From: Candidatus Stoquefichus sp. SB1
GTDB lineage: Bacteria; Bacillota_I; Bacilli_A; Erysipelotrichales; Coprobacillaceae
Direction: 5' to 3'
DNA length: 64,000 nucleotides
Assembly: GCF_001244545.1 (NCBI RefSeq)
Contig: NZ_LN852695.1
Span: forward strand, 589,158-653,157
Position numbers and translations under genes: made by a program. Below are positions 1 through 64,000 of this stretch, piece by piece. Under the pieces are notes generated by a model. The model saw nothing but the letters and a program-made list of their open reading frames with translations, had not been told where the DNA came from and ran no database searches. Numbering within the stretch: position 1 is the first letter of the stretch; each line of letters opens with the position of its first letter.

Positions 1-591
1 AAAAGAGCGAGGTTTCATGGAAGTCTGATAGATGCGAATACATCGTTTCCCAATGAACAATGGGATAAGCTGCCTAATGTCATCATTATCTTTATAACTG
101 AGACAGATGTATTGGGATATGGATTGCCAATCTATCATAGTCATTGTAGAATTGATGAAAACAATCAGATGTTTGAAGAAGGAAGAGAAATTATCTATGT
201 GAATGCAAGCATTCAGGAGGACACGGCACTAGGGAGATTAATGCATGATATGTTCTGTACTGATTCAAGAGATATGCACTATGAGTTTCTAAGAAAGAGA
301 GTAAGCTATTACAAAGAAAACGAAGGAGGGAAACAAGAGATGTGTGAGATATGGGAAGAAATCAAAAATAAAGGAAAACTTGAGGGCTTACGTGAAGGCG
401 AAACCATTGGAAAGCAAGCTGGATTGGCTGAAGGAAAAATCCTTGGTAGACAACAAGGCGTGATTGAAGAAAGGATTAATTCAATAAAGAAATTAATGAG
501 AAAAAATGGTTATACACTAGAAGAGGCATTAGATTTCTTAGATATCCCCAAAGAGGAACGTTCTACGTACATAGGAATATTCACTTCATAA
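1..591 (+). CDS. Rpn/PD-(D/E)XK nuclease-family protein, C-terminal part (5' cut by window)
   Basis: The reading frame is open from the first base, so the gene starts upstream of the window. The visible 196 residues include the pattern RARFHGSLID, an 'IIIFITETD' strand, 'GLPIYHSH', 'IIYVNAS' and 'LMHDMFCTDSRDMHY'. This is the conserved second half of the Rpn family of recombination-promoting nucleases/putative transposases (PD-(D/E)XK fold). After residue ~115 comes a charged, Gly/Glu-rich segment (repeated EGxxxGxxxG) and a helical tail ending IGIFTS, both common in this family. The catalytic N-terminal core lies outside the window. An intrinsic terminator follows directly. Family assignment is good, but the cellular role is not established. 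An internal ATG at 112 is not the true start because homology runs upstream of it. Confidence 0.8.
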   Translation, partial: KRARFHGSLIDANTSFPNEQWDKLPNVIIIFITETDVLGYGLPIYHSHCRIDENNQMFEEGREIIYVNASIQEDTALGRLMHDMFCTDSRDMHYEFLRKRVSYYKENEGGKQEMCEIWEEIKNKGKLEGLREGETIGKQAGLAEGKILGRQQGVIEERINSIKKLMRKNGYTLEEALDFLDIPKEERSTYIGIFTS

Positions 592-595
592 TGAG

Positions 596-622
596 AAAGG
601 ACAAATTGGTTTTGTCCTTTTC
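596..622 (+). terminator. Intrinsic terminator of the Rpn-family gene
   Basis: A perfect 10-bp stem (596-605 with 611-620) with a 5-nt loop is followed by T-rich sequence. It starts 5 bases after the stop codon. Confidence 0.85.
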
Positions 623-685
623 TTGAATCGTGAGATTTGAGTTCTTTATAAATATATACAAAATTCTAAATTTTACATTTTTTTC

Positions 686-714
686 TTGAATAATATCTAT
701 ATATCTACTATACT
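686..714 (+). promoter_or_regulatory. Promoter of the orphan carB leader
   Basis: TTGAAT (686-691), 17-bp spacer, TATACT (709-714). The start is expected near 721. The promoter of the carA-carB unit (6027-6055) has the same -10 hexamer and the same spacing. Confidence 0.75.
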
Positions 715-743
715 ATATAGGAATAAGGAAGGAATGAGGAATA

Positions 744-833
744 ATGACAAATATTTCTATGTTTAGAGATGATGTATATAACAATGAAGTTGTAAAAGTT
801 CCTTTTTCTAATTTTTTATATTTCTATTATTAG
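744..833 (+). CDS. Candidate leader peptide (29 aa) upstream of orphan carB
   Basis: ATG follows the ribosome site GGAATGAGGAATA. It encodes 29 residues ending PFSNFLYFYY, and the TAG stop abuts the terminator stem that begins at 834. The last ten codons are almost all T-rich, so the RNA has a long U-rich tract just before the hairpin. This matches the layout of the Escherichia coli pyrBI leader (pyrL), where UTP-dependent polymerase pausing in a U-rich leader lets the translating ribosome block the terminator. A second leader of the same design (6084-6158) sits before carA. The ribosome-site segment AAGGAATGAGGAATA is identical in both. Function is inferred; translation is not shown. Confidence 0.6.
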   Translation: MTNISMFRDDVYNNEVVKVPFSNFLYFYY

Positions 834-862
834 GCATATCATTTTATTTGATATGTTTTTTT
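834..862 (+). terminator. Attenuator hairpin upstream of orphan carB
   Basis: CATATCA (835-841) pairs with TGATATG (849-855) around a 7-nt loop, followed by seven T. It lies after the leader-peptide stop and 37 nt before the carB start, so it would end transcription before carB unless it is blocked. The stem sequence is the same as in the carA leader. Confidence 0.75.
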
Positions 863-899
863 GTGTGAAAGTGAATAGAGAGAAAGTGGAGGAAAAAAT

Positions 900-3800
900 A
901 TGCCAAAAAGAGAAGACATTAATACAGTATTAGTGATTGGTTCTGGACCGATTATTATTGGACAAGCTTGTGAGTTTGATTATTCTGGAACACAAGCGTG
1001 TAAAGCTTTACGTAATTTAGGGTATAAGATTGTATTGGTTAATTCAAATCCAGCAACAATCATGACTGATCCTGAAACAGCTGATGTCACTTATATTGAA
1101 CCATTAAATTTAGAAAGATTAACACAAATTATTGAAAAAGAAAGACCAGATGCCTTGTTGCCTAACTTGGGTGGACAATCTGCATTAAACTTATGTTCTG
1201 AATTAAATGAAGCAGGTATATTAGAAAAATATAATGTACAAGTTTTAGGTGTTCAAGTTGATGCAATTGAAAGAGGCGAAGACCGTTTAGAATTCAAGAA
1301 AGAAATGAATAAACTTGGCATTGAAATGGCAAGAAGTGAAATTGCACATACAGTTGACCATGCATTAGAAATTGCTGAAGAGTTAGGATATCCTGTTGTT
1401 GTAAGACCAGCTTATACAATGGGTGGTGCTGGTGGAGGACTTGTTTACAATGTTGAAGAATTGAAAACAGTTTGTTCTCGTGGTTTACAAGCCAGTATGG
1501 TTCACCAATGTTTGATTGAGGAATCTATCTTAGGTTGGGAAGAACTTGAAGTTGAAGTTGTTAGAGATGCAAAAGGAAATATGATTACTGTATGTTTCAT
1601 TGAAAATATTGATCCTTTAGGAGTTCATACAGGAGATTCTTTCTGTAGTGCACCAATGTTGACAATTTCTCAAGAAGTTCAAGATCGTTTAAAAGATCAG
1701 GCATTTAGAATTGTTGAATCAGTAGGAGTTATTGGTGGAACAAATGTACAATTTGCTCATGATCCAGTTACAGATAGAATTGCAGTTATTGAAATAAATC
1801 CAAGAACTTCACGTTCTTCTGCTTTAGCATCTAAAGCAACAGGTTTCCCAATTGCCCTTGTTTCAGCAATGTTGGCAGCTGGTTTAACATTAGATGAAAT
1901 TGAATGTGGAAAATATGGAACTTTGGATAAATATGTACCTGATGGAGAATATGTTGTCATTAAGTTTGCAAGATGGGCTTTTGAAAAATTCAAAGGTGCT
2001 GAAGATAAACTTGGAACACAAATGAAAGCAGTAGGAGAAGTCATGAGCATTGGTAAGACTTATAAAGAAGCTTTCCAAAAAGCTATTCGTTCTCTTGAAA
2101 TTGGTCAATATGGATTAGGATATGCAAAAAACTTTAATGAATTATCTAAAGATGAATTATTAAAGATGTTGACTGTACCAACAAGTCAAAGACAATTTAT
2201 TATGTATGAAGCATTAAGAAAAGGTGCAACTGTTGATGAATTGTTTGAATTAACACAAATTAAACATTATTTCATTGAACAAATGAAAGAGTTAGTTGAA
2301 GAAGAAGAAAATATCAAAACATATAAAGGAAAAGAATTACCTGTTGATGTTTTAAAACAAGCAAAACAAAATGGTTTCTCAGATAAATATTTAAGTCAAA
2401 TCTTAGATGTTGAAGAAAGTGCTATTCGTCATGAAAGATTAGCTAATGGAATTAATCAAGCTTGGGAACCTGTTCATGTTAGTGGAACAAAAGACAATGC
2501 TTATTACTATTCTACATATAATGCACCAGATCATAGTGATATTCATCATGATAAACAAAAGATTATGATTTTAGGTGGAGGACCTAATAGAATTGGTCAA
2601 GGTATTGAATTTGATTATTGTTGTGTTCATGCAGCACTTGCATTAAAGAAATTAGGATTTGAAACAATTATTGTCAACTGTAATCCAGAAACAGTGTCAA
2701 CTGATTATGATACTTCTGATAAATTGTATTTTGAACCATTAACATTAGAAGATGTTTTGAGTATTCATGATAAAGAAAAACCAGTTGGAGTGATTGCTCA
2801 ATTTGGTGGACAAACACCATTAAATTTAGCTGCTCAATTAAAAGCAAATGGTGTGAATATTTTAGGAACAACACCTGAAACAATTGATATGGCTGAAGAT
2901 AGAGATTTATTTAATGCTATGATGGAAAAATTAGAAATTCCAATGCCTGAATCTGGTATGGCAGTGAATGTTGAAGAAGCTTTAACAATAGCTAAACGTA
3001 TTGGATATCCATTGATGGTAAGACCTTCTTATGTATTAGGTGGTCGTGGAATGGAAGTTGTTTATGATGATGAATCATTAGAACAATATATGAAAGCAGC
3101 AGTTGGTGTGACTCCAGATCGACCAATCTTAATTGACAGATTCTTAAATAATGCAATGGAATGTGAAGCAGATGCCATTAGTGATGGTGAAAATGTATTT
3201 GTGCCAGCAGTTATGGAACATATTGAATTAGCAGGTATTCATTCAGGTGACTCAGCATGTATCTTACCTTCACGTCATATTCCAATGAGACATTTAGAAA
3301 CAATTAAAGATTATACAAAAAAAATCGCAAAAGAAATGGATGTTCGTGGTTTAATGAACATGCAATATGCTATTGCTGATGATAAAGTTTATGTTTTAGA
3401 AGCCAATCCAAGAGCTTCAAGAACAGTGCCTTTGGTATCTAAAGTATGTAATATTAACATGGTTAAGATTGCAACAGACATTGTAACAAGAGAATTAACA
3501 GGTAGACCATCTCCTGTACCTACTCTTACAGAAAAGAAAATTCCACATATTGGTGTAAAACAAGCTGTTTTCCCATTCAATATGTTTCCTGAAGTTGATC
3601 CGATTTTAGGACCAGAAATGAGATCAACAGGAGAAGTTTTAGGATTAGCAAGTTCTTATGGAGCTGCAATGTATAAAGCTGAAGAAGGAGCAAAAACAAT
3701 CTTACCTACTGAAGGAAAAGTATTGTTTAGTGTTAATGATTTGGATAAACCACAAGTTGTTGATTTGGCAAGAGGATATTATGATGCTGGATTTACAATT

Positions 3801-4118
3801 GTTGCAACTGGTAATACATATAAATTAATTAGTGAAGCAGGTATTCCAGTTGAAAAGATTAAAAAGATTCATGAAGGACAACCAAATATTTCAGATGCTT
3901 TAATCAATGGTGAATTAGCAATGATTATTAATACACCACATGGTAAACAAAGTAGTCATGATGATAGTTATATTCGTAAGAATGCTATTAAAATGAGAAT
4001 TCCATATATGACAAATATTGCTGCTGCAAAAGCATCATTAGAAGGTATTATGGAAATGAAGATTCATGGTAGTCATGAAGTTAAATCATTACAAGAGTAT
4101 CATAAAGCAATTAAATAA
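900..4118 (+). CDS. carB: Carbamoyl-phosphate synthase large subunit, orphan copy
   Basis: Makes carbamoyl phosphate from bicarbonate, ammonia (delivered by CarA) and two ATP, for pyrimidine and arginine synthesis. The 1072 residues show both ATP-grasp halves. The first half has VLVIGSGPIIIGQ, NSNPATIMTD, VRPAYTMGGAGGG and EINPRTSRSSALASKATG. The second has ILGGGPNRIGQGIEFDYCCVH, VRPSYVLGGRGMEVV and EANPRASRTVPLVSK. An allosteric MGS-like C-terminal domain follows. Its length, the CCVHA segment, the HEGQPNISD-like segment and the ending SLQEYHKAIK resemble the enterobacterial-type CarB more than the second CarB in this window (7282-10476), so the two are different lineages rather than a recent duplicate. 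No carA is adjacent, so it would share the CarA encoded at 6210. Ribosome site GTGGAGG lies before the ATG. Regulated by the leader at 744-862. Confidence 0.93.
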   Translation: MPKREDINTVLVIGSGPIIIGQACEFDYSGTQACKALRNLGYKIVLVNSNPATIMTDPETADVTYIEPLNLERLTQIIEKERPDALLPNLGGQSALNLCSELNEAGILEKYNVQVLGVQVDAIERGEDRLEFKKEMNKLGIEMARSEIAHTVDHALEIAEELGYPVVVRPAYTMGGAGGGLVYNVEELKTVCSRGLQASMVHQCLIEESILGWEELEVEVVRDAKGNMITVCFIENIDPLGVHTGDSFCSAPMLTISQEVQDRLKDQAFRIVESVGVIGGTNVQFAHDPVTDRIAVIEINPRTSRSSALASKATGFPIALVSAMLAAGLTLDEIECGKYGTLDKYVPDGEYVVIKFARWAFEKFKGAEDKLGTQMKAVGEVMSIGKTYKEAFQKAIRSLEIGQYGLGYAKNFNELSKDELLKMLTVPTSQRQFIMYEALRKGATVDELFELTQIKHYFIEQMKELVEEEENIKTYKGKELPVDVLKQAKQNGFSDKYLSQILDVEESAIRHERLANGINQAWEPVHVSGTKDNAYYYSTYNAPDHSDIHHDKQKIMILGGGPNRIGQGIEFDYCCVHAALALKKLGFETIIVNCNPETVSTDYDTSDKLYFEPLTLEDVLSIHDKEKPVGVIAQFGGQTPLNLAAQLKANGVNILGTTPETIDMAEDRDLFNAMMEKLEIPMPESGMAVNVEEALTIAKRIGYPLMVRPSYVLGGRGMEVVYDDESLEQYMKAAVGVTPDRPILIDRFLNNAMECEADAISDGENVFVPAVMEHIELAGIHSGDSACILPSRHIPMRHLETIKDYTKKIAKEMDVRGLMNMQYAIADDKVYVLEANPRASRTVPLVSKVCNINMVKIATDIVTRELTGRPSPVPTLTEKKIPHIGVKQAVFPFNMFPEVDPILGPEMRSTGEVLGLASSYGAAMYKAEEGAKTILPTEGKVLFSVNDLDKPQVVDLARGYYDAGFTIVATGNTYKLISEAGIPVEKIKKIHEGQPNISDALINGELAMIINTPHGKQSSHDDSYIRKNAIKMRIPYMTNIAAAKASLEGIMEMKIHGSHEVKSLQEYHKAIK

Positions 4119-4127
4119 TTTATAGAG

Positions 4128-4158
4128 GATCAGAAAACAATGCTTTTCTGATCTTTTT
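4128..4158 (+). terminator. Terminator of orphan carB
   Basis: A perfect 10-bp stem GATCAGAAAA/TTTTCTGATC with a 6-nt loop and five T. Confidence 0.9.
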
Positions 4159-4164
4159 GTATTG

Positions 4165-4197
4165 AAAAAGTATATGACTTTTTAAAGACATATACTT
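4165..4197 (-). terminator. Terminator of the minus-strand HAD gene
   Basis: AAGTATATG/CATATACTT (4168-4176 with 4189-4197) has T-runs outside both arms. It sits 2 bases beyond the HAD stop codon and acts on the minus strand. Confidence 0.7.
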
Positions 4198-4199
4198 CT

Positions 4200-4961
4200 T
4201 TAGAAAATATGATAATGTTTTAAAGCTTTCATAATTCCGTCATTTTCAATCGAATCAGTAATATAAGTGGCTTTCTCTTTAAGAATATCTACAGCATTTC
4301 CCATCGCAATTCCATGACCAACTTCCCTAAACATTGCCTGATCATTATAACCATCACCAAAAGCATAAGCATCATGACGATTGATATGAAAATAATGAAG
4401 TAAATGAGCAATGCCATCTCCCTTATCATAATTTATTGTTGAACAATCACAATCACCACTACCACCATGATCATTAATAATCAAATCATCTTGAAAAGCT
4501 GTGACCATTTCATCATATTGATTTGTATAAAACAAATCAAAAGTATAATAGTTTTGATTATCACGATAACTCTCAATTCTTTCTATACCATATTCTTTTT
4601 GAACTTTTCTTATTTGTTGATCATTAAGATGATAAACAAAAGATTGATCATCAGATACAAACATAGCTCCTAAATTGAGTTTATCGATCTTCTCTTTATA
4701 AAATTCAATTTCATCCTTCGAAAAAGCTTCACCATGAAGTTTACTTCCATGATATAAGATATATCTTCCATTACAACAAATATAACCACTCACTAAATCC
4801 TTAAATAAATCTTGGGCATAAAAAGGTGCTCTACCAGTACAAATAAAAGTCAAATATCCTGCGTCTTTTAAACATTTTAAAGCTTCAAGATTACTCTTTG
4901 GGATTTTTCCTTTTATAGCCAATGTCCCATCAATATCAAAAAAGAAAATTTTATTAATCAT
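4200..4961 (-). CDS. Cof-type HAD-IIB sugar-phosphate phosphatase
   Basis: Predicted cytoplasmic Mg-dependent phosphatase acting on small phosphorylated metabolites. HAD motif I is FFFDIDGTLA near the start, motif II is FICTGR, and motif III/IV is AFGDGYNDQAMF near residue ~205. The length of 253 residues and the large C2-type cap fit the Cof family. The start chosen is the ATG preceded by GGAGGAAAGAT. A longer in-frame version to 5006 would add 15 residues lacking family similarity. It is last in the minus-strand run 5891-4200, after the Xre regulator. Substrate cannot be told from sequence. Confidence 0.85.
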   Translation of the reverse strand: MINKIFFFDIDGTLAIKGKIPKSNLEALKCLKDAGYLTFICTGRAPFYAQDLFKDLVSGYICCNGRYILYHGSKLHGEAFSKDEIEFYKEKIDKLNLGAMFVSDDQSFVYHLNDQQIRKVQKEYGIERIESYRDNQNYYTFDLFYTNQYDEMVTAFQDDLIINDHGGSGDCDCSTINYDKGDGIAHLLHYFHINRHDAYAFGDGYNDQAMFREVGHGIAMGNAVDILKEKATYITDSIENDGIMKALKHYHIF

Positions 4962-5008
4962 ATCTTTCCTCCAATTCTTTATTATCTTACATAAAGTTTG
5001 CATCATTA

Positions 5009-5218
5009 TTAATCAAAATAGAATAACTCTTCAAAGGTTTTGTCTAAAGCAATACATAAAATTAAAGCTAATTTTGCAGTTGGATTAAACTGTCCAGTTT
5101 CAATCGAACTGATTGTTTGTCTGGATACACCAACCATTTGGGCAAGTTCTGTTTGGGAAATATTTTTTTCATTACGTGCATCTTTAAGATGATTTTTAAG
5201 AATTAATTTATCATTCAC
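5009..5218 (-). CDS. Small Xre-family transcriptional regulator
   Basis: The 69 residues are almost entirely one HTH_3 domain: NISQTELAQMVGVSRQTISSIETGQFNPTA, then the usual LALILCIALDKTFEELF tail. It is a DNA-binding repressor of the type that often accompanies small membrane proteins of unknown function. It lies 25 nt after the second of two such membrane-protein genes, in the same orientation. Palindromes built on ACTTGTCA at the operon promoter (5904-5958) are the obvious candidates for its own operator. Ribosome site is weak, so expression may be coupled to the upstream gene. Confidence 0.85.
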   Translation of the reverse strand: MNDKLILKNHLKDARNEKNISQTELAQMVGVSRQTISSIETGQFNPTAKLALILCIALDKTFEELFYFD

Positions 5219-5243
5219 TTTGAATAATCACACTCTCATATAT

Positions 5244-5558
5244 TTAAAAAAATTCTTTCATAAAATCAAAAACTCTCATAACATAAATAAAAGCCCAAAC
5301 AGTACTAACAAACATATACATCTTATCTTTCTTATAATAAGCACTTATCCCATAAAAACAAAATATAAAAGGTAATAAGAGAATTAAAACAATATTCGTT
5401 ATGGTATCTTCACCAGTTAATAAGAGTGACATAGTTATCAAAAACATACCCATCAATATCATGATTGTAAATCCTTTAAATATAGCTTTACTTTCGATAA
5501 AAATTTTTCCTTCATCTTTTTCTTGATGATATTTCTTTAATATTTCATCTTTTGTCAT
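5244..5558 (-). CDS. Small membrane protein, DUF6442-like (copy 2)
   Basis: The 104 residues begin MTKDEILKKYHQEKDEGK, then have about three hydrophobic segments (roughly 27-48, 54-72, 79-97). The MTKDEIL(E/K)K N-terminus is shared with the gene just upstream (5571-5891), so they are paralogues in tandem. The architecture (short charged N-terminus, then three to four membrane helices, beside a small Xre regulator) is that of the DUF6442 group. No catalytic motif is seen and function is unknown. A ribosome site (GGAGG) lies just upstream. Confidence 0.7.
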   Translation of the reverse strand: MTKDEILKKYHQEKDEGKIFIESKAIFKGFTIMILMGMFLITMSLLLTGEDTITNIVLILLLPFIFCFYGISAYYKKDKMYMFVSTVWAFIYVMRVFDFMKEFF

Positions 5559-5570
5559 TTACAAAACCTC

Positions 5571-5891
5571 CTACCATATTAGTATCCATACTTTTGTTAT
5601 AAAGTAACATACTAGAAGAAAAATCATTATACCAAATATTAGAGACCATATTTTTTTAGAATAATAATAATGAGTCCAACAATAAATACAAAGAAAAGTA
5701 CAGAATAAAGTTGCAGTTGTATAAAATATTTCTGCTTGTTTTGAACTTTGAAAAGAAAGTATCATCATGAAAAGACAAGAAACAATAAAAATGCAAGATA
5801 CATAGCGCATTGTTTTATTGTCGATATATTCATTGATTTCATCATTTTTAAATTCATGACGACTTTTTTCTAGAATTTCATCTTTTGTCAT
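5571..5891 (-). CDS. Small membrane protein, DUF6442-like (copy 1)
   Basis: 106 residues, N-terminus MTKDEILEKSRHEFKNDEINEYID, then four hydrophobic segments. First gene of the minus-strand run of four, which begins at the promoter 5932-5959. It is a paralogue of the next gene (shared MTKDEILxK start, similar spacing of helices). Function unknown. Pairs of such proteins next to an Xre regulator suggest a regulated membrane module. The start follows GGGAGATGATATT. Confidence 0.7.
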   Translation of the reverse strand: MTKDEILEKSRHEFKNDEINEYIDNKTMRYVSCIFIVSCLFMMILSFQSSKQAEIFYTTATLFCTFLCIYCWTHYYYSKKIWSLIFGIMIFLLVCYFITKVWILIW

Positions 5892-5903
5892 AATATCATC
5901 TCC

Positions 5904-5959
5904 CTTGTTGACAAGTTTTCTTTACATCTTTATTATATCATGACAAGTTTACTTGTCAA
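5904..5959 (-). promoter_or_regulatory. Promoter with two palindromic operators for the DUF6442-Xre operon
   Basis: On the minus strand: -35 TTGACA (5954-5959), 16-bp spacer, -10 TATAAT (5932-5937). A perfect inverted repeat, TGACAAGT-TT-ACTTGTCA (5941-5958), covers the -35 and spacer. A second inverted repeat, CTTGT-TG-ACAAG (5904-5915), lies between the start site and the first ATG. Both contain TTGACAAGTTT/TGACAAGTTT. Such placement suits repression by the Xre protein of the same operon. Confidence 0.75.
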
Positions 5960-6026
5960 TACAAATTAATTTTACCAATAATTACAATAAATTAATGACA
6001 TAATAATAAAAAATTATAAATAATTC

Positions 6027-6055
6027 TTGCAATATACTATAAATTTGACTATACT
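6027..6055 (+). promoter_or_regulatory. Promoter of the carA-carB leader
   Basis: TTGCAA (6027-6032), 17-bp spacer, TATACT (6050-6055). It has the same -10 and spacing as the orphan carB promoter at 686-714. Confidence 0.7.
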
Positions 6056-6083
6056 ATACAAGAAAAAGAAAGGAATGAGGAAT

Positions 6084-6158
6084 ATGGTGAAATTGCAAAT
6101 GTTTGTGGCTTGTAAATGTTTAGATCGATTTCCTTTTCTCATTTTTCATATTTGTTAA
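6084..6158 (+). CDS. Candidate leader peptide (24 aa) upstream of carA
   Basis: ATG follows the ribosome site AAGGAATGAGGAATA. It encodes MVKLQMFVACKCLDRFPFLI and four more residues. The TAA stop (6156-6158) ends just before the terminator stem. Codons near the end (TTT CCT TTT CTC ATT TTT CAT ATT TGT) make a U-rich tract. It has the same design as the leader at 744-833, with little identity in the peptide itself. That fits a role in positioning ribosomes and pausing polymerase rather than in the peptide product. Inferred pyrBI-type attenuation. Confidence 0.6.
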   Translation: MVKLQMFVACKCLDRFPFLIFHIC

Positions 6159-6159
6159 A

Positions 6160-6189
6160 AACATATCATTTATATTGATATGTTTTTTT
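6160..6189 (+). terminator. Attenuator hairpin upstream of carA
   Basis: AACATATCA (6160-6168) pairs with TGATATGTT (6176-6184) around a 7-nt loop and is followed by a T run. The carA ribosome site AGGAGGT follows at once. The core stem ACATATCA/TGATATGT matches the orphan carB attenuator. Confidence 0.8.
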
Positions 6190-6209
6190 GTAAAATCAGG
6201 AGGTATTAT

Positions 6210-7289
6210 ATGAAAGCATATTTGATTTTAGAGAATGGTCAAATTTTTGAAGGAAAGAGTTTTGGGGCACAAAAGGAAGTCATAAGTGAATTTGTCTTTA
6301 ATACATCTATGAGTGGATATGTTGAGATTTTGACGGATCCTTCATATGCGGGACAAAGTGTTGTGATGACTTATCCATTGATTGGAAATTATGGTGTTTG
6401 TTTAGATGATCAAGAATCAAAGCGACCTTATGTTAAAGGATTTGTTGTTAATGAACTGGCAAGATTAGGAAGTCATTTTAGAAAGAATATGGATTTAGAG
6501 GATTATTGTATTCAAAATGATATCTCAGGAATTCAAGGGATTGATACAAGACACCTTACAAAAATGATTCGTCAAAAAGGGTGTATGAATGGAATGTTAA
6601 CAACTCATCATTATAGTGATATCAATGAAGTATTAGAGAAAATAAAGGCTTTTCAAATAAAAGATGAAGTGATGAAAACAACTTGTCAAGCACCTTACGT
6701 AATGGGAACTGGTCAAAAAAGAGTAGCACTTTATGACTTTGGTGCAAAAAAGAATATTGCTAGAGAATTGGTCAAAAGAGATTGTCAAGTTACAGTCTAT
6801 CCTGCGACAACTTTAGCCGATGATATTTTAAAAGAAAATTATGATGGGATTATGTTATCAAATGGACCAGGGGATCCTAGTGAATGTGTGGATATCATTC
6901 GTCAAATGAAAGTCTTAATGGAAAGTGGAATACCTATTTTTGCAATCTGTTTAGGACATCAGCTTATGGCATTGGCTCATAATTTTGAAACAGAAAAGTT
7001 AAAATATGGACATCATGGAGCCAATCACCCAGTTAAGGATTTATCAACTGGGCGTGTCTATATATCTACTCAAAATCATAACTATGTTGTCAAGGATCAG
7101 TCAATCGACCCTAAGATTGCAAAACCATGGTTTATCAACGTTAATGATCAGACAATTGAAGGAATAGAGTATATTCATGAAAATATGAAGACAGTACAGT
7201 TTCATCCGGAAGCATGTGCTGGACCATTAGATACAGGATATTTATTTGATGAATTTATGAAAATGATGGAGGAAAATAATCATGCCTAA
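6210..7289 (+). CDS. carA: Carbamoyl-phosphate synthase small (glutaminase) subunit
   Basis: Class I glutamine amidotransferase that releases ammonia from glutamine and channels it to CarB. 359 residues. The N-terminal CPSase small-subunit domain (about 1-130, with FNTSMSGYVEILTDPSY) is followed by the GATase domain with SNGPGDPSE, nucleophile in ICLGHQLMALA (Cys near residue 247) and VQFHPEACAGPLDTGYLF. The start is the ATG with AGGAGGT 8 nt upstream. An in-frame ATG at 6180 lies inside the attenuator hairpin and is rejected. Overlaps carB by 8 nt, so the two are translationally coupled. Controlled by the leader at 6027-6189. Confidence 0.95.
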   Translation: MKAYLILENGQIFEGKSFGAQKEVISEFVFNTSMSGYVEILTDPSYAGQSVVMTYPLIGNYGVCLDDQESKRPYVKGFVVNELARLGSHFRKNMDLEDYCIQNDISGIQGIDTRHLTKMIRQKGCMNGMLTTHHYSDINEVLEKIKAFQIKDEVMKTTCQAPYVMGTGQKRVALYDFGAKKNIARELVKRDCQVTVYPATTLADDILKENYDGIMLSNGPGDPSECVDIIRQMKVLMESGIPIFAICLGHQLMALAHNFETEKLKYGHHGANHPVKDLSTGRVYISTQNHNYVVKDQSIDPKIAKPWFINVNDQTIEGIEYIHENMKTVQFHPEACAGPLDTGYLFDEFMKMMEENNHA

Positions 7290-10200
7290 GAATAAAGAAA
7301 TCAAAAAAGTTTTAGTCATTGGGTCAGGACCAATCATTATTGGACAGGCAGCAGAATTTGATTATGCTGGAACACAAGCTTGTCGGGCATTAAAAGAAGA
7401 AGGAGTTGAAGTTGTATTAATCAATTCAAATCCTGCAACAATTATGACAGATAAAGATATTGCTGATAAAGTCTATATAGAACCATTAACGATACCAGTT
7501 GTTAAAAATTTGATTATAAAAGAAAAACCAGATAGTATATTGCCAACATTAGGTGGTCAAAATGCTTTAAATATAGCGATGGCACTAGCAGATGAAGGCT
7601 TCTTAGAAGCGCATCATGTCAAAACAATTGGAACATCTACCAAGACAATTAAGTTGGCTGAGGATAGATTGGAATTTAAAACATTAATGGAGATAATTCA
7701 TGAACCATGTGCTGCTTCTATTGTTGTGAATCATGTTGATGATGCATTGACATTTGCTGCTCAAATTGGTTATCCTGTCGTTGTGAGACCAGCTTATACA
7801 TTAGGAGGAACAGGTGGTGGAATTGCTACTAATGAAAAAGAATTACATGATATTTGTTCCAATGGTTTAAGATTATCACGTGTAAGTCAATGTTTGATTG
7901 AACGCTGTATTGCTGGGTGGAAAGAAATAGAATATGAAGTTATGCGAGATAGTGCAGGGAATTGTATAACAGTGTGTAATATGGAAAACTTAGATCCTGT
8001 TGGTGTGCATACTGGTGATAGTATTGTTGTAGCACCAAGCCAAACATTAAGTGATAAAGAATATCAGATGTTAAGAAGTTCAGCTTTGAATATTATTACT
8101 GCATTAGATATTCAAGGGGGCTGCAATGTCCAATATGCATTGAATCCTGACAGTTTTGAATATTGCGTCATTGAAGTCAATCCACGTGTCTCACGTTCAT
8201 CAGCTTTAGCTTCTAAAGCAACGGGCTATCCAATCGCAAAATTAGCAGCTAAAATTGCTTTAGGGTATACTTTAGATGAGATTGTCAATGCTGTGACTGG
8301 AAAAACATTTGCTTCTTATGAACCAACTTTAGATTATATTGTCTGTAAAATTCCAAAATGGCCATTTGATAAATTTGTAGGTGCATCAAGAGAATTAGGA
8401 ACACAGATGAAAGCAACTGGTGAGGTTATGAGTATCTGTAATAACTTTGAAGGAGCACTGATGAAAGCGATTCGCTCACTTGAACAAAATGTTTATGATT
8501 TACATATACCTGAGCTAGAAACTCTTAGTAAAGAAGATATAATCAATAAATTAAAGGATGTTGATGATCATAGAATCTTTGTTGTTGCGAAAGCATTAAG
8601 AGAAGGTATGAGTACAAGTGATATTCATGAAATTACAAAAATTGATCTTTGGTTTATTGATAAAATTCAACATCTTATTGAAGTTGAACATGAATTAAAA
8701 ACCAAAGAACTGACAATTGATTTATTAAAATTAGCCAAACGATTAGAATTTCCTGATCAAGTGATTGCTAAATACACTGGAAAAAGTGAAAAAGAGATTC
8801 ACGATATGAGAAAAACTCATCAAATTGTTGCTGCTTATAAAACAGTTGATACATGTGCTGCTGAATTTGATGCATCTACACCGTATTATTATTCTATTTA
8901 TGGTGGTTATAATGAAGTGAATCCACAAAAGAATAAGAAGAAAATCATGGTATTAGGGTCTGGACCTATTCGTATTGGACAAGGAATTGAATTTGATTAT
9001 TGTTCAGTCCATTGTGTATGGGCATTAAAAGAAGCTGGTTATGAGACAATTATTGTCAATAACAATCCTGAAACAGTTTCAACTGACTTTGATATTGCTG
9101 ATAGATTGTATTTTGAACCATTAACACCTGAAGATGTAGAAAGTATTGTGGATATTGAAAAGCCTGATGGAGCAATTGTACAATTCGGTGGACAGACAGC
9201 CATTAAATTAACCAAAGCTTTAATGGAAATGGGTGTTGAAATTTTAGGGACATCTGCAGATGATGTTGATGCTGCTGAAGATCGAGAAAGATTTGATGAA
9301 ATCTTAGAAAGATGTGGAATTGATCGTCCAAAGGGATCAACTGTTTTTACAACGGAAGAAGCAATTGCAACAGCAAATCGTTTAGGCTATCCAGTGCTAG
9401 TAAGACCTTCTTATGTTTTGGGTGGGGCTGGTATGGAAATTGCTTTGAATGATGGTGATGTCAAGACATTTATGGATATTATTAATCGTCAGTATCAGGA
9501 ACATCCGATTCTTATTGATAAATATTTGGCTGGTAAGGAAGTGGAAGTTGATGCGATATGTGATGAGAATGGTGTTTTGATTCCTGGGATTATGGAACAT
9601 GTAGAACGTGCAGGAGTTCATAGTGGCGATAGTATTTCGGTTTATCCAACCCAGAAAATCAAACCTGAAGTAAAACAAGTTATTGTTGATTATACAAAAA
9701 AACTAGCCAAGGCATTACATGTGATTGGGTTAATTAATATTCAGTTTATTGTGTATGAAGATCAAGTTTATGTAATTGAAGTGAATCCAAGATCATCACG
9801 TACAATTCCTTATATTTCTAAGGTAACAGATATACCTGTTGTTGATGTTGCGACTCATGTTATTATGGGAAAATCAATTCAAGAGCAGGGTTATGAATAT
9901 GGTCTTGCTGCGGAAAAAGAAACAATCGCTGTGAAAATGCCAGTTTTCTCATTTGAAAAAATTAAAGGTGCTGAAATTAGTCTAGGACCTGAAATGAAAT
10001 CTACAGGTGAAGTTCTAGGGATTTCTAAAGACTATGATGAAGCCATCTATAAAGCTTTTATAGGAACTGGAATTCAGTTGCCTAAGAAAAAGAATATTAT
10101 TTGTACAATTAAGGATAGTGCTAAAGAAGAATTCTTACCAATTGCTAAAGAATATTATCAATTTGGATATGATTTATATGCAACAGAAGGCACATATCAA

Positions 10201-10476
10201 TTCTTAAAAGACCATGATATACCAGTTCATTTGGTCAATAGAATAAATGCTTCAGCCAATACAATGTTTGATTTAATGTTAACAGATACAGTTGATCTTG
10301 TTATTGATATTCCAACTCGAAACAATAATTTAAAAGATGGGTTCTTAATTAGAAGATTTGCTGTTGAAGCAGGAATTCCTATTTATACATCATTAGATAC
10401 TGCCCAAGCCTTAATAACAAGTTTACAAAAAAGACATCAGGGTGATACATCCTTAATAGACATAACAGAGTTTTAA
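7282..10476 (+). CDS. carB: Carbamoyl-phosphate synthase large subunit, operon copy
   Basis: Partner of the overlapping carA. 1064 residues with both ATP-grasp halves: VLVIGSGPIIIGQAAEFDYAGTQ, VRPAYTLGGTGGG and EVNPRVSRSSALASKATGYP in the first, and VLGSGPIRIGQGIEFDYCSVH, VRPSYVLGGAGMEIA and EVNPRSSRTIPYISKVT in the second. The C-terminal MGS-like allosteric domain ends VIDIPTRNNNLKDGF...TSLDTAQALI, a pyrimidine-regulated PyrAB-type tail as in other Firmicutes. Its last ~75 codons (10250-10476) are repeated at 11469-11698, where a second in-frame version of the C-terminus lies 1.2 kb downstream. The current stop may therefore belong to an inserted copy, with the downstream copy being the original end. 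Protein appears intact. Confidence 0.94.
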   Translation: MPKNKEIKKVLVIGSGPIIIGQAAEFDYAGTQACRALKEEGVEVVLINSNPATIMTDKDIADKVYIEPLTIPVVKNLIIKEKPDSILPTLGGQNALNIAMALADEGFLEAHHVKTIGTSTKTIKLAEDRLEFKTLMEIIHEPCAASIVVNHVDDALTFAAQIGYPVVVRPAYTLGGTGGGIATNEKELHDICSNGLRLSRVSQCLIERCIAGWKEIEYEVMRDSAGNCITVCNMENLDPVGVHTGDSIVVAPSQTLSDKEYQMLRSSALNIITALDIQGGCNVQYALNPDSFEYCVIEVNPRVSRSSALASKATGYPIAKLAAKIALGYTLDEIVNAVTGKTFASYEPTLDYIVCKIPKWPFDKFVGASRELGTQMKATGEVMSICNNFEGALMKAIRSLEQNVYDLHIPELETLSKEDIINKLKDVDDHRIFVVAKALREGMSTSDIHEITKIDLWFIDKIQHLIEVEHELKTKELTIDLLKLAKRLEFPDQVIAKYTGKSEKEIHDMRKTHQIVAAYKTVDTCAAEFDASTPYYYSIYGGYNEVNPQKNKKKIMVLGSGPIRIGQGIEFDYCSVHCVWALKEAGYETIIVNNNPETVSTDFDIADRLYFEPLTPEDVESIVDIEKPDGAIVQFGGQTAIKLTKALMEMGVEILGTSADDVDAAEDRERFDEILERCGIDRPKGSTVFTTEEAIATANRLGYPVLVRPSYVLGGAGMEIALNDGDVKTFMDIINRQYQEHPILIDKYLAGKEVEVDAICDENGVLIPGIMEHVERAGVHSGDSISVYPTQKIKPEVKQVIVDYTKKLAKALHVIGLINIQFIVYEDQVYVIEVNPRSSRTIPYISKVTDIPVVDVATHVIMGKSIQEQGYEYGLAAEKETIAVKMPVFSFEKIKGAEISLGPEMKSTGEVLGISKDYDEAIYKAFIGTGIQLPKKKNIICTIKDSAKEEFLPIAKEYYQFGYDLYATEGTYQFLKDHDIPVHLVNRINASANTMFDLMLTDTVDLVIDIPTRNNNLKDGFLIRRFAVEAGIPIYTSLDTAQALITSLQKRHQGDTSLIDITEF
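10250..10476 (+). repeat. Direct repeat, left copy (3' end of carB)
   Basis: This stretch and 11469-11698 are nearly identical for about 190 nt (offset 1219). They then diverge in the final ~35 nt while still coding the same residues (DTSLIDIT). Homology starts at CTTCAGC in both copies. The repeats flank the insert 10477-11468, so recombination between them would remove it and leave one intact carB. Confidence 0.9.
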
Positions 10477-10546
10477 TCATTATCTTTATCTAATTTTTAC
10501 CAAGTATATGCTTTTGTAAAATCAGGTATTTGTTTAATATAATCTA

Positions 10547-10574
10547 TTGATTTGAGAAAAACTTATGATATAAT
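10547..10574 (+). promoter_or_regulatory. Promoter of the repeat RNA / PBECR4-like gene
   Basis: TTGATT (10547-10552), 16-bp spacer, consensus TATAAT (10569-10574). It is placed 290 nt upstream of the coding region, leaving a long untranslated RNA. No promoter of similar quality is seen closer to the gene. Confidence 0.7.
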
Positions 10575-10579
10575 AATGA

Positions 10580-10845
10580 GTGTGAGAGAAGTACTATTAT
10601 AGCTTATAAGGCATAGTATATAAACAGGCAGAAATGCCAACAATATGATGGGTGAGATATACCTCGTGGCTTGACACGAATCAACTTGAAATCTTAAGTG
10701 AGACGTATGAAATCACAAGTCGGCTGGCGACATAAAATTCAGAAATGATAAGTGGGACAAATGGAACCATAAGTTGGCAAGCAACAGAAAAATCAAGCAA
10801 GAGAAGGGTTTGTAGTTTCTTAGGAAATTATGAACCCTTCTTAAA
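10580..10845 (+). ncRNA. Structured tandem-repeat RNA upstream of the PBECR4-like gene
   Basis: Two exact-length 54-nt units, 10688-10741 and 10742-10795, agree at about 40 of 54 positions. Each can form two short hairpins, and the stems covary. Stem 1 is GTGA/TCAC (10698-10701, 10713-10716) in unit A and GTGG/CCAT (10752-10755, 10767-10770) in unit B. Stem 2 is GTCG/CGAC (10719-10722, 10728-10731) in A and GTTG/CAAC (10773-10776, 10782-10785) in B. A degenerate unit may precede them (GGT/ACC and TCGTG/CACGA hairpins, 10651-10680), and a GGCA-GAAA-TGCC hairpin lies at 10627-10638. A terminator-like hairpin follows (10802-10841). Tandem RNA repeats, then a hairpin, then a nuclease-like gene is the layout of type III toxin-antitoxin loci. 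Identity with any known RNA family was not recognised. Confidence 0.65.
10802..10841 (+). terminator. Terminator-like hairpin between repeat RNA and PBECR4-like gene
   Basis: AGAAGGGTT (10802-10810) pairs with AACCCTTCT (10833-10841), with an inner AGTTTC/GAAATT stem. Only a short T/A tract follows, so termination is probably partial. This is what a type III-like locus needs to make much RNA and little protein. Confidence 0.55.
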
Positions 10846-10863
10846 TTATTGTATGGAGGATTT

Positions 10864-11409
10864 ATGTTATCATCAAAGGAAATAAATATATTGATTGAAG
10901 CAGCACAATTGTATAAAAATAATTTACTTAATATGAATGTTATGTTCATTCACTATAATAAGAAAACACATAAGTATTCCTATTCTGAGATGTTATTTGA
11001 AAAAAAGAACTTTTTACATCTTACAGGAATTCAATTTATAGAATCAGAAGAAGAAAATAAAAAATCAGTTTTATTTTATAATAAATGTATAAATAATAAA
11101 TTATCAAAAAAGGATATTCTTCCTAAACAAAATGGAACGACTGTTTTAAAATTAGAAATCATACGAGTTATCATGAATTTACATACCAATACATCTATGA
11201 TAGGCGAATATAATTATTCTAAGCCAAAGTTGATTGTTGATAAAATTTGCGGAGGTGTTTATGCATCATTAGGTATAGATAAAGGTGATAATGGCTATTT
11301 TTATCCTAAGAGCACTTTACAGGAAGATATAAGAAAATTAGTAACTTCATATGATATTGTTGAAGGAATAATGATTAAAAATAGAAATGAAAAAGTTTAC
11401 AAAAAATAA
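10864..11409 (+). CDS. PBECR4-like (Barnase/EndoU/ColicinE5/RelE-type) nuclease-fold protein
   Basis: 181 residues, single domain, no signal or membrane segment. Features resembling the PBECR4 group are FLHLTGIQF near residue 60, FYNKCINNKLSKKDI near residue 85, then TVLKLEIIRVIMNLHT, SMIGEYNYSKP and YFYPKSTLQEDIRKL. The order 'FLHLTG - KLSxKDI - T.LKL - MIG.Y - YxPxxxLxEDIR' is what I associate with that family, placed among phage/toxin RNase-like folds. No experimental function is known to me. Start is the ATG after TGGAGGATTT; an upstream TTG at 10849 is rejected. Very AT-rich. It sits alone in an insert between two copies of the carB 3' end, behind a long structured RNA. Toxin role is inference. 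Confidence 0.6.
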   Translation: MLSSKEINILIEAAQLYKNNLLNMNVMFIHYNKKTHKYSYSEMLFEKKNFLHLTGIQFIESEEENKKSVLFYNKCINNKLSKKDILPKQNGTTVLKLEIIRVIMNLHTNTSMIGEYNYSKPKLIVDKICGGVYASLGIDKGDNGYFYPKSTLQEDIRKLVTSYDIVEGIMIKNRNEKVYKK

Positions 11410-11467
11410 ACTAAAGGTAGCTATAAATGACCTGCCAGATGATATAAAGAAAAAAATAGATATATGA
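11387..11467 (+). CDS. Short overlapping ORF (26 aa), probably the 5' remnant of a lost gene
   Basis: Starts inside the end of the PBECR4-like gene (overlap 23 nt) and reads MKKFTKNKLKVAINDLPDDI plus six residues, stopping at TGA one base before the carB repeat begins. The abrupt end at the repeat junction suggests that a longer partner gene was cut off when the insert formed. It could also be a genuine small protein. No family recognised. Confidence 0.35.
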   Translation: MKKFTKNKLKVAINDLPDDIKKKIDI

Positions 11468-11468
11468 A

Positions 11469-11698
11469 CTTCAGCTAATACAATGTTTGATTTAATGTTA
11501 ACAGATACAGTTGATCTTGTTATTGATATTCCAACTCGAAACAATAACTTAAAAGATGGGTTCTTAATGAGAAGATTTGCAGTTGAAGCAGGAATTCCAA
11601 TTTATACATCATTAGATACTGCCCAAGCCTTAATAACAAGTTTACAAAAAAGACATCAGGGTGATACGTCACTCATTGATATTACACAATTAAGGTAA
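11469..11698 (+). pseudogene. carB 3'-end fragment (duplicate of C-terminal ~75 codons)
   Basis: Continuous with the carB frame: MFDLMLTDTVDLVIDIPTRN through DTSLIDITQLR and stop. Compared with 10250-10476 it has a handful of base changes for ~190 nt and then a different but mostly synonymous ending. A strong terminator follows directly (11703-11733), while the upstream carB copy has none. This copy is therefore probably the ancestral end of carB and the upstream one arrived with the insert. It is not expressed as a gene of its own (no ribosome site). Confidence 0.85.
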
Positions 11699-11702
11699 AA
11701 GA

Positions 11703-11733
11703 AAAAGTTATGGAGAAATCCATAACTTTTATA
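11703..11733 (+). terminator. Terminator after the carB fragment
   Basis: A perfect 11-bp stem AAAAGTTATGG/CCATAACTTTT with a 6-nt loop. Probably the original terminator of the carA-carB operon. Confidence 0.9.
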
Positions 11734-11750
11734 ATAAAAACAAATTGTGC

Positions 11751-12248
11751 CTATCTGGGAAGGGATTGAAGTTGATTTATCAACGATTGAATATCCTTTT
11801 CATTTGGGTGAGAGAGCGCCTGATCAAAGTTATCAATCAATGGTAAAAACTTTTGAGGGTTATCTTTAGCCAGTTTAGCATAACGTTCACGAATACTTAC
11901 TGGCATTTTGCCCTGACACATATATGTTCCTATTATCTCATTAGAAGTATCTATATAAGAGAGAATATTGTGAAGAATTGTTTGAAAATATTGAGAACTG
12001 CCACCAAAACCAGCTGTTCCAAATAGGAATATTTTTTGATTCTTTATCTTCTTTAAATAATCTTGTAAAGGTCCATCACATGTTCCCTTATCAGTCCAAA
12101 AACCAATAAACAAAATATCAGCATGAATGTCATTGGAAGATGGATGACCATAATATACACATTCATCATGTTTATAAAAAGAATGAATTTGTTGTGCGAG
12201 TTGTTCTGTGTTTCCAGTATGACTTGAATAGATAATAGCGTATTTCAT
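11751..12248 (-). CDS. Flavodoxin-family protein
   Basis: Small FMN-binding electron carrier. 165 residues. The phosphate-binding loop YSSHTGNTEQLA near the N-terminus is a good flavodoxin signature, followed by LFIGFWTDKGTCDGPLQDYL and FLFGTAGFGGSSQYF. The C-terminal ~50 residues (IRERYAKLAKDNPQKF) extend past the fold, as in the BilS-type flavodoxins. Downstream of, and 12 nt from, a MarR-type regulator on the same strand. A MarR plus flavodoxin pair resembles the bilQ/bilS accessory genes of bilirubin reductase loci, but no bilR-like oxidoreductase is in this window, so that link is speculative. Confidence 0.85.
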   Translation of the reverse strand: MKYAIIYSSHTGNTEQLAQQIHSFYKHDECVYYGHPSSNDIHADILFIGFWTDKGTCDGPLQDYLKKIKNQKIFLFGTAGFGGSSQYFQTILHNILSYIDTSNEIIGTYMCQGKMPVSIRERYAKLAKDNPQKFLPLIDNFDQALSHPNEKDIQSLINQLQSLPR

Positions 12249-12260
12249 ATGTAGACCTCC

Positions 12261-12671
12261 TTATTTTGAAATGACCATTTTATTTAATAATGTCATAAGT
12301 AATTCTGCTTCTTGCGATGATAAATCTTTTAAGATCATCTGATCCCATTGATAAAAGAAATCATGACTTAACTGAAAAATCTCTTGTCCTTTTTGTGTTA
12401 ATGATAAGAGTCTTGCACGTTTATCACGTGGATTGACTTCTTGAACAATCCATTGATGATTTTCTAACTTTGTAAGTGCTCTTGTTGTATGTCCAGAATC
12501 TAATTGTAATTGAGTGGCTAATTCTTTCGGTGAACATTGTGGATGTTTTCCGATATAGAGTAAAAAGAATAACTGCCCCTGGGTTAAATGATGCTTTTGC
12601 AATTCTTTTTGACAGAATTGTCTAAATTGTTTTTGTAATATTGTTATATATAAGGCAAATGATGGCTTCAA
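12261..12671 (-). CDS. MarR-family transcriptional regulator
   Basis: Winged-helix regulator, 136 residues. LTQGQLFFLLYIGKHPQCSPKELATQLQL is helix 2 to the recognition helix region, then DSGHTTRALTKLENHQWIVQE and the wing with NPRDKRARLLSLTQKG. The start chosen is TTG 8 nt after GGAGG; an upstream in-frame TTG (12686) overlaps the ribosome site and is rejected. First gene of a two-gene unit with the flavodoxin. The near-palindrome CTGACTAAGTCAA between its promoter and start is a likely autoregulatory operator. Ligand unknown. Confidence 0.85.
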   Translation of the reverse strand: MKPSFALYITILQKQFRQFCQKELQKHHLTQGQLFFLLYIGKHPQCSPKELATQLQLDSGHTTRALTKLENHQWIVQEVNPRDKRARLLSLTQKGQEIFQLSHDFFYQWDQMILKDLSSQEAELLMTLLNKMVISK

Positions 12672-12690
12672 TTGATATACCTCCAATTAA

Positions 12691-12731
12691 CTGACTAAGT
12701 CAATTATCTGCTTTTTTATGAAAAGTGTCAA
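12691..12731 (-). promoter_or_regulatory. Promoter and probable MarR operator
   Basis: Minus strand: -35 TTGACA (12726-12731), 17-bp spacer, -10 GATAAT (12703-12708). Immediately downstream is TTGACTTAGTCAG (12691-12703), a near-perfect palindrome overlapping the start site. Confidence 0.75.
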
Positions 12732-12822
12732 TAGATATGCATCATTGTAAAAAATTAATGAATAATTAAGGAATTTTTAGGCAATATGGTTTATAATAAG
12801 GACATACAGGAGGGTATGATAT

Positions 12823-13368
12823 ATGATATGGATTATTTTAGGTGTCGTTGTTGTTATAGCGTTATGGGTAGGTATGACATATAATGGTTTAACAAGATTG
12901 AGAAATAAGGTGAAAACAAATTGGGCACAGATTGATGTGGTTTTAAAAAGACGTGCTGATTTGATTCCTAATTTAGTAGAAACTGTAAAAGGTTATGCAA
13001 AACATGAAAAGGAAACTTTGGATGATGTGATTAAAGCAAGAAATACTTATGTGAGTGCTTCTTTGCCTGAGGATCAAATGAAAGCTTCTGGGGAGTTAAC
13101 ACAAGCATTAAATAAGTTGATGATGTTAAGTGAAGCTTATCCAGATTTAAAGGCGAATACAAACTTTATACAATTACAAAATGAATTGAGAGAGACAGAA
13201 GATAAAATTACTTTTGCTAGACAATTCTATAATGATTCAGTTTATGCTTATCAAAATAAGATTGAAATGTTCCCTTCAAATATAATTGCTGGATTATTTG
13301 GATTTAAACCTTTTGTTTTCTTCCAAGTTGATGAAGCTGATAAAAAAGCACCAGAGGTTAAGTTTTAA
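12823..13368 (+). CDS. lemA: LemA family protein
   Basis: 181 residues, anchored by one N-terminal helix (WIILGVVVVIALWVG). The family signature follows: YNGLTRLRNKVKTNWAQIDVVLKRRADLIPNLVETVKGYAKHE, with long coiled-coil helices and the ending FPSNIIAGLFGFKPFVFFQ. The N-terminus is expected outside and the helical bundle in the cytoplasm. Function in bacteria is unclear. It stands next to a DUF2207 gene (1-nt gap) as in many Firmicutes, suggesting an envelope-related pair. Good AGGAGGG ribosome site. Confidence 0.9.
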   Translation: MIWIILGVVVVIALWVGMTYNGLTRLRNKVKTNWAQIDVVLKRRADLIPNLVETVKGYAKHEKETLDDVIKARNTYVSASLPEDQMKASGELTQALNKLMMLSEAYPDLKANTNFIQLQNELRETEDKITFARQFYNDSVYAYQNKIEMFPSNIIAGLFGFKPFVFFQVDEADKKAPEVKF

Positions 13369-13369
13369 T

Positions 13370-15142
13370 ATGAAGAAAAAGAAAATATGTCTTATATTTT
13401 CTCTTTTTCTTAGTCTTTTCTTTTCAATTGGAACAGTTTTTGCAAGTTCAACTGAATTAAAAGATATGCAGATTCATGCTTATATTAATGAGGATGGAAG
13501 TGCACATATACAAGAAATATGGGATATGAATATTAATGAGGGAACAGAGGTTTATAAAGTTTTTAATAGAATGGGAGCATCAAAGATTACGAATCTCAAG
13601 GTCACTGATGAAAATGGCTTGAATTATAAAAATATTGGTGAATGGGATGTTGATGCTTCAAGAAAACAAAAGAATGGAAAATGTGGTTTAGTTACAAAAT
13701 CAGATGGATATGAATTGTGTTTTGGAATCGGTGATTATGGTAAAAGAACATATACTTTTGAATATGATGTGTCTCATTTTATCAAAGGTTATGAAGATAA
13801 TGAGCAGGGATTCAATTATGCATTCTTTTCAGATTTATCTTTAACACCAGATAAAGCCAAAGTGACTATTTCTTCACCTTATACATTTAATGAAGAAAAT
13901 GCATCAATATGGGCATTTGGTTATGATGGTGATGTACATTTTGTAGATGGTAAAGTCGTTATGACAAGCAATGGAAGTCGTTTTCGTGGTAGTAAAATGC
14001 AGCTTTTAATGCGCATTAATGATGGGACATTTTCTGCTCCTTATGCAACAGGTCAGTATTTTAAAGATGTTTTAGCTGATGCTCAAGAAGGCAGTGATTA
14101 TGATAATCTCGATAGTGATGGAAATGATGAATCAACACAAATAAGTGCTATGGATACTATTTTACCAATTGGGATTGTTGTGGGTTCAATGGCATTAGTG
14201 GGATCTATTTTTGTAGCAAGTGCTTTTTCTAGTAAAAAACGTGAGAAGATGAAATACGTATTTAGTGATGGACAACCTTTGCATAAGAATAATGTGAATA
14301 TGTTTAGAGATATTCCTTGCAACAAAGATATTTTTGAATTTTATTATCTAGCAAAGAAAGCCAATTTAATTACTGATAAAGATCGTGGTGGAATGGTTGG
14401 TGCTGTTTTATTAAGATGGATTCAAAAAGGTTATATTGTTTTTAATAAAACAGAAGAGTCACGTATGGTTTTCTTTAAAAAAGATGGTTTTTCTATTGAT
14501 TTAGATAAAGAAATTCCTATTACAGATCCATTAGAAATGAAATTATTAGGTTTTATTAGAAATGCTGCTGGATCAAATAAAAAGTTAGAAACAAAAGAAT
14601 TTGAAAAATGGTGTGGTTCACACTATGAAGATATTGATGAATGGTTTACTCAGATTGAAAACACTGTAGAATATAAATTTAAAAATAGTGGTTTAATTAA
14701 AGTTGAGGAAACCGATACTCGATATATGGGGTTAAAAATTAAAAGAAAACGCGATGTTCTTGATGTTACTTTACGTGAAAAAATGGAACAAGTGATTGGC
14801 TTAAAGAAATTTTTACAGGAAATGAGTTTGATTGATGAAAAAGAAGTGATTGAAGTGAGAATGTGGGAAGAATATTTGATTTTTGCTTCTATTTTAGGTA
14901 TTGCTGATAAAGTGAGTGAGCAATTAGGAGAATTATGTCCAACATTTAATCAACAGTCAAATTTAGATACAATTTATACAATGCAGATGGTTCATATGTT
15001 TGCTTATGATAGTATGCGTGCATCACGAAATGCTGCTATGGCTGCTCAGCAGGCTTCAAGGTCAGGAGGCTTTGGAGGCGGTGCATCATTTGGAGGCGGC
15101 GGAGGCGGCTTCTCAGGTGGCGGAGGCGGCGGTGTCCGTTAA
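13370..15142 (+). CDS. DUF2207 domain membrane protein
   Basis: 590 residues. Signal peptide (MKKKKICLIFSLFLSLFFSI), then an extracellular beta domain with the DUF2207 pattern (INEDGSAHIQEIWD, GEWDVDASRKQKNGKCG, YTFEYDV), a membrane helix near residues 262-285, a long cytoplasmic part and a C-terminus of Gly-Gly-Phe/Ser repeats ending in VR. The glycine-rich tail is a usual feature of this family. Start moved to the ATG one base after the lemA stop; the frame is open upstream inside lemA but that extension has no support. Role unknown; co-occurs with LemA. Confidence 0.88.
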   Translation: MKKKKICLIFSLFLSLFFSIGTVFASSTELKDMQIHAYINEDGSAHIQEIWDMNINEGTEVYKVFNRMGASKITNLKVTDENGLNYKNIGEWDVDASRKQKNGKCGLVTKSDGYELCFGIGDYGKRTYTFEYDVSHFIKGYEDNEQGFNYAFFSDLSLTPDKAKVTISSPYTFNEENASIWAFGYDGDVHFVDGKVVMTSNGSRFRGSKMQLLMRINDGTFSAPYATGQYFKDVLADAQEGSDYDNLDSDGNDESTQISAMDTILPIGIVVGSMALVGSIFVASAFSSKKREKMKYVFSDGQPLHKNNVNMFRDIPCNKDIFEFYYLAKKANLITDKDRGGMVGAVLLRWIQKGYIVFNKTEESRMVFFKKDGFSIDLDKEIPITDPLEMKLLGFIRNAAGSNKKLETKEFEKWCGSHYEDIDEWFTQIENTVEYKFKNSGLIKVEETDTRYMGLKIKRKRDVLDVTLREKMEQVIGLKKFLQEMSLIDEKEVIEVRMWEEYLIFASILGIADKVSEQLGELCPTFNQQSNLDTIYTMQMVHMFAYDSMRASRNAAMAAQQASRSGGFGGGASFGGGGGGFSGGGGGGVR

Positions 15143-15154
15143 AAGGAGAATGTT

Positions 15155-16060
15155 ATGAAGAAATATTTATGTTTATTATTAGCTGGAATGTTTATTTTAA
15201 CTGGTTGTAGTCATGAAGAAGATAAAACAGCACCAGCATTAAAATTAACCAAAACAAGAGTACAGGTTGGATTAAATTCACAAATTGATTATACTTCTTT
15301 TATTGAAAAAGCAGTAGATGAAGTGGATGGTGATTTAATATCAGCTGTTCAATATAATGAGATTGATACATCAAAACTTGGACAATCTCAAATTAAATAC
15401 ACTGTCAAAGATGAATCAGGAAATGAAAGTATACAAACATTAACAGTAGATGTTGTGAAATATTTTAAAAATGGTATTTATAGTCCTTTAAATGTGACAC
15501 CAGATACAGTTGAAAACCCTGAAGATGTAACAGTGCTTGTGAATAAAGTTCATGCTATTCCAGAGGGGTGGGTACCTGATGATTTACAGCCTGTGATTGA
15601 TAATAAAAATCAAAAGTTGAGAAAAGAAGCCAATGAGGCATATACAAAATTTTATAATGCGGCTAAAGAAAAAGGTATTGATATTTATTCAATTTCAGGA
15701 TATCGTACAAATGCAACACAAAAGTTATATTGGAATAATCAGGTGAAAGTCTATGGTGAGGAATACGCATCTCAATATAGTGCCTATCCTGGTAGAAGTG
15801 AACATCAACTGGGATTAGCGATTGATATTTCTTATACGACACAAGGTGATCGTTTAAGTGAAAAAGTTGCAACAAGTCCACTAGGAAAATTTATTGTCAG
15901 TGATGCTTATAAATACGGATTTATTTTAAGATATCAAAAAGATAAAGTTGCAATTACAAATTATGGTTATGAACCATGGCATATGCGTTATGTAGGTGTG
16001 GAACTTGCGACAAAACTTCATGAAAGTGGCTTAACTTTGGAAGAGTATTATAAACAATAG
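15155..16060 (+). CDS. VanY-type D-Ala-D-Ala carboxypeptidase lipoprotein (M15)
   Basis: 301 residues. Lipobox LTGC near residue 18 marks a surface lipoprotein. Residues ~25-105 form an Ig/HYR-like domain (DESGNESIQTLTVDVV). The M15B peptidase follows with SGYRT, the zinc-site segment SEHQLGLAIDI (around 214) and YEPWHMRYVG, so all metal and catalytic motifs are present. It trims D-Ala from peptidoglycan stem peptides. Sits 12 nt after the DUF2207 gene and 8 nt before dut, so probably co-transcribed with the envelope-related cluster. Confidence 0.92.
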   Translation: MKKYLCLLLAGMFILTGCSHEEDKTAPALKLTKTRVQVGLNSQIDYTSFIEKAVDEVDGDLISAVQYNEIDTSKLGQSQIKYTVKDESGNESIQTLTVDVVKYFKNGIYSPLNVTPDTVENPEDVTVLVNKVHAIPEGWVPDDLQPVIDNKNQKLRKEANEAYTKFYNAAKEKGIDIYSISGYRTNATQKLYWNNQVKVYGEEYASQYSAYPGRSEHQLGLAIDISYTTQGDRLSEKVATSPLGKFIVSDAYKYGFILRYQKDKVAITNYGYEPWHMRYVGVELATKLHESGLTLEEYYKQ

Positions 16061-16068
16061 GAGGAGTT

Positions 16069-16578
16069 ATGGAGAAAGCAAAATTTTATAAAGTGTCATA
16101 TCAGCAATTTGAAGAAAGTTATTTAGATTATGATCCAAAGGCATCTCAAGAATCTATTCAACAGATATATGATGAATTGGAATTGCCAAAACGTGCAACA
16201 CGAGGATCAGCAGGATATGATTTTTATACACCGGTTGATGTTTATTTGAAACCGGGTGAAACAATCAAGATTCCAACAGGAATAAGATGTGAAATGAATG
16301 AAAGTTGGGTATTGATGATTTATCCTAGAAGTGGATTGGGTTTTAAATATAGATTACAGTTGAATAATACAGTAGGTGTTATTGATAGCGATTATTTTTA
16401 TTCAGATAATGAAGGTCATATTTTTATTAAGATGACTAATGATTCTAATGAAGAAAAAAATGTAGATGTAAAAAAAGGTCAAGGTATTGCTCAAGGAATC
16501 TTTATGCAGTATGGGATAGTGGAAGATGATGACGCTACTCAAGTGCGTAATGGAGGATTTGGAAGCACTACGAAGTAA
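16069..16578 (+). CDS. dut: dUTP diphosphatase
   Basis: Hydrolyses dUTP to dUMP and pyrophosphate. It keeps uracil out of DNA and supplies dTMP synthesis. All five trimeric dUTPase motifs are visible: GSAGYDFY, PRSGLG, NTVGVIDSDY, GQGIAQGIF and RNGGFGST. 169 residues with an extended N-terminus of about 45 residues before motif 1. GGAGG ribosome site; 8 nt after the VanY gene and 9 nt before the CapA gene. Confidence 0.95.
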   Translation: MEKAKFYKVSYQQFEESYLDYDPKASQESIQQIYDELELPKRATRGSAGYDFYTPVDVYLKPGETIKIPTGIRCEMNESWVLMIYPRSGLGFKYRLQLNNTVGVIDSDYFYSDNEGHIFIKMTNDSNEEKNVDVKKGQGIAQGIFMQYGIVEDDDATQVRNGGFGSTTK

Positions 16579-16587
16579 GGAGTACTT

Positions 16588-17718
16588 ATGAAAAAAATTA
16601 TTGTATTCGTTGTTGCGATGTTATTAATGGTTGGATGTTCAAGTCAAAAAGATGCTGATAATAAGACACCTGTTACTCAGGATAAAACAGTTTCGTTCAC
16701 TGCTGTAGGTGATAATTTAATGCATCAGTTATTAATAGATAATGCGAAAAAAGGTGATGATTATGACTTTTCTTCGTATTATCAGAATATTCAATCTTAT
16801 ATTCAAAAAGCTGATTTGGCTTTTGTGAATCAGGAAACAATTTTAGGTGGTGGAAAACCATCAGGATATCCTAATTTTAATACACCAGATGTCATGGCTA
16901 AAAATTTACAGGATGTTGGTTTTGATATTGTTAATGGAGCAACAAATCATAGTTTAGATAAAGGTGGAGAAGCAATTCTTCATTCTATAAATGTTTTTAA
17001 GAAGTATAAAGATATGCATTATATTGGTTTGTATGAGTCACAAGAAAAAAGAGATGATATTACAGTTGTAGAAAAGAATGGTATTAAAATTGCTTTATTA
17101 TCTTATAATCAGTTAACAAATGGACATAAGATGCCCAATTCCTATTGTATGAATTTGTTTGATGAAGAAACGATTCGAAAAGATGTTGAAAATGCAAAAG
17201 AAATTAGTGATTTTGTGATTGTTTCATGTCATTGGGGAAATGAATATGATACACAAGCCAATGCTTTTCAAAAAAAATATGCTAAGTTATTTGCAGATTT
17301 AGGTGTTGATGTGATTATTGGTACACATTCTCACACTTTACAACCAATAGAATGGGTAGAAGGAAAAGAAGGTCATAAAACATTAGTGGCTTATAGTCTT
17401 GGTAATTTTGTAAGTGGAATGATGGAAGAAGAAACACAATTAGAAGGTATGTTATCATTTGATTTAAAGAAAGAAGATAATCGTACATCAATTGAAAATG
17501 TTGTTTTAACACCTTTGGTTAATCATTATGAGATTACGAATCTTAAAGATGCTTATGGAACAAGAAAAGGATTTACTGTTTATCGTATGAAAGATTATAC
17601 TGAGGAACTTGCTAAAAAGCATGGTTTAAATGGATATCAGGGAATTTCAATTGATTTAAATAAGATGAAGGATAAGGTTCAAAAGAGAATAACAAGTGGT
17701 ATCCAAATAGATATGTAA
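16588..17718 (+). CDS. CapA-family metallophosphatase-like lipoprotein (copy 1)
   Basis: 376 residues. Lipobox MVGCSSQ, then the PGA_cap domain: FTAVGDNLMH, FVNQETILGG, NGATNHSLDKG, VSCHWGNEYD, IIGTHSHTLQPIEW and YSLGNFVSG. This is a calcineurin-like fold related to CapA of poly-gamma-glutamate synthesis. No capB/capC is near, so the assigned role in capsule is not supported, and it may act on cell-surface polymers. Last gene of the lemA-to-capA run; a strong terminator follows. A second family member lies at 33798-34955. Confidence 0.88.
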   Translation: MKKIIVFVVAMLLMVGCSSQKDADNKTPVTQDKTVSFTAVGDNLMHQLLIDNAKKGDDYDFSSYYQNIQSYIQKADLAFVNQETILGGGKPSGYPNFNTPDVMAKNLQDVGFDIVNGATNHSLDKGGEAILHSINVFKKYKDMHYIGLYESQEKRDDITVVEKNGIKIALLSYNQLTNGHKMPNSYCMNLFDEETIRKDVENAKEISDFVIVSCHWGNEYDTQANAFQKKYAKLFADLGVDVIIGTHSHTLQPIEWVEGKEGHKTLVAYSLGNFVSGMMEEETQLEGMLSFDLKKEDNRTSIENVVLTPLVNHYEITNLKDAYGTRKGFTVYRMKDYTEELAKKHGLNGYQGISIDLNKMKDKVQKRITSGIQIDM

Positions 17719-17726
17719 AAACATAA

Positions 17727-17750
17727 AGGGCAGCAGAAATGCTGCTTTTT
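17727..17750 (+). terminator. Terminator of the lemA-capA cluster
   Basis: GCAGCA-GAAA-TGCTGC with five T (17730-17750). Confidence 0.9.
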
Positions 17751-17855
17751 GTATAGATGAAAAATTTGAAATTTTTACTAATAAAGAAAAGTCCTATAAA
17801 AAATTGTAGAAGTATGCTATAATACAGACGTTAAACTAGAAAATGGGAGAAAGAT

Positions 17856-18473
17856 ATGATTGGTTATTATAATTATACGGTTATATTAACGTATTTGAGT
17901 CTAATAAGTGCACTATTTGGGACACATTTGGCTTTTAGAGGCAATACTGTAGGATCTTTAATCTGTCTGTTATTATGTGGTGCCTTTGATTCCTTTGATG
18001 GGATGGTTGCGCGTACCAAAAAAGATCGAACTGAAGAAGAAAAAAAGTTTGGAATTCAAATCGATTCATTAGCTGATATGTTTAGTTTTGGGATATTTCC
18101 TGCATTAATTGGATATACCATGGGATTGGATAGTTGGATTTGGTTTGTTATTTTTGCATTATATGCAGTATGTGCGGTCAGTAGATTAGGATATTTTAAT
18201 GTAGCTGAGGAAATGCGTCAAAAAGAGACGACTGAAAAGAGAAAATATTATCAGGGGCTACCAGTGACAAGTTCGTCATTGATTTTTCCAGCTATTTATT
18301 TATTAAGATATTTTTTAACACCAATGTTAACTTATAGTATTTATGGTTGGGTTATGCTTATTGTTGCAATTGCATTTGTTGTGGATTTTGCTGTGCCTAA
18401 ACCTGGTTTTAAAGGTATTTTGGGGATGGTTGGAATCGGTGTGCTTGTTTGCATAGGATTGGTATTTTTATAA
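17856..18473 (+). CDS. pssA: CDP-diacylglycerol-serine O-phosphatidyltransferase
   Basis: Makes phosphatidylserine in the membrane from CDP-diacylglycerol and serine. 205 residues, several membrane helices. The CDP-alcohol phosphotransferase motif is present as FDGMVAR, a ~12-residue gap, then GIQIDSLADM (pattern DGxxAR..GxxxDxxxD). Overlaps the next gene, psd, by one base (TAATG), so the two phosphatidylethanolamine steps are coupled. Confidence 0.92.
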   Translation: MIGYYNYTVILTYLSLISALFGTHLAFRGNTVGSLICLLLCGAFDSFDGMVARTKKDRTEEEKKFGIQIDSLADMFSFGIFPALIGYTMGLDSWIWFVIFALYAVCAVSRLGYFNVAEEMRQKETTEKRKYYQGLPVTSSSLIFPAIYLLRYFLTPMLTYSIYGWVMLIVAIAFVVDFAVPKPGFKGILGMVGIGVLVCIGLVFL

Positions 18474-19336
18474 TGAAAATTTATGATAGAAAAGGTCAGG
18501 AAGTTATTGTTGATCAAAGTCAAAATAACTTATTAAAATTATTATATAGTCATGTATTAGGAAGATGTCTGCTAAAAGTGCTTACCCTTCCTTTTATTAC
18601 CTACTTAGGGGGAATATACATGAATAGTTTTTTATCTAAGCATAAAATTCAACCATTTATTCAAAAAAATCATATTGATATGAGTCAATATATCGTTCAA
18701 GATTATCATAGTTATAATGATTTTTTTACAAGACAAATTAAAAGAGAATATCGCCCATTTTCTAAAGATAGTCATACTTTAATAGCACCAGCAGATTCTA
18801 AATTGACGTATTATCCAATTTTTCAAGATACTCATTTAAAAATAAAAGATTCTTTATATTCATTGGAGGATTTATTACAGAATCAAGAATTGGCACATAG
18901 TTATCAAGGTGGTGTCTGTTTGATTTTTAGATTGACAGTAGATGATTATCATCGTTACTGTTTTATTGATAATGGTACAAAAGAAGATGATCATTATATT
19001 CCAGGTATTTTTCATACTGTCAATCCAATAGCAAATGATTATTATCCTATTTATAAACAAAATGCACGTTCATATTCATTATTACATACAGAGAATTTTG
19101 ATGATGTGATTTATATGGAAGTAGGAGCTATGATGGTTGGGAAGATAGTCAATCATTCGAAAACAAGTTTTCAAAAAGGTGAAGAAAAAGGATATTTTGA
19201 ATTTGGGGGATCAACAATTGTTATGTTGTTGAAGGCCAATATTATTGATATAGATGAAGATATTATAAAGAACTCAATGACTCATGATGAGACACGTGTT
19301 CTGATGGGTGAAAAAATAGGTGTAAAAAGAGTGTAA
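18473..19336 (+). CDS. psd: Phosphatidylserine decarboxylase proenzyme
   Basis: Decarboxylates phosphatidylserine to phosphatidylethanolamine. 287 residues. FFTRQIKREYRP and IAPADSKL near residues 85-110 are typical, and the autocleavage site FGGSTIVML (GGST in place of the common LGST) near residue 250 makes the pyruvoyl prosthetic group. The start is the ATG that overlaps the pssA stop; an upstream in-frame ATG at 18449 lies inside pssA. Confidence 0.92.
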   Translation: MKIYDRKGQEVIVDQSQNNLLKLLYSHVLGRCLLKVLTLPFITYLGGIYMNSFLSKHKIQPFIQKNHIDMSQYIVQDYHSYNDFFTRQIKREYRPFSKDSHTLIAPADSKLTYYPIFQDTHLKIKDSLYSLEDLLQNQELAHSYQGGVCLIFRLTVDDYHRYCFIDNGTKEDDHYIPGIFHTVNPIANDYYPIYKQNARSYSLLHTENFDDVIYMEVGAMMVGKIVNHSKTSFQKGEEKGYFEFGGSTIVMLLKANIIDIDEDIIKNSMTHDETRVLMGEKIGVKRV

Positions 19337-19382
19337 GTTGTGTTAGAATAGTTACGCATATGTTATCAAGGAGGAAATAGAA

Positions 19383-20156
19383 ATGTCAAAAGTTATAGCC
19401 GTTACAAATCAAAAGGGTGGTGTAGGGAAAACCACAACAAGTGTCAATTTAAGTGCGGCACTTGCATATATGGGTAAAAAAGTGCTATTGATTGATATTG
19501 ATCCTCAAGCGAATGCGACTCAGGGAATAGGTGTTGATCGTGCTGAATTAGATTTAACTGTCTATGATGCAATTACTCAAAATACACCATTAAAAGAAAT
19601 TATTATTCCAACTGATGTTGAACGTTTAGATATTGTTCCGGCTAATATTGATTTAGCTGGGGTAGAAATAGAACTTTCTCAAGTAAAAACAGGGAGAGAA
19701 CAAAGATTAAAAAATGCTCTAGCGTCACAAAGAGATAAATATGATTATGTGATTGTAGATTGTCCCCCAGCTTTAGGGCTATTAAATACAAATGCATTAA
19801 CGGCATCTGATTCAGTATTGATTCCTGTTCAGTGTGAGTATTATGCTTTAGAGGGATTGACACAATTATTAAATACTATTTTATTAACACAGAAGGTTTT
19901 TAATGAAGATTTAACAATTGAAGGTGTTTTATTAACAATGTTAGATTCTCGTACAAATTTAGGAATTGAAGTCTCACAGGAAGTGAGAAAATATTTTAGA
20001 GAAAAAGTTTATGATGTTGTTATTCCAAGAAATATTAAGTTATCAGAGGCTCCTTCAGAAGGATTGAATATTTTTGATTATGATAGTAGTTCTGAAGGTG
20101 CAAAGTCATATGCAAAATTGGCTAAGGAAGTGGTGAAACGTAATGGCAACAGCTAA
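19383..20156 (+). CDS. parA: Chromosome partitioning ATPase ParA (Soj)
   Basis: 257 residues. Deviant Walker A KGGVGKTTTSVN near residue 11, DIDPQANATQG, and DCPPALGLL (Walker B) place it in the ParA/Soj family. Works with ParB in origin segregation and replication control. GGAGG ribosome site. Overlaps parB by 14 nt. Confidence 0.95.
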   Translation: MSKVIAVTNQKGGVGKTTTSVNLSAALAYMGKKVLLIDIDPQANATQGIGVDRAELDLTVYDAITQNTPLKEIIIPTDVERLDIVPANIDLAGVEIELSQVKTGREQRLKNALASQRDKYDYVIVDCPPALGLLNTNALTASDSVLIPVQCEYYALEGLTQLLNTILLTQKVFNEDLTIEGVLLTMLDSRTNLGIEVSQEVRKYFREKVYDVVIPRNIKLSEAPSEGLNIFDYDSSSEGAKSYAKLAKEVVKRNGNS

Positions 20157-21039
20157 GAAATCAAAGAAGTTAGGAAAAGGATTAGATGCTATTTTTGGTG
20201 ATGCATCACAAGGTGGCGATTTACAGTCAGTTATTGATGCAATTGAAAAGAAAGCACCCAATTTATCACATGTTCTTATTCCATTAAAGGATATTAGACC
20301 TAATCCATATCAGCCACGAAAACATTTTGATGAAGAAAAATTAAATGAGTTGGCACAATCAATTAAAGAACATGGTATTTTTCAGCCAATCATTGTGAAA
20401 GAATCTATACAAGGTTATGAAATTGTAGCAGGTGAAAGACGTTTTAGAGCAGCATCTATTGTTGGATTAGCTGAAGTACCAGCTATTATTGTTGATTTTA
20501 CTGATCAGCAAATGATGGAAATTGCCTTATTAGAAAATATTCAGCGTGAAGATCTAAATGCAATTGAAGAAGCTCAAGCATATCAGACAATGATGAAAAA
20601 ATTAAAGTTAACACAAGAAGAATTAGCAAAGCGTGTAGGAAAATCAAGAGCACATATTGCTAATACTGTGAGATTGTTAAAGATGCCTAAAAAGATGCAG
20701 GATTATGTTTTAGAAGGGCAATTAACAATGGGACATATTAAGCCACTTATTACAATTGATGAAAAGAAAGCTTTGGAAGTGGCACAAAAAGCAATAGATC
20801 AACAATTGTCTGTAAGAGAAGTTGAAGATATTGTGAAAGGTATTAAATTACAGGCAGCAAGAATTGCTAAGCCTAAGGAAGCAAAACCAAAAGAATATGT
20901 ATATGTAGAAGGATTACTCAGAAAGAAATATCGTACAAAGATTAAAGTTGCTGATAATTCAATTACAATTAAATATACAGATACGAAAGATTTAAATAGA
21001 ATATTAGAATTAATGGGAGTTATAGAGGAAGAACTTTAA
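20143..21039 (+). CDS. parB: Chromosome partitioning protein ParB (Spo0J)
   Basis: 298 residues. N-terminal ParA-stimulating segment (KKLGKGLDAIFGD), the CTP-binding/ParB-N core with IRPNPYQPRKHFDEEKL and VAGERRFRA, then the helix-turn-helix (TQEELAKRVGKSRAHIANTVRLL) and a C-terminal dimer domain. Binds parS sites, none of which I could find in this window. The end of the gene overlaps its own terminator. Confidence 0.95.
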   Translation: MATAKKSKKLGKGLDAIFGDASQGGDLQSVIDAIEKKAPNLSHVLIPLKDIRPNPYQPRKHFDEEKLNELAQSIKEHGIFQPIIVKESIQGYEIVAGERRFRAASIVGLAEVPAIIVDFTDQQMMEIALLENIQREDLNAIEEAQAYQTMMKKLKLTQEELAKRVGKSRAHIANTVRLLKMPKKMQDYVLEGQLTMGHIKPLITIDEKKALEVAQKAIDQQLSVREVEDIVKGIKLQAARIAKPKEAKPKEYVYVEGLLRKKYRTKIKVADNSITIKYTDTKDLNRILELMGVIEEEL

Positions 21040-21054
21040 AAAGTTCTTCTTTTT
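21028..21054 (+). terminator. Terminator overlapping the parB stop
   Basis: GAAGAACTT-TAAA-AAGTTCTTC followed by five T. The parB stop codon lies in the loop. Confidence 0.85.
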
Positions 21055-21069
21055 GATGGGAGTTATTTT

Positions 21070-22422
21070 ATGAAAAAATCAATGAATTTATTAGAGGGTC
21101 CAATCTTTAAAACCCTTATGACATTAGCATTGCCAATTATGGGAACATCTTTAATCCAAATGGCTTACAATCTTATCGATATGATTTGGATTGGAAGAAT
21201 TGGGGCCAGTGCTGTAGCGGCTGTAGGAAGTGCAGGGATGTATATGTGGTTGTCCAATGGCATTAGTACACTTGCTAAAATGGGAGGCCAGGTTTGTGTT
21301 GGACAGGCAATTGGTTCACAACAGAAAAAGCAGGCAACTCAATATGCTTCAGCAACAATTCAACTCGGAATCTTGTTTGGAATATTATATGGAGTTATAA
21401 CTCTTATTTGTTATCGACCAATGATTAGTTTCTTTCATTTAACTTCTCAAGAAGTGATTCAACAGGCTGAAATATATTTGATTGTGACTTGTGGATTTGT
21501 GGTAATTAATTTTATAAATCAAATTTTTACCAGTTTAATGACAGCGATTGGAAATAGCCATCATCCTTTTATAGCTACAACAGTAGGATTAATACTAAAT
21601 ATTATCCTTGACCCATTCCTTATTTTTGGATTGAATATGGGAGTATTAGGTGCTGCAATTGCTACTGTTATTTCACAATTGATTGTTTTAATGATGATGA
21701 TTTATTATGCAAAAAAAGATAAGATTTTATTTGATGAAATGAAATTAAAAACACGAAATCCTCAATATATCTATGCTAAAATTATAAAGATTGGATTACC
21801 AACTGGATTACAAAGTTTATGTTTTACTTTTATTTCAATGGTTATTGCAAGATTTATAGCTGGATATGGTGATGTCGCTATTGCAGTACAAAAAGTAGGT
21901 TCACAAATAGAATCTATTTCATGGATGAGTGCTGAAGGATTTGGAAATGCATTAAATGCTTTTGTGGCTCAAAACTATGGAGCAGGTAATATTGAACGTG
22001 TTAAGAAGGGAACGTACTCTGCTTTAAAGACATGTGTTGTTTGGGGTATTTTAACAACAGCAATCCTTTATTTTTTTCCACAAATCATCTTTCAAATCTT
22101 TATAACTGAAAAAGACGTTATTCCACTAGGTGTAGATTACTTACAGATTCTTGCTTTCTCGCAATTATTTATGTGTATTGAAAGTACTTTGGCTGGAACA
22201 TTAAATGGTTTAGGAAAAACATTCATACCATCTTGTGTATCAGTGACTTTAACAGCTGCTAGAATTCCTCTAGTGATGTTGTTATCAGCGACTGTACTAG
22301 CCTTAAATGGAATCTGGTGGGCAATTTCTCTATCAAGTATTGCAAAAGGATTGGTTATTGCAATTTGTTATTATTTTGTTATTAAAAAAATAAATAAAAA
22401 ACAAGATGGCTTATTTAATTAA
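21070..22422 (+). CDS. MATE family efflux transporter
   Basis: 450 residues with about 12 membrane helices in two related halves (each half begins with a P-x-x-G-x-x-L-type helix: LALPIMGTSLIQMAYNLID and IGLPTGLQSLCFTFISM). Na+ or H+-driven exporter of drugs or metabolites; substrate not predictable. Ends convergently with the RpiR-type regulator (12-nt overlap of coding ends). Confidence 0.92.
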   Translation: MKKSMNLLEGPIFKTLMTLALPIMGTSLIQMAYNLIDMIWIGRIGASAVAAVGSAGMYMWLSNGISTLAKMGGQVCVGQAIGSQQKKQATQYASATIQLGILFGILYGVITLICYRPMISFFHLTSQEVIQQAEIYLIVTCGFVVINFINQIFTSLMTAIGNSHHPFIATTVGLILNIILDPFLIFGLNMGVLGAAIATVISQLIVLMMMIYYAKKDKILFDEMKLKTRNPQYIYAKIIKIGLPTGLQSLCFTFISMVIARFIAGYGDVAIAVQKVGSQIESISWMSAEGFGNALNAFVAQNYGAGNIERVKKGTYSALKTCVVWGILTTAILYFFPQIIFQIFITEKDVIPLGVDYLQILAFSQLFMCIESTLAGTLNGLGKTFIPSCVSVTLTAARIPLVMLLSATVLALNGIWWAISLSSIAKGLVIAICYYFVIKKINKKQDGLFN

Positions 22423-23301
22423 GTCATCTTTTAAAATAGGGTTATCAGATTTTCTATCAATTTCCATTTCTTGAGAGTACTTTATTTTATCAGATAAATA
22501 TTTTTGATAATGGAAATGAAAACAATTTGCATAAAGAATATCAAGAATATAAAGGATAGATAAATTAATTGAAAAGTTACCAAGATTAGTAATTAATTTT
22601 TGTCTTGTAGATATATATAAACAACATTCACATAGATTTGTAACAGTATTGTGTCCGTATGATGTAATAGCAATCATCGGTATATGGCGCTCCTTGAGTT
22701 TTTGAGCCACCCTAACAGCACGAGATGTTTCGCCTGAATAAGAAATAATGATAAAACAACTTGTTTGATCTTGAAAGCAAGCTTCATAATAAATATCACT
22801 TGTATTATGATAAGAAATCACAGTTTTCCCAATTTTCAGCATATTATCTTTAAAAACTTTGGCAATATCTTTTGATGCGCCTGATGAGCAAACATAAATA
22901 TTTTTGGCTTTTTCAAGCATATTAGCGGCTTGTTGAAGAGTGTCATGGTGAATTAAGGCAAGAGTATCTTTGATTGTCTCTTCATAAAGTATTCCTATTT
23001 TATTAGCAATTACAACATTTTTATCATTGGGTTGAAATGGAAAATTAGCGTCAATATCTTGAAAATGAGAAGATAAGTATTCTATTTCTTGGATATAAGC
23101 TTCTCTAAAATCAACATATCCTTCAAAGCCTAATTTTTGACAGAATCTCATTACTGATGAAGGAGATGTATAAGTGTGTTCGGCAATATGTCGGACACTT
23201 TCTTTTTTTATATTAAGATTGATGTTTAATATGTATTGAGCAATACATTTTTCTATCTCTGAAAATGTATGTGTGTCTTTTAACTTTTCTTTTATTAGCA
23301 T
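22411..23301 (-). CDS. RpiR/MurR-family regulator (HTH + SIS domain)
   Basis: 296 residues. N-terminal HTH_6 (ISEIEKCIAQYIL-like start, then YTSPSSVMRFCQKLGFEGYVDFREAY) and a C-terminal SIS sugar-phosphate-binding domain (IYVCSSGASKDIAKVFKDNM, FIIISYSGETSRAVRVAQKLK). Divergent from the PTS-GH4-ROK genes, so it most likely senses a phosphorylated beta-glucoside and controls them. Palindromic GGTACA-type elements at 23364-23425 and 24924-25008 are candidate sites. Confidence 0.9.
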   Translation of the reverse strand: MLIKEKLKDTHTFSEIEKCIAQYILNINLNIKKESVRHIAEHTYTSPSSVMRFCQKLGFEGYVDFREAYIQEIEYLSSHFQDIDANFPFQPNDKNVVIANKIGILYEETIKDTLALIHHDTLQQAANMLEKAKNIYVCSSGASKDIAKVFKDNMLKIGKTVISYHNTSDIYYEACFQDQTSCFIIISYSGETSRAVRVAQKLKERHIPMIAITSYGHNTVTNLCECCLYISTRQKLITNLGNFSINLSILYILDILYANCFHFHYQKYLSDKIKYSQEMEIDRKSDNPILKDDLIK

Positions 23302-23363
23302 AATAACCTCTCCTTTTTATCATATTATATAATGATTTTCTTTTTTATCTATATATTTTCTAC

Positions 23364-23425
23364 TTTGGTACAACGTTTCTTAAAAGTGAGATGATTATTT
23401 TTGTTTTTAGATACGATGTACCTAT
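23364..23425. promoter_or_regulatory. Candidate RpiR operator pair between regulator and EIIC
   Basis: TTTGGTACAACG (23364-23375) and its inverted counterpart CGATGTACCTAT (23414-23425) lie 38 bp apart between the divergent rpiR-type gene and the EIIC gene. The same GGTACA core recurs twice before the GH4 gene. Target of the regulator is inferred from this recurrence. Confidence 0.55.
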
Positions 23426-23497
23426 TGAAGAGTAAAATATTGTTGAAAAATACAAACAAGTTATAATAGCATCATATCATATAAGGGAGGAAAAAAT

Positions 23498-24895
23498 ATG
23501 GATGCTTTTGCTGATAAGCTCGGTCGTGTTGGGGCATGGTGTGGACAAAATAAATATTTGTCAGCAATTAAAAATGCTTTTCAAAATTTTATGCCAGCAA
23601 CGATTGCTGGAGCTATTGGTGTATTATGGACAAATGTATTGATTAATGACAATGTTGTCAATGGTGCACCACAAGGGTTGGGAAGTCTTTTACCAATTGT
23701 AATGAAGTTGGAACCATTGAATGCTATTTTTTCAGCTATACAATTTGCGACAATCTCATGTATTTCAATTGGAATAGTTATTCTCGTTGCTCAAGAAATT
23801 GGGGAAATGAATGGAGAAACTGGAGTTTTTAGTGCTGTGTTAGGATTTGTATCATGGATGGTTGTTACACCTAACACCTATAGTTTGAGTGGACAAACAG
23901 TAACTTTAGCTGATCATACAACGAAAACAGTTGCAGATTTTTTACCACAAGGAGCTAGTGTTGCAGATTTTGGTGGAATTTCATCATCTTATACAGGAGC
24001 AACAGGTTTATTTACAGCATTAATTATTGGGATTGTTGCATTAGAGATTTTTGGATTATTGAGAAAGATGGAAGTGTTAAAAATTAAAATGCCAGAACAA
24101 GTTCCACCTGGTGTTGCTAAATCGTTTGAAGTTCTTATTCCTGCTTTTTTAACGGTTGTGGCAATCGGAGGTATTGGATTTATTGTACATAGTTTAACAG
24201 GCAATTATGTCAATGACTTAATTTATACTTTAGTTCAAGAACCGTTAGGTCGAGTGATTGGTAATAATTTACTTGCTGTTTTATTACTTTTTGTTGTCAT
24301 TTCACTATTTTGGCTAGTTGGTATTCATGGAAATAACATGGTAGAGGCAGTTAATCAATCTATCTTTAGACCATTATTATATGCGAATACAGCAGCTTAT
24401 ACATCTGCAAATTATAGTGGACAACAGGATATTCCAAATATTTTGAATTTAACAATGTTAGAAATGTTTGGGAAATGGGGTGGATCTGGATTAACGTTGT
24501 CACTGGTTATTGCTATATTTATTTTTGGAAAACGTGAAGATAATCGAGCAATTGCAACTTTATCAGTTGTACCTGGGCTATTCAACATTAATGAAACAGT
24601 GACATTTGGATTACCAATTGTTTTAAATCCTATATTAGGAATACCTTTTATCTTAGCACCATGTTTATCTATTACAATTGGTTATTTCTTAACAATGATA
24701 GGTTTCTGTCCAAAAGTTGTTTTGGAAGTACCATGGACTATGCCACCATTATTAATGGGATTCCTAGCAACTGGTGGTAATATTATGGGGGCTATTTCTC
24801 AACTAATTGTTATAGTTATTTGTGTTATTGTTTATGCTCCATTTTTAATGGCATATGAAAAATATCAAAATAAACAATCGCAAAAAGTGAGTTAA
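23498..24895 (+). CDS. PTS EIIC, lactose/cellobiose (CelB) type
   Basis: 465 residues, about ten membrane helices. The phrases FMPATIAGAIGVLW, the substrate-site segment IHGNNMVEAVNQSIFRPLL and NETVTFGLPIVLNPILGIPF are typical of CelB-type EIIC. Imports and phosphorylates a beta-glucoside when supplied with EIIA and EIIB, which are not encoded here, so they must be borrowed from another locus. Followed by GH4 phospho-glucosidase and a ROK kinase. GGGAGG ribosome site. Confidence 0.9.
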   Translation: MDAFADKLGRVGAWCGQNKYLSAIKNAFQNFMPATIAGAIGVLWTNVLINDNVVNGAPQGLGSLLPIVMKLEPLNAIFSAIQFATISCISIGIVILVAQEIGEMNGETGVFSAVLGFVSWMVVTPNTYSLSGQTVTLADHTTKTVADFLPQGASVADFGGISSSYTGATGLFTALIIGIVALEIFGLLRKMEVLKIKMPEQVPPGVAKSFEVLIPAFLTVVAIGGIGFIVHSLTGNYVNDLIYTLVQEPLGRVIGNNLLAVLLLFVVISLFWLVGIHGNNMVEAVNQSIFRPLLYANTAAYTSANYSGQQDIPNILNLTMLEMFGKWGGSGLTLSLVIAIFIFGKREDNRAIATLSVVPGLFNINETVTFGLPIVLNPILGIPFILAPCLSITIGYFLTMIGFCPKVVLEVPWTMPPLLMGFLATGGNIMGAISQLIVIVICVIVYAPFLMAYEKYQNKQSQKVS

Positions 24896-24923
24896 TAATT
24901 CTGAAAAATATTTTTGACATCGA

Positions 24924-25008
24924 GTACAAAGTGTAAACTTTGTACTTTTGGTACATTGTTACGTGTATATAGAGAGATGTGCTATATAAATTGGTACATT
25001 GTACAAAG
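24924..25008 (+). promoter_or_regulatory. Operator cluster / terminator upstream of the GH4 gene
   Basis: GTACAAAG-TGTAAA-CTTTGTAC (24924-24945) is a perfect inverted repeat followed by TTTT, so it can end the EIIC transcript. TTTGGTACATTG (24947-24958) and ATTGGTACATTGTACAAAG (24990-25008) repeat the GGTACA element seen before EIIC. The GH4 gene thus probably has its own regulated promoter. Confidence 0.55.
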
Positions 25009-25081
25009 AAATATGAAAAGAATTTACTTCTTTTTAAAAAGAATTATGATATGTCTATAAATATAGAAAGGTGGTTTTTTT

Positions 25082-26479
25082 ATGAAGAATGCAGTTAAAA
25101 TTGTTACAATCGGTGGAGGAAGTAGTTATACTCCAGAATTAATGGAAGGATTTATCAAAAGATACGATGAACTTCCTATCAGAGAAATTTGGTTAGTTGA
25201 TATTGAAGATGGTAAGGAAAAAATGGAAATCGTTGGTGCTATGGCTCAACGTATGTGGGATGCATCTCCTTATGATGTCAAAGTGCACATGACTTTGGAT
25301 CGTAGAGAAGCATTACCAGGTGCTGACTTTGTCACAACTCAATTTAGAGTTGGTTTATTGAATGCTCGTATCAAGGATGAAAGAATTCCTTTCTCTTATG
25401 GAATGCTTGGACAAGAAACAAATGGTGCTGGAGGAATCTTCAAAGCTTTTAGAACAATTCCAGTCATCTTAGGTATTGTAGAAGACATGAAAGAATTATG
25501 TCCTGATGCTTGGCTCATCAACTTCACAAATCCAAGTGGAATGGTGACAGAAGCAGTCATGAAATATGGTCAATGGGACAAAGTTATTGGATTATGTAAT
25601 GTCCCAGTTAGTGCAATGATGAAAGAACCAGAAACAATTGGAAAAACATTAGATCAATTAACTTATAAGTTCGCTGGATTAAACCATTTCCACTGGCATA
25701 AAGTTTATGATGAAAATGGAAAAGAAGTCACTCAAGATATTATTGATGCAATGTATGAAGGTAAAGATAGTGGTATTCCTGCTAACATTCACGATGTTCC
25801 TTATTTTAAGGAACAATTAGATACTATGAAAATGTTACCTTGTGGATATCATAGATATTACTATCGTCAACAAGAAATGTTGGCACATGGATTAGAAGAA
25901 TATACTGATCCAAAAGTAGGAACACGTGGACAGCAAGTGAAACAAACAGAAGCAGAATTGTTTGAATTATACAAAGATCCTAACTTAGATCATAAACCAG
26001 AACAATTAGCAAAACGTGGAGGAGCACATTATAGTGATGCAGCATGTGAAACAATTGCATCAATCTATTCAAATGCCAATAGACACATTGTTGTGACAAC
26101 AAGAAATAATGGAGCAGTGCCTGATTTACCAGCAGACTGTGCAGTAGAAGTTTCAGCATACATTGGAGCAACAGGAGCAAAAGCAATTGCGTTTGGAGAA
26201 TTGCAACCAGCAGAAAAAGGATGGTTACAATGCATGAAAAACATGGAACACTGTGTAGAAGCAGCAGCAGTAACAGGAGATTATGGAATGGCATTACAGG
26301 CATTCATCTTAAATCCACAAATTCCATCAGGAGAAAAAGCAAAACAAGTATTAGATGAATTATTATTAGCACATAAGAAATACTTACCACAATTTGCAGA
26401 AAAGATTGCAGAATTAGAAGCAGCAGGAGTCACAATTAAAGATGATGTTGCTAGAGAATTAACTGAAAAAGGATTATAA
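25082..26479 (+). CDS. 6-phospho-beta-glucosidase, GH4 family
   Basis: NAD- and metal-dependent glycosidase that splits phosphorylated beta-glucosides in the cytoplasm. 465 residues. NAD-binding KIVTIGGGSSYTPELMEGF, VDIEDG, NFTNPSGMVTEA, metal-ligand Cys in GLCNVPVSAM and GLNHFHW are the GH4 hallmarks. Unlike its neighbours the gene uses many GCA/GGA codons in its 3' half. Precedes the ROK kinase by 22 nt. Strong AGGTGG ribosome site. Confidence 0.93.
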   Translation: MKNAVKIVTIGGGSSYTPELMEGFIKRYDELPIREIWLVDIEDGKEKMEIVGAMAQRMWDASPYDVKVHMTLDRREALPGADFVTTQFRVGLLNARIKDERIPFSYGMLGQETNGAGGIFKAFRTIPVILGIVEDMKELCPDAWLINFTNPSGMVTEAVMKYGQWDKVIGLCNVPVSAMMKEPETIGKTLDQLTYKFAGLNHFHWHKVYDENGKEVTQDIIDAMYEGKDSGIPANIHDVPYFKEQLDTMKMLPCGYHRYYYRQQEMLAHGLEEYTDPKVGTRGQQVKQTEAELFELYKDPNLDHKPEQLAKRGGAHYSDAACETIASIYSNANRHIVVTTRNNGAVPDLPADCAVEVSAYIGATGAKAIAFGELQPAEKGWLQCMKNMEHCVEAAAVTGDYGMALQAFILNPQIPSGEKAKQVLDELLLAHKKYLPQFAEKIAELEAAGVTIKDDVARELTEKGL

Positions 26480-26501
26480 TGAAAAAAAGGAGGTTGTCAT
26501 T

Positions 26502-27395
26502 ATGAATCATTTAGGAATTGATATTGGTGGAACATATATTAAATATGCATTGGTGAATCAAGATTTTTTAATTATTGATAAATGGAAGAAACCAACTCAT
26601 CAATTTCTTACGAAAGATGAGTTCTATGATTATCTCTGTCAAGATATTGATGTCAAGGATATTGATTTTGTAGGAGTAAGTACAGCTGGTATTATTGATG
26701 CTGATTCAAATGTTTTATCTAAAGCAGCAGATACAATTTGTATTATGTTTCAAACAAATATTAATCAAGAGATTCAAAAGCGCTTATTTAGACCTGTCTA
26801 TGCGATGAATGATGCCAGAGCAGCAGGATTATGTGAACTGAAATTTGGAAATGCCAAGGGAAGCAAGATAAGTGCTTATTTGATTATTGGAACTGGTGTA
26901 GGTGGATGTGTTTTTCATGGTGAAAAAGATTTTACGGGTATTGATCATTTAGCAGGCGAATTTTCTTTTTTACCATTTGCGATGAAAGATGGACAGATAA
27001 TAAGTTTATCACATTATGCATCGATGTCTGCTTTAATTGAAATTTATAATAGTAAGGTTTCGTCAGATTGTTATTTACAATATGGTCAAGATATTTGTCA
27101 TCTTTATTTAAAAGGAAATCAAACTGCTAGTGAGGCTATGGAGGAATGGTGTAGAAATATTATTTTTGCATTAAATACAATGGTTATCTGTTATAATCCA
27201 GAAATTATATGTATTGGTGGTGGAATTTCTGAAGAAGATTGGTTTATTAAAAAAATTCAAGATATGTTTGCAAGTTCTCTGCCTAAACGAGTGAAACATC
27301 TTATTACAACAAAAGTTGAACGTTGTGCTTATCATAATGACGCCAATATTTTAGGTGCTGTTGCTAATGCTTATCAGAATATAAAAGAAATATAA
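26502..27395 (+). CDS. ROK family sugar kinase
   Basis: 297 residues. ATP-binding GIDIGGTYIKYALV at the N-terminus, VSTAGIID, and IGTGVGGC. The usual ROK zinc-binding cysteine cluster is not seen, as in some small Firmicute beta-glucoside kinases and glucokinases. Follows GH4 and is probably co-transcribed; it may phosphorylate glucose released by GH4, or beta-glucosides directly (BglK-like). Confidence 0.88.
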   Translation: MNHLGIDIGGTYIKYALVNQDFLIIDKWKKPTHQFLTKDEFYDYLCQDIDVKDIDFVGVSTAGIIDADSNVLSKAADTICIMFQTNINQEIQKRLFRPVYAMNDARAAGLCELKFGNAKGSKISAYLIIGTGVGGCVFHGEKDFTGIDHLAGEFSFLPFAMKDGQIISLSHYASMSALIEIYNSKVSSDCYLQYGQDICHLYLKGNQTASEAMEEWCRNIIFALNTMVICYNPEIICIGGGISEEDWFIKKIQDMFASSLPKRVKHLITTKVERCAYHNDANILGAVANAYQNIKEI

Positions 27396-27397
27396 TA

Positions 27398-27438
27398 AAC
27401 CCCTTCAATTCTTTAATGAGTTGAAGGGGTTGTTTTTT
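27398..27438. terminator. Bidirectional terminator between ROK and ABC genes
   Basis: ACCCCTTCAA (27399-27408) pairs with TTGAAGGGGT (27421-27430). T-runs on the plus side and A-runs on the other allow termination of both convergent units. Confidence 0.85.
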
Positions 27439-28788
27439 CTATGGTATTTTTTTACCAGTTACACCGTTAACATTATCTGCTTTGTCATACTGTGTAAGAT
27501 CTTTATGAGTTCTTTGGAAAAACTTTGTTCGTTCATAATCTTTAGGATATTTTTTATAAGCTTCTTCTATTTGACGTGGATCATCTATAGGAATATTAAA
27601 CTGATGGAATAATTGAATAATTTGAATGAAATCATCTTTATTTTTCGCTTTAAAAAGATAAGTTCCTTCTGATGAATCCATATCAACAATAGGGTAGAAA
27701 ATAAATTGACTAAATAGACCAAAGTTAACAAATTGAGCTTTTAGATTTAAGTGAATTTGACGAATAGAAGTTAAATCAAATTCTATTTCATCATTATTCT
27801 GATTCATATAACGAATATGTGTTCCATCAATATGAAAGAGAGTATTTCTTTTCGCAATTTGTTCATCATATGGTTGTCCATCAATAACCATATAAACATT
27901 TTGTCTAGAGACAAAGGCTTTTTCTTTATTGACTATTTTTATCGCTTCTATCTCTTTGTCTTGTTCTACTTTAACTTCTTCGATCTTTTCAGAGGTATCT
28001 TCTTTATCTTCAGAAAACTCTTTTAAAATACTATCTTGAGTTGTAATTTCATTGATTTTTTTAAAGAAGTCCATCTGTGAACCATGGTGTTTATAAATAA
28101 CTGATTGAATGCCACCGTCATAAAGATACATCATTTTTTTAGCATAACTTGCAATCATTGCATCATGTGTCACTAATAGGATTGTTGTTCCTTGATTGTT
28201 TAATTCTGATAATAATTTTAAGACACGATGAGAGTTCTTAGAATCAAGGTTTCCAGTAGGTTCATCACAAAATATAATTTTTGGATTATTGATTAATGCT
28301 CTTGCAATAGCAGCTCTTTGACATTCTCCACCAGAACATTCACCTGGGAATTTATCTAACAACTTATCAATATCAAGCGTTTTAGCAATTTCTAAGACTT
28401 TTTCTTTAATTTTTTTGTTATCTACATGAGCTAATAAAATAGGTGCAGCAATGTTATCAAAAAGTGATAAATAAGGAATTAAATTATGGTTCTGAAAGAT
28501 AAAACCAAGATAGTCATAACGGAATTGACATAATTGTTCTTTATTAAGAGAAGTGATATCAGTATCCATGATTTTTATACTTCCTAAAGAAATTTTATCA
28601 AGAGTTGATAAACAGTTAAGCAAAGTACTTTTACCAGAACCAGAAGGCCCCATGACGCATGTAAAGTCACCTTCTTCTAATTGAAAATTAACATTATTTA
28701 AAGCATAGTAATTCTTGCCTCTTTTTAGAAAAATATCAGGATCATAAATTTTTGAAATATTACTGGCCTCTATTAAGATATTTGACAT
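27439..28788 (-). CDS. ABC transporter ATP-binding protein with unusual C-terminal extension
   Basis: 449 residues. The first ~235 are a MacB/LolD/BceA-type ATPase: MGPSGSGKSTLLN, LGFIFQNHNLIPYLSLFDNI, CSGGECQRAAIARAL, IIFCDEPTGNLDS, VTHD. The remaining ~210 residues are not part of the ATPase: a charged Glu/Lys-rich linker (EDKEDTSEKIEEVKVEQDKE), then a domain with VYMVIDGQPYDEQIAKRNTL and IRYMNQNNDEIEFDLTSIRQ, of no family I recognise. Works with the FtsX-type permease whose gene overlaps it by 29 nt. Confidence 0.88.
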   Translation of the reverse strand: MSNILIEASNISKIYDPDIFLKRGKNYYALNNVNFQLEEGDFTCVMGPSGSGKSTLLNCLSTLDKISLGSIKIMDTDITSLNKEQLCQFRYDYLGFIFQNHNLIPYLSLFDNIAAPILLAHVDNKKIKEKVLEIAKTLDIDKLLDKFPGECSGGECQRAAIARALINNPKIIFCDEPTGNLDSKNSHRVLKLLSELNNQGTTILLVTHDAMIASYAKKMMYLYDGGIQSVIYKHHGSQMDFFKKINEITTQDSILKEFSEDKEDTSEKIEEVKVEQDKEIEAIKIVNKEKAFVSRQNVYMVIDGQPYDEQIAKRNTLFHIDGTHIRYMNQNNDEIEFDLTSIRQIHLNLKAQFVNFGLFSQFIFYPIVDMDSSEGTYLFKAKNKDDFIQIIQLFHQFNIPIDDPRQIEEAYKKYPKDYERTKFFQRTHKDLTQYDKADNVNGVTGKKIP

Positions 28789-30085
28789 TTTGTGTAACCT
28801 CCTTTAAAGATTGACTTTCTTGTACGCAAGTATAAATAAATAATAGACTATTTACAATGAAATAAACGCTCATCATAATCATAATGACATTAAAAGATAA
28901 TAAACTTTCCTGATATGCACGATAGAACAACTCACTCATAAAGAGCAATGGAATCACAAAGACAAGAATTAAAAAGAGCGTATTTTTTATAAGGGCTATA
29001 TGATTTAATAGTGTTGAACGATAACCAATGGCATGAAAAGCAGCGAGTGTTGATTGCCTTTGGGAAATATAAATTGAGAATCTTAATAAGAAACATAAAG
29101 CAATCATAATAATCATCATGATAAAACATGGAACAATAATCGATTGAACAGCACTTTGAGTTGCTCCAAAGAAGATTAAGAAAACTAAAATAGGTAATAT
29201 TAACATATTTAATGCTGCTAAAGTTAACATGATTGTTGAAAATTCATTAAAACTAGAAAGACCATTCATCAATATTGGATGCTTTAATAAATAATGATGA
29301 AATAAATCATAAAACAAAGGAATAACTGACATGACAAGCATAAATATTCCAGATAATGCAAAGGTAAAAGCCATTAATAACTCTGTTATAGATAAATGAA
29401 ATTGAGTGAGTTTGAATAGTGAATCAACTGTTAAATAAAGAGCAACTAAACTCAATATAATACTCGCCCATGGCATTTTTCTTTTAGATGATACAGCACT
29501 TGCTTTAATAATATAAACAGGTTTATTCGAGATTGTTTTTTGTGAAAGATGTTTTGCTAAATCAGTATCAAGACTAACAAATTGATGAGCAGAAATAGCT
29601 AAGATTACAATCAACGTAAACAACATATACCAGAAAATTAAGAAACAGACATTTACAACAGAATAATTTAATAAAACATAATGACTTTGCATTTGTAAAA
29701 GCATATTAATGAGATACATAAGACCATTTCCAATAATAATTGCTAATAAATTTGCTATAAACATTAAAATAACAAACTGAATAAGCAAATACCATAGTAA
29801 ATCCTTTGGCTTTCTACCAGCGAGTAATAAAATAGAAAACTCCTGTTGCTTATTTGCAATAAAATATTTTGTTGCAAACACGCACAACATCAATGCAACC
29901 AACGATGCCAAAGCTGGAATACCATGCAGTGATGAACGAACCTGCCAATGAAAATTCATTTTCGTAAAAGCATCATACATTGCCAGAAAAGTAAATTCAA
30001 ATGATGCTAGAAAAGTGAGAATCACCAATAGTAAGTGATATTCTTTCTTTTGGTTTTTATAAATCCTTTGGATAAATGTTAACAT
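28760..30085 (-). CDS. FtsX-like ABC transporter permease
   Basis: 441 residues with about eight hydrophobic segments. EFSILLLAGRKPKDLLWYLL near residue 80 and the internal repeat of that motif (STLAAFHAIGYRSTLLNHI) are the FtsX-domain pattern of BceB/MacB-type exporters. It is shorter than BceB (~650 residues) and lacks the large extracellular domain. Start is the ATG preceded by GAGGTG; a longer version to 30130 is unlikely. Partner of the overlapping ATPase gene; substrate unknown (peptide or lipid). Confidence 0.82.
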   Translation of the reverse strand: MLTFIQRIYKNQKKEYHLLLVILTFLASFEFTFLAMYDAFTKMNFHWQVRSSLHGIPALASLVALMLCVFATKYFIANKQQEFSILLLAGRKPKDLLWYLLIQFVILMFIANLLAIIIGNGLMYLINMLLQMQSHYVLLNYSVVNVCFLIFWYMLFTLIVILAISAHQFVSLDTDLAKHLSQKTISNKPVYIIKASAVSSKRKMPWASIILSLVALYLTVDSLFKLTQFHLSITELLMAFTFALSGIFMLVMSVIPLFYDLFHHYLLKHPILMNGLSSFNEFSTIMLTLAALNMLILPILVFLIFFGATQSAVQSIIVPCFIMMIIMIALCFLLRFSIYISQRQSTLAAFHAIGYRSTLLNHIALIKNTLFLILVFVIPLLFMSELFYRAYQESLLSFNVIMIMMSVYFIVNSLLFIYTCVQESQSLKEVTQNVKYLNRGQ

Positions 30086-30130
30086 AATGTTCACCTCTTC
30101 TTTAAGTATATATGCATGAATAAATTTCAC

Positions 30131-30450
30131 AAGTCTTCTGGCATAAACAACACAAATATGACATCACTGACTTATCTTTCTTGTGAATTTTTTATCTACA
30201 TATATAATAACACAGAATAAAAATAATTTAAATAATAAAGTGATATTTCAGAAAAATAATTGTCAAATATTGTTTTTCTATAAATAAGTATAAGAGTTTA
30301 TTCTTACTTATTGGTGACAGTTTTATATTTTTTTGAATATTAGAAACAAGTATCTCTACTCTATGTAGTAATCAAAACCATATTAATATTGACATTATTC
30401 AACAGATTTGGTAACGTATACATAAGAGGAAGAATACGAGGAGATAGACA
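30131..30450. promoter_or_regulatory. 320-nt divergent intergenic region
   Basis: Very AT-rich spacer between the ABC operon (minus) and degV (plus). TTGACA at 30389-30394 is a likely -35 for degV, but no good -10 stands at 17 nt; TATACA at 30417 is 22 nt away. GAGGAGATAG at 30440 region is the degV ribosome site. Nothing else recognised. Confidence 0.4.
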
Positions 30451-31284
30451 ATGAAGATTATTACAGACACAGGTTCACTATACTCGCCTGAAGAAGGAAG
30501 AAAAATAGGTATTGATGTATTACCACTTAATGTGATGGTAGATCATAAAAATTATCAGGAATATGTAGATATTCAAAGTTCAGAATTTATTGAAATTGTT
30601 AAACAGGGACATGTACCAACATCATCTCAACCTGCTATAGGTGTGACAATGGAGACTTTTGAAAAGTATCCAGATGAAGAGATTTTGGTTATCAATATGG
30701 CTGATGGTTTATCTGGAACATATCAAAGTACATTAGGTGCAAAAGAAAGTATAGACAATAATGAGAATATACATGTTATTAATTCAATGACATTATGTGG
30801 ACCAGAAAGATACCTTGTTGAAAAGGCAGTGCAATTAAAAGATGAAGGATTATCACTAGATCATATCATGAAAGAACTACATAAAAGTATTGCTGCTGAA
30901 AAATCATTTTTAATTCCACAAGATTTTGGCTTTCTAAAACGTGGTGGACGTTTAACACCTTTGGCTGCAACAGTTGGAGGTATGTTAAAAATCACACCAA
31001 TTATGACTACAACCAAAGATGCAAAACGATTAGAAAAATTTGCAATGAAAAAAACATTTAAAAGTGCAATTAAAGAAATCATTAAAGCTTTTCAGGAAAT
31101 GGGTGTTAATGAGGACTATAAGATTTATGTGACTCATGCTGGTGTATTGGAACAGGCTCAAGCAGCAATGGCACAAATTCAGGAAGCATTTATGAATACA
31201 GTGATTGAACTTTATGAATTATCTCCAGCTTTTATTACTCAAGGCGGACCTGGTTGTATAGCAATTCAGACAATTAGAAAATAA
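30451..31284 (+). CDS. DegV family fatty-acid-binding protein
   Basis: 277 residues. MKIITDTGSLYSPEEGRKIGIDVLPLNVMVD, VPTSSQPAIG, LSGTYQS and LIPQDFGFLKRGGRLT are the DegV hallmarks. The family binds fatty acids and, as FakB, presents them to fatty-acid kinase FakA; no fakA is next to it. Stand-alone gene with its own terminator. Confidence 0.92.
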   Translation: MKIITDTGSLYSPEEGRKIGIDVLPLNVMVDHKNYQEYVDIQSSEFIEIVKQGHVPTSSQPAIGVTMETFEKYPDEEILVINMADGLSGTYQSTLGAKESIDNNENIHVINSMTLCGPERYLVEKAVQLKDEGLSLDHIMKELHKSIAAEKSFLIPQDFGFLKRGGRLTPLAATVGGMLKITPIMTTTKDAKRLEKFAMKKTFKSAIKEIIKAFQEMGVNEDYKIYVTHAGVLEQAQAAMAQIQEAFMNTVIELYELSPAFITQGGPGCIAIQTIRK

Positions 31285-31289
31285 TTATT

Positions 31290-31318
31290 GACCTTGTCAA
31301 AAGCAAGGTCTTTTTTTT
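31290..31318 (+). terminator. Terminator of degV-family gene
   Basis: GACCTTG-TCAAAAG-CAAGGTC with eight T. Confidence 0.92.
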
Positions 31319-31417
31319 CAAAAAATGAAATTCCTCCTCTACAGGATATGATAATTATTTTAGAAGGGTATGTTTATAATAAATATATAAACATCATATA
31401 AAGAGGAGGATAAGAAA

Positions 31418-32425
31418 ATGGATAATGTGATGAGTGTTAAAGAACGTTTTAAGAAGTTATATCCTCAAGAAGCTCAAGCTTTTGAAAATGCCAAGAGTGA
31501 TGAGGAATTAACAGCATTAAAAAATCAATTTCTTTTAGAAGCAAAGCAAAGACTTATTCAAGAAATTGAGAAAACTGATTTAAAAAACACAGTTGATCTT
31601 GAAGCTTTAAAAGGTACTGATGAAACGGTGGCAGTAGCCATTACTGAAAGTGTGTACAAAACCTTGATCAATGCCAGAGGAGATCAAATTGAAACAGAGT
31701 TGATAAAGTTCTTTGATACAGTGGAAAGATTAAAGGATATGGGAACACAAGATGCTGAGGTTTTGACTTATGCAATGGTCAATGGTGGGATTGCTGCACT
31801 TGGAATAGCAATGGTGACTGATTTGATACTTAATCTTTTACAAGGATTAGGCTTAGCTGAAGCAATCTTTACAGCTGTTGTTTCACTAGGAACTACGGTT
31901 GTTGGGGCAATTGTTGATATTATTGTTTTGTGTATTATTCCAATCTTTTATTTTATGGCTAAACCGGCTGCTTGTATTTTTATGATTATTAATGAATTAG
32001 AAACAAATCTTGTAATTGATGAAGAAAAAGTAGTTCATGGTAAGGTCAATGTCAAAACAAGAGAAATTGCAGCTTCATTGAAAATTATTCATACAACCAG
32101 ATCAGGAGGAATTTGGTCTACTCAAAAAAAAGATGCGGCTCTTATTGGAACGCAATATGGTGTTGTGCTTAGACAAGCAAAAGGTATCAGTGGAGTTGAA
32201 CCAGACAACACAAAATTTGCAGTAGGGGTTGAATGTCCACTTGCTTCTGGAAATAATTCATGTGCTGTAGGAATTAATAAAACAGCTTCTCAGATTGCTG
32301 ATGAAGTAGATGATCACCGTCGTCAATCTGTATCTGTATCTGATGGGAAATATGGAATAGAGATGCACTGTAATAGTGGCAGTGGTTCATTAGCATATTA
32401 TATTTGTCGTATTTATAAATGTTAG
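31418..32425 (+). CDS. Unknown membrane-active protein, first of a tandem pair
   Basis: 335 residues, no signal peptide. N-terminal ~110 residues are charged and helical; residues ~115-195 contain two to three long hydrophobic segments (VNGGIAALGIAMVTDLILNL, AEAIFTAVVSLGTTVVGAIV, IIVLCIIPIFYFMAKPAACI). The C-terminal ~130 residues look beta-rich, with QKKDAALIGTQYG, FAVGVECPLASGNNSCAVG and HCNSGSGSLAYYICR. Paralogue of the next gene (shared RGDxIETEL/KGDSIETQL, KPAACI, QKKDAALIGTQYG, CPLxxGxNxCAVG). I do not recognise the family. Helical N-terminus, central hydrophobic hairpin and beta C-terminus recall alpha-pore-forming toxins in outline only. Preceded by AGAGGAGGA; starts a two-gene unit. 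Confidence 0.75.
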   Translation: MDNVMSVKERFKKLYPQEAQAFENAKSDEELTALKNQFLLEAKQRLIQEIEKTDLKNTVDLEALKGTDETVAVAITESVYKTLINARGDQIETELIKFFDTVERLKDMGTQDAEVLTYAMVNGGIAALGIAMVTDLILNLLQGLGLAEAIFTAVVSLGTTVVGAIVDIIVLCIIPIFYFMAKPAACIFMIINELETNLVIDEEKVVHGKVNVKTREIAASLKIIHTTRSGGIWSTQKKDAALIGTQYGVVLRQAKGISGVEPDNTKFAVGVECPLASGNNSCAVGINKTASQIADEVDDHRRQSVSVSDGKYGIEMHCNSGSGSLAYYICRIYKC

Positions 32426-32436
32426 GAGGAATGAAT

Positions 32437-33456
32437 ATGGATAATCAACTCAATAATGATCTTCTTCAAATAAAAAAGAAGTTTGAAGAGATGTTTCCAA
32501 ACTATGCTTCAAGATTAGAAGCAGCTACACAACAAATGAATAATGAAACATTGGAAGATACTTTAAAAGTAGAAGCAGATATTGAAGCTATTCAAAAAGA
32601 AATGATTGATAGAATTGTAAGTGATGTTAAGAAAGTATCCAATAATGATATAACAGAAGGTTTTGCTATACAACTAAGCCTTGATAAATATAATGATTTA
32701 ATTAATGCTAAAGGTGATTCTATTGAAACCCAACTATTACGTCTTATGGATAGCTTAGAAAGATTAAAAGATATTGATAAAAGTGATTCAGAAGCTATCA
32801 CAGCAACGATTTTAGGGGGTGGTCTATCAGCCATTACAGCTGCTGGGATTACTTATTTTGCACATTGTATTACAGCACAAGAAGTCTTATTACCAGCTGC
32901 TTTTGGAGCTGTTGAGTTTTGTACACCAGCTGTTATTGTTGGTGCAGTTGCCATAGCAATTGTTCTTATCATTATTCCATTGATTTATTTTGCGAATAAA
33001 CCGGCAGCTTGTATCCTTTTGGTTATTAATGAGTTGCGTCAAGATTTAATTTTTAAAGATGATAAATGTGTCCATGGTAAGATAATGGAAACAACAAAAC
33101 ATATTCCTAAAATAACCGAAACAAACACGTTAGGAACATTTTATTCAGCAGGCTTTTTTGCCTCACAAAAAAAAGATGCTGCACTTATTGGCACACAATA
33201 TGGATTAACTTTAGTACAGGCTGATATTGATAAAATTACTTTTAATTTTGGTGTTAATTGTCCACTTGCCGATGGAAAAAACAATTGTGCTGTAGGTTGC
33301 AATCAAACCTCTCAAAGCATCAGCGAAGATGCGGTTTTATATCAAAAACAAGAATATAAGCATGTTCAAGACGGATATGAGATAGATATAAAATGTAATA
33401 GTGCAAAAGGTTCTGTTGCTTATTATATTGCTAGAGTGAGATATGCTCGACAATAA
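32437..33456 (+). CDS. Unknown membrane-active protein, second of a tandem pair
   Basis: 339 residues, paralogue of the preceding gene with the same order of parts: helical N-terminus, hydrophobic centre (GGGLSAITAAGITYFAHCI, VIVGAVAIAIVLIIIPLIYF), beta-like C-terminus with QKKDAALIGTQYG, CPLADGKNNCAVGCNQT and KCNSAKGSVAYYIAR. Start is the ATG at 32437, 7 nt after AGGAGG, giving MDNQ like MDNV of the first gene; earlier ATGs (32419, 32431) are too close to the ribosome site. Begins 11 nt after the first gene's stop, so the two are probably made together. Function unknown. Confidence 0.75.
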   Translation: MDNQLNNDLLQIKKKFEEMFPNYASRLEAATQQMNNETLEDTLKVEADIEAIQKEMIDRIVSDVKKVSNNDITEGFAIQLSLDKYNDLINAKGDSIETQLLRLMDSLERLKDIDKSDSEAITATILGGGLSAITAAGITYFAHCITAQEVLLPAAFGAVEFCTPAVIVGAVAIAIVLIIIPLIYFANKPAACILLVINELRQDLIFKDDKCVHGKIMETTKHIPKITETNTLGTFYSAGFFASQKKDAALIGTQYGLTLVQADIDKITFNFGVNCPLADGKNNCAVGCNQTSQSISEDAVLYQKQEYKHVQDGYEIDIKCNSAKGSVAYYIARVRYARQ

Positions 33457-33470
33457 AAAGACTTCTAAAT

Positions 33471-33512
33471 AAGCCCCTCTTGTTCAATATTTGAGCAAGA
33501 AGGGGCTTTTTA
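33471..33512 (+). terminator. Terminator of the tandem membrane-protein pair
   Basis: AAGCCCCT (33471-33478) pairs with AGGGGCTT (33501-33508), with an inner CTTGTTCAA/TTGAGCAAG stem and a T run. Confidence 0.9.
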
Positions 33513-33797
33513 ATCTATTGAAAATTTGAATTATAAGATAGATAAAGAAAAAATGACTTTTGTTGATTATAAATTTTTTAGATTTATCATATACATCAGA
33601 TTATAAGAGCATCCAGATATAGAGGGTTAATCATCTCTAATAAGTTGAAAAAATGATGATGTTCATAAATAGAAAATTAAGAAAGAAATAATTCCAAATA
33701 TTAACTTTAATACTACAAAAATATATAATATGTAGTAGCAAAGTAAAGTAATAAAATGAAATAATGAATGAATGTACAAATCTTAGTAGGCATCATG
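33513..33797. other. AT-rich intergenic stretch, nothing recognised
   Basis: About 285 nt between convergent units. No ORF with a ribosome site, no clear hairpin or repeat seen on either strand. Confidence 0.5.
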
Positions 33798-34955
33798 TCA
33801 TATTTTGAGAATAATTTGATTTTGTAGTTTTTGTGGAATGAGTTTTTGATATGTTTTTTCAATCCATTTTTTTGTAAAACCATTTTTATAGTGATAATGT
33901 GATTTTTCAAATTCCTCAGTATATTGGTTATAAGGAATAAGTTTAAAATTCTTTAATTTACTATCGTAATAATTGATAATAGGTACATAATCAATATTTT
34001 GAATAGATATCTGGTTATCCTCTTTAACAACATCAAGTGTAACCATCATAGAAACATTATAAGCATTTTTGAATTCCTGATTGGTACGATCAACGACATG
34101 GTCAGCAGAAATAAAATTCCCTAAAGAATACATACATAATGTTTTATTATTATTGATCCATTCCATTGTTTGTGAACAATGAGGATGATTACCGATAATA
34201 ATATCTACACCTAAATCACTTATAAACTGAGAGACTTCTTTTTGTTGTTTAGAAATTTGATAAGTGAATTCAGTTCCCCAATGCATCATAGCAATCAATA
34301 CATCACAGTTTTGGCGTGTTTCTTCTATTTCTTTTTTAAGAATAGCTTTATATTCAGATGTGAATTTTCTATCACTTGGTCGATTAAATAATCCCACTTT
34401 AGATTGATTTTTTTCACTCACGATTTGATTTGTTGCATATGTATAAGAAACATAGCCGAAACGAATACCATTAATTGTTTGATATTTACCTTGTTGACGT
34501 TCTTTTTGATTATGATATGTTCCAACTGCTAAAATATTTTTTTCTTGTAAGAAATCCAAAGTATTATCAATTCCTTGATTGCCTCTATCATTCGCATGAT
34601 TATTAGCAGTTGATACAACTTCCAAACCCAATGATGCGACTTGTTCACCAATTTCACGTGATGCATTAAAAGAGTAACCAATACCTGATGTTTTTAATTC
34701 AGTTCCACCGATAGGTGTCTCTAAATTTGCAATTGATAAATCATCTTTTTGAAAAATAGGTCTAACAAGATCATAATATCCTTTATCTTGAGAATCTTTT
34801 TCAATCCAATCATAGTAAGGTTGTTCATATAATAAATCACCAACAAAAGTACAATGAACATTTTGAATTGCTGATTGTGATGTAACTGGCTCTTTTTTTG
34901 TCTGACAAGCAGTTAAAAACAAGAGAGTACATAAACATAATTTTATTTTTTTCAT
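33798..34955 (-). CDS. CapA-family metallophosphatase-like lipoprotein (copy 2)
   Basis: 385 residues from the ATG after AGGTGATACTT. Lipobox FLTACQTK, then CTFVGDLLYEQPYYDW, ANLETPIGG, STANNHANDRG, AMMHWGTEFTYQ, IIGNHPHCSQTMEW and YSLGNFISA. Same PGA_cap fold as 16588-17718, about one third identical by eye. Stands alone, divergent from GH1. Role at the cell surface is inferred. Confidence 0.87.
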   Translation of the reverse strand: MKKIKLCLCTLLFLTACQTKKEPVTSQSAIQNVHCTFVGDLLYEQPYYDWIEKDSQDKGYYDLVRPIFQKDDLSIANLETPIGGTELKTSGIGYSFNASREIGEQVASLGLEVVSTANNHANDRGNQGIDNTLDFLQEKNILAVGTYHNQKERQQGKYQTINGIRFGYVSYTYATNQIVSEKNQSKVGLFNRPSDRKFTSEYKAILKKEIEETRQNCDVLIAMMHWGTEFTYQISKQQKEVSQFISDLGVDIIIGNHPHCSQTMEWINNNKTLCMYSLGNFISADHVVDRTNQEFKNAYNVSMMVTLDVVKEDNQISIQNIDYVPIINYYDSKLKNFKLIPYNQYTEEFEKSHYHYKNGFTKKWIEKTYQKLIPQKLQNQIILKI

Positions 34956-35045
34956 AAGTATCACCTATTTCATTGTAGAATAAAGTCGAAAAGAAAACAA
35001 CATTTTTAAAATATGAAAATGACTTTCATCTTCTGAAAAATATGA

Positions 35046-36563
<1,518 letters not shown>

Positions 36564-36630
36564 TTTTCAAATTTTGTTGAATAACTATCTGTTTTGAACA
36601 AAATCAGTATAATAGAAGTGAGGTGAAAAT

Positions 36631-37053
36631 ATGATTCAAGAAGCAAAGAAAGAAGATTTAGAAGCAGTTTATTCTTTAATATGTGAGTTAGAACAAGAAA
36701 AGATAAATCCAAAACATTTTCAAGAAGTCTATAATCAAGGATTAGAGAGTCCTTATGTTGAATTTTATGTTTATTGTCATGAAGGGAAAGTGATTGGTTT
36801 TATAAGTTTGTATATTCATCAATATTTACATCATCATGGCAATACAGGAGAGATTGTTGAATTGGTTGTGACACCTGAATATCGTGGCTTAAGAGTTGGT
36901 GATCGTTTATTGTGTCATGTTGAAAAAATAGCTAAAGAAAAAGGGTTAGTTGAGCTGGAACTTTCAACATCAACGTACAGAAAAAAAGCCCATCGCTTCT
37001 ATGAAGCACATGGGTATTTGAAAAATCATTACAACTATACAAAAAATATTTAA
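36631..37053 (+). CDS. GNAT family N-acetyltransferase
   Basis: 140 residues. The acetyl-CoA loop ELVVTPEYRGLRVGDRLLCHVEKIAKEKG and the ending STSTYRKKAHRFYEAHGY are classic GNAT motifs A and B. Substrate unknown. Good GAGGTG ribosome site; its end overlaps the convergent YdcF-like gene by 4 nt. Confidence 0.88.
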   Translation: MIQEAKKEDLEAVYSLICELEQEKINPKHFQEVYNQGLESPYVEFYVYCHEGKVIGFISLYIHQYLHHHGNTGEIVELVVTPEYRGLRVGDRLLCHVEKIAKEKGLVELELSTSTYRKKAHRFYEAHGYLKNHYNYTKNI

Positions 37054-37709
37054 AAGGCAACATCATTCGTATCGTCTCCATTTCCATTGACTGGAAATGC
37101 ATCACCAAGATATGTAGGTTCGGGTTTAAAAATACATGTTAGAAAATCTTTGCAACGTGCAGCGACTTCGCGTACATCACGCATAGCCTGTCCTGAGTAA
37201 TCACGTGGGTTAGAAGATACTCCCACTGCTTCAATACCCAATTGATTGGCTATGTATAAAGCTCTATAAAGGTGATAGTCCTGTGTGACAATAATCACCT
37301 TTTTTGCTTGAAAAATTTCTTTTGCTCGATAAAGACTTTCATATGTCGAAAAGCCAGCATGATCCATAAAGATATCATTAGAAGGAATACCTTTATCTAT
37401 TGCAAACTGTTTCATCACACCAACTTCATTATAGTCATCTTTTCCATGATCACCACTCATAATTATTTTAGGTGCTTTTTTATCCTGGTAAAGAGATATT
37501 GCCTGTTCAAGTCTATCATTTAACATAGGTGTTGGTTTGCCATTACGAATACCTGCTCCTAGTACCAAAATACAATCAGCATCCTTGATATCACTACTGA
37601 ATTGTTTTTGGGTTGAATGACACATATAAAAATTAATACCTGCAATACTTATAACTCCAATCAAGATAAGAATACCTATAATAATAAAACTTTTTTTTAT
37701 AAAATTCAT
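37050..37709 (-). CDS. YdcF/SanA-like (DUF218) membrane protein
   Basis: 219 residues. One N-terminal membrane helix (FIKKSFIIIGILILIGVISI), then the DUF218 domain outside: DCILVLGAGIRNGKPTPMLNDRL, IIMSGDHGKDDYNEVGVMK, STYESLYRAKE and IVTQDYHLYRALYIA. SanA-type proteins affect envelope permeability; the DUF218 fold resembles a nucleotide or metal-dependent enzyme. Start is the ATG 6 nt after GAGGTG. Confidence 0.88.
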   Translation of the reverse strand: MNFIKKSFIIIGILILIGVISIAGINFYMCHSTQKQFSSDIKDADCILVLGAGIRNGKPTPMLNDRLEQAISLYQDKKAPKIIMSGDHGKDDYNEVGVMKQFAIDKGIPSNDIFMDHAGFSTYESLYRAKEIFQAKKVIIVTQDYHLYRALYIANQLGIEAVGVSSNPRDYSGQAMRDVREVAARCKDFLTCIFKPEPTYLGDAFPVNGNGDDTNDVAF

Positions 37710-37766
37710 GATCATCACCTCTTTACTATCATAATATAATAATCATGTGTATATCTTAAGAATTTC

Positions 37767-38420
37767 TTAATTTGATTGTTTTAAAAAATCTATAACATTA
37801 TCTAATGAATGAAATATTTGACTTGTCATTTGAACAAATGCGGGTTCTGGATATTTCATGTCAGGAATACAAATAACAGGAATTTGAGCAGTATGTGCTG
37901 CTTCAATTCCAGCTTCACTATCTTCTAAAACAATTGCCTCTGATGGAACAATATTGATCTTTTCACAAGCTTTTAAAAAGACTTCAGGATGAGGTTTACC
38001 ATGTGTCACTTCATCACCACAAATAGAATTATCGAAATATTTATACACATCTGCCATAGTCAATAAACGTTCCATTCTATGTCTTGTACTAGATGTAGCA
38101 ACTATTGTCTTATAATCATTGTCTTTAAGATATGTTAATAATTCAACCAATCCTTGTTTTAAAGGAACACCTTCTTTTATAAAAATATCATCCATAAGCA
38201 TATGAACATCATTTAAAACCTGATCCATTGGAAAATCATTTCCATATTCATCAAACATTAATTGATAGGCAGTAGGGAGAGTCTTACCTAATAATGTTTT
38301 ATAAAAATCTTCTGACATTGAAAGACCCATCTTGGCTAATATTTTGACATAACAAACATATGTCACTCTTTCACTATCAATCATTAAACCATCCATATCA
38401 AATATTACTGCTTTTATCAT
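37767..38420 (-). CDS. HAD-superfamily phosphatase / beta-phosphoglucomutase-like
   Basis: 217 residues. Motif I AVIFDMDGLMIDSE, motif II TIVATSST, motif III GKPHPEVFLKA and motif IV VLEDSEAGIEAAHTA: subfamily IA, variant 3, with helical cap. Such enzymes act on sugar phosphates (PgmB) or as general phosphatases. Start is the ATG after GGAGGATAACAAA; upstream in-frame codons to 38465 are rejected. Divergent from prfA. Confidence 0.88.
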   Translation of the reverse strand: MIKAVIFDMDGLMIDSERVTYVCYVKILAKMGLSMSEDFYKTLLGKTLPTAYQLMFDEYGNDFPMDQVLNDVHMLMDDIFIKEGVPLKQGLVELLTYLKDNDYKTIVATSSTRHRMERLLTMADVYKYFDNSICGDEVTHGKPHPEVFLKACEKINIVPSEAIVLEDSEAGIEAAHTAQIPVICIPDMKYPEPAFVQMTSQIFHSLDNVIDFLKQSN

Positions 38421-38505
38421 TTTGTTATCCTCCATTATATAAACGTAGTATAAAAAAACAATCAATTTGTGTCAATGAAAAAACAAAGAATATATCAATA
38501 TTATT

Positions 38506-38534
38506 TTGCTTATTTTAAGAGTTTATATTATAAT
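38506..38534 (+). promoter_or_regulatory. Promoter of prfA-prmC
   Basis: TTGCTT (38506-38511), 17-bp spacer, TATAAT (38529-38534); 25 nt before the prfA start. Confidence 0.65.
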
Positions 38535-38558
38535 GGAAAAGGTTTGGAGGTTAGATAT

Positions 38559-39635
38559 ATGAATAATATGATAGAAAGATTGGAAACAATTGCAAGAAGA
38601 TATGAAGAATTAAATGAAATCTTAATGGATCCTAGCATTGCTAGTGATATTAATAAGATGACAGAAGCATCTAAAGAACAGGCAACACTTGAAACTGCTT
38701 ATCATTTATATCAAGAATATAAGAAAGTATTAAGTGGAATTGAAGAAGCAAAAGAATTATTAAAAGAAAGTGATCCAGAAATTCAGGAAATGGCGGAATT
38801 AGAGTTAAGTGAGTTAGAAGAAAAGAAACCTCAAATTGAAGAAAAACTCCATTTAGAATTGATTCCAAAGGATCCAAATGATAATAAGAATGTTATTGTG
38901 GAAGTGCGTGGTGCTGCTGGTGGTGATGAAGGAAATATTTTTGCAGGTGATTTATATAGAATGTATGTGAAATATGCTGAATCACAAGGCTGGAAAGTAG
39001 AAATTATGGAAGCTCAAGAATCAGATGCAGGGGGATATTCATTAATTTCTTTTATGGTTAAAGGTGAAGGGGCTTATTCAAGATTGAAATTTGAATCAGG
39101 TTCTCATCGTGTTCAACGTGTTCCTAAGACAGAAACACAAGGACGTATCCATACGTCTACAGCTACAGTTCTTGTTATGCCTGAAGCTGAAGAAGTTGAT
39201 TTTCATTTAGATCCTGGTGATTTAAGAATTGATACATATCGTGCATCAGGTGCAGGTGGACAGCATATTAATAAAACAGATTCTGCTGTTCGTATTACCC
39301 ATCTTCCAACAGGAACAGTGACGACTTCTCAAGATGGACGTAGCCAGCATGATAATAAAGATAAAGCGATGCGAGCAATGCGTTCAAAACTTTATGAAAT
39401 GAAACTTCGCGAACAAGAAGAAGCATTAGGAAGTGAAAGACGTAGTAAAATTGGAAGTGGTGATCGTAGTGAGAAAATTAGAACTTATAATTATCCACAA
39501 AATCGTGTCACTGATCATCGCATTGGTTTAACAATTCAGCAGTTGGATCGTATTATGGAAGGTAAGTTAGATGATATTATTGAAGCTTTGATGAATGAGG
39601 AACAAAGATTAAAGCTAGCAGGAGAAAATGATTAA
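38559..39635 (+). CDS. prfA: Peptide chain release factor 1
   Basis: Reads UAA/UAG and frees the peptide from the ribosome. 358 residues. Release motif GAGGQHINKTDSAVRITHLPTG (about residue 232) and the codon-recognition region with RVPKTETQGRIHTSTATV are intact. Start is the ATG 8 nt after TGGAGG; the frame open upstream to 38469 has no ribosome site and overlaps the promoter. Overlaps prmC by one base, as is usual since PrmC methylates the GGQ glutamine. Confidence 0.96.
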   Translation: MNNMIERLETIARRYEELNEILMDPSIASDINKMTEASKEQATLETAYHLYQEYKKVLSGIEEAKELLKESDPEIQEMAELELSELEEKKPQIEEKLHLELIPKDPNDNKNVIVEVRGAAGGDEGNIFAGDLYRMYVKYAESQGWKVEIMEAQESDAGGYSLISFMVKGEGAYSRLKFESGSHRVQRVPKTETQGRIHTSTATVLVMPEAEEVDFHLDPGDLRIDTYRASGAGGQHINKTDSAVRITHLPTGTVTTSQDGRSQHDNKDKAMRAMRSKLYEMKLREQEEALGSERRSKIGSGDRSEKIRTYNYPQNRVTDHRIGLTIQQLDRIMEGKLDDIIEALMNEEQRLKLAGEND

Positions 39636-40492
39636 TGACAATAAGAGAGTTAATTCGTCAAAGTGAAGCTATGCTAGATGAAAAAGATAAAGATTGCAAT
39701 GTAGCAAAAGTATTATTTTATCATCTTGCTAATACAGAACCTCATCAATTATATTTAATGATGGATGAGGAAGTTGATCAAGATCTTTTAAAAGAATTTC
39801 AGGCTGGTATGAAAAGATATATGGATGGAGAACCTATTCAATATGTAAAAGGGAAAGAAACATTTTTTTCCAGAGATTTTATTGTCAATGAAAATGTTTT
39901 GATTCCGCGTTATGAAACGGAAGAACTGGTAGAAAATATTTTATATAAGATAGATGATTATTTTGATGCATATGAAAAGATTGATTTATGTGATATTGGT
40001 ACTGGTTCAGGAGCAATTGCCATTTCTTTAGCTTTAGAAGAAAAGCGCTTGAATGTTGTAGCAACGGATATCAGTCATGAAGCGTTAGAAGTCGCTAAAT
40101 TAAATGCTGAAGCCTTAAATGCCAATGTCCAATTTTTTCAGGGAGATATGTTAGCACCTTTAATTGAAAGAGACATGAAGGTTGATATTTTTGTATCAAA
40201 TCCACCTTATATTCCATCACAGCAGGATATTGAAAGTGTTGTCAAAGATAATGAACCACATGTTGCTTTATTTGGTGGTCAAGATGGTTTGTATTTCTAT
40301 CGTAAGATTTTTTCTCAGGTTAAAACAATTTTAAATAAAAGAGCTTTATTAGCTTTTGAAATGGGATTTGATCAACGTGAATTGATGCAAGAAGCAGTAG
40401 AGTCTTATTTTCCAGATACTCCTTATGAAATTATCAAAGATATCAATGGAAAAGATCGCATGTTATTTATTTACTATCATTTAAAAGGATAG
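39635..40492 (+). CDS. prmC: Release factor glutamine methyltransferase
   Basis: 285 residues. N-terminal helical substrate domain, then SAM-binding DIGTGSGAIAISLA and the diagnostic SNPPYIP (about residue 188). Methylates Gln in the GGQ motif of RF1/RF2. Coupled to prfA through TAATG. Confidence 0.95.
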   Translation: MTIRELIRQSEAMLDEKDKDCNVAKVLFYHLANTEPHQLYLMMDEEVDQDLLKEFQAGMKRYMDGEPIQYVKGKETFFSRDFIVNENVLIPRYETEELVENILYKIDDYFDAYEKIDLCDIGTGSGAIAISLALEEKRLNVVATDISHEALEVAKLNAEALNANVQFFQGDMLAPLIERDMKVDIFVSNPPYIPSQQDIESVVKDNEPHVALFGGQDGLYFYRKIFSQVKTILNKRALLAFEMGFDQRELMQEAVESYFPDTPYEIIKDINGKDRMLFIYYHLKG

Positions 40493-40495
40493 ATT

Positions 40496-40993
40496 ATGAT
40501 TTTAGAAACAGAAAGATTATATTTAAGACAATTACAACTTGATGATGCAAAACGAATGAGTGAATATCGTAATAAACCTGAAGTTGCTCAATATCAATCA
40601 TGGGAAACATATTCACCAGATGATGCTTTAAGACGAATTGGACAATGTTTATTAATTAAATCATTGAATCAGCCTAAAACTGATTATCATATAGCTATTG
40701 TTCATAAAGCTGATGATTTATTGATTGGCGATTTATTTGTAGAGGTTTTAAATGCGAAAGTTTTTGTTTTAGGATATACTTTAGATAGTCTTTATTGGTC
40801 AAAAGGATATGCTAGTGAAATAGTAGAAGCATTTTGTCATTATATGAAAGAAGAATTTCATTTTAAAAAAGTGATTTGTTATGTTTATTATGATAATGTT
40901 CGTTCTAAAAAGTTACTTAGAAAACTTCATTTTGTAAAATTTGATGAATCATATTATTATAATGATGAAGGATATGTTAAAAAACTAAGGTGA
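40496..40993 (+). CDS. GNAT acetyltransferase, RimJ/RimL type
   Basis: 165 residues. ETERLYLRQLQLDDAKRMSEYRNKPEVAQYQSW at the N-terminus and GYTLDSLYWSKGYASEIVEAFCHYMKEEF plus VRSKKLLRKLHFVKF mark the RimJ/RimL-like GNAT group. Acetylates protein N-termini or small molecules. Three nt after prmC, so part of its operon. Confidence 0.88.
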   Translation: MILETERLYLRQLQLDDAKRMSEYRNKPEVAQYQSWETYSPDDALRRIGQCLLIKSLNQPKTDYHIAIVHKADDLLIGDLFVEVLNAKVFVLGYTLDSLYWSKGYASEIVEAFCHYMKEEFHFKKVICYVYYDNVRSKKLLRKLHFVKFDESYYYNDEGYVKKLR

Positions 40994-41015
40994 TTTCATG
41001 TGAAATCATCTTTTT
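40990..41015 (+). terminator. Terminator of the prfA operon
   Basis: GGTGATTTCA-TG-TGAAATCATC followed by six T. Confidence 0.85.
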
Positions 41016-41070
41016 TCATATCTTTTTCACAAATTTATATTATAATGAGAAATGAAATGAGGTGTGAGAC

Positions 41071-41739
41071 ATGAGAGTTTTATTGGTAGAGGACGAAAAG
41101 TTAATTCGTGTCTTTATTGTTGAATATTTTAATAAACAAAATGCTGAAGTTGTTGAGGCAAGTGATGGGTATGAAGCACTTTCTTTGTTAGATGATGCTT
41201 TTGATATTGTTTTGCTTGATATTATGATGCCAGGTATTGATGGGTATGAAGTTTGTAAATTGATTAGACAAAAAAGTGATGTACCTATTTTATTTATTAG
41301 TGCTTTAAGTGAAGATGATAATAAATTAAAAGGCTATGCTTTAGGAGCAGATGATTTTATATCAAAACCTTTTACACCTTCTTTATTATATGCTAAATGT
41401 AATGCTTTACTTAAACGGGTTAAGAAAGAGAATAATGCAATAGATGAAGGGATTATTCATATAGATGAAGATACGCATGAGGTGTTTATTAATCAAGAAA
41501 GTGTTCAATTATCTCATAAAGAATATACCATGCTTATTTATTTTATTAAAAATAAAAGAAAAATATTATCAAGAGATCAATTGTTAGATCATATTTGGGG
41601 TTATGATTATTATGGTGATCAGCGAATTGTGGATACATATGTGAAGAAACTCAGAAAGAAAATATTAGATGCTGCTCCTTATATTCAAACAGTTGTTAAA
41701 ATTGGATATATGTTTGATCCTAAGGAGAGTAAGTCATGA
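41071..41739 (+). CDS. OmpR-family response regulator
   Basis: 222 residues. Receiver domain with phospho-acceptor Asp in LLDIMMPGIDGYEV (about residue 50), Lys in FISKPF, then the winged-helix output domain (LSHKEYTMLIYFIKNKRKILSRDQLLDHIWGYDYYGDQRIVDTYVKKLRKKI). Stop TGA overlaps the kinase start (ATGA), so they form a coupled two-component system. Targets unknown. Confidence 0.94.
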   Translation: MRVLLVEDEKLIRVFIVEYFNKQNAEVVEASDGYEALSLLDDAFDIVLLDIMMPGIDGYEVCKLIRQKSDVPILFISALSEDDNKLKGYALGADDFISKPFTPSLLYAKCNALLKRVKKENNAIDEGIIHIDEDTHEVFINQESVQLSHKEYTMLIYFIKNKRKILSRDQLLDHIWGYDYYGDQRIVDTYVKKLRKKILDAAPYIQTVVKIGYMFDPKESKS

Positions 41740-43679
41740 AAAAACTGAATTTCAGTTTAATTTTAAAAATAACAGGTGTTGTTTTTATTGCATTTGCTAT
41801 TGTGTTAGGAAATGAAATCCGTTTAGGGATAGATCGATATATTAAAAATACATTGGATACTGATGCTGAAGCAACAATTCGAAATCTTGATAAGTTTTCT
41901 AAATCCTATGTTGAATCAGCAGCTGTCAATAGTGTTGACTTTCAATCATCTAAGTTTCAGCGTATATACCGCAGAGCATTATCAGGTGACTCAACAAAGG
42001 TCAAATGTTTAGTAGATAAGCAAGGAAAAATATTAGATATTTCTCGTGATGGTGCGAATCGTCCAACAATTTGTCTAATTATATCTGGTTATCAAGGGAC
42101 ACAAAGTTGGCCAGCCTATTTTAATTTGCAGTCAATGGATGAAACAAGTTTGAATATTTTGGAAAGTGAGCTAAAGGATCATCAAAATGAACAAAATAAT
42201 GTGGAATTGAAAGGTGTTGTTTCTAAAAAGAGTGATACAGATAATGAATATATTCAAGTGGATATAAAATCATTTGTTTTAAATGGTAAAGAAATTTATT
42301 CTGGTAAAGTCAAAGGAAAAGTTGAAGATATTTCTGGGTATGTGAGTTCATATATTAATAAAAATATTGAAATTGTTTTTTCTACATCTGTGAATGAAAC
42401 ATTAAAATCTTCATCAATTACAATTACAGCAACAGATTCATCTCAAATTCAAACACAAACATTGGTATTAGATTATCAAAATGCTATGGATGGTTTAGAA
42501 CAAGAGATTGCGAATCGTTTTCAAAAATTTAAGTCATCTGGAAAACCAATCACTTCTAGTAATTATGCAAATGCTATGCTTTTAAATCCTTATGAATATA
42601 ATGGAAGATATTATTCAACTGTTATGATTCGTTTGGAAGACTGGAGTTTAATTGGGGATAATGAAATAAGTATTGATTATAATGATGAAGAATCATTGAA
42701 TATGGTAACTGCTGGTTATCTCTTTGTCACACAAGAGTATGAAGATTTATCAATGAAAACACTAAAACAATTTATGTATGATAATTCATCAACCTATTTT
42801 TTAGCGTTTATATTGATTATTTTGATATGTTTGTCAATTGCTTATATGATTGTTAAACCGATTCGACGCATTGAAACAACTGCAAAGCATATTGCACATA
42901 AAGAATTTGATTATCCAATTGATATGACACGGCATGATGAATTAGGCGATTTGGCAAGAAGTATTGATCAGATGAGTAAAGAACTTGAAAAAACAATCAA
43001 TAGTTTACATCAGGAAATTGAACGGGTCCAGAAACTTGAAGAAGTTCGAAAAGAATTTGTTTCTAATTTTACACATGAAATTAAAACCCCACTTGGTATC
43101 ATTAATGGATTTAGTGAACTGGTAGAATTAGAACAAGATGAAAAGAAACGAAATGAATACATTGGAATTATTCAAAATGAAACAAAACGTATTAATGAAT
43201 TGGTTCTTGCAATGTTAGATTTATCAAAATTAGAATCACAAAATATTGCTTTAGATTTTGAAGAAATTGATTTATTAGATATTGTAGATGAATCATTAGA
43301 TTCAATGATGCACTTATTTGAAAAGAAATCTATTCATGTTCATACATCATTAGATTCTTCAGTTATTACAGCTGATCGTTTTAAAATGGAAATGGTTGTT
43401 TATAATTTTATAAGTAATGCATTAAGATATACTGAACCTGGTCAAAATGTATATATTCATTTAGATGAGCATTGTTTTGAAGTAGAAAATGATGGAGATC
43501 CAATTCCAAATGAAGATATGGAAAAGATTTGGTTAACATTCCATAAGGTTGATAAAGCTAGAAATGCTGAAGGAACAGGATTAGGACTAGCCATTTGTAA
43601 AGCTATTTTAGATTTACATCACTTTGAATATGGTGTCAAAAATACTGAAAAAGGAGTTCTCTTTTACTTTAAGTACTAA
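41736..43679 (+). CDS. Sensor histidine kinase
   Basis: 647 residues. Membrane helix near the N-terminus (ILKITGVVFIAFAIVLG), a large extracellular domain of ~320 residues with no family I recognise, second helix (FLAFILIILICLSIAYMIV), HAMP (KPIRRIETTAKHIAHKEFD), HisKA with FVSNFTHEIKTPLGIINGF (His about residue 447) and HATPase with NFISNALRYT and GTGLGLAICKAI. Signal unknown. Terminator overlaps its 3' end. Confidence 0.94.
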   Translation: MKKLNFSLILKITGVVFIAFAIVLGNEIRLGIDRYIKNTLDTDAEATIRNLDKFSKSYVESAAVNSVDFQSSKFQRIYRRALSGDSTKVKCLVDKQGKILDISRDGANRPTICLIISGYQGTQSWPAYFNLQSMDETSLNILESELKDHQNEQNNVELKGVVSKKSDTDNEYIQVDIKSFVLNGKEIYSGKVKGKVEDISGYVSSYINKNIEIVFSTSVNETLKSSSITITATDSSQIQTQTLVLDYQNAMDGLEQEIANRFQKFKSSGKPITSSNYANAMLLNPYEYNGRYYSTVMIRLEDWSLIGDNEISIDYNDEESLNMVTAGYLFVTQEYEDLSMKTLKQFMYDNSSTYFLAFILIILICLSIAYMIVKPIRRIETTAKHIAHKEFDYPIDMTRHDELGDLARSIDQMSKELEKTINSLHQEIERVQKLEEVRKEFVSNFTHEIKTPLGIINGFSELVELEQDEKKRNEYIGIIQNETKRINELVLAMLDLSKLESQNIALDFEEIDLLDIVDESLDSMMHLFEKKSIHVHTSLDSSVITADRFKMEMVVYNFISNALRYTEPGQNVYIHLDEHCFEVENDGDPIPNEDMEKIWLTFHKVDKARNAEGTGLGLAICKAILDLHHFEYGVKNTEKGVLFYFKY

Positions 43680-43696
43680 GGGGTAACTCCTTTTTT
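43648..43696 (+). terminator. Terminator overlapping the kinase 3' end
   Basis: AAAAAGGAGTT (43648-43658) pairs with AACTCCTTTTT (43685-43695). The left arm lies in the coding sequence. Confidence 0.75.
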
Positions 43697-43762
43697 CCAT
43701 ATTTTACCAGTAGAACTTTTGGCTTTGATTTGAGAAAATGAAAGTTTGAAAGGAGGTAAATA

Positions 43763-44359
43763 ATGGGAAAAACATATGGATATATTAGAGTATCATCTAA
43801 AGATCAAAATATTGCAAGACAGTTAGCTGCTTTAGAACAGTTCCATTTAAAAAAACGTTGTATCTTTGTAGATAAAATGTCTGGTAAAGATTTTAATCGT
43901 CCAAGTTATTTACGATTAATGAAAAAAATTAGAGAGGGAGATTTAATTATTATTAAATCGATTGATCGTTTGGGAAGAAATTATGATGAAATTATAGAGC
44001 AATGGCGCTATATTACAAAAGAAAGGAAAGCAGATATAAGGGTTTTAGATATGCCATTATTAGATACGACATTATCAAAAGATATCTTAGGAACTTTTAT
44101 TGCTGACTTGGTATTGCAGGTTTTAAGTTTTTGTGCTCATGAGGAACGCAGCAATATTAAACAAAGACAAAAAGAGGGAATTGCAGCGGCTCGAAAAAGA
44201 GGTGTTCAATTTGGACGAAGACCCATTGTTTTACCAGATGAGTTTTCAAACATTGTTCAAGCTTTTGAAAGTAAACAAATAAGTGAAGAAGAAGCAATTC
44301 ATCAATTATGTATGAGTCGTACAAGTTTTTATAAATATAAAAAAGCGTTTCATCAGTAA
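43763..44359 (+). CDS. Serine recombinase (resolvase/invertase family)
   Basis: 198 residues. Resolvase N-terminal domain: YGYIRVSSKDQNIARQL with the catalytic Ser, VDKMSGKDFNRPSYLRLM, GDLIIIKSIDRLGRNYDEI, and EERSNIKQRQKEGIAAARKRG, followed by a short helix-turn-helix (SEEEAIHQLCMSRTSFYKYKK). Complete small recombinase. No transposon, res site array or invertible segment with clear inverted repeats was seen around it, so it may be a resident orphan. AGGAGGT ribosome site; own terminator. Confidence 0.92.
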   Translation: MGKTYGYIRVSSKDQNIARQLAALEQFHLKKRCIFVDKMSGKDFNRPSYLRLMKKIREGDLIIIKSIDRLGRNYDEIIEQWRYITKERKADIRVLDMPLLDTTLSKDILGTFIADLVLQVLSFCAHEERSNIKQRQKEGIAAARKRGVQFGRRPIVLPDEFSNIVQAFESKQISEEEAIHQLCMSRTSFYKYKKAFHQ

Positions 44360-44368
44360 AAACCAGTG

Positions 44369-44403
44369 AAAAGGGGAGTTCTGATTTTGGATTCTCCTTT
44401 TTA
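44369..44403 (+). terminator. Terminator of the recombinase gene
   Basis: AAAAGGGGA (44369-44377) pairs with TCTCCTTTT (44393-44401), followed by T-rich sequence. Confidence 0.75.
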
Positions 44404-44446
44404 TATATGTTAAATCATTATTCTTTTTTGATATGGTCTTTCTAAT

Positions 44447-44479
44447 ATGACAAATAATTTAAAAAGAAGAGATTATAAT
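44447..44479 (+). promoter_or_regulatory. Possible spoIIE promoter with 21-bp spacer
   Basis: ATGACA (44447-44452) and TATAAT (44474-44479) are 21 bp apart, longer than the normal 17. Spo0A-activated promoters such as spoIIG and spoIIE of Bacillus subtilis are known for such long spacers. No exact 0A box (TGTCGAA) was seen, so this is tentative. Confidence 0.45.
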
Positions 44480-44499
44480 GGCTTGTGTGAGGTGAGAGT

Positions 44500-46686
44500 A
44501 TGGAATTAATTATCAATCCAGGTCGTACAAAAAAAATAAAAATGCAGTTTGTCATCTATATAACACTCATATCCTTTTTAGTATCTCTCGTAAATATCTA
44601 TCATACATCGCTGTTATTTGTTTTACCATTATTTTATCTGTGTTTTATGTGTGGTTATCGAGCGTTATTGAGTTATGTAGTTGGTTTACTGATTGGCATT
44701 ATCTTTTTAAAGGTTCCCTATGAAATATTATTGATAAGTCTTTTTTCTTTTGTTTTATTAGAGTTTTGTTTATTGTTTCAATCGATGCGGTCTAGATATG
44801 TTCCTTATTTATTGACATTGATAGGAGGTATCTATTATGCTTATATCCAAATTGATTTATTATCAACTTTATTATTAACAGTTTTAACTTATTTTAATAT
44901 TCTTATTTTTGCTTATTTAGCACCATTATTTATGCATGGTGAATCTGAACTTTTAACTCATGAAAGAGTGAAATCATTATCTGTTGTTATTTTTATTAGT
45001 CTTATGAGTATTTTACCATATTCACAATTTATGACGATGATTTTAATAAGAGTTTTTATTCTCGTTATGATATATCATGAATGTTTAGATGATCTTTTGC
45101 CAGGTTTGTTTTATGGAGCATTGTTGATGTTGCTGATGAATTTAGGATATAAAGATGATATATTGGCTTTTTTATTACCGCTCTTTTTCTTTTATATGGT
45201 GAAGTGTGAGTCAAAGTTTACAATGACAGCTCTGTATTTTGTTTCACATTTAATTTTGCCTTTCTTTTTAGAATTTTCGTATACATATCATGGTCTTATA
45301 GTTGCGATGAGTGGGTTTATTTTCTTAATATTACCTATTCATAAAACAAAGCCATTATTATCATCGAGTTATCAGGAAATGACCATGAAACAGCAGTTAT
45401 CAAAACAAGTGGATTCTTTTTGTCGTTTATTTGAACAGATGACATCATTATTTACACAGACACCTTCTCATAATCATTCTTTAGAGTATATTGGATATGT
45501 TTATGAAGATATGTGTCAGAATTGTTCTAGTCAGGAAACATGTTTTAATAAGAAATACGGACCAAATCGACTTGTGAAGTTAATGAATAAAGGATTAAAA
45601 GAAACATATAATGCTCATGATGAAGATTTTATTTATCAATATTGTTTAAAACCAGAACAATATCTTGAAACAATGAAAGGTTATCAAAAAGATTATCGTA
45701 AGCTTAGTCGAGTTCAAGAAGAATATATGACTATGAAAAAAGATCTTTATCATCAGTTCTCATTGTTAAATAATGTTTTTCATCAGTTTTCTTCACAATT
45801 AAAAATTGGACATATTGAAGAAACACATATTTATGAACATATGGAAGGTTATCATTTTCAGATAGCCCATCTTAAAAAATATTATGAATCTCAATCTGTA
45901 TACTATATAGAAGTTGGTCTTTATGAAACAACACGAGAAGAAGTAGAGAATGAATTTATCCCAATTTTAGAGGATTATCTTAATGAATCACTAGATATTG
46001 AAGTCATCAAAACACCGATGCATCAGTTGGGTTATACTTATTTGGTTCTTAAACATCATGCACGCTATTATGTTCAATATGGTATTTCACAATGTGCAAA
46101 AGATTCAGTGGCTTGTGGTGACAGTTATAGTGTATTTGCAATGGATGAAAATCAGTATTTTGCTGTGAGTGATGGTATGGGACAAGGACAAAAAGCAAGT
46201 GATGATTCTTCTTTGACACTAGATGTTATGAAACAATTGATTGTTAATGGTATTTCTTTAGAAGATACGCTTCAGTCGGTTAATGCTTTATTAAAGATTA
46301 AGAATCGTAATGATATGTTTACGACTGTTGATATGATCCAGGTGAATTTGGTTTTAGGAAATGCGACAATGATTAAGTATGGGGCTTGTCCAACTTATAT
46401 TTTAAGGGATCAGGATGTTATTGAAGTGAAATCTGAATCATTGCCAATGGGGATTGTTTCACCAATTGAAACATCAGTTGAGAAATTTCAATTAATGGAA
46501 AATGATATTATTTTTATGGTTACAGATGGATTTACAAATCAATTTGGTGAGTTCTTAGATGAAAATAAGTATTTGATTGATGAAGATCATCCTAAAGAAA
46601 TCGCCCATTTATTAACACATTTGGCTAATGATGAAGATAAAAATGATGATATGACACTTATTGTTTTAAAACTTTGTAAGCAATAA
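44500..46686 (+). CDS. spoIIE: Stage II sporulation protein E (membrane PP2C phosphatase)
   Basis: 728 residues. The first ~270 residues carry about eight to ten membrane helices; a central region of ~250 residues contains a Cys cluster (CQNCSSQETCF); residues ~530-728 are a PP2C/SpoIIE domain with CGDSYSVFAMDENQYFAVSDGMGQGQKAS, FTTVDMIQV and IFMVTDGFTNQF. In spore formers it dephosphorylates SpoIIAA to free sigma-F in the forespore and acts at the division septum. Position ahead of tilS-hpt-ftsH is as in other Firmicutes. Shorter than the B. subtilis protein (about 827). Confidence 0.88.
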   Translation: MELIINPGRTKKIKMQFVIYITLISFLVSLVNIYHTSLLFVLPLFYLCFMCGYRALLSYVVGLLIGIIFLKVPYEILLISLFSFVLLEFCLLFQSMRSRYVPYLLTLIGGIYYAYIQIDLLSTLLLTVLTYFNILIFAYLAPLFMHGESELLTHERVKSLSVVIFISLMSILPYSQFMTMILIRVFILVMIYHECLDDLLPGLFYGALLMLLMNLGYKDDILAFLLPLFFFYMVKCESKFTMTALYFVSHLILPFFLEFSYTYHGLIVAMSGFIFLILPIHKTKPLLSSSYQEMTMKQQLSKQVDSFCRLFEQMTSLFTQTPSHNHSLEYIGYVYEDMCQNCSSQETCFNKKYGPNRLVKLMNKGLKETYNAHDEDFIYQYCLKPEQYLETMKGYQKDYRKLSRVQEEYMTMKKDLYHQFSLLNNVFHQFSSQLKIGHIEETHIYEHMEGYHFQIAHLKKYYESQSVYYIEVGLYETTREEVENEFIPILEDYLNESLDIEVIKTPMHQLGYTYLVLKHHARYYVQYGISQCAKDSVACGDSYSVFAMDENQYFAVSDGMGQGQKASDDSSLTLDVMKQLIVNGISLEDTLQSVNALLKIKNRNDMFTTVDMIQVNLVLGNATMIKYGACPTYILRDQDVIEVKSESLPMGIVSPIETSVEKFQLMENDIIFMVTDGFTNQFGEFLDENKYLIDEDHPKEIAHLLTHLANDEDKNDDMTLIVLKLCKQ

Positions 46687-46708
46687 TCCCAAAATATTGG
46701 GATTTTTG
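46685..46708 (+). terminator. Terminator of spoIIE
   Basis: AATCCCAA-AATA-TTGGGATT plus T run, overlapping the stop codon. Confidence 0.85.
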
Positions 46709-46758
46709 TTTTTGAATTCACATTTCTTTGATATAATGGGCTAGTGGAAGTGATAAAA

Positions 46759-47994
46759 GTGAATGTACAATTATTAAATAAATCTTTATATTATGTTATT
46801 GGTGTATCTGGTGGATGCGATTCAATGTATCTTTTAGATACTTTACAAAAAGCAGGATATCATTTATTAGTAGCACATGTGAATTATAATTATCGCCATG
46901 ATAGCAATGTTGATTATGAACTTGTTTGTGATTATTGTGCAACTTATGGCATACCTTTTTATTATAAGGAATTTCATAGTGAAGATTATCATCACGGGAA
47001 TTTTCAGGATGTTGCCAGAACATTGCGTTATAATTTTTATAAAGAAATATATAGTCTTTATAAATGTGATGGGTTGATTCTTGGACATCACTTAGATGAT
47101 CACCTGGAAACAATCTATATGCAGCTTTCGCATCATAATACGATTCATTATTTAGGTATCAGAGAAGAAAATTATGTTCAGGATATGCGTGTTATAAGGC
47201 CTTTAATGGATTGTTATAAGGAAGATATTTTACAGGAATGTGCGCATTATCAAATTCCTTTTCATGATGATTATACAAATTTTGAAGTTGATTTTGAAAG
47301 AGATAAGGTCCGTAATACTATTTTGAATCAATATACAAAACAACAAAAAGAAAACTTGCTGTTAAAGGCAAATGAGCATAATCAAAGAATTCATGAATTA
47401 GAGTTTAAAGTGAAACCTTATTACCAACAATATATAAGTGATGGACAGATCTATTATTATTATATTCCTCGAGATTTAAGAGAAATCTTTTTGTATTTAA
47501 TTTTAAGAGATGTTATGCATCCAAAATTAATTTCACAATCTTTAATTGAAGAAATTAAACATCAGATAGATAGTGTAAAACCAAACATTCAAATGAATTT
47601 ACCAGTTAATTATCTGTTCATAAAAGAGTACGATAATGTCTATATCATTGATAAAGAGAAAACCAAAGGTTATTGTTATGAATTTAAAGAATTTATTCCT
47701 TTTGGATGTGAATATTTTCATTTATTGGATAATGGTCATATCAATGAAGGTGTTTATTTAAGTCAAGATGATTATCCTATTACAATACGAACAATTCGTG
47801 AAGGTGATAGTATCATGACTTCTTCAGGAACAAAGAAGTTATCTCGATTGTTTATAAATGCAAAAATACCGGCATTAAAGAGAAAAACATGGCCAGTTGT
47901 TCTGAATAAGGATAAAACCATTATTTTAGTTCCACATATTGCAAAAAACATTGATTATTTGACTACAAAACCTAATGTATTTGTGATAAAATAG
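46759..47994 (+). CDS. tilS: tRNA(Ile)-lysidine synthetase
   Basis: Converts C34 of the AUA-reading tRNA-Ile to lysidine. About 411 residues. The PP-loop GVSGGCDSMYLLD is near the N-terminus, followed by HVNYNYR and LGHHLDDHLETIYMQL. The C-terminal substrate domain ends TTSSGTKKLSRLFINAKIPALKRKTWPVV. Start uncertain: GTG at 46759 has GGAAGTG upstream at suitable distance; GTG at 46744 would add five residues. A -10-like TATAAT lies at 46731. Followed by hpt at 30 nt. Confidence 0.92.
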   Translation: MNVQLLNKSLYYVIGVSGGCDSMYLLDTLQKAGYHLLVAHVNYNYRHDSNVDYELVCDYCATYGIPFYYKEFHSEDYHHGNFQDVARTLRYNFYKEIYSLYKCDGLILGHHLDDHLETIYMQLSHHNTIHYLGIREENYVQDMRVIRPLMDCYKEDILQECAHYQIPFHDDYTNFEVDFERDKVRNTILNQYTKQQKENLLLKANEHNQRIHELEFKVKPYYQQYISDGQIYYYYIPRDLREIFLYLILRDVMHPKLISQSLIEEIKHQIDSVKPNIQMNLPVNYLFIKEYDNVYIIDKEKTKGYCYEFKEFIPFGCEYFHLLDNGHINEGVYLSQDDYPITIRTIREGDSIMTSSGTKKLSRLFINAKIPALKRKTWPVVLNKDKTIILVPHIAKNIDYLTTKPNVFVIK

Positions 47995-48024
47995 GATAAC
48001 CATTATAAGGAGTGAAAAAGAAGT

Positions 48025-48555
48025 ATGCATAAAGATGTCAAAGAAATTTTATATACACAAGATGAAATTTCTCAAAAATGTAAAGAATTAGGCAAACAAA
48101 TTATGAATGACTATCATGATAAAGATTTGGTTTTGGTTGGGTTATTAAAGGGATCTGTTCCTTTTTTAGCTGAACTATCTAAATATGTGAATCTTGATGT
48201 CACTTTTGATTATATGGATGTCAGTAGTTATGAAGGTGTAGAGTCTCGTACCATTACAATTAAGAAAGATCTTGACCAGGATGTGAAAGGAAAAGATATT
48301 TTATTAGTTGAAGATATTCTTGATACGGGAAAAACTTTATCAACAGTTAAGGCAATGTTAGAAGAACGTGGTGCAGCCAGTGTGGAGATTGTCACAATGT
48401 TAGATAAAAAAGAGGGGAGAACATTCCCAATTGAAGCGAAGTATGTTGGATTTGAAATTCCTAATGCATTTGTTATTGGATTTGGTTTGGATTTCAATGA
48501 AAAATATAGAAACTTACCATATGTTGGTATTTTAAAAGAAGAATGTTATCAATAA
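48025..48555 (+). CDS. hpt: Hypoxanthine phosphoribosyltransferase
   Basis: Salvages hypoxanthine and guanine to IMP/GMP with PRPP. 176 residues. PRPP-binding LLVEDILDTGKTLSTV, GLLKGSVPFLAEL and the ending PYVGILKEE are typical. Lies between tilS and ftsH in the common order; 13 nt before ftsH. Confidence 0.95.
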   Translation: MHKDVKEILYTQDEISQKCKELGKQIMNDYHDKDLVLVGLLKGSVPFLAELSKYVNLDVTFDYMDVSSYEGVESRTITIKKDLDQDVKGKDILLVEDILDTGKTLSTVKAMLEERGAASVEIVTMLDKKEGRTFPIEAKYVGFEIPNAFVIGFGLDFNEKYRNLPYVGILKEECYQ

Positions 48556-48568
48556 TAAAGGAGATCGT

Positions 48569-50536
48569 ATGAACAATAAAAATAAGAGCTTATTTAAAGC
48601 GATAATGCCTTGGTTAGTTGTTATTATTCTGTTGAGTTCATTAGTCCCCCTATTAAATGGTGGGAAATCTAGTGAAGTGAATTACAATCAGTTTGTTCAG
48701 ATTGTAGATCAGCAAAAAGTCACAGAGATGACAGTTATGCCTGGTATTTATGTTACAAGTGTAGAAGGAAAATACACAAAAACAGAAGATGGAAAAGATG
48801 TTGCTTATACATTTAAGACAAATGTTCCACAGACAGATGAGGAATTAAATTCACTTATTCAATTATTAAAAGATAAGGGAATTAGCGTGAAAATCTTAGA
48901 TGCTAAAAGCGAAAATATGTTGATGGATACTATTATTGGATTATTACCATATGTATTATTAATTGGTGTTATGGTATTTGTCATGAGAAGTATTGGTGGT
49001 GGCGGAGGAGCCAATGCCAAAGCGTTTGATTTTGGAAACTCACGTGCCAAACTTGAAAAAGATAGTAAAACAAGATTTAGTGATGTAGCAGGTGCCGATG
49101 AAGAAAAAGAAGAATTAACAGAATTGGTTGATTTCTTAAAAAATCCGAAAAAGTTTGTGAATATGGGGGCTAAAATACCTAGAGGTGTCTTACTTGTTGG
49201 GCCACCGGGTACTGGTAAAACATTATTAGCAAGAGCCGTTGCAGGTGAAGCTAATGTGCCATTCTATTCTATTTCTGGTTCTGAATTCGTAGAAATGTTC
49301 GTTGGTGTTGGTGCTGGTCGTGTGCGTGATATGTTTAAGAAAGCAAAACAAAATGCGCCATGTATCATTTTCATTGATGAAATTGATGCTGTTGGACGTC
49401 AAAGAGGAACAGGTGTCGGTGGTGGACACGATGAACGTGAACAAACTTTAAATCAGTTATTAGTAGAAATGGATGGATTTAGTGGAAATGAAGGAATCAT
49501 CATCTTAGCAGCAACAAACCGTGCTGATGTTTTGGATCCTGCATTACTTCGTCCTGGACGTTTTGATAGACAAATTCAGGTTGCTAATCCTGATAAAAGA
49601 GCAAGAGCAGAGATTTTACGTGTTCATGCTAGAAATAAAAAGTTTGCACCAGATGTTAACTTTGATAATGTAGCACAACGTACACCTGGTTTCTCAGGAG
49701 CTGAACTTGCCAATGTCTTAAATGAATCTGCATTGTTAGCAGTCAGACAAGGACATCAATTAATTACACTTGATGATGTTGATGAAGCTATTGACCGTGT
49801 TATTGGTGGACCAGCTAAGAAGTCACGTAAATATACAGAACATGAAAGAAAAGTTGTTGCTTATCATGAAGCAGGACATGCAATTATTGGATTAACTTTA
49901 GAACATGCCAATAAAGTTCAAAAAGTAACAATTATCCCACGTGGAAATGCTGGTGGATATAACTTGATGACACCTAAAGAAGAGACATACTTACAAACAA
50001 AATCTCAATTAATGGCAAGTATTACAGGTTATATGGGTGGACGTGTAGCTGAAGAAGTTTTCTTTGGTGATGTCACTTCAGGTGCTCATAATGATATTGA
50101 ACAGGCAACAAGAATTGCACGATTAATGGTTACAGAACTTGGTATGTCTGATTTAGGACCAATTAAATATGCTTCAGGTCAGGATGCTGTTTTCTTAGGA
50201 AGAGATTACTCATCACAAGATAATTCACATTCTGGTCAAATTGCTTTTGAAATTGATCAGCAAGTTCGTAAGATTATTGATGGATGTTATGCTGAATGTA
50301 AAGAAATTATTGAAGCACAAAAAGATAAATTAGTTATTATTGCTAATGCTTTATTAGAACATGAAACTTTAAATAATGAACAAATTGAATCATTATATAA
50401 TACAGGTAAGATGTTAGAAATGCATGATGGTAAAGTCAGTGATTATGATGATCACCATGATATTACTTTCCCAGAAGCTCCTAAAACACCTGATCCTGTA
50501 GATTTAGATGATGATTTACTAGATGAAATGAAATAA
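48569..50536 (+). CDS. ftsH: ATP-dependent zinc metalloprotease FtsH
   Basis: 655 residues. Two membrane helices (residues ~10-30 and ~125-145) flank a ~90-residue extracytoplasmic domain, then the AAA module with GPPGTGKT (about 211), [13 protein letters not shown] and the second region of homology ([21 protein letters not shown]), then the zinc protease HEAGH (about 433). Degrades unfolded and regulatory membrane proteins. The C-terminus is acidic. Confidence 0.97.
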
Positions 50537-50571
50537 GCGCATAGCGCTTATTTTCGCATAGGAGAAAACAA

Positions 50572-50664
50572 ATGAAAAGAAGTACAATGAGTAAAATATT
50601 AGTATTTATTCTCGTGTTATCTATGATTCTACCTTTGATTAGTTATTTTGCATTTGGAGGATAG
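50572..50664 (+). CDS. 30-residue single-helix membrane peptide between ftsH and hslO
   Basis: ATG after AGGAGAAAACAA encodes MKRSTMSKILVFILVLSMIL and ten more residues, one hydrophobic helix after a basic start. Its 3' end carries the hslO ribosome site (GGAGGATAGACG) and stops 3 nt before hslO, so the two are coupled. Too short for standard gene callers. Its basic-start, single-helix form recalls the DUF4044-type small proteins of lactic acid bacteria. Function unknown. Confidence 0.6.
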   Translation: MKRSTMSKILVFILVLSMILPLISYFAFGG

Positions 50665-50667
50665 ACG

Positions 50668-51546
50668 ATGAAAGATTATTTAGTAAGAGGAATTGTAAAT
50701 TCTAAAAACTGTCGTGTCATGTGTTGTACAACAACACAGCTTGTTGAAGTTGCACGTCAAAAACATGGGTTATGGCCAACTGCTTCAGCAGCATTGGGAC
50801 GTATGATGTCAGTGACACTTATGATGGGTGCTATGAATAAAAATAAAGAAAAAATGACAGTAACTATTAATGGTGGTGGACCGATTGGAACAATGCTTGC
50901 CACAACAAATAGCGATGGCAAAATCAAAGCTTTTGTAGCCAATCCAGAAGTTCATTATACTTATAATGACACAGGAAAATTAGCTGTTGGTGTAGCAGTA
51001 GGGAAAGAAGGAAGTCTACAAGTTATTAAGGATATGGGGTTAAAAGAACCATTTGTTGGAACTGTTCCTTTACAAAGTGGTGAAATTGGTGATGATTTCT
51101 CATATTATTTTATGGTTTCTGAACAAATTCCATCAGTTGTTTCAGTTGGTGTTCTTGTGAATGATACAAATGAGATTTTAGCTAGTGGTGGTTTTATTAT
51201 TCAACTATTACCAGAGGCTACAGAAGAAGATATTCAGTATATTGAAGAAAAAATGAGAAATTTCCCACCAGTTTCTTCTTTAGTAAATGAAGGAAAAACA
51301 CCTGAAGAAATTCTACAAATGATATTTGATGATGTGGAAATATTGGAATCACAGGATTTATTTTTTGAATGTGATTGCAGTAAAGAAAAGATGCGTTCAA
51401 CCTTAATAACAGTAGGAAAAGATGAGATAGAATCAATGATTCATGAGGATCATGGTTGTGAAATCAAATGTCAATTCTGCAATGAAGCATATCATTTTAA
51501 TGAAACTGAATTACAAGAGTTATTAGATGAAATGAATGAATCATAA
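50668..51546 (+). CDS. hslO: Redox-regulated chaperone Hsp33
   Basis: 292 residues. DYLVRGIVNSKNCRVMCC at the N-terminus and the zinc-binding switch CDC (about 233) and CQFC (about 266) are intact. Holds unfolded proteins when the cysteines are oxidised. Position after ftsH is typical. Terminator 51555-51592. Confidence 0.95.
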   Translation: MKDYLVRGIVNSKNCRVMCCTTTQLVEVARQKHGLWPTASAALGRMMSVTLMMGAMNKNKEKMTVTINGGGPIGTMLATTNSDGKIKAFVANPEVHYTYNDTGKLAVGVAVGKEGSLQVIKDMGLKEPFVGTVPLQSGEIGDDFSYYFMVSEQIPSVVSVGVLVNDTNEILASGGFIIQLLPEATEEDIQYIEEKMRNFPPVSSLVNEGKTPEEILQMIFDDVEILESQDLFFECDCSKEKMRSTLITVGKDEIESMIHEDHGCEIKCQFCNEAYHFNETELQELLDEMNES

Positions 51547-51554
51547 ATATTTTT

Positions 51555-51592
51555 AAATAGCTGTTTTCAAAAATTGAAGATAGCTATTTTTT
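51555..51592 (+). terminator. Terminator of hslO
   Basis: AAATAGCT (51555-51562) pairs with AGCTATTT (51582-51589), followed by T. Confidence 0.85.
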
Positions 51593-51600
51593 GTCATTGA

Positions 51601-51740
51601 ATGAAATGAAAAAGAAGACACGGATGGGGGTGTGCCTTCTTCTTCTAGGTTTACCAATATTAGGAATATAACTAATCGATAACTTACATCTATTTTAATG
51701 GGGAGGAAAAATAGAGGGGAAAAGTGTAAGCTATCTGTTA
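51601..51740 (-). ncRNA. Candidate C-rich-loop small RNA B (two hairpins)
   Basis: Minus strand, 5' to 3': hairpin GATAGCTTACA/TGTAAGTTATC (51736-51726 with 51688-51678, one mismatch) with an inner CTATTTT/AAAATAG hairpin whose loop reads CCTCCCC and a flanking TTTTCCCCTC. A second hairpin AAGAAGGCAC/GTGTCTTCTT follows (51641-51632 with 51621-51612) with loop ACCCCCATCC and TTTTTC after it, as an intrinsic terminator. Loops complement Shine-Dalgarno sequences. No protein-coding sense on either strand; no clear promoter found. Confidence 0.5.
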
Positions 51741-51771
51741 ATATCATTGACAATCTGAAAAGTTTTATACA

Positions 51772-51870
51772 AAAAAAGTAAAAAGACAGTTGAGGGGAGA
51801 GGGAAAACAACTGTCTTTTCTATTATTTTATGAGTAACATCAAGGTTGGGAGGGAAGATGTTACTGAAAT
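51772..51870 (-). ncRNA. Candidate C-rich-loop small RNA A (two hairpins)
   Basis: Minus strand: hairpin AGTAACATC/GATGTTACT (51865-51857 with 51841-51833) with a 15-nt loop containing TTCCCTCCC, then a perfect 12-bp hairpin AAAAGACAGTTG/CAACTGTCTTTT (51819-51808 with 51792-51781) whose loop reads TTTTCCCTCTCCCCT, followed by TTTTTACTTTTTTT, a strong terminator. Same stem-plus-CCCTCC-loop theme as candidate B just downstream. Comparable in layout to the LhrC/RoxS group of Gram-positive small RNAs that pair with ribosome sites. Confidence 0.55.
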
Positions 51871-51953
51871 ATCATGAAAAAATTATTTGCGATTTTTATC
51901 TGAATTTTTTAAATATCACCTCCTACAAGATATAATATATCATTCATTTGTCT

Positions 51954-51981
51954 TTGTTTTATAAAAAAATTATGTTATATT
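51954..51981 (+). promoter_or_regulatory. Probable promoter of dus
   Basis: TTGTTT, 16-bp spacer, TATATT, ending about 20 nt before the dus start. Confidence 0.45.
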
Positions 51982-51998
51982 GTGTTATGGTGAAAAAA

Positions 51999-53000
51999 AT
52001 GAAAATAGGAAATGTAGAATTAGAAAATAGAATTATTATGGCACCATTAGCTGGTATTACAAATGTTGCCTTCAGAAAAATTATTAAAGAGTTTGGTGCT
52101 GGGCTTGTTGTTAGCGAAATGGTGAGTGATAAGGCTTTATGTTATGGAAATCAAAAAACAATAGAAATGCTTAATGTTGATGAAAATGAGCATCCTATGA
52201 GTATTCAGATTTTTGGTGGAGAAGTGGAAACAATGGTGAAGGCAGCACAATTTGTTGATCAAAATTCAAATTGTGATATTATCGATATTAATATGGGTTG
52301 TCCTGTTCAAAAGGTTATCAAAGCACATGCCGGTAGTTATTTATTACAACATCCCCAATTGGTATATGATATTGTTAAGAATGTTGTTGAAGCTGTAAGT
52401 AAGCCAGTCACAGTCAAAATAAGAATTGGTTATGATTTTGATTCAATAAACTGTATTGAGATTGCGCAAATGATTGAGCGTGCTGGAGCGAGCGCAATAG
52501 CTATTCATGGTAGAACACGTTCACAGATGTATGAAGGACATGCTGATTGGTCTTGGATAAAAAAAGTAAAAGAAGTAGTCTCTATTCCTGTTATTGGAAA
52601 TGGTGATGTTAAAACTGCTCAAGATGCTAAACGTATGTTAGATGAAACAGGCTGTGATGCGGTGATGGTAGGTCGTGCTGCCTTAGGGAATCCTTGGGTA
52701 ATCAGACAGATGGTAGAATATGTTGAACATGGAATCTTGTTAGATGAACCAACCATCGATGAGAAGATTGATCAATGTCTAAAGCATGCACAAAGATTAA
52801 TTCCAGTTGAGGGTGAAAAAAATGCCATAAGACAAATGCGAGGACATGCTCCATGGTATATTAAAGGATTGAAATCTGCTTCTCAAGTTAAAAATCGTTT
52901 ATCAAAGATTGAAAGTTATCAACAGTTGGAAGCAATTTTAGAAGCATATCGTGTTTATCTACATACTGGGGATAAAACTGCATTTGAAAAATTTGAATAA
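51999..53000 (+). CDS. dus: tRNA-dihydrouridine synthase
   Basis: FMN enzyme that reduces uridines in tRNA D-loops. 333 residues. [46 protein letters not shown] (catalytic Cys), [18 protein letters not shown] and VIGNGDV are DusB-like hallmarks. Start placed at [11 protein letters not shown] with a weak GGTG site; ATG at 51987 would add four residues; the frame open to 51948 overlaps the promoter. Sits after hslO as in other Firmicutes. Confidence 0.93.
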
Positions 53001-53022
53001 AGTGTTTCTATATTTATGATCA

Positions 53023-53085
53023 ATTCCTACTTATGTTGATATATGAGATATTTAAATTTCATATATTGATTAGGTAGGATTTTAT
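53023..53085 (+). terminator. Possible long hairpin terminator after dus
   Basis: ATTCCTAC near 53023 can pair with GTAGGAT near 53074, with an inner ATATGA/TCATAT stem and TTTTATT following. Imperfect. Confidence 0.35.
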
Positions 53086-53188
53086 TATAATTTTTCACTT
53101 CATCAAAGATTAATATAACACTAACATAGAATGTAAAGATTCATATGATAATTTTATATATAATGGGTTTATATGAGGAGAATTAACA

Positions 53189-53296
53189 ATGAAAAAATAT
53201 TTAAGTTTAGTTTTAATAAGCCTAATGTTATTTATGAATGCAGTATCATCGCATGCTTTGGATAGTAGTGTATCTGAATATTTATTATGGAAATAA
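53189..53296 (+). CDS. 35-residue putative secreted peptide upstream of VanZ
   Basis: ATG after AGGAGAATTAACA encodes a signal-peptide-like sequence, MKKYLSLVLISLMLFMNAVS, then SHALDSSVSEYLLWK. Overlaps the VanZ start by 10 nt, and VanZ has no ribosome site of its own, so this ORF probably drives VanZ translation by coupling. May be a short secreted peptide or the surviving start of an older gene. Confidence 0.5.
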   Translation: MKKYLSLVLISLMLFMNAVSSHALDSSVSEYLLWK

Positions 53297-53847
53297 ATAT
53301 ATATAATGAATATGGTAATATTATTATATTCCCTAATTTATTATTTTTAATATTAACTGTGATTATTGGAGTTTGTGCTTATAAAATGAAAAAGTATTCA
53401 TCAGTAGGAAGTTTATTGTTAGGTCTGTATTTATCATTTATTATTTGTACACTTTTTTTCCCAATAGTGATTGACTGGGGAGATGCATATAATTTTCGTG
53501 ATGATTTTCAATTCATGATTGTTCGTTATCGACCGATTGATCGCATTTTATCTAATCCACTTTATTCATTTTATCATCTGATAATGTTTATTCCTTTAGG
53601 ATATATCATGAAAAAAGAAATGACTCTTAAAAAGACAATTTTTTGGTATATTATTTTGGTTTTGGGTTTAGAAAATATCCAGTTACTGATTAATTTAACA
53701 TGTCATTATGTACAATATACTTATGATACGTGTGATATGATTTTTCATTTTACGAGTTTAATTGTGGGAATGCTATTCAGTTATATCCCTATAAATAAAA
53801 TAAGAAATCAATGGAATGAAAAGAAAAATATAAAATGTAAGCGTTGA
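53287..53847 (+). CDS. VanZ-like membrane protein
   Basis: 186 residues, five hydrophobic segments. RPIDRILSNPLYSFYHLIMFIPLGYIMKK and ENIQLLINLTCHYVQYTYDTCDMIFHFTSLIVGML fit the VanZ pattern (helix, charged loop, helix with conserved Asp/Asn). VanZ proteins reduce susceptibility to teicoplanin and related lipoglycopeptides in enterococci; here no other glycopeptide-resistance genes are present. The promoter of the next operon overlaps its stop codon. Confidence 0.75.
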   Translation: MEINIYNEYGNIIIFPNLLFLILTVIIGVCAYKMKKYSSVGSLLLGLYLSFIICTLFFPIVIDWGDAYNFRDDFQFMIVRYRPIDRILSNPLYSFYHLIMFIPLGYIMKKEMTLKKTIFWYIILVLGLENIQLLINLTCHYVQYTYDTCDMIFHFTSLIVGMLFSYIPINKIRNQWNEKKNIKCKR

Positions 53848-53872
53848 CAATAAAAATATAACATGCTATGAT
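53844..53872 (+). promoter_or_regulatory. Promoter of the RAT-bglG-PTS operon
   Basis: Consensus TTGACA (53844-53849), 17-bp spacer, TATGAT (53867-53872). Confidence 0.8.
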
Positions 53873-53887
53873 GATAGTGTAATTTAT

Positions 53888-53956
53888 GGATTGTTATAGC
53901 AAAGATATGGCTACACAAAACCTGTTTACAGATACTTTTTCTGTGACGGGTTTTTC
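53888..53956 (+). promoter_or_regulatory. RAT antiterminator site and overlapping terminator
   Basis: GGATTGTTATAGC...GGCTACACAAAACC (53888-53922) matches the ribonucleic antiterminator of BglG/LicT systems. It overlaps a terminator formed by AAACCTGT...ACAG with CTGT...ACGGGTTT (about 53918-53956) plus T runs. Binding of the antiterminator protein encoded next would block the terminator and allow the PTS genes to be read. Confidence 0.85.
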
Positions 53957-53977
53957 TTTTTGGAGGGAGAGATTTCA

Positions 53978-54820
53978 ATGATTATTAAGAAAATTTTAAA
54001 TAATAATGTCGTGATTACATTAAATGATCAACATGAAGAAATCATTGTGATGGGAAAAGGTTTAGCTTATGGGAAAAGACCAGGAGAGACAATAGATTCT
54101 CAAAAGATTAGTAAAACCTTTGAAATGAGCCTTAAAGAAAGCCAAAGAAAGATGATTGATATGTTAAAAGATATTCCTATTGAATATATGGAAATATCTG
54201 ATCAAGTGATTCAAAAAGCGAGAAAAGAATTGAATAATGATATTGATGATTCTCTCTATATAAGTTTAACAGATCATATTCATACAAGTATCGAAAGATA
54301 TCGTGAAGGAATTCTTTTAAAAAATCAATTGTTATTAGAAATTAAGCATTTTTATAAAAAGGAATATGAGTTAGGGTTATGGGCACTTTCGTTAATTGAA
54401 GCAAAATATCAGATTCATATGGATGATGATGAAGCAGGATTTATTGCATTACATATTGTGAGTAGTGAAGTTGGTAAGAATATTAGTGATGTTTATGAAA
54501 TGACAGGGTTTATTCAAGGAATATTAGAGTTGGTAAAAAATTATTTTCATAGAGATTTTGATGAAGATTCTTTATCTTATTATCGTTTTGTAACACATTT
54601 AAAGTTTTTTGGATTAAGAGTTTTTAATCAAACGAAACATAATCAGGATGAATCTTTAAATAATGATCTTTTAGAAATTATGAAAGAAAAATATGTTCAA
54701 CCTTATTTATGTGCTTTGGAGATTAAATCATTTATTGAAAGAAAGTATGATTATTCTTTAGAGGATGAAGAAGTTTTATTTTTAACGATACATGTAGCAA
54801 AAATCATTTCTAATAAGTAA
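53978..54820 (+). CDS. BglG/LicT-family transcriptional antiterminator
   Basis: 280 residues. N-terminal RNA-binding CAT domain (IIKKILNNNVVITLN, GKGLAYGKRPGE), then two PRD domains with His residues phosphorylated by the PTS (LYISLTDHIHTSIERY, IALHIVSSE; ITHLKFF-like and LTIHVAKI). Binds the RAT just upstream and so controls its own operon. Start is the ATG after GGAGGGAGAGATTTCA; an earlier in-frame start (53960) lies in the terminator. Confidence 0.93.
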   Translation: MIIKKILNNNVVITLNDQHEEIIVMGKGLAYGKRPGETIDSQKISKTFEMSLKESQRKMIDMLKDIPIEYMEISDQVIQKARKELNNDIDDSLYISLTDHIHTSIERYREGILLKNQLLLEIKHFYKKEYELGLWALSLIEAKYQIHMDDDEAGFIALHIVSSEVGKNISDVYEMTGFIQGILELVKNYFHRDFDEDSLSYYRFVTHLKFFGLRVFNQTKHNQDESLNNDLLEIMKEKYVQPYLCALEIKSFIERKYDYSLEDEEVLFLTIHVAKIISNK

Positions 54821-54924
54821 AGGAGGATAGTGGTGAAGAAATGATTGATTAATAGATGGGTGGTGACATTCAGTTGGCCAAACCTTCATGAATTGAAGTT
54901 TTCAAGAAAATGGAGGATAAGAAA

Positions 54925-56775
54925 ATGAAATATGAAAAACTTTCAAGAGAAATTATTGAGGCTGTAGGTGGTAAGGATAATATTATATCTTTAGTTCATT
55001 GTGCAACACGATTACGTTTTACTTTAAAAGATGAAACATTGGCTAATGATGAAAAAATTAATCATATTGAAGGGGTTTTATCATTAGTAAAGAAGGGTGG
55101 ACAATATCAATTAGTTATTGGTAATTATGTTCATGATGTTTATTTGGAAGTTGTTAAACTTGCAGATATTCATGAAGAAGGAGATATCTTAGAAGCTCCT
55201 AAGAAAAAACAAGGTATTATCAATTCTATTTTTGGAGCAATTATTGGTAGTGTAGGACCATTAATTCCACCACTTGTTGCAGCAGGGTTAGGTAAATGTA
55301 TATTAATGGTTTTAACATTAACAAAGGTTTTATCAACAGATTCACAAACTTATTATATTTTTAATTTTATTTTTGATACAACATTTACATTTTTACCTGT
55401 TTTGATTGCTTTTTCAGCAGCGAAACAATTTAAATGTAATCCTTACATGGCAGCATTTTTAGGCTGTATGTTAGTTCATCCTAGTTGGGCTGAAATGGTT
55501 GCATCAGGGAAGCCAATTCAATTATTTGGAATAATTCCAGTGGTTGCTATGAAATATACATCTACCATTATTCCAAGTATTATGATTGTTTGGGTCATGA
55601 GTTATGTGGAAAGATTCTTTAATAAACACATTCATGCAATGATTAAGAATTTTATGGCACCATTATTAACAATTTTAATTATGGCTCCATTGTCATTTGT
55701 TATTTTAGCTCCTGCAATGACAGTGATTTCATTAGGAATTAGTAAAGTTATTATGTTATTTTATAATCAATTTGGAATGATAGCTATTGGTGTTTCTTGT
55801 TTATTATATCCATGGTTAGTGTCTACTGGAATGCATGCAGCACTTGCATTAGCAGGTATTGAAATGATTGGAAAATCAGGTTTTGATCCATTTACAAGAA
55901 CTTTGACTTTATGCCATAACATGTCACAGGGCGCTGCCTCATTTGCAATTGGATTAAAAACAAAGAACAAGGAATTTAAGAGTACATGTTTTTCTTCAAG
56001 TTTAACAGCTTTTTTAGCAGGAATTACTGAACCTTGTTTATATGGTGTGACATTGAAATTAAAGAAACCTATGTATGCCTGTATGATTGGTGGCGGTGTG
56101 GCTGGGTTATATGCTGGTTTTGTTGGTTTAAAGGCTTATGCTTTTTTAACTCCAGGATTATTTAGTTTACCAATGTGGATGACTGAAAATAATGGTAATA
56201 ACTTTACAAATGCTTTAATAACAATTGCAATTTGTGTAGTTATAACATTTATTGCAACTTTAATGATTGGTTTTGATGATCCTGTGGAAGAAAAGGAAAC
56301 AGTCAAAAAAAATATAAATAATGAAATTAAAAGATTGGCAAGTCCAATTGAAGGAAAGTTAATTGATTTAGATCAAGTTGATGATGAAACATTTGCTAGT
56401 GAAGTGATTGGTAAAGGAATTGCGATTATGCCAACAAGTGGAAAAGTTTATGCGCCAGCTGATGGTGTAGTGAGTGCAACGTTTGAAACAAAACATGCGA
56501 TTGGATTAACAACTGATACAGGAATTGAATTATTAATACATATTGGAATTGATGCTGTTAAACTAGGAGGAGAATGTTTTAAAGAGATTGTCAAAAAAGG
56601 TCAACGTGTTCAAAAAGGAGATTTACTTCTAGAATTTGAATTAGATAAAATGGCAGCATCAGGAGTTGATCCAACAACAATGGTCATTATTACGAATAGT
56701 CAGGATTATTTAGAAATCTTACCAGTTAAAGATAAAGAGGTCCATTCTTTAGATCAATTATTAACAGTTATATAG
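54925..56775 (+). CDS. PTS beta-glucoside-type transporter EIIBCA
   Basis: 616 residues in BglP order: EIIB (active Cys in LVHCATRLRFTL, about residue 26), EIIC of ~10 helices (GSVGPLIPPLVAAGLGK, STGMHAALALAG, AGITEPCLYGVTLKLKKP) and EIIA (His in LLIHIGIDAVKLGG, about 537). Complete, so it can import and phosphorylate a beta-glucoside or related sugar by itself. Unlike classic bgl operons the next genes are not a glycosidase but a PHP phosphoesterase and a tyrosine phosphatase. Confidence 0.92.
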   Translation: MKYEKLSREIIEAVGGKDNIISLVHCATRLRFTLKDETLANDEKINHIEGVLSLVKKGGQYQLVIGNYVHDVYLEVVKLADIHEEGDILEAPKKKQGIINSIFGAIIGSVGPLIPPLVAAGLGKCILMVLTLTKVLSTDSQTYYIFNFIFDTTFTFLPVLIAFSAAKQFKCNPYMAAFLGCMLVHPSWAEMVASGKPIQLFGIIPVVAMKYTSTIIPSIMIVWVMSYVERFFNKHIHAMIKNFMAPLLTILIMAPLSFVILAPAMTVISLGISKVIMLFYNQFGMIAIGVSCLLYPWLVSTGMHAALALAGIEMIGKSGFDPFTRTLTLCHNMSQGAASFAIGLKTKNKEFKSTCFSSSLTAFLAGITEPCLYGVTLKLKKPMYACMIGGGVAGLYAGFVGLKAYAFLTPGLFSLPMWMTENNGNNFTNALITIAICVVITFIATLMIGFDDPVEEKETVKKNINNEIKRLASPIEGKLIDLDQVDDETFASEVIGKGIAIMPTSGKVYAPADGVVSATFETKHAIGLTTDTGIELLIHIGIDAVKLGGECFKEIVKKGQRVQKGDLLLEFELDKMAASGVDPTTMVIITNSQDYLEILPVKDKEVHSLDQLLTVI

Positions 56776-56789
56776 AAGGAGTGAACAAA

Positions 56790-57626
56790 ATGGTTTATGC
56801 AGATTTACATGTTCATACAAATCATAGTGATGGAACACAGGAAATACGTGATGTTTTAATGATGGCTAAAGCAAAAGGAATACAAACAATAGCAATTACT
56901 GATCATGATACAATCAACCATTTAGATGAAGTTGAACAGATTGGAAAGAAACTAGGAATAAGAACTATTCGAGGTGTAGAAATGAGTTGTTATGATGAAG
57001 AAGTTGCTAAAAAGATTCATGTTGTAGGTTTATGGTTAAATGAAAAGGCACCTCATGTAGAGGCACTTTGTCAAAAAACATTAGCATGTAGAGATGCATA
57101 TCATCATAAACTGATTGAAAATCTTTCTTTAAAGGACTATCATATAACTTATGAGGATGCAAAAAAATATTCCCCTTATAATATCGTCTTTAAAATTCAT
57201 ATCTTTTTGGCATTAATGGAAAAATATCCTAAAGACATGACACCGCAAAAATATCGTGAACTGTTTGCTTCAAAGACATCAAAGGAAACAGATTTGCAGA
57301 TGGGCTATATAGATATTCGTGAAGGAATAGAAGCAATTCGAAAAGATGGTGGGATTGCCATAATTGCACATCCTTGTGAATATAGTAATTATGATGAAAT
57401 TGCGAAATATGTTGAATATGGATTACAAGGGATTGAAATATCCCATCCTAGCATGAAAGAAGAGGATTATCCTTTAGTGCAGAAATATGTGAAAAGATTC
57501 AATTTGTTTCAAAGTGGGGGAAGTGATTTCCATGATCCTCGTTTAACACAGATGGGTCAATATGGACTAACTCAGCAACAGTTTGAAGAGTTAGAAAATC
57601 ATATGAGAAAGGTGAAAGAGTTATGA
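56790..57626 (+). CDS. PHP-domain metal-dependent phosphoesterase
   Basis: 278 residues. Metal-binding YADLHVHTNHSDGT, ITDHDTI, RGVEMSCY, IIAHPCEYSNYDEI and GGSDFHDP give a complete PHP active site, like YciV/RNase AM and nucleotide or phospho-sugar phosphatases. Start is the ATG 8 nt after GAAGGAG. Lies 14 nt after the PTS gene and overlaps the phosphatase by 4 nt, so it belongs to the PTS operon; it may act on the product of the transporter. Confidence 0.88.
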   Translation: MVYADLHVHTNHSDGTQEIRDVLMMAKAKGIQTIAITDHDTINHLDEVEQIGKKLGIRTIRGVEMSCYDEEVAKKIHVVGLWLNEKAPHVEALCQKTLACRDAYHHKLIENLSLKDYHITYEDAKKYSPYNIVFKIHIFLALMEKYPKDMTPQKYRELFASKTSKETDLQMGYIDIREGIEAIRKDGGIAIIAHPCEYSNYDEIAKYVEYGLQGIEISHPSMKEEDYPLVQKYVKRFNLFQSGGSDFHDPRLTQMGQYGLTQQQFEELENHMRKVKEL

Positions 57627-58381
57627 GAGAGTTACGGATAAGAAATTTTAGAGATGTCAGTGGTTATCAAAATGAATATGGTGAAGTCATGGAATCAAAT
57701 ATGATTTTTAGAGGGGCGTCGTTAGACGCCATCTCTTTTGATGATGCGAAGTATATGGAAGAACAATTAGGTATCAAATATATTCTTGATTATCGTGATG
57801 AACAGGAAGCAAGTCTTGCAAAAGATATCACTTTTCCTAGTGCCAAGTATATACGAATTGGGGCATTGCAATTGAAAGAACATAAAGATAATGGTTTTGA
57901 TTTTGGAAGTATGTTATCAGGGAAAATGACACCTGATAAATTGAAATTTTTAATTCAATATATTCAGGAAGGTTATCGAACAATGGCTTTTGATAATCCT
58001 GCCTATCATCAATTGTTTGAATTGTTATTGAAGGATGATGGACATGTCTATTTTCATTGCTCAGCAGGAAAGGATCGAACAGGGGTCAGTGCTTTTTTAA
58101 TTATGATAGCATTAGGTATGAGTGAAGAAGATGCGATTGATGAATATTTGTTATCTAATGAGTATTTACATGATTTTGTAGAAGGATTTTATAAGGAACA
58201 TCATATTCCTAAAATGTTTAGAAAGTATTGTGATCCATTATTGATGGTTCAAAAAGAAAATATTTTACTGACGATTCAATCTATTAAAGAAAAATATTCA
58301 GATTATTATGAATTTTTAGAGAAAGAGTATGGTATTGATGAAGAGAAAAGGAAGGTATTAAGAGAAATATATTGTAAGTAG
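57623..58381 (+). CDS. Tyrosine/dual-specificity-type phosphatase
   Basis: 252 residues. The P-loop HCSAGKDRTGVSAFL (Cys about residue 146) and the N-terminal NFRDVSGYQNEYGEVMESNMIFRGASL are those of the bacterial PTP/lipid-phosphatase group (LipA, IphP, MptpB-like). The Lys and Asp in the P-loop are features of enzymes that also act on phosphoinositides. Coupled to the PHP gene by ATGA. Confidence 0.9.
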   Translation: MRELRIRNFRDVSGYQNEYGEVMESNMIFRGASLDAISFDDAKYMEEQLGIKYILDYRDEQEASLAKDITFPSAKYIRIGALQLKEHKDNGFDFGSMLSGKMTPDKLKFLIQYIQEGYRTMAFDNPAYHQLFELLLKDDGHVYFHCSAGKDRTGVSAFLIMIALGMSEEDAIDEYLLSNEYLHDFVEGFYKEHHIPKMFRKYCDPLLMVQKENILLTIQSIKEKYSDYYEFLEKEYGIDEEKRKVLREIYCK

Positions 58382-58394
58382 GGGGGTGAATATA

Positions 58395-59051
58395 TTGGCA
58401 ACTATGATTCATTGGGAGTGGTTTTTAAGAATTATTTTAGCAGGATTATGTGGTGTTTTGATTGGGTATGAAAGAAGAAATCGAAATAAGGAAGCAGGGA
58501 TTAGGACCCATGCAATTATTGCTTTAGGTGCAGCATTAATCATGATTGTTTCTAAATATGGTTTTCCTGATGTGAAAGAGTACGATGCTGCACGTATGGC
58601 AGCACAAATTGTCAGTGGTGTTGGTTTTTTAGGTGCTGGTGTTATATTTGTGAGACACGGGACAGTATCAGGATTAACGACTGCAGCTGGTATGTGGGCA
58701 ACTGCTGGGGCTGGAGCTTGTATTGGTGCAGGACTATATGATGTTGGTATTATGGCAACGCTATGTGTAGCTGGATTGCAGTTCATATTCCATAAGGGTG
58801 TTTTTCGTAAGTTTACGAATCAAGGTCAAATTATACAAATACAGGTCACTCAGGATGCTTCTGCTCTCGCTGATATTCAACATACTCTTAAAAAACATGG
58901 CGTTGCAATTCAGTCAATGAAAGTTGAAGTCATAGATAGAGATACTTTGTTTATTGAAGTTGATGGTATCACACCACAATCATTTAATCGTGAGGAATTA
59001 TTAGAAGAAATGATGGATAAGAAATATATGAAGATGTTTAGTTATGCCTAA
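58395..59051 (+). CDS. MgtC/SapB family membrane protein
   Basis: 218 residues from TTG (spaced 6 nt after GGGGGGTG); GTG at 58386 is the other possible start. Four to five helices with GVLIGYERRNRNKEAGIRTHAIIALGAA, VSGVGFLGAGVIF and LTTAAGMWATAGAGACIGAGLY, then a C-terminal ACT-like cytoplasmic domain. MgtC proteins are linked to Mg2+ homeostasis. Last gene of the RAT-controlled run. Confidence 0.9.
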   Translation: MATMIHWEWFLRIILAGLCGVLIGYERRNRNKEAGIRTHAIIALGAALIMIVSKYGFPDVKEYDAARMAAQIVSGVGFLGAGVIFVRHGTVSGLTTAAGMWATAGAGACIGAGLYDVGIMATLCVAGLQFIFHKGVFRKFTNQGQIIQIQVTQDASALADIQHTLKKHGVAIQSMKVEVIDRDTLFIEVDGITPQSFNREELLEEMMDKKYMKMFSYA

Positions 59052-59084
59052 AAAATAGCGATAAATGCTTAGAATTTCTTGACA

Positions 59085-60875
<1,791 letters not shown>

Positions 60876-61076
60876 ATTTTTATAGAACACATTGTTAAAA
60901 TAGTGATCAGATGATTATATAGGTTAAAAAAGTGATGTCGCTTCACTCCACAACAACGGGCAACGCCCGTTGTTTCAAGAAAATAAATAAAAAAGGCGTC
61001 AGTATGAATATTAGTGTGTTTGTTGTGGCGTCATATGTATTAATAAACATTAGTGAACCAAAGATATTTAGGGTGA
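60876..61076. other. Spacer with a GC-rich hairpin and short direct repeats
   Basis: A 9-bp perfect hairpin ACAACGGGC-AAC-GCCCGTTGT (60953-60973) lacks a good T run but may end lysS transcription. GGCGTCA followed by TATG-like and TTAGTG occurs twice (60995 and 61027). No gene seen. Confidence 0.5.
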
Positions 61077-61151
61077 TTAATAACAGTTCATTAGAATATA
61101 ATTGGTAGAAACATGTAGAATATGGAAATGTGAAATGAAATAATTAATAAC

Positions 61152-61467
61152 GGAACAGCAATAGCGGTAGGTGGTTAGCCTTGGTCGTGAGACCGATGGT
61201 ACGTAATCTTCGTTGACATAAATATCCAATAAGTTGGAAATATGAAAAACGGAGGTGATTGACATGACTACATATGAAACAGTTATGGTGATGCTGACTT
61301 GTTTGGCATTTGTTATGACTGTCGTAGGAATAATTGTCAAATTGCTTCTTGTCATTATAGATAAGGAATTTAAAGCAAAAAAATAACTACCTCATGCGTT
61401 TTGGTCGACCGTGAGATAGTTATTTCATAGTTGTAAATCCAAGGCATAACCGCTTATCGGCTGTTCC
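61152..61467. repeat. Inverted repeat in the two RNAs of the type I locus
   Basis: GGAACAGC...ATA..GCGGT...TTA.GCCTTGG stands at 61152-61184 on the plus strand and, inverted, at 61439-61467. Each transcript thus carries the same ~30-nt element near its 5' end. Confidence 0.7.
61264..61386 (+). CDS. Holin-like small toxin of a type I toxin-antitoxin locus
   Basis: 40 residues, MTTYETVMVMLTCLAFVMTV then a hydrophobic run and a basic end KEFKAKK. This is the form of the 'putative holin-like toxin' family (TxpA/BsrG-like): polar MTxYE start, one membrane helix, Lys-rich tail. Very strong ribosome site ACGGAGGTGATT. Preceded by a long structured 5' region (GGTC-GTGA-GACC hairpin at 61183-61194; CCAA-TAAG-TTGG). 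A convergent antisense RNA gene shares its terminator. Expected to depolarise the membrane when overproduced; inferred from family. Confidence 0.75.
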   Translation: MTTYETVMVMLTCLAFVMTVVGIIVKLLLVIIDKEFKAKK

Positions 61468-61476
61468 TTCTCTCAC
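61381..61476 (-). ncRNA. Convergent antitoxin RNA of the type I locus
   Basis: Minus-strand promoter TTGACT (61504-61509), 17-bp spacer, TATAAT (61481-61486) predicts a start near 61474. The RNA ends at the hairpin AAATAACTA...TAGTTATTT (61381-61389 with 61417-61425), followed on this strand by a run of about eight T just inside the toxin gene's 3' end. The hairpin is shared with the toxin mRNA. Its loop contains GGTCGACC and complements TTGGTCG in the toxin 5' region (61181-61187). Length about 95 nt. Confidence 0.75.
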
Positions 61477-61480
61477 TTAC

Positions 61481-61509
61481 ATTATAGTTTATACAGAAAT
61501 GAAAGTCAA
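61481..61509 (-). promoter_or_regulatory. Promoter of the antitoxin RNA
   Basis: TTGACT, 17-bp spacer, TATAAT on the minus strand; near consensus. Confidence 0.8.
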
Positions 61510-61542
61510 ATACTCTTTTTTGTTTAAAATAATAAAAAAACC

Positions 61543-61580
61543 AATGAAACCTTTCTCGAATGGGAGAGGTTTTATTATGT
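61543..61580 (+). terminator. Stand-alone terminator hairpin
   Basis: AACCTTTCTC-GAAT-GGGAGAGGTT with T-rich sequence after it. It lies between the toxin locus and the next small gene. Confidence 0.65.
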
Positions 61581-61761
61581 TTTTTATTAGAGTACCTCTG
61601 TTTTCATTTCAAAAAGAATGAAAAATGATTATCATAAAAATTACTTTTGGGTATATTCAGTTTTGAATATAATAAAGCCATATTAACTGCAACTTGATTA
61701 TGGTGAAATGAATAGATGAATATGATATAATATTTGCAGAAAGTATCTTTGGGAGAAGTAG

Positions 61762-61932
61762 ATGAGTATGAGTGAAGAAACAAGAAAAATCATTGATGAA
61801 GTCGATGCAACAATGCGCCTTGAAGGTATGCCTTTGACAGCTGATGACATGGAAATGCTGAGGCGATGCTTAGAGAAAGAATCAAGTTTTGATGTTGAAA
61901 GACAAAGAATTTTTAAGGAGATCGCTCTTTAA
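61762..61932 (+). CDS. VbhA-like Fic antitoxin (orphan)
   Basis: 56 residues: MSMSEETRKIIDEVDATMRL then EGMPLTADDMEMLRRCLEKE and a helical tail. The inhibitory motif (S/T)xxxE(G/N) is present as TMRLEG, and the spacing to 'LTxxDxxxLRxxL' is that of the antitoxin_VbhA family, which blocks AMP transfer by Fic toxins. No Fic gene follows in this window; the next gene is an NTF2-like protein. Start has GGGAGAAG upstream; an ATG two codons later is possible. Confidence 0.65.
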   Translation: MSMSEETRKIIDEVDATMRLEGMPLTADDMEMLRRCLEKESSFDVERQRIFKEIAL

Positions 61933-61946
61933 AGTGGAGGTAGAAA

Positions 61947-62315
61947 ATGAATATTCGAAATTATTGGAAATATTCTCTAGAACAAAATGCGGAAGAGATG
62001 AAAAAGTATTTTCATGATAATGCATATATCAATTGGCATAATACAAATGAACATTTTACTGTTACTGAATTTATTCAAGCAAATTGTGAATATCCGGGTA
62101 AATGGAATGGTGAGGTTGAACGTATTGAATTAATAGATAATCTAATTATTACTGTTGTTCATGTTTATTCATTAGAAAAAAGATTATCATTTCATGTAAC
62201 CTCATTTATAAAAACAGAAAATGATTTGATAATATCTATTGATGAATATTGGGGTGATGATGGTATAGCACCTCAATGGAGATTGGATAAGAAAATAGGA
62301 GTTTCTATAAAATGA
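61947..62315 (+). CDS. NTF2-like / SnoaL-fold small protein
   Basis: 122 residues. NYWKYSLEQNAEEMKKYFHDNAYINWHNTNEHFTVTEFIQAN, then strands with IELIDNLIITVVHVYS and FHVTSFIKTENDLIISIDEYWGDDG, the usual cone-shaped NTF2 fold pattern with the ending EYWGDDGxAPQWR. Members bind small ligands or act as simple enzymes; role unknown. GGAGG ribosome site; 14 nt after the antitoxin-like gene. Confidence 0.75.
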   Translation: MNIRNYWKYSLEQNAEEMKKYFHDNAYINWHNTNEHFTVTEFIQANCEYPGKWNGEVERIELIDNLIITVVHVYSLEKRLSFHVTSFIKTENDLIISIDEYWGDDGIAPQWRLDKKIGVSIK

Positions 62316-62528
62316 TAATATCTAGATTATCTAACTCAAAAAGTAAAAAATAGAACTAAATCAATTCCAATTTAAAAATAACACAAAATTAGATGCTTTA
62401 TTAACTATGATAGATAGTATTATTATTTCATTATACAATTATAGAGAATGGAAGACTAGAGTTTAGAAGATTTGAGTTTAATAAAATATTTGTGTCCGTG
62501 CGCAAAGCGTGGGGAAATGGAGGAATAT

Positions 62529-62738
62529 ATGAAAAAATATGAATATAAGTTTATTGAAGTCAATGCAAAAAGAGGATTAAAAGATAAGGCTGGAGATACA
62601 TTTGATGAATGTAAACGTATTATAACTGCAGAAAGTGAAAATGGTTGGAGATTGAAACAAGTAGTGACACCATTTAATGAAAAACTGGGTATAAATAGTG
62701 CAATGGGGTATCAAATTATTTTTGAAAGGGAAATTTAA
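62529..62738 (+). CDS. DUF4177 domain protein
   Basis: 69 residues, MKKYEYKFIEVNAKRGLKDK, then 'FDECKRIITAESENGWRLKQVVTPFNEKLGINSAMGYQIIFER'. The pattern YEYKFIEV..., 'I...ENGWRL.QVV.P', 'YQIIFER' is the DUF4177 signature. Start is the ATG five nt after GGAGG; the frame open upstream (to 62472) is not homologous. Function unknown. Confidence 0.8.
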   Translation: MKKYEYKFIEVNAKRGLKDKAGDTFDECKRIITAESENGWRLKQVVTPFNEKLGINSAMGYQIIFEREI

Positions 62739-62774
62739 ACAAGTTAGAAAAAGGGAGTTTGAGAAGGAGATTAC

Positions 62775-63284
62775 ATGAAGAAAATTCTAATTATGTTTAT
62801 AATGTTGATTTTACTTGTTGGTTGTAAGAAAGATGAGTTTTCTAGTTTTAAGGATAACTATATAGAAGAACACGGTATTACAGATATTGAGGAAATAACA
62901 TCATATGGAGATAAATCATATATTGAAGGCATTATTTTTAAAGGACTTTTTCATGGTACTGAAGAAGAACTCTATTTTTGTGAAGGGTTGCCAGGTAAAG
63001 GGGATGGTATATTTTCAAATGGAGAGTATGGTGCTGGGCCTCTTTCTATTGAGGAAGGGATGAGATATCGAGTTTATGATGGAAAAGATTTTGGATATGA
63101 CAGAAGTTATTTTGTAGCAATGGTATATAGAAAAATGAGCGTTGTTTATTATAAGGGAGAGAGTATTGATTTTAAAACAGTAGATGTTCAGTTAAATGAT
63201 AAAGATATTACGTTAACAGTATGGTTAATGCCATTTAGTAATGGAGATGAAATAAGTTTATCTGATTTTGAATATCAAGAGTAG
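62775..63284 (+). CDS. Small lipoprotein of unknown function
   Basis: 169 residues. Lipobox ILLVGCKK at residue ~16; the remainder is soluble, with no family I recognise (FKGLFHGTEEELYFCEGLPG, VYDGKDFGYDRSYFVAMVY). Anchored on the outer face of the membrane. In a run of small accessory genes; GGAG ribosome site. Confidence 0.7.
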   Translation: MKKILIMFIMLILLVGCKKDEFSSFKDNYIEEHGITDIEEITSYGDKSYIEGIIFKGLFHGTEEELYFCEGLPGKGDGIFSNGEYGAGPLSIEEGMRYRVYDGKDFGYDRSYFVAMVYRKMSVVYYKGESIDFKTVDVQLNDKDITLTVWLMPFSNGDEISLSDFEYQE

Positions 63285-63345
63285 ATTGTAGTTTGTAGAA
63301 GTCATAAAGAGTGGTAAAAATGAGAATTGATAAGGAGAAAACAAA

Positions 63346-63825
63346 ATGTATATTGAAAAGTATTGGGATAATTATATTGGTGGTACAGATGACAGTCTAA
63401 CATTGCTAGATTATCTAATTGATAAACAGAAAACCGAAATATCTCTCAGCGAAATATTTGCGGACACTGGTTTAGATAAGCTAAACTGGGATTTTCACAA
63501 TACAGAGATAGATCTTGAGTACATAGACCATGATGGAAGCGCACATGAATTCGACTTTGCTATTGATTTGTTTACCGATTTAGCAGCCTTAATGTTGGAG
63601 TGTTCTATGAATGGAAGTGTGTCTTTGGGGGAACTGTTGAATGATGAGAAAGAAAATATTGTCCGTATTACTTTCACCCAAGAAGAAAAGAAAGCCATAA
63701 ACAAAGCACTGGATGACTTTGTTAAAAATCCGCTATCTTATGATCTCCATGAAATGGTTCCAGAAGATGATATGCAAGAAATGGCACAGGACTGTGAAAG
63801 TATCCGCAAGGAACTGTGTGAATAA
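63346..63825 (+). CDS. Imm68-like immunity protein
   Basis: 159 residues, acidic, no membrane segment. MYIEKYWDNYIGGTDDSLTLLDYLIDKQKTEISLSEIFADTGLDKL and FDFAIDLFTDLAALMLECSMNGSVSLGEL, ending DFVKNPLSYDLHEMVPEDDMQEMA. This is the pattern I associate with Imm68-type putative immunity proteins of polymorphic toxin systems. No toxin gene is in the window, but gene clusters of orphan immunity genes are common. Codon use (GCC, CTC, CTG, GGG) is richer in GC than neighbours, suggesting recent acquisition. Confidence 0.65.
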   Translation: MYIEKYWDNYIGGTDDSLTLLDYLIDKQKTEISLSEIFADTGLDKLNWDFHNTEIDLEYIDHDGSAHEFDFAIDLFTDLAALMLECSMNGSVSLGELLNDEKENIVRITFTQEEKKAINKALDDFVKNPLSYDLHEMVPEDDMQEMAQDCESIRKELCE

Positions 63826-63889
63826 TTCTTATTTATTAGGGAGTTAAATTGAATGATAAATTAGAAGTTGAAGGAGGCTTGCCGATTAG

Positions 63890-64000
63890 ATGGATTATAA
63901 AATAGTCAGGCTGATAGATAGACCGGAAATAAAGGAACAGGCGGCACAATGGTTTCATGAGAAATGAAATATTCCAATAGAAGCGTATCTGGAAAGTATG
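63890..64000 (+). pseudogene. GNAT acetyltransferase, interrupted by TGA (3' cut by window)
   Basis: The frame reads MDYKIVRLIDRPEIKEQAAQ-WFHEK-stop-NIPIEAYLESM. The phrase 'QAAQWFHEKW(G/N)IPxEAYLESM' is a common GNAT N-terminus, so TGA at 63965-63967 stands where Trp (TGG) is expected. Other genes here end with TGA (41737, 57624), so it is read as a stop, and this is a nonsense-disrupted gene. The rest lies beyond the window. Confidence 0.7.

Follow-up and report, generated by a model that had tools for sequence, protein, structure and literature searches.

Which strand of the intergenic stretch between hslO and dus is used in Candidatus Stoquefichus sp. SB1, a spore-forming gut bacterium (genome size 3.59 Mb), and do the hairpins found there form one RNA or several? 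These questions were addressed in a window of 64,000 nucleotides, which is the whole stretch of DNA analysed, together with related genomes, among which only one (G001) belongs to the same genus.

Two units between hslO and dus

The intergenic stretch is bounded by hslO, encoding Hsp33 (50668..51546, plus strand; PF01430, E 1e-96), and dus, encoding a tRNA-dihydrouridine synthase (51990..53000, plus strand; PF01207, E 3e-104), and a separate terminator at 51555-51589 belongs to hslO. A sequence-only reading had placed here four minus-strand hairpins with C-rich loops, and all four are present, at 51608-51866. A census across the window yielded 48 perfect hairpins (stem of at least 8, loop of 6-18). 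A GGG/CCC loop is present in four of them, and the block accounts for three of these four. The minus strand folds far more strongly than the plus strand (z = -8.0 and -2.9, respectively, against dinucleotide shuffles).

The same reading had divided the block into two similar tandem units. Two units do exist, each ending in a minus-strand terminator, but they are alike in layout only, and no direct repeat joining them was found. The units, hereafter RNA-A and RNA-B, are two different genes with different promoter types.

RNA-A, with a predicted transcript at 51771..51927 (minus strand; ends predicted), is a putative second C-rich sRNA with a SigA-like promoter, and its U-tract abuts the -35 element of RNA-B. 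Its hairpin 1 (51833-51865, minus strand) has a 9-bp stem and the loop TTCCCTCCCAACCTT, with a similar hairpin in L113, while hairpin 2, the terminator (51781-51819, minus strand), has a 12-bp stem and the loop TTTTCCCTCTCCCCT followed by the T-run TTTTTACTTTTTTT. Transcription would start from a SigA-like extended -10 element (TGATATATTATA; 51931..51942, minus strand) divergent from dus, in which TGNTATAT(T)TATA is retained in 8/8 aligned sequences. Near the 5' end lies a perfect Shine-Dalgarno sequence, AGGAGGTGAT (51915..51924, minus strand), that has no well-placed start codon and might conceivably stabilise the RNA through ribosome binding, in the manner of Stab-SD elements. The corresponding AGGAGG(T/C)GATA is kept in L113, L116 and L035-L037, altered in L039 and lost in L112, where RNA-A is found only in a degenerate version. 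Sister genomes and Massilimicrobiota likewise have the promoter, 5' element, C-rich loop and terminator ahead of dus; in Massilimicrobiota the terminator loop is not rich in C, and an inserted gene separates the unit from RNA-B.

Several other features of the window were recorded. Between ftsH and hslO there is a 30-aa hydrophobic ORF, MKRSTMSKILVFILVLSMILPLISYFAFGG (50572-50664, plus strand), with a ribosome-binding site; a Pfam search with it gave no match, and a similar short ORF occupies the same position in at least 12 relatives. A T-box leader lies at 59121-59352 (plus strand; RF00230, 102.7 bits). At 53900-54820 (plus strand), inspection by eye revealed a terminator-like leader, then a BglG/LicT-antiterminator-like protein, with a PTS transporter downstream, which is probably a sugar-responsive antitermination operon.

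Structure, strand and distribution of RNA-B

The predicted RNA-B transcript of about 136 nt (51603..51738, minus strand; ends predicted) consists of a conserved core and a terminator. The core (51648..51738, minus strand), delimited with the covariance models R1 and R2 and by alignment, is a two-helix hairpin with C-rich internal and apical loops. In the hairpin itself (51676-51735, minus strand), the outer stem of 10-11 bp leads to an internal loop with CTTTTCCCC, and the inner stem of 8 bp closes a loop containing CCTCCCC on the minus strand; the rest of the core is a single-stranded tail that has GGTAAACC at its end. The terminator hairpin (51608-51645, minus strand) has a 14-bp stem and the loop ACCCCCATCC, followed by a T-rich tail.

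A covariance search in relatives, one of the checks suggested with the sequence-only reading, found RNA-B in near-invariant form and in one copy each in 31/43 family genomes, and no second copy was found in the host genome or in the other family genomes. Near-identical copies of 51648-51738 are at times accompanied by other neighbour genes. A search of 315 genomes with the second covariance model gave no RNA-B in the order outside its own family, and elsewhere in the class one weak match was obtained (E = 0.04); such large searches use strict filters, which distant relatives may escape. The tandem pair had not been recognised as any known RNA, in agreement with our search of the window region against the whole Rfam library at relaxed thresholds, which gave only chance-level matches to unrelated families. 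Six divergent RNA-B members were likewise without an Rfam match, and the papers searched contained no description of RNA-B. Identity with 6S RNA was rejected, the only RF00013 match of the genome being located on contig C3. By its sequence and distribution, RNA-B is a predicted new, uncatalogued sRNA family, limited to the spore-forming part of one Erysipelotrichales family.

The consensus structure is paired in 97.9% of alignment cells, and one compensatory change (C-G to U-A) is common to three relatives; because the stems vary too little, covariation support is weak. The core loops are retained across genera in the alignment. The terminator loop contains CCC in 15 of the 23 loci in which a terminator was called by a strict rule, and loops lacking a C-rich motif include GAAA in L114, ATTT in L138 and TTAAT in L130. 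A C-rich terminator loop is thus common but not universal, and the constant part of RNA-B is the core hairpin. A coding function was rejected as well: the sole ATG in the window's core stands directly before TAA, and no frame would survive the indels of 1-2 nt by which the loops of different species differ. RNA-B is an intergenic, terminator-ended, non-coding RNA with unpaired C-rich motifs.

The comparative data support transcription from the minus strand, as had been proposed: by the strict rule, the terminator occurs on the RNA strand in 23/30 loci and on the opposite strand in 0/30. An element lying upstream of dus in many genomes, with GGA-rich loops on the plus strand, could alternatively be a plus-strand functional RNA, either a dus leader or a GGA-loop RNA titrating a CsrA-like protein. 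This is highly improbable, given the 30/30 loci without a plus-strand terminator and the far stronger folding of the minus strand; besides, the adjoining gene is not dus in L033 and apparently differs in L123-L125. The dus leader was rejected on account of the missing terminator together with the changing neighbours. RNA-B can with high confidence be regarded as a minus-strand RNA gene. In L123, L124 and L125, two more hairpins with C/U-rich loops were observed directly upstream of RNA-B, away from dus, in a layout resembling RNA-A.

Promoter of RNA-B and the link to sporulation

Two conserved blocks precede RNA-B, TG[T/A]ATA from -33 and a [C/A]A..ATA-like block at -10 to -4 (numbered relative to the first core base), which differ from TTGACA/TATAAT and are not of the housekeeping type. 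In the window they read TGTATA (51766..51771, minus strand) and AATGATA (51742..51748, minus strand), the latter being CATAATA or CATACTA in many relatives, and the 17-nt spacer is that of the SASP promoters of the family, which the -35-like block also matches. In the spore formers that have been studied well, SASP genes belong to the targets of SigG. Nine promoters of SASP genes from eight family genomes aligned as TGNATA-17-CANN[A/C]TA, and a matrix built from these nine alone had its best match at exactly -33 in 28/30 RNA-B loci. When each genus or subgroup was represented by a single row, its mean score on RNA-B was 9.3 (maximum in 2000 column-permuted matrices 5.6, so that 0/2000 equalled it) and 17 was the only well-fitting spacer length, figures to be read with the SASP register having been fixed after RNA-B was seen and with the RNA-B loci being related by descent. 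The -10 of the window's own genus, AATGATA, is a weaker match to the SASP pattern. The likeness suggests that RNA-B is probably under forespore control from a putative SigF/SigG-type promoter. Since such promoters are used inside the developing spore, RNA-B probably regulates protein synthesis at the spore stage.

The distribution of sigma factors is consistent with this. Strong SigF/SigG-like matches were obtained in 33/43 family genomes, and RNA-B is present in 31 of those 33, the two others (G016 and G025) both being fragmented assemblies; it is present in 0/10 of the family genomes with RpoD-like matches only. RNA-B thus combines conserved C-rich loops with restriction to genomes that have SigF/SigG-like factors. 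In an RpoD tree of 40 genomes, presence and absence of RNA-B and the sporulation factors amount to one split, so the co-occurrence fits a sporulation role and is not independent proof of it. In the host genome a SpoIIGA-like frame is followed by a SigE-SigG pair, SpoIIAA-SpoIIAB-SigF-like frames and SASPs are encoded as well, and SpoIIE is encoded upstream of the block within the window. The sigma factors of the host give their top scores to the expected families, yet these are below the NCBIfam equivalog cut-offs.

Known C-rich RNAs and a possible mode of action

The sequence-only reading had compared the hairpins with LhrC, RoxS/RsaE and csRNAs; because of the SigF/SigG-type promoter of RNA-B, the nearest analogue is CsfG instead. 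CsfG (S547) of Bacillus subtilis has C-rich/CU-rich loops, is highly conserved, occurs in spore formers only and is under SigF and SigG control in the forespore (PMC3574147, PMC8216469, PMC9147052). It was first mistaken for an opposite-strand leader, and its locus is that of Rfam RF00516 'ylbH', modelled on that strand (PMC3574147, PMC8216469). RNA-B shares with it the small size, the conserved C-rich loops, the strong conservation and the occurrence in spore formers; forespore control of RNA-B is a prediction. The neighbours are different (hslO/dus for RNA-B, ylbG/ylbH for CsfG), and CsfG associates with Hfq, whereas Hfq is absent from the eight genomes of RNA-B hosts tested. RF00516 gave no match to either strand of the window at E up to 5, and none in the host genome and 16 other family genomes, while the B. 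subtilis control was detected. As far as can be told, RNA-B would work like CsfG; membership of the CsfG family is not supported. A sub-threshold RF00516 match was noted in another family of the class (L274, G328:C1:1406638-1406743; 32.3 bits, E 4e-5).

Streptococcal csRNAs are small stem-loop RNAs with anti-Shine-Dalgarno loops, in several copies under CiaR; RNA-B, by contrast, is single-copy, and no repeat was recognised in its promoter. RoxS/RsaE and FsrA of low-GC bacteria use C-rich regions to contact mRNAs at the Shine-Dalgarno region (PMC8216469). RNA-B has C-rich regions as well; it differs in promoter type and has no Rfam match to these RNAs. LhrC of Listeria binds its target through CU-rich motifs located in a stem-loop, in a single-stranded part and in the terminator loop alike (PMC4132741). 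The layout of the window's RNA-B is similar, but there is no Rfam match, one copy is present instead of five under LisRK, and some relatives do not have the terminator-loop motif.

We favour, with moderate confidence, a reading in which the locus encodes two independent minus-strand sRNAs and RNA-B is made in the forespore, its loops masking Shine-Dalgarno sites without Hfq. Strand, conservation, single copy, terminator, likeness to SASP promoters and the lack of Hfq in eight hosts were read from the sequences; what we infer is that the RNA is transcribed at all, that this happens in the forespore, that it pairs with ribosome-binding sites, and which mRNAs it targets. A forespore sigma factor, SigG and/or SigF, would transcribe RNA-B up to its intrinsic terminator, and the two-helix hairpin would present the conserved loops UUCCCC and CCUCCCC. 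Their most likely action in the forespore would be to base-pair with mRNAs at G-rich Shine-Dalgarno sequences (GGGGAGG and similar) and so prevent translation, with no need for Hfq. Motifs of the UCCC type in sRNAs bind Shine-Dalgarno sequences in low-GC bacteria (PMC4132741, PMC8216469), and by analogy RNA-B should mask GGGGAGG-type sites, a mode of action that we consider rather likely. Such sites before ATG number 9-14 per genome, more than in a reversed-pattern control in 6/6 genomes.

The longest match of RNA-B to a leader is 15 nt (AATGGGGAGGAAAAA); the gene behind this leader encodes a TrpX-like lipoprotein, and the match is present in G000, G001 and G029. At L242 (G000:C4, near 494830), where the gene is that of a TrpX-like transporter lipoprotein, the 15-nt match to the apical loop region covers the Shine-Dalgarno sequence; the leader there looks T-box-like. 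The gene was rejected as a family-wide target, as the match is lost in closer homologues in Massilimicrobiota, and no target conserved across the family was found, this candidate occurring in three genomes only. Duplex energies were set aside as target evidence, as they ignore internal structure.

Two other readings concern the promoter and the partner of RNA-B. Both RNAs might be SigA-driven C-rich sRNAs of growing cells, similar to RoxS/RsaE or csRNAs, with RNA-B starting about 20 nt further upstream and TATAAA as its -10. Vegetative sRNAs do share the C-rich loop design, and several Thomasclavelia-type loci have TTAAAA-17-TATAAA (9-10/12 SigA matches), but the fit is poor or absent in other genera, where the block is TGAATA, and the conserved CAT.ATA block with its fixed 17-nt spacing is left unexplained; we regard this reading as unlikely. 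Alternatively, RNA-B may be a real forespore RNA whose C-rich loops have a partner other than Shine-Dalgarno sequences, either a protein or a second RNA such as a G-rich sponge. Its stems and loops are near-invariant, more so than is usually required of a base-pairing regulator that has many targets; a search for conserved targets found none, and C-rich sRNAs can have G-rich sponge RNAs (RosA; PMC8216469). However, CCUCCCC and UUCCCC directly complement G-rich ribosome-binding sites, and such motifs pair in this way in other low-GC bacteria (PMC4132741); we regard a protein or sponge partner as quite improbable. Shine-Dalgarno masking by a forespore RNA-B remains the preferred reading. A more doubtful extension of it is that the two RNAs form a handover pair with similar masking loops, RNA-A made by SigA in growing cells and RNA-B by SigG in the forespore; if true, growing cells and forespores would silence overlapping sets of mRNAs, each with its own RNA and without Hfq.

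Sporulation-specific sRNAs are known from Bacillus, and RNA-B would be a separate, near-invariant, single-copy case in a distant lineage of gut bacteria that includes Thomasclavelia and Massilimicrobiota. For CsfG, no mRNA target had been found as last reported (PMC8216469, PMC9147052). If both RNAs carry C-rich loops under forespore control, the masking of Shine-Dalgarno sequences in the forespore may belong to spore development in general, and comparison of the two lineages would make the question of targets testable.
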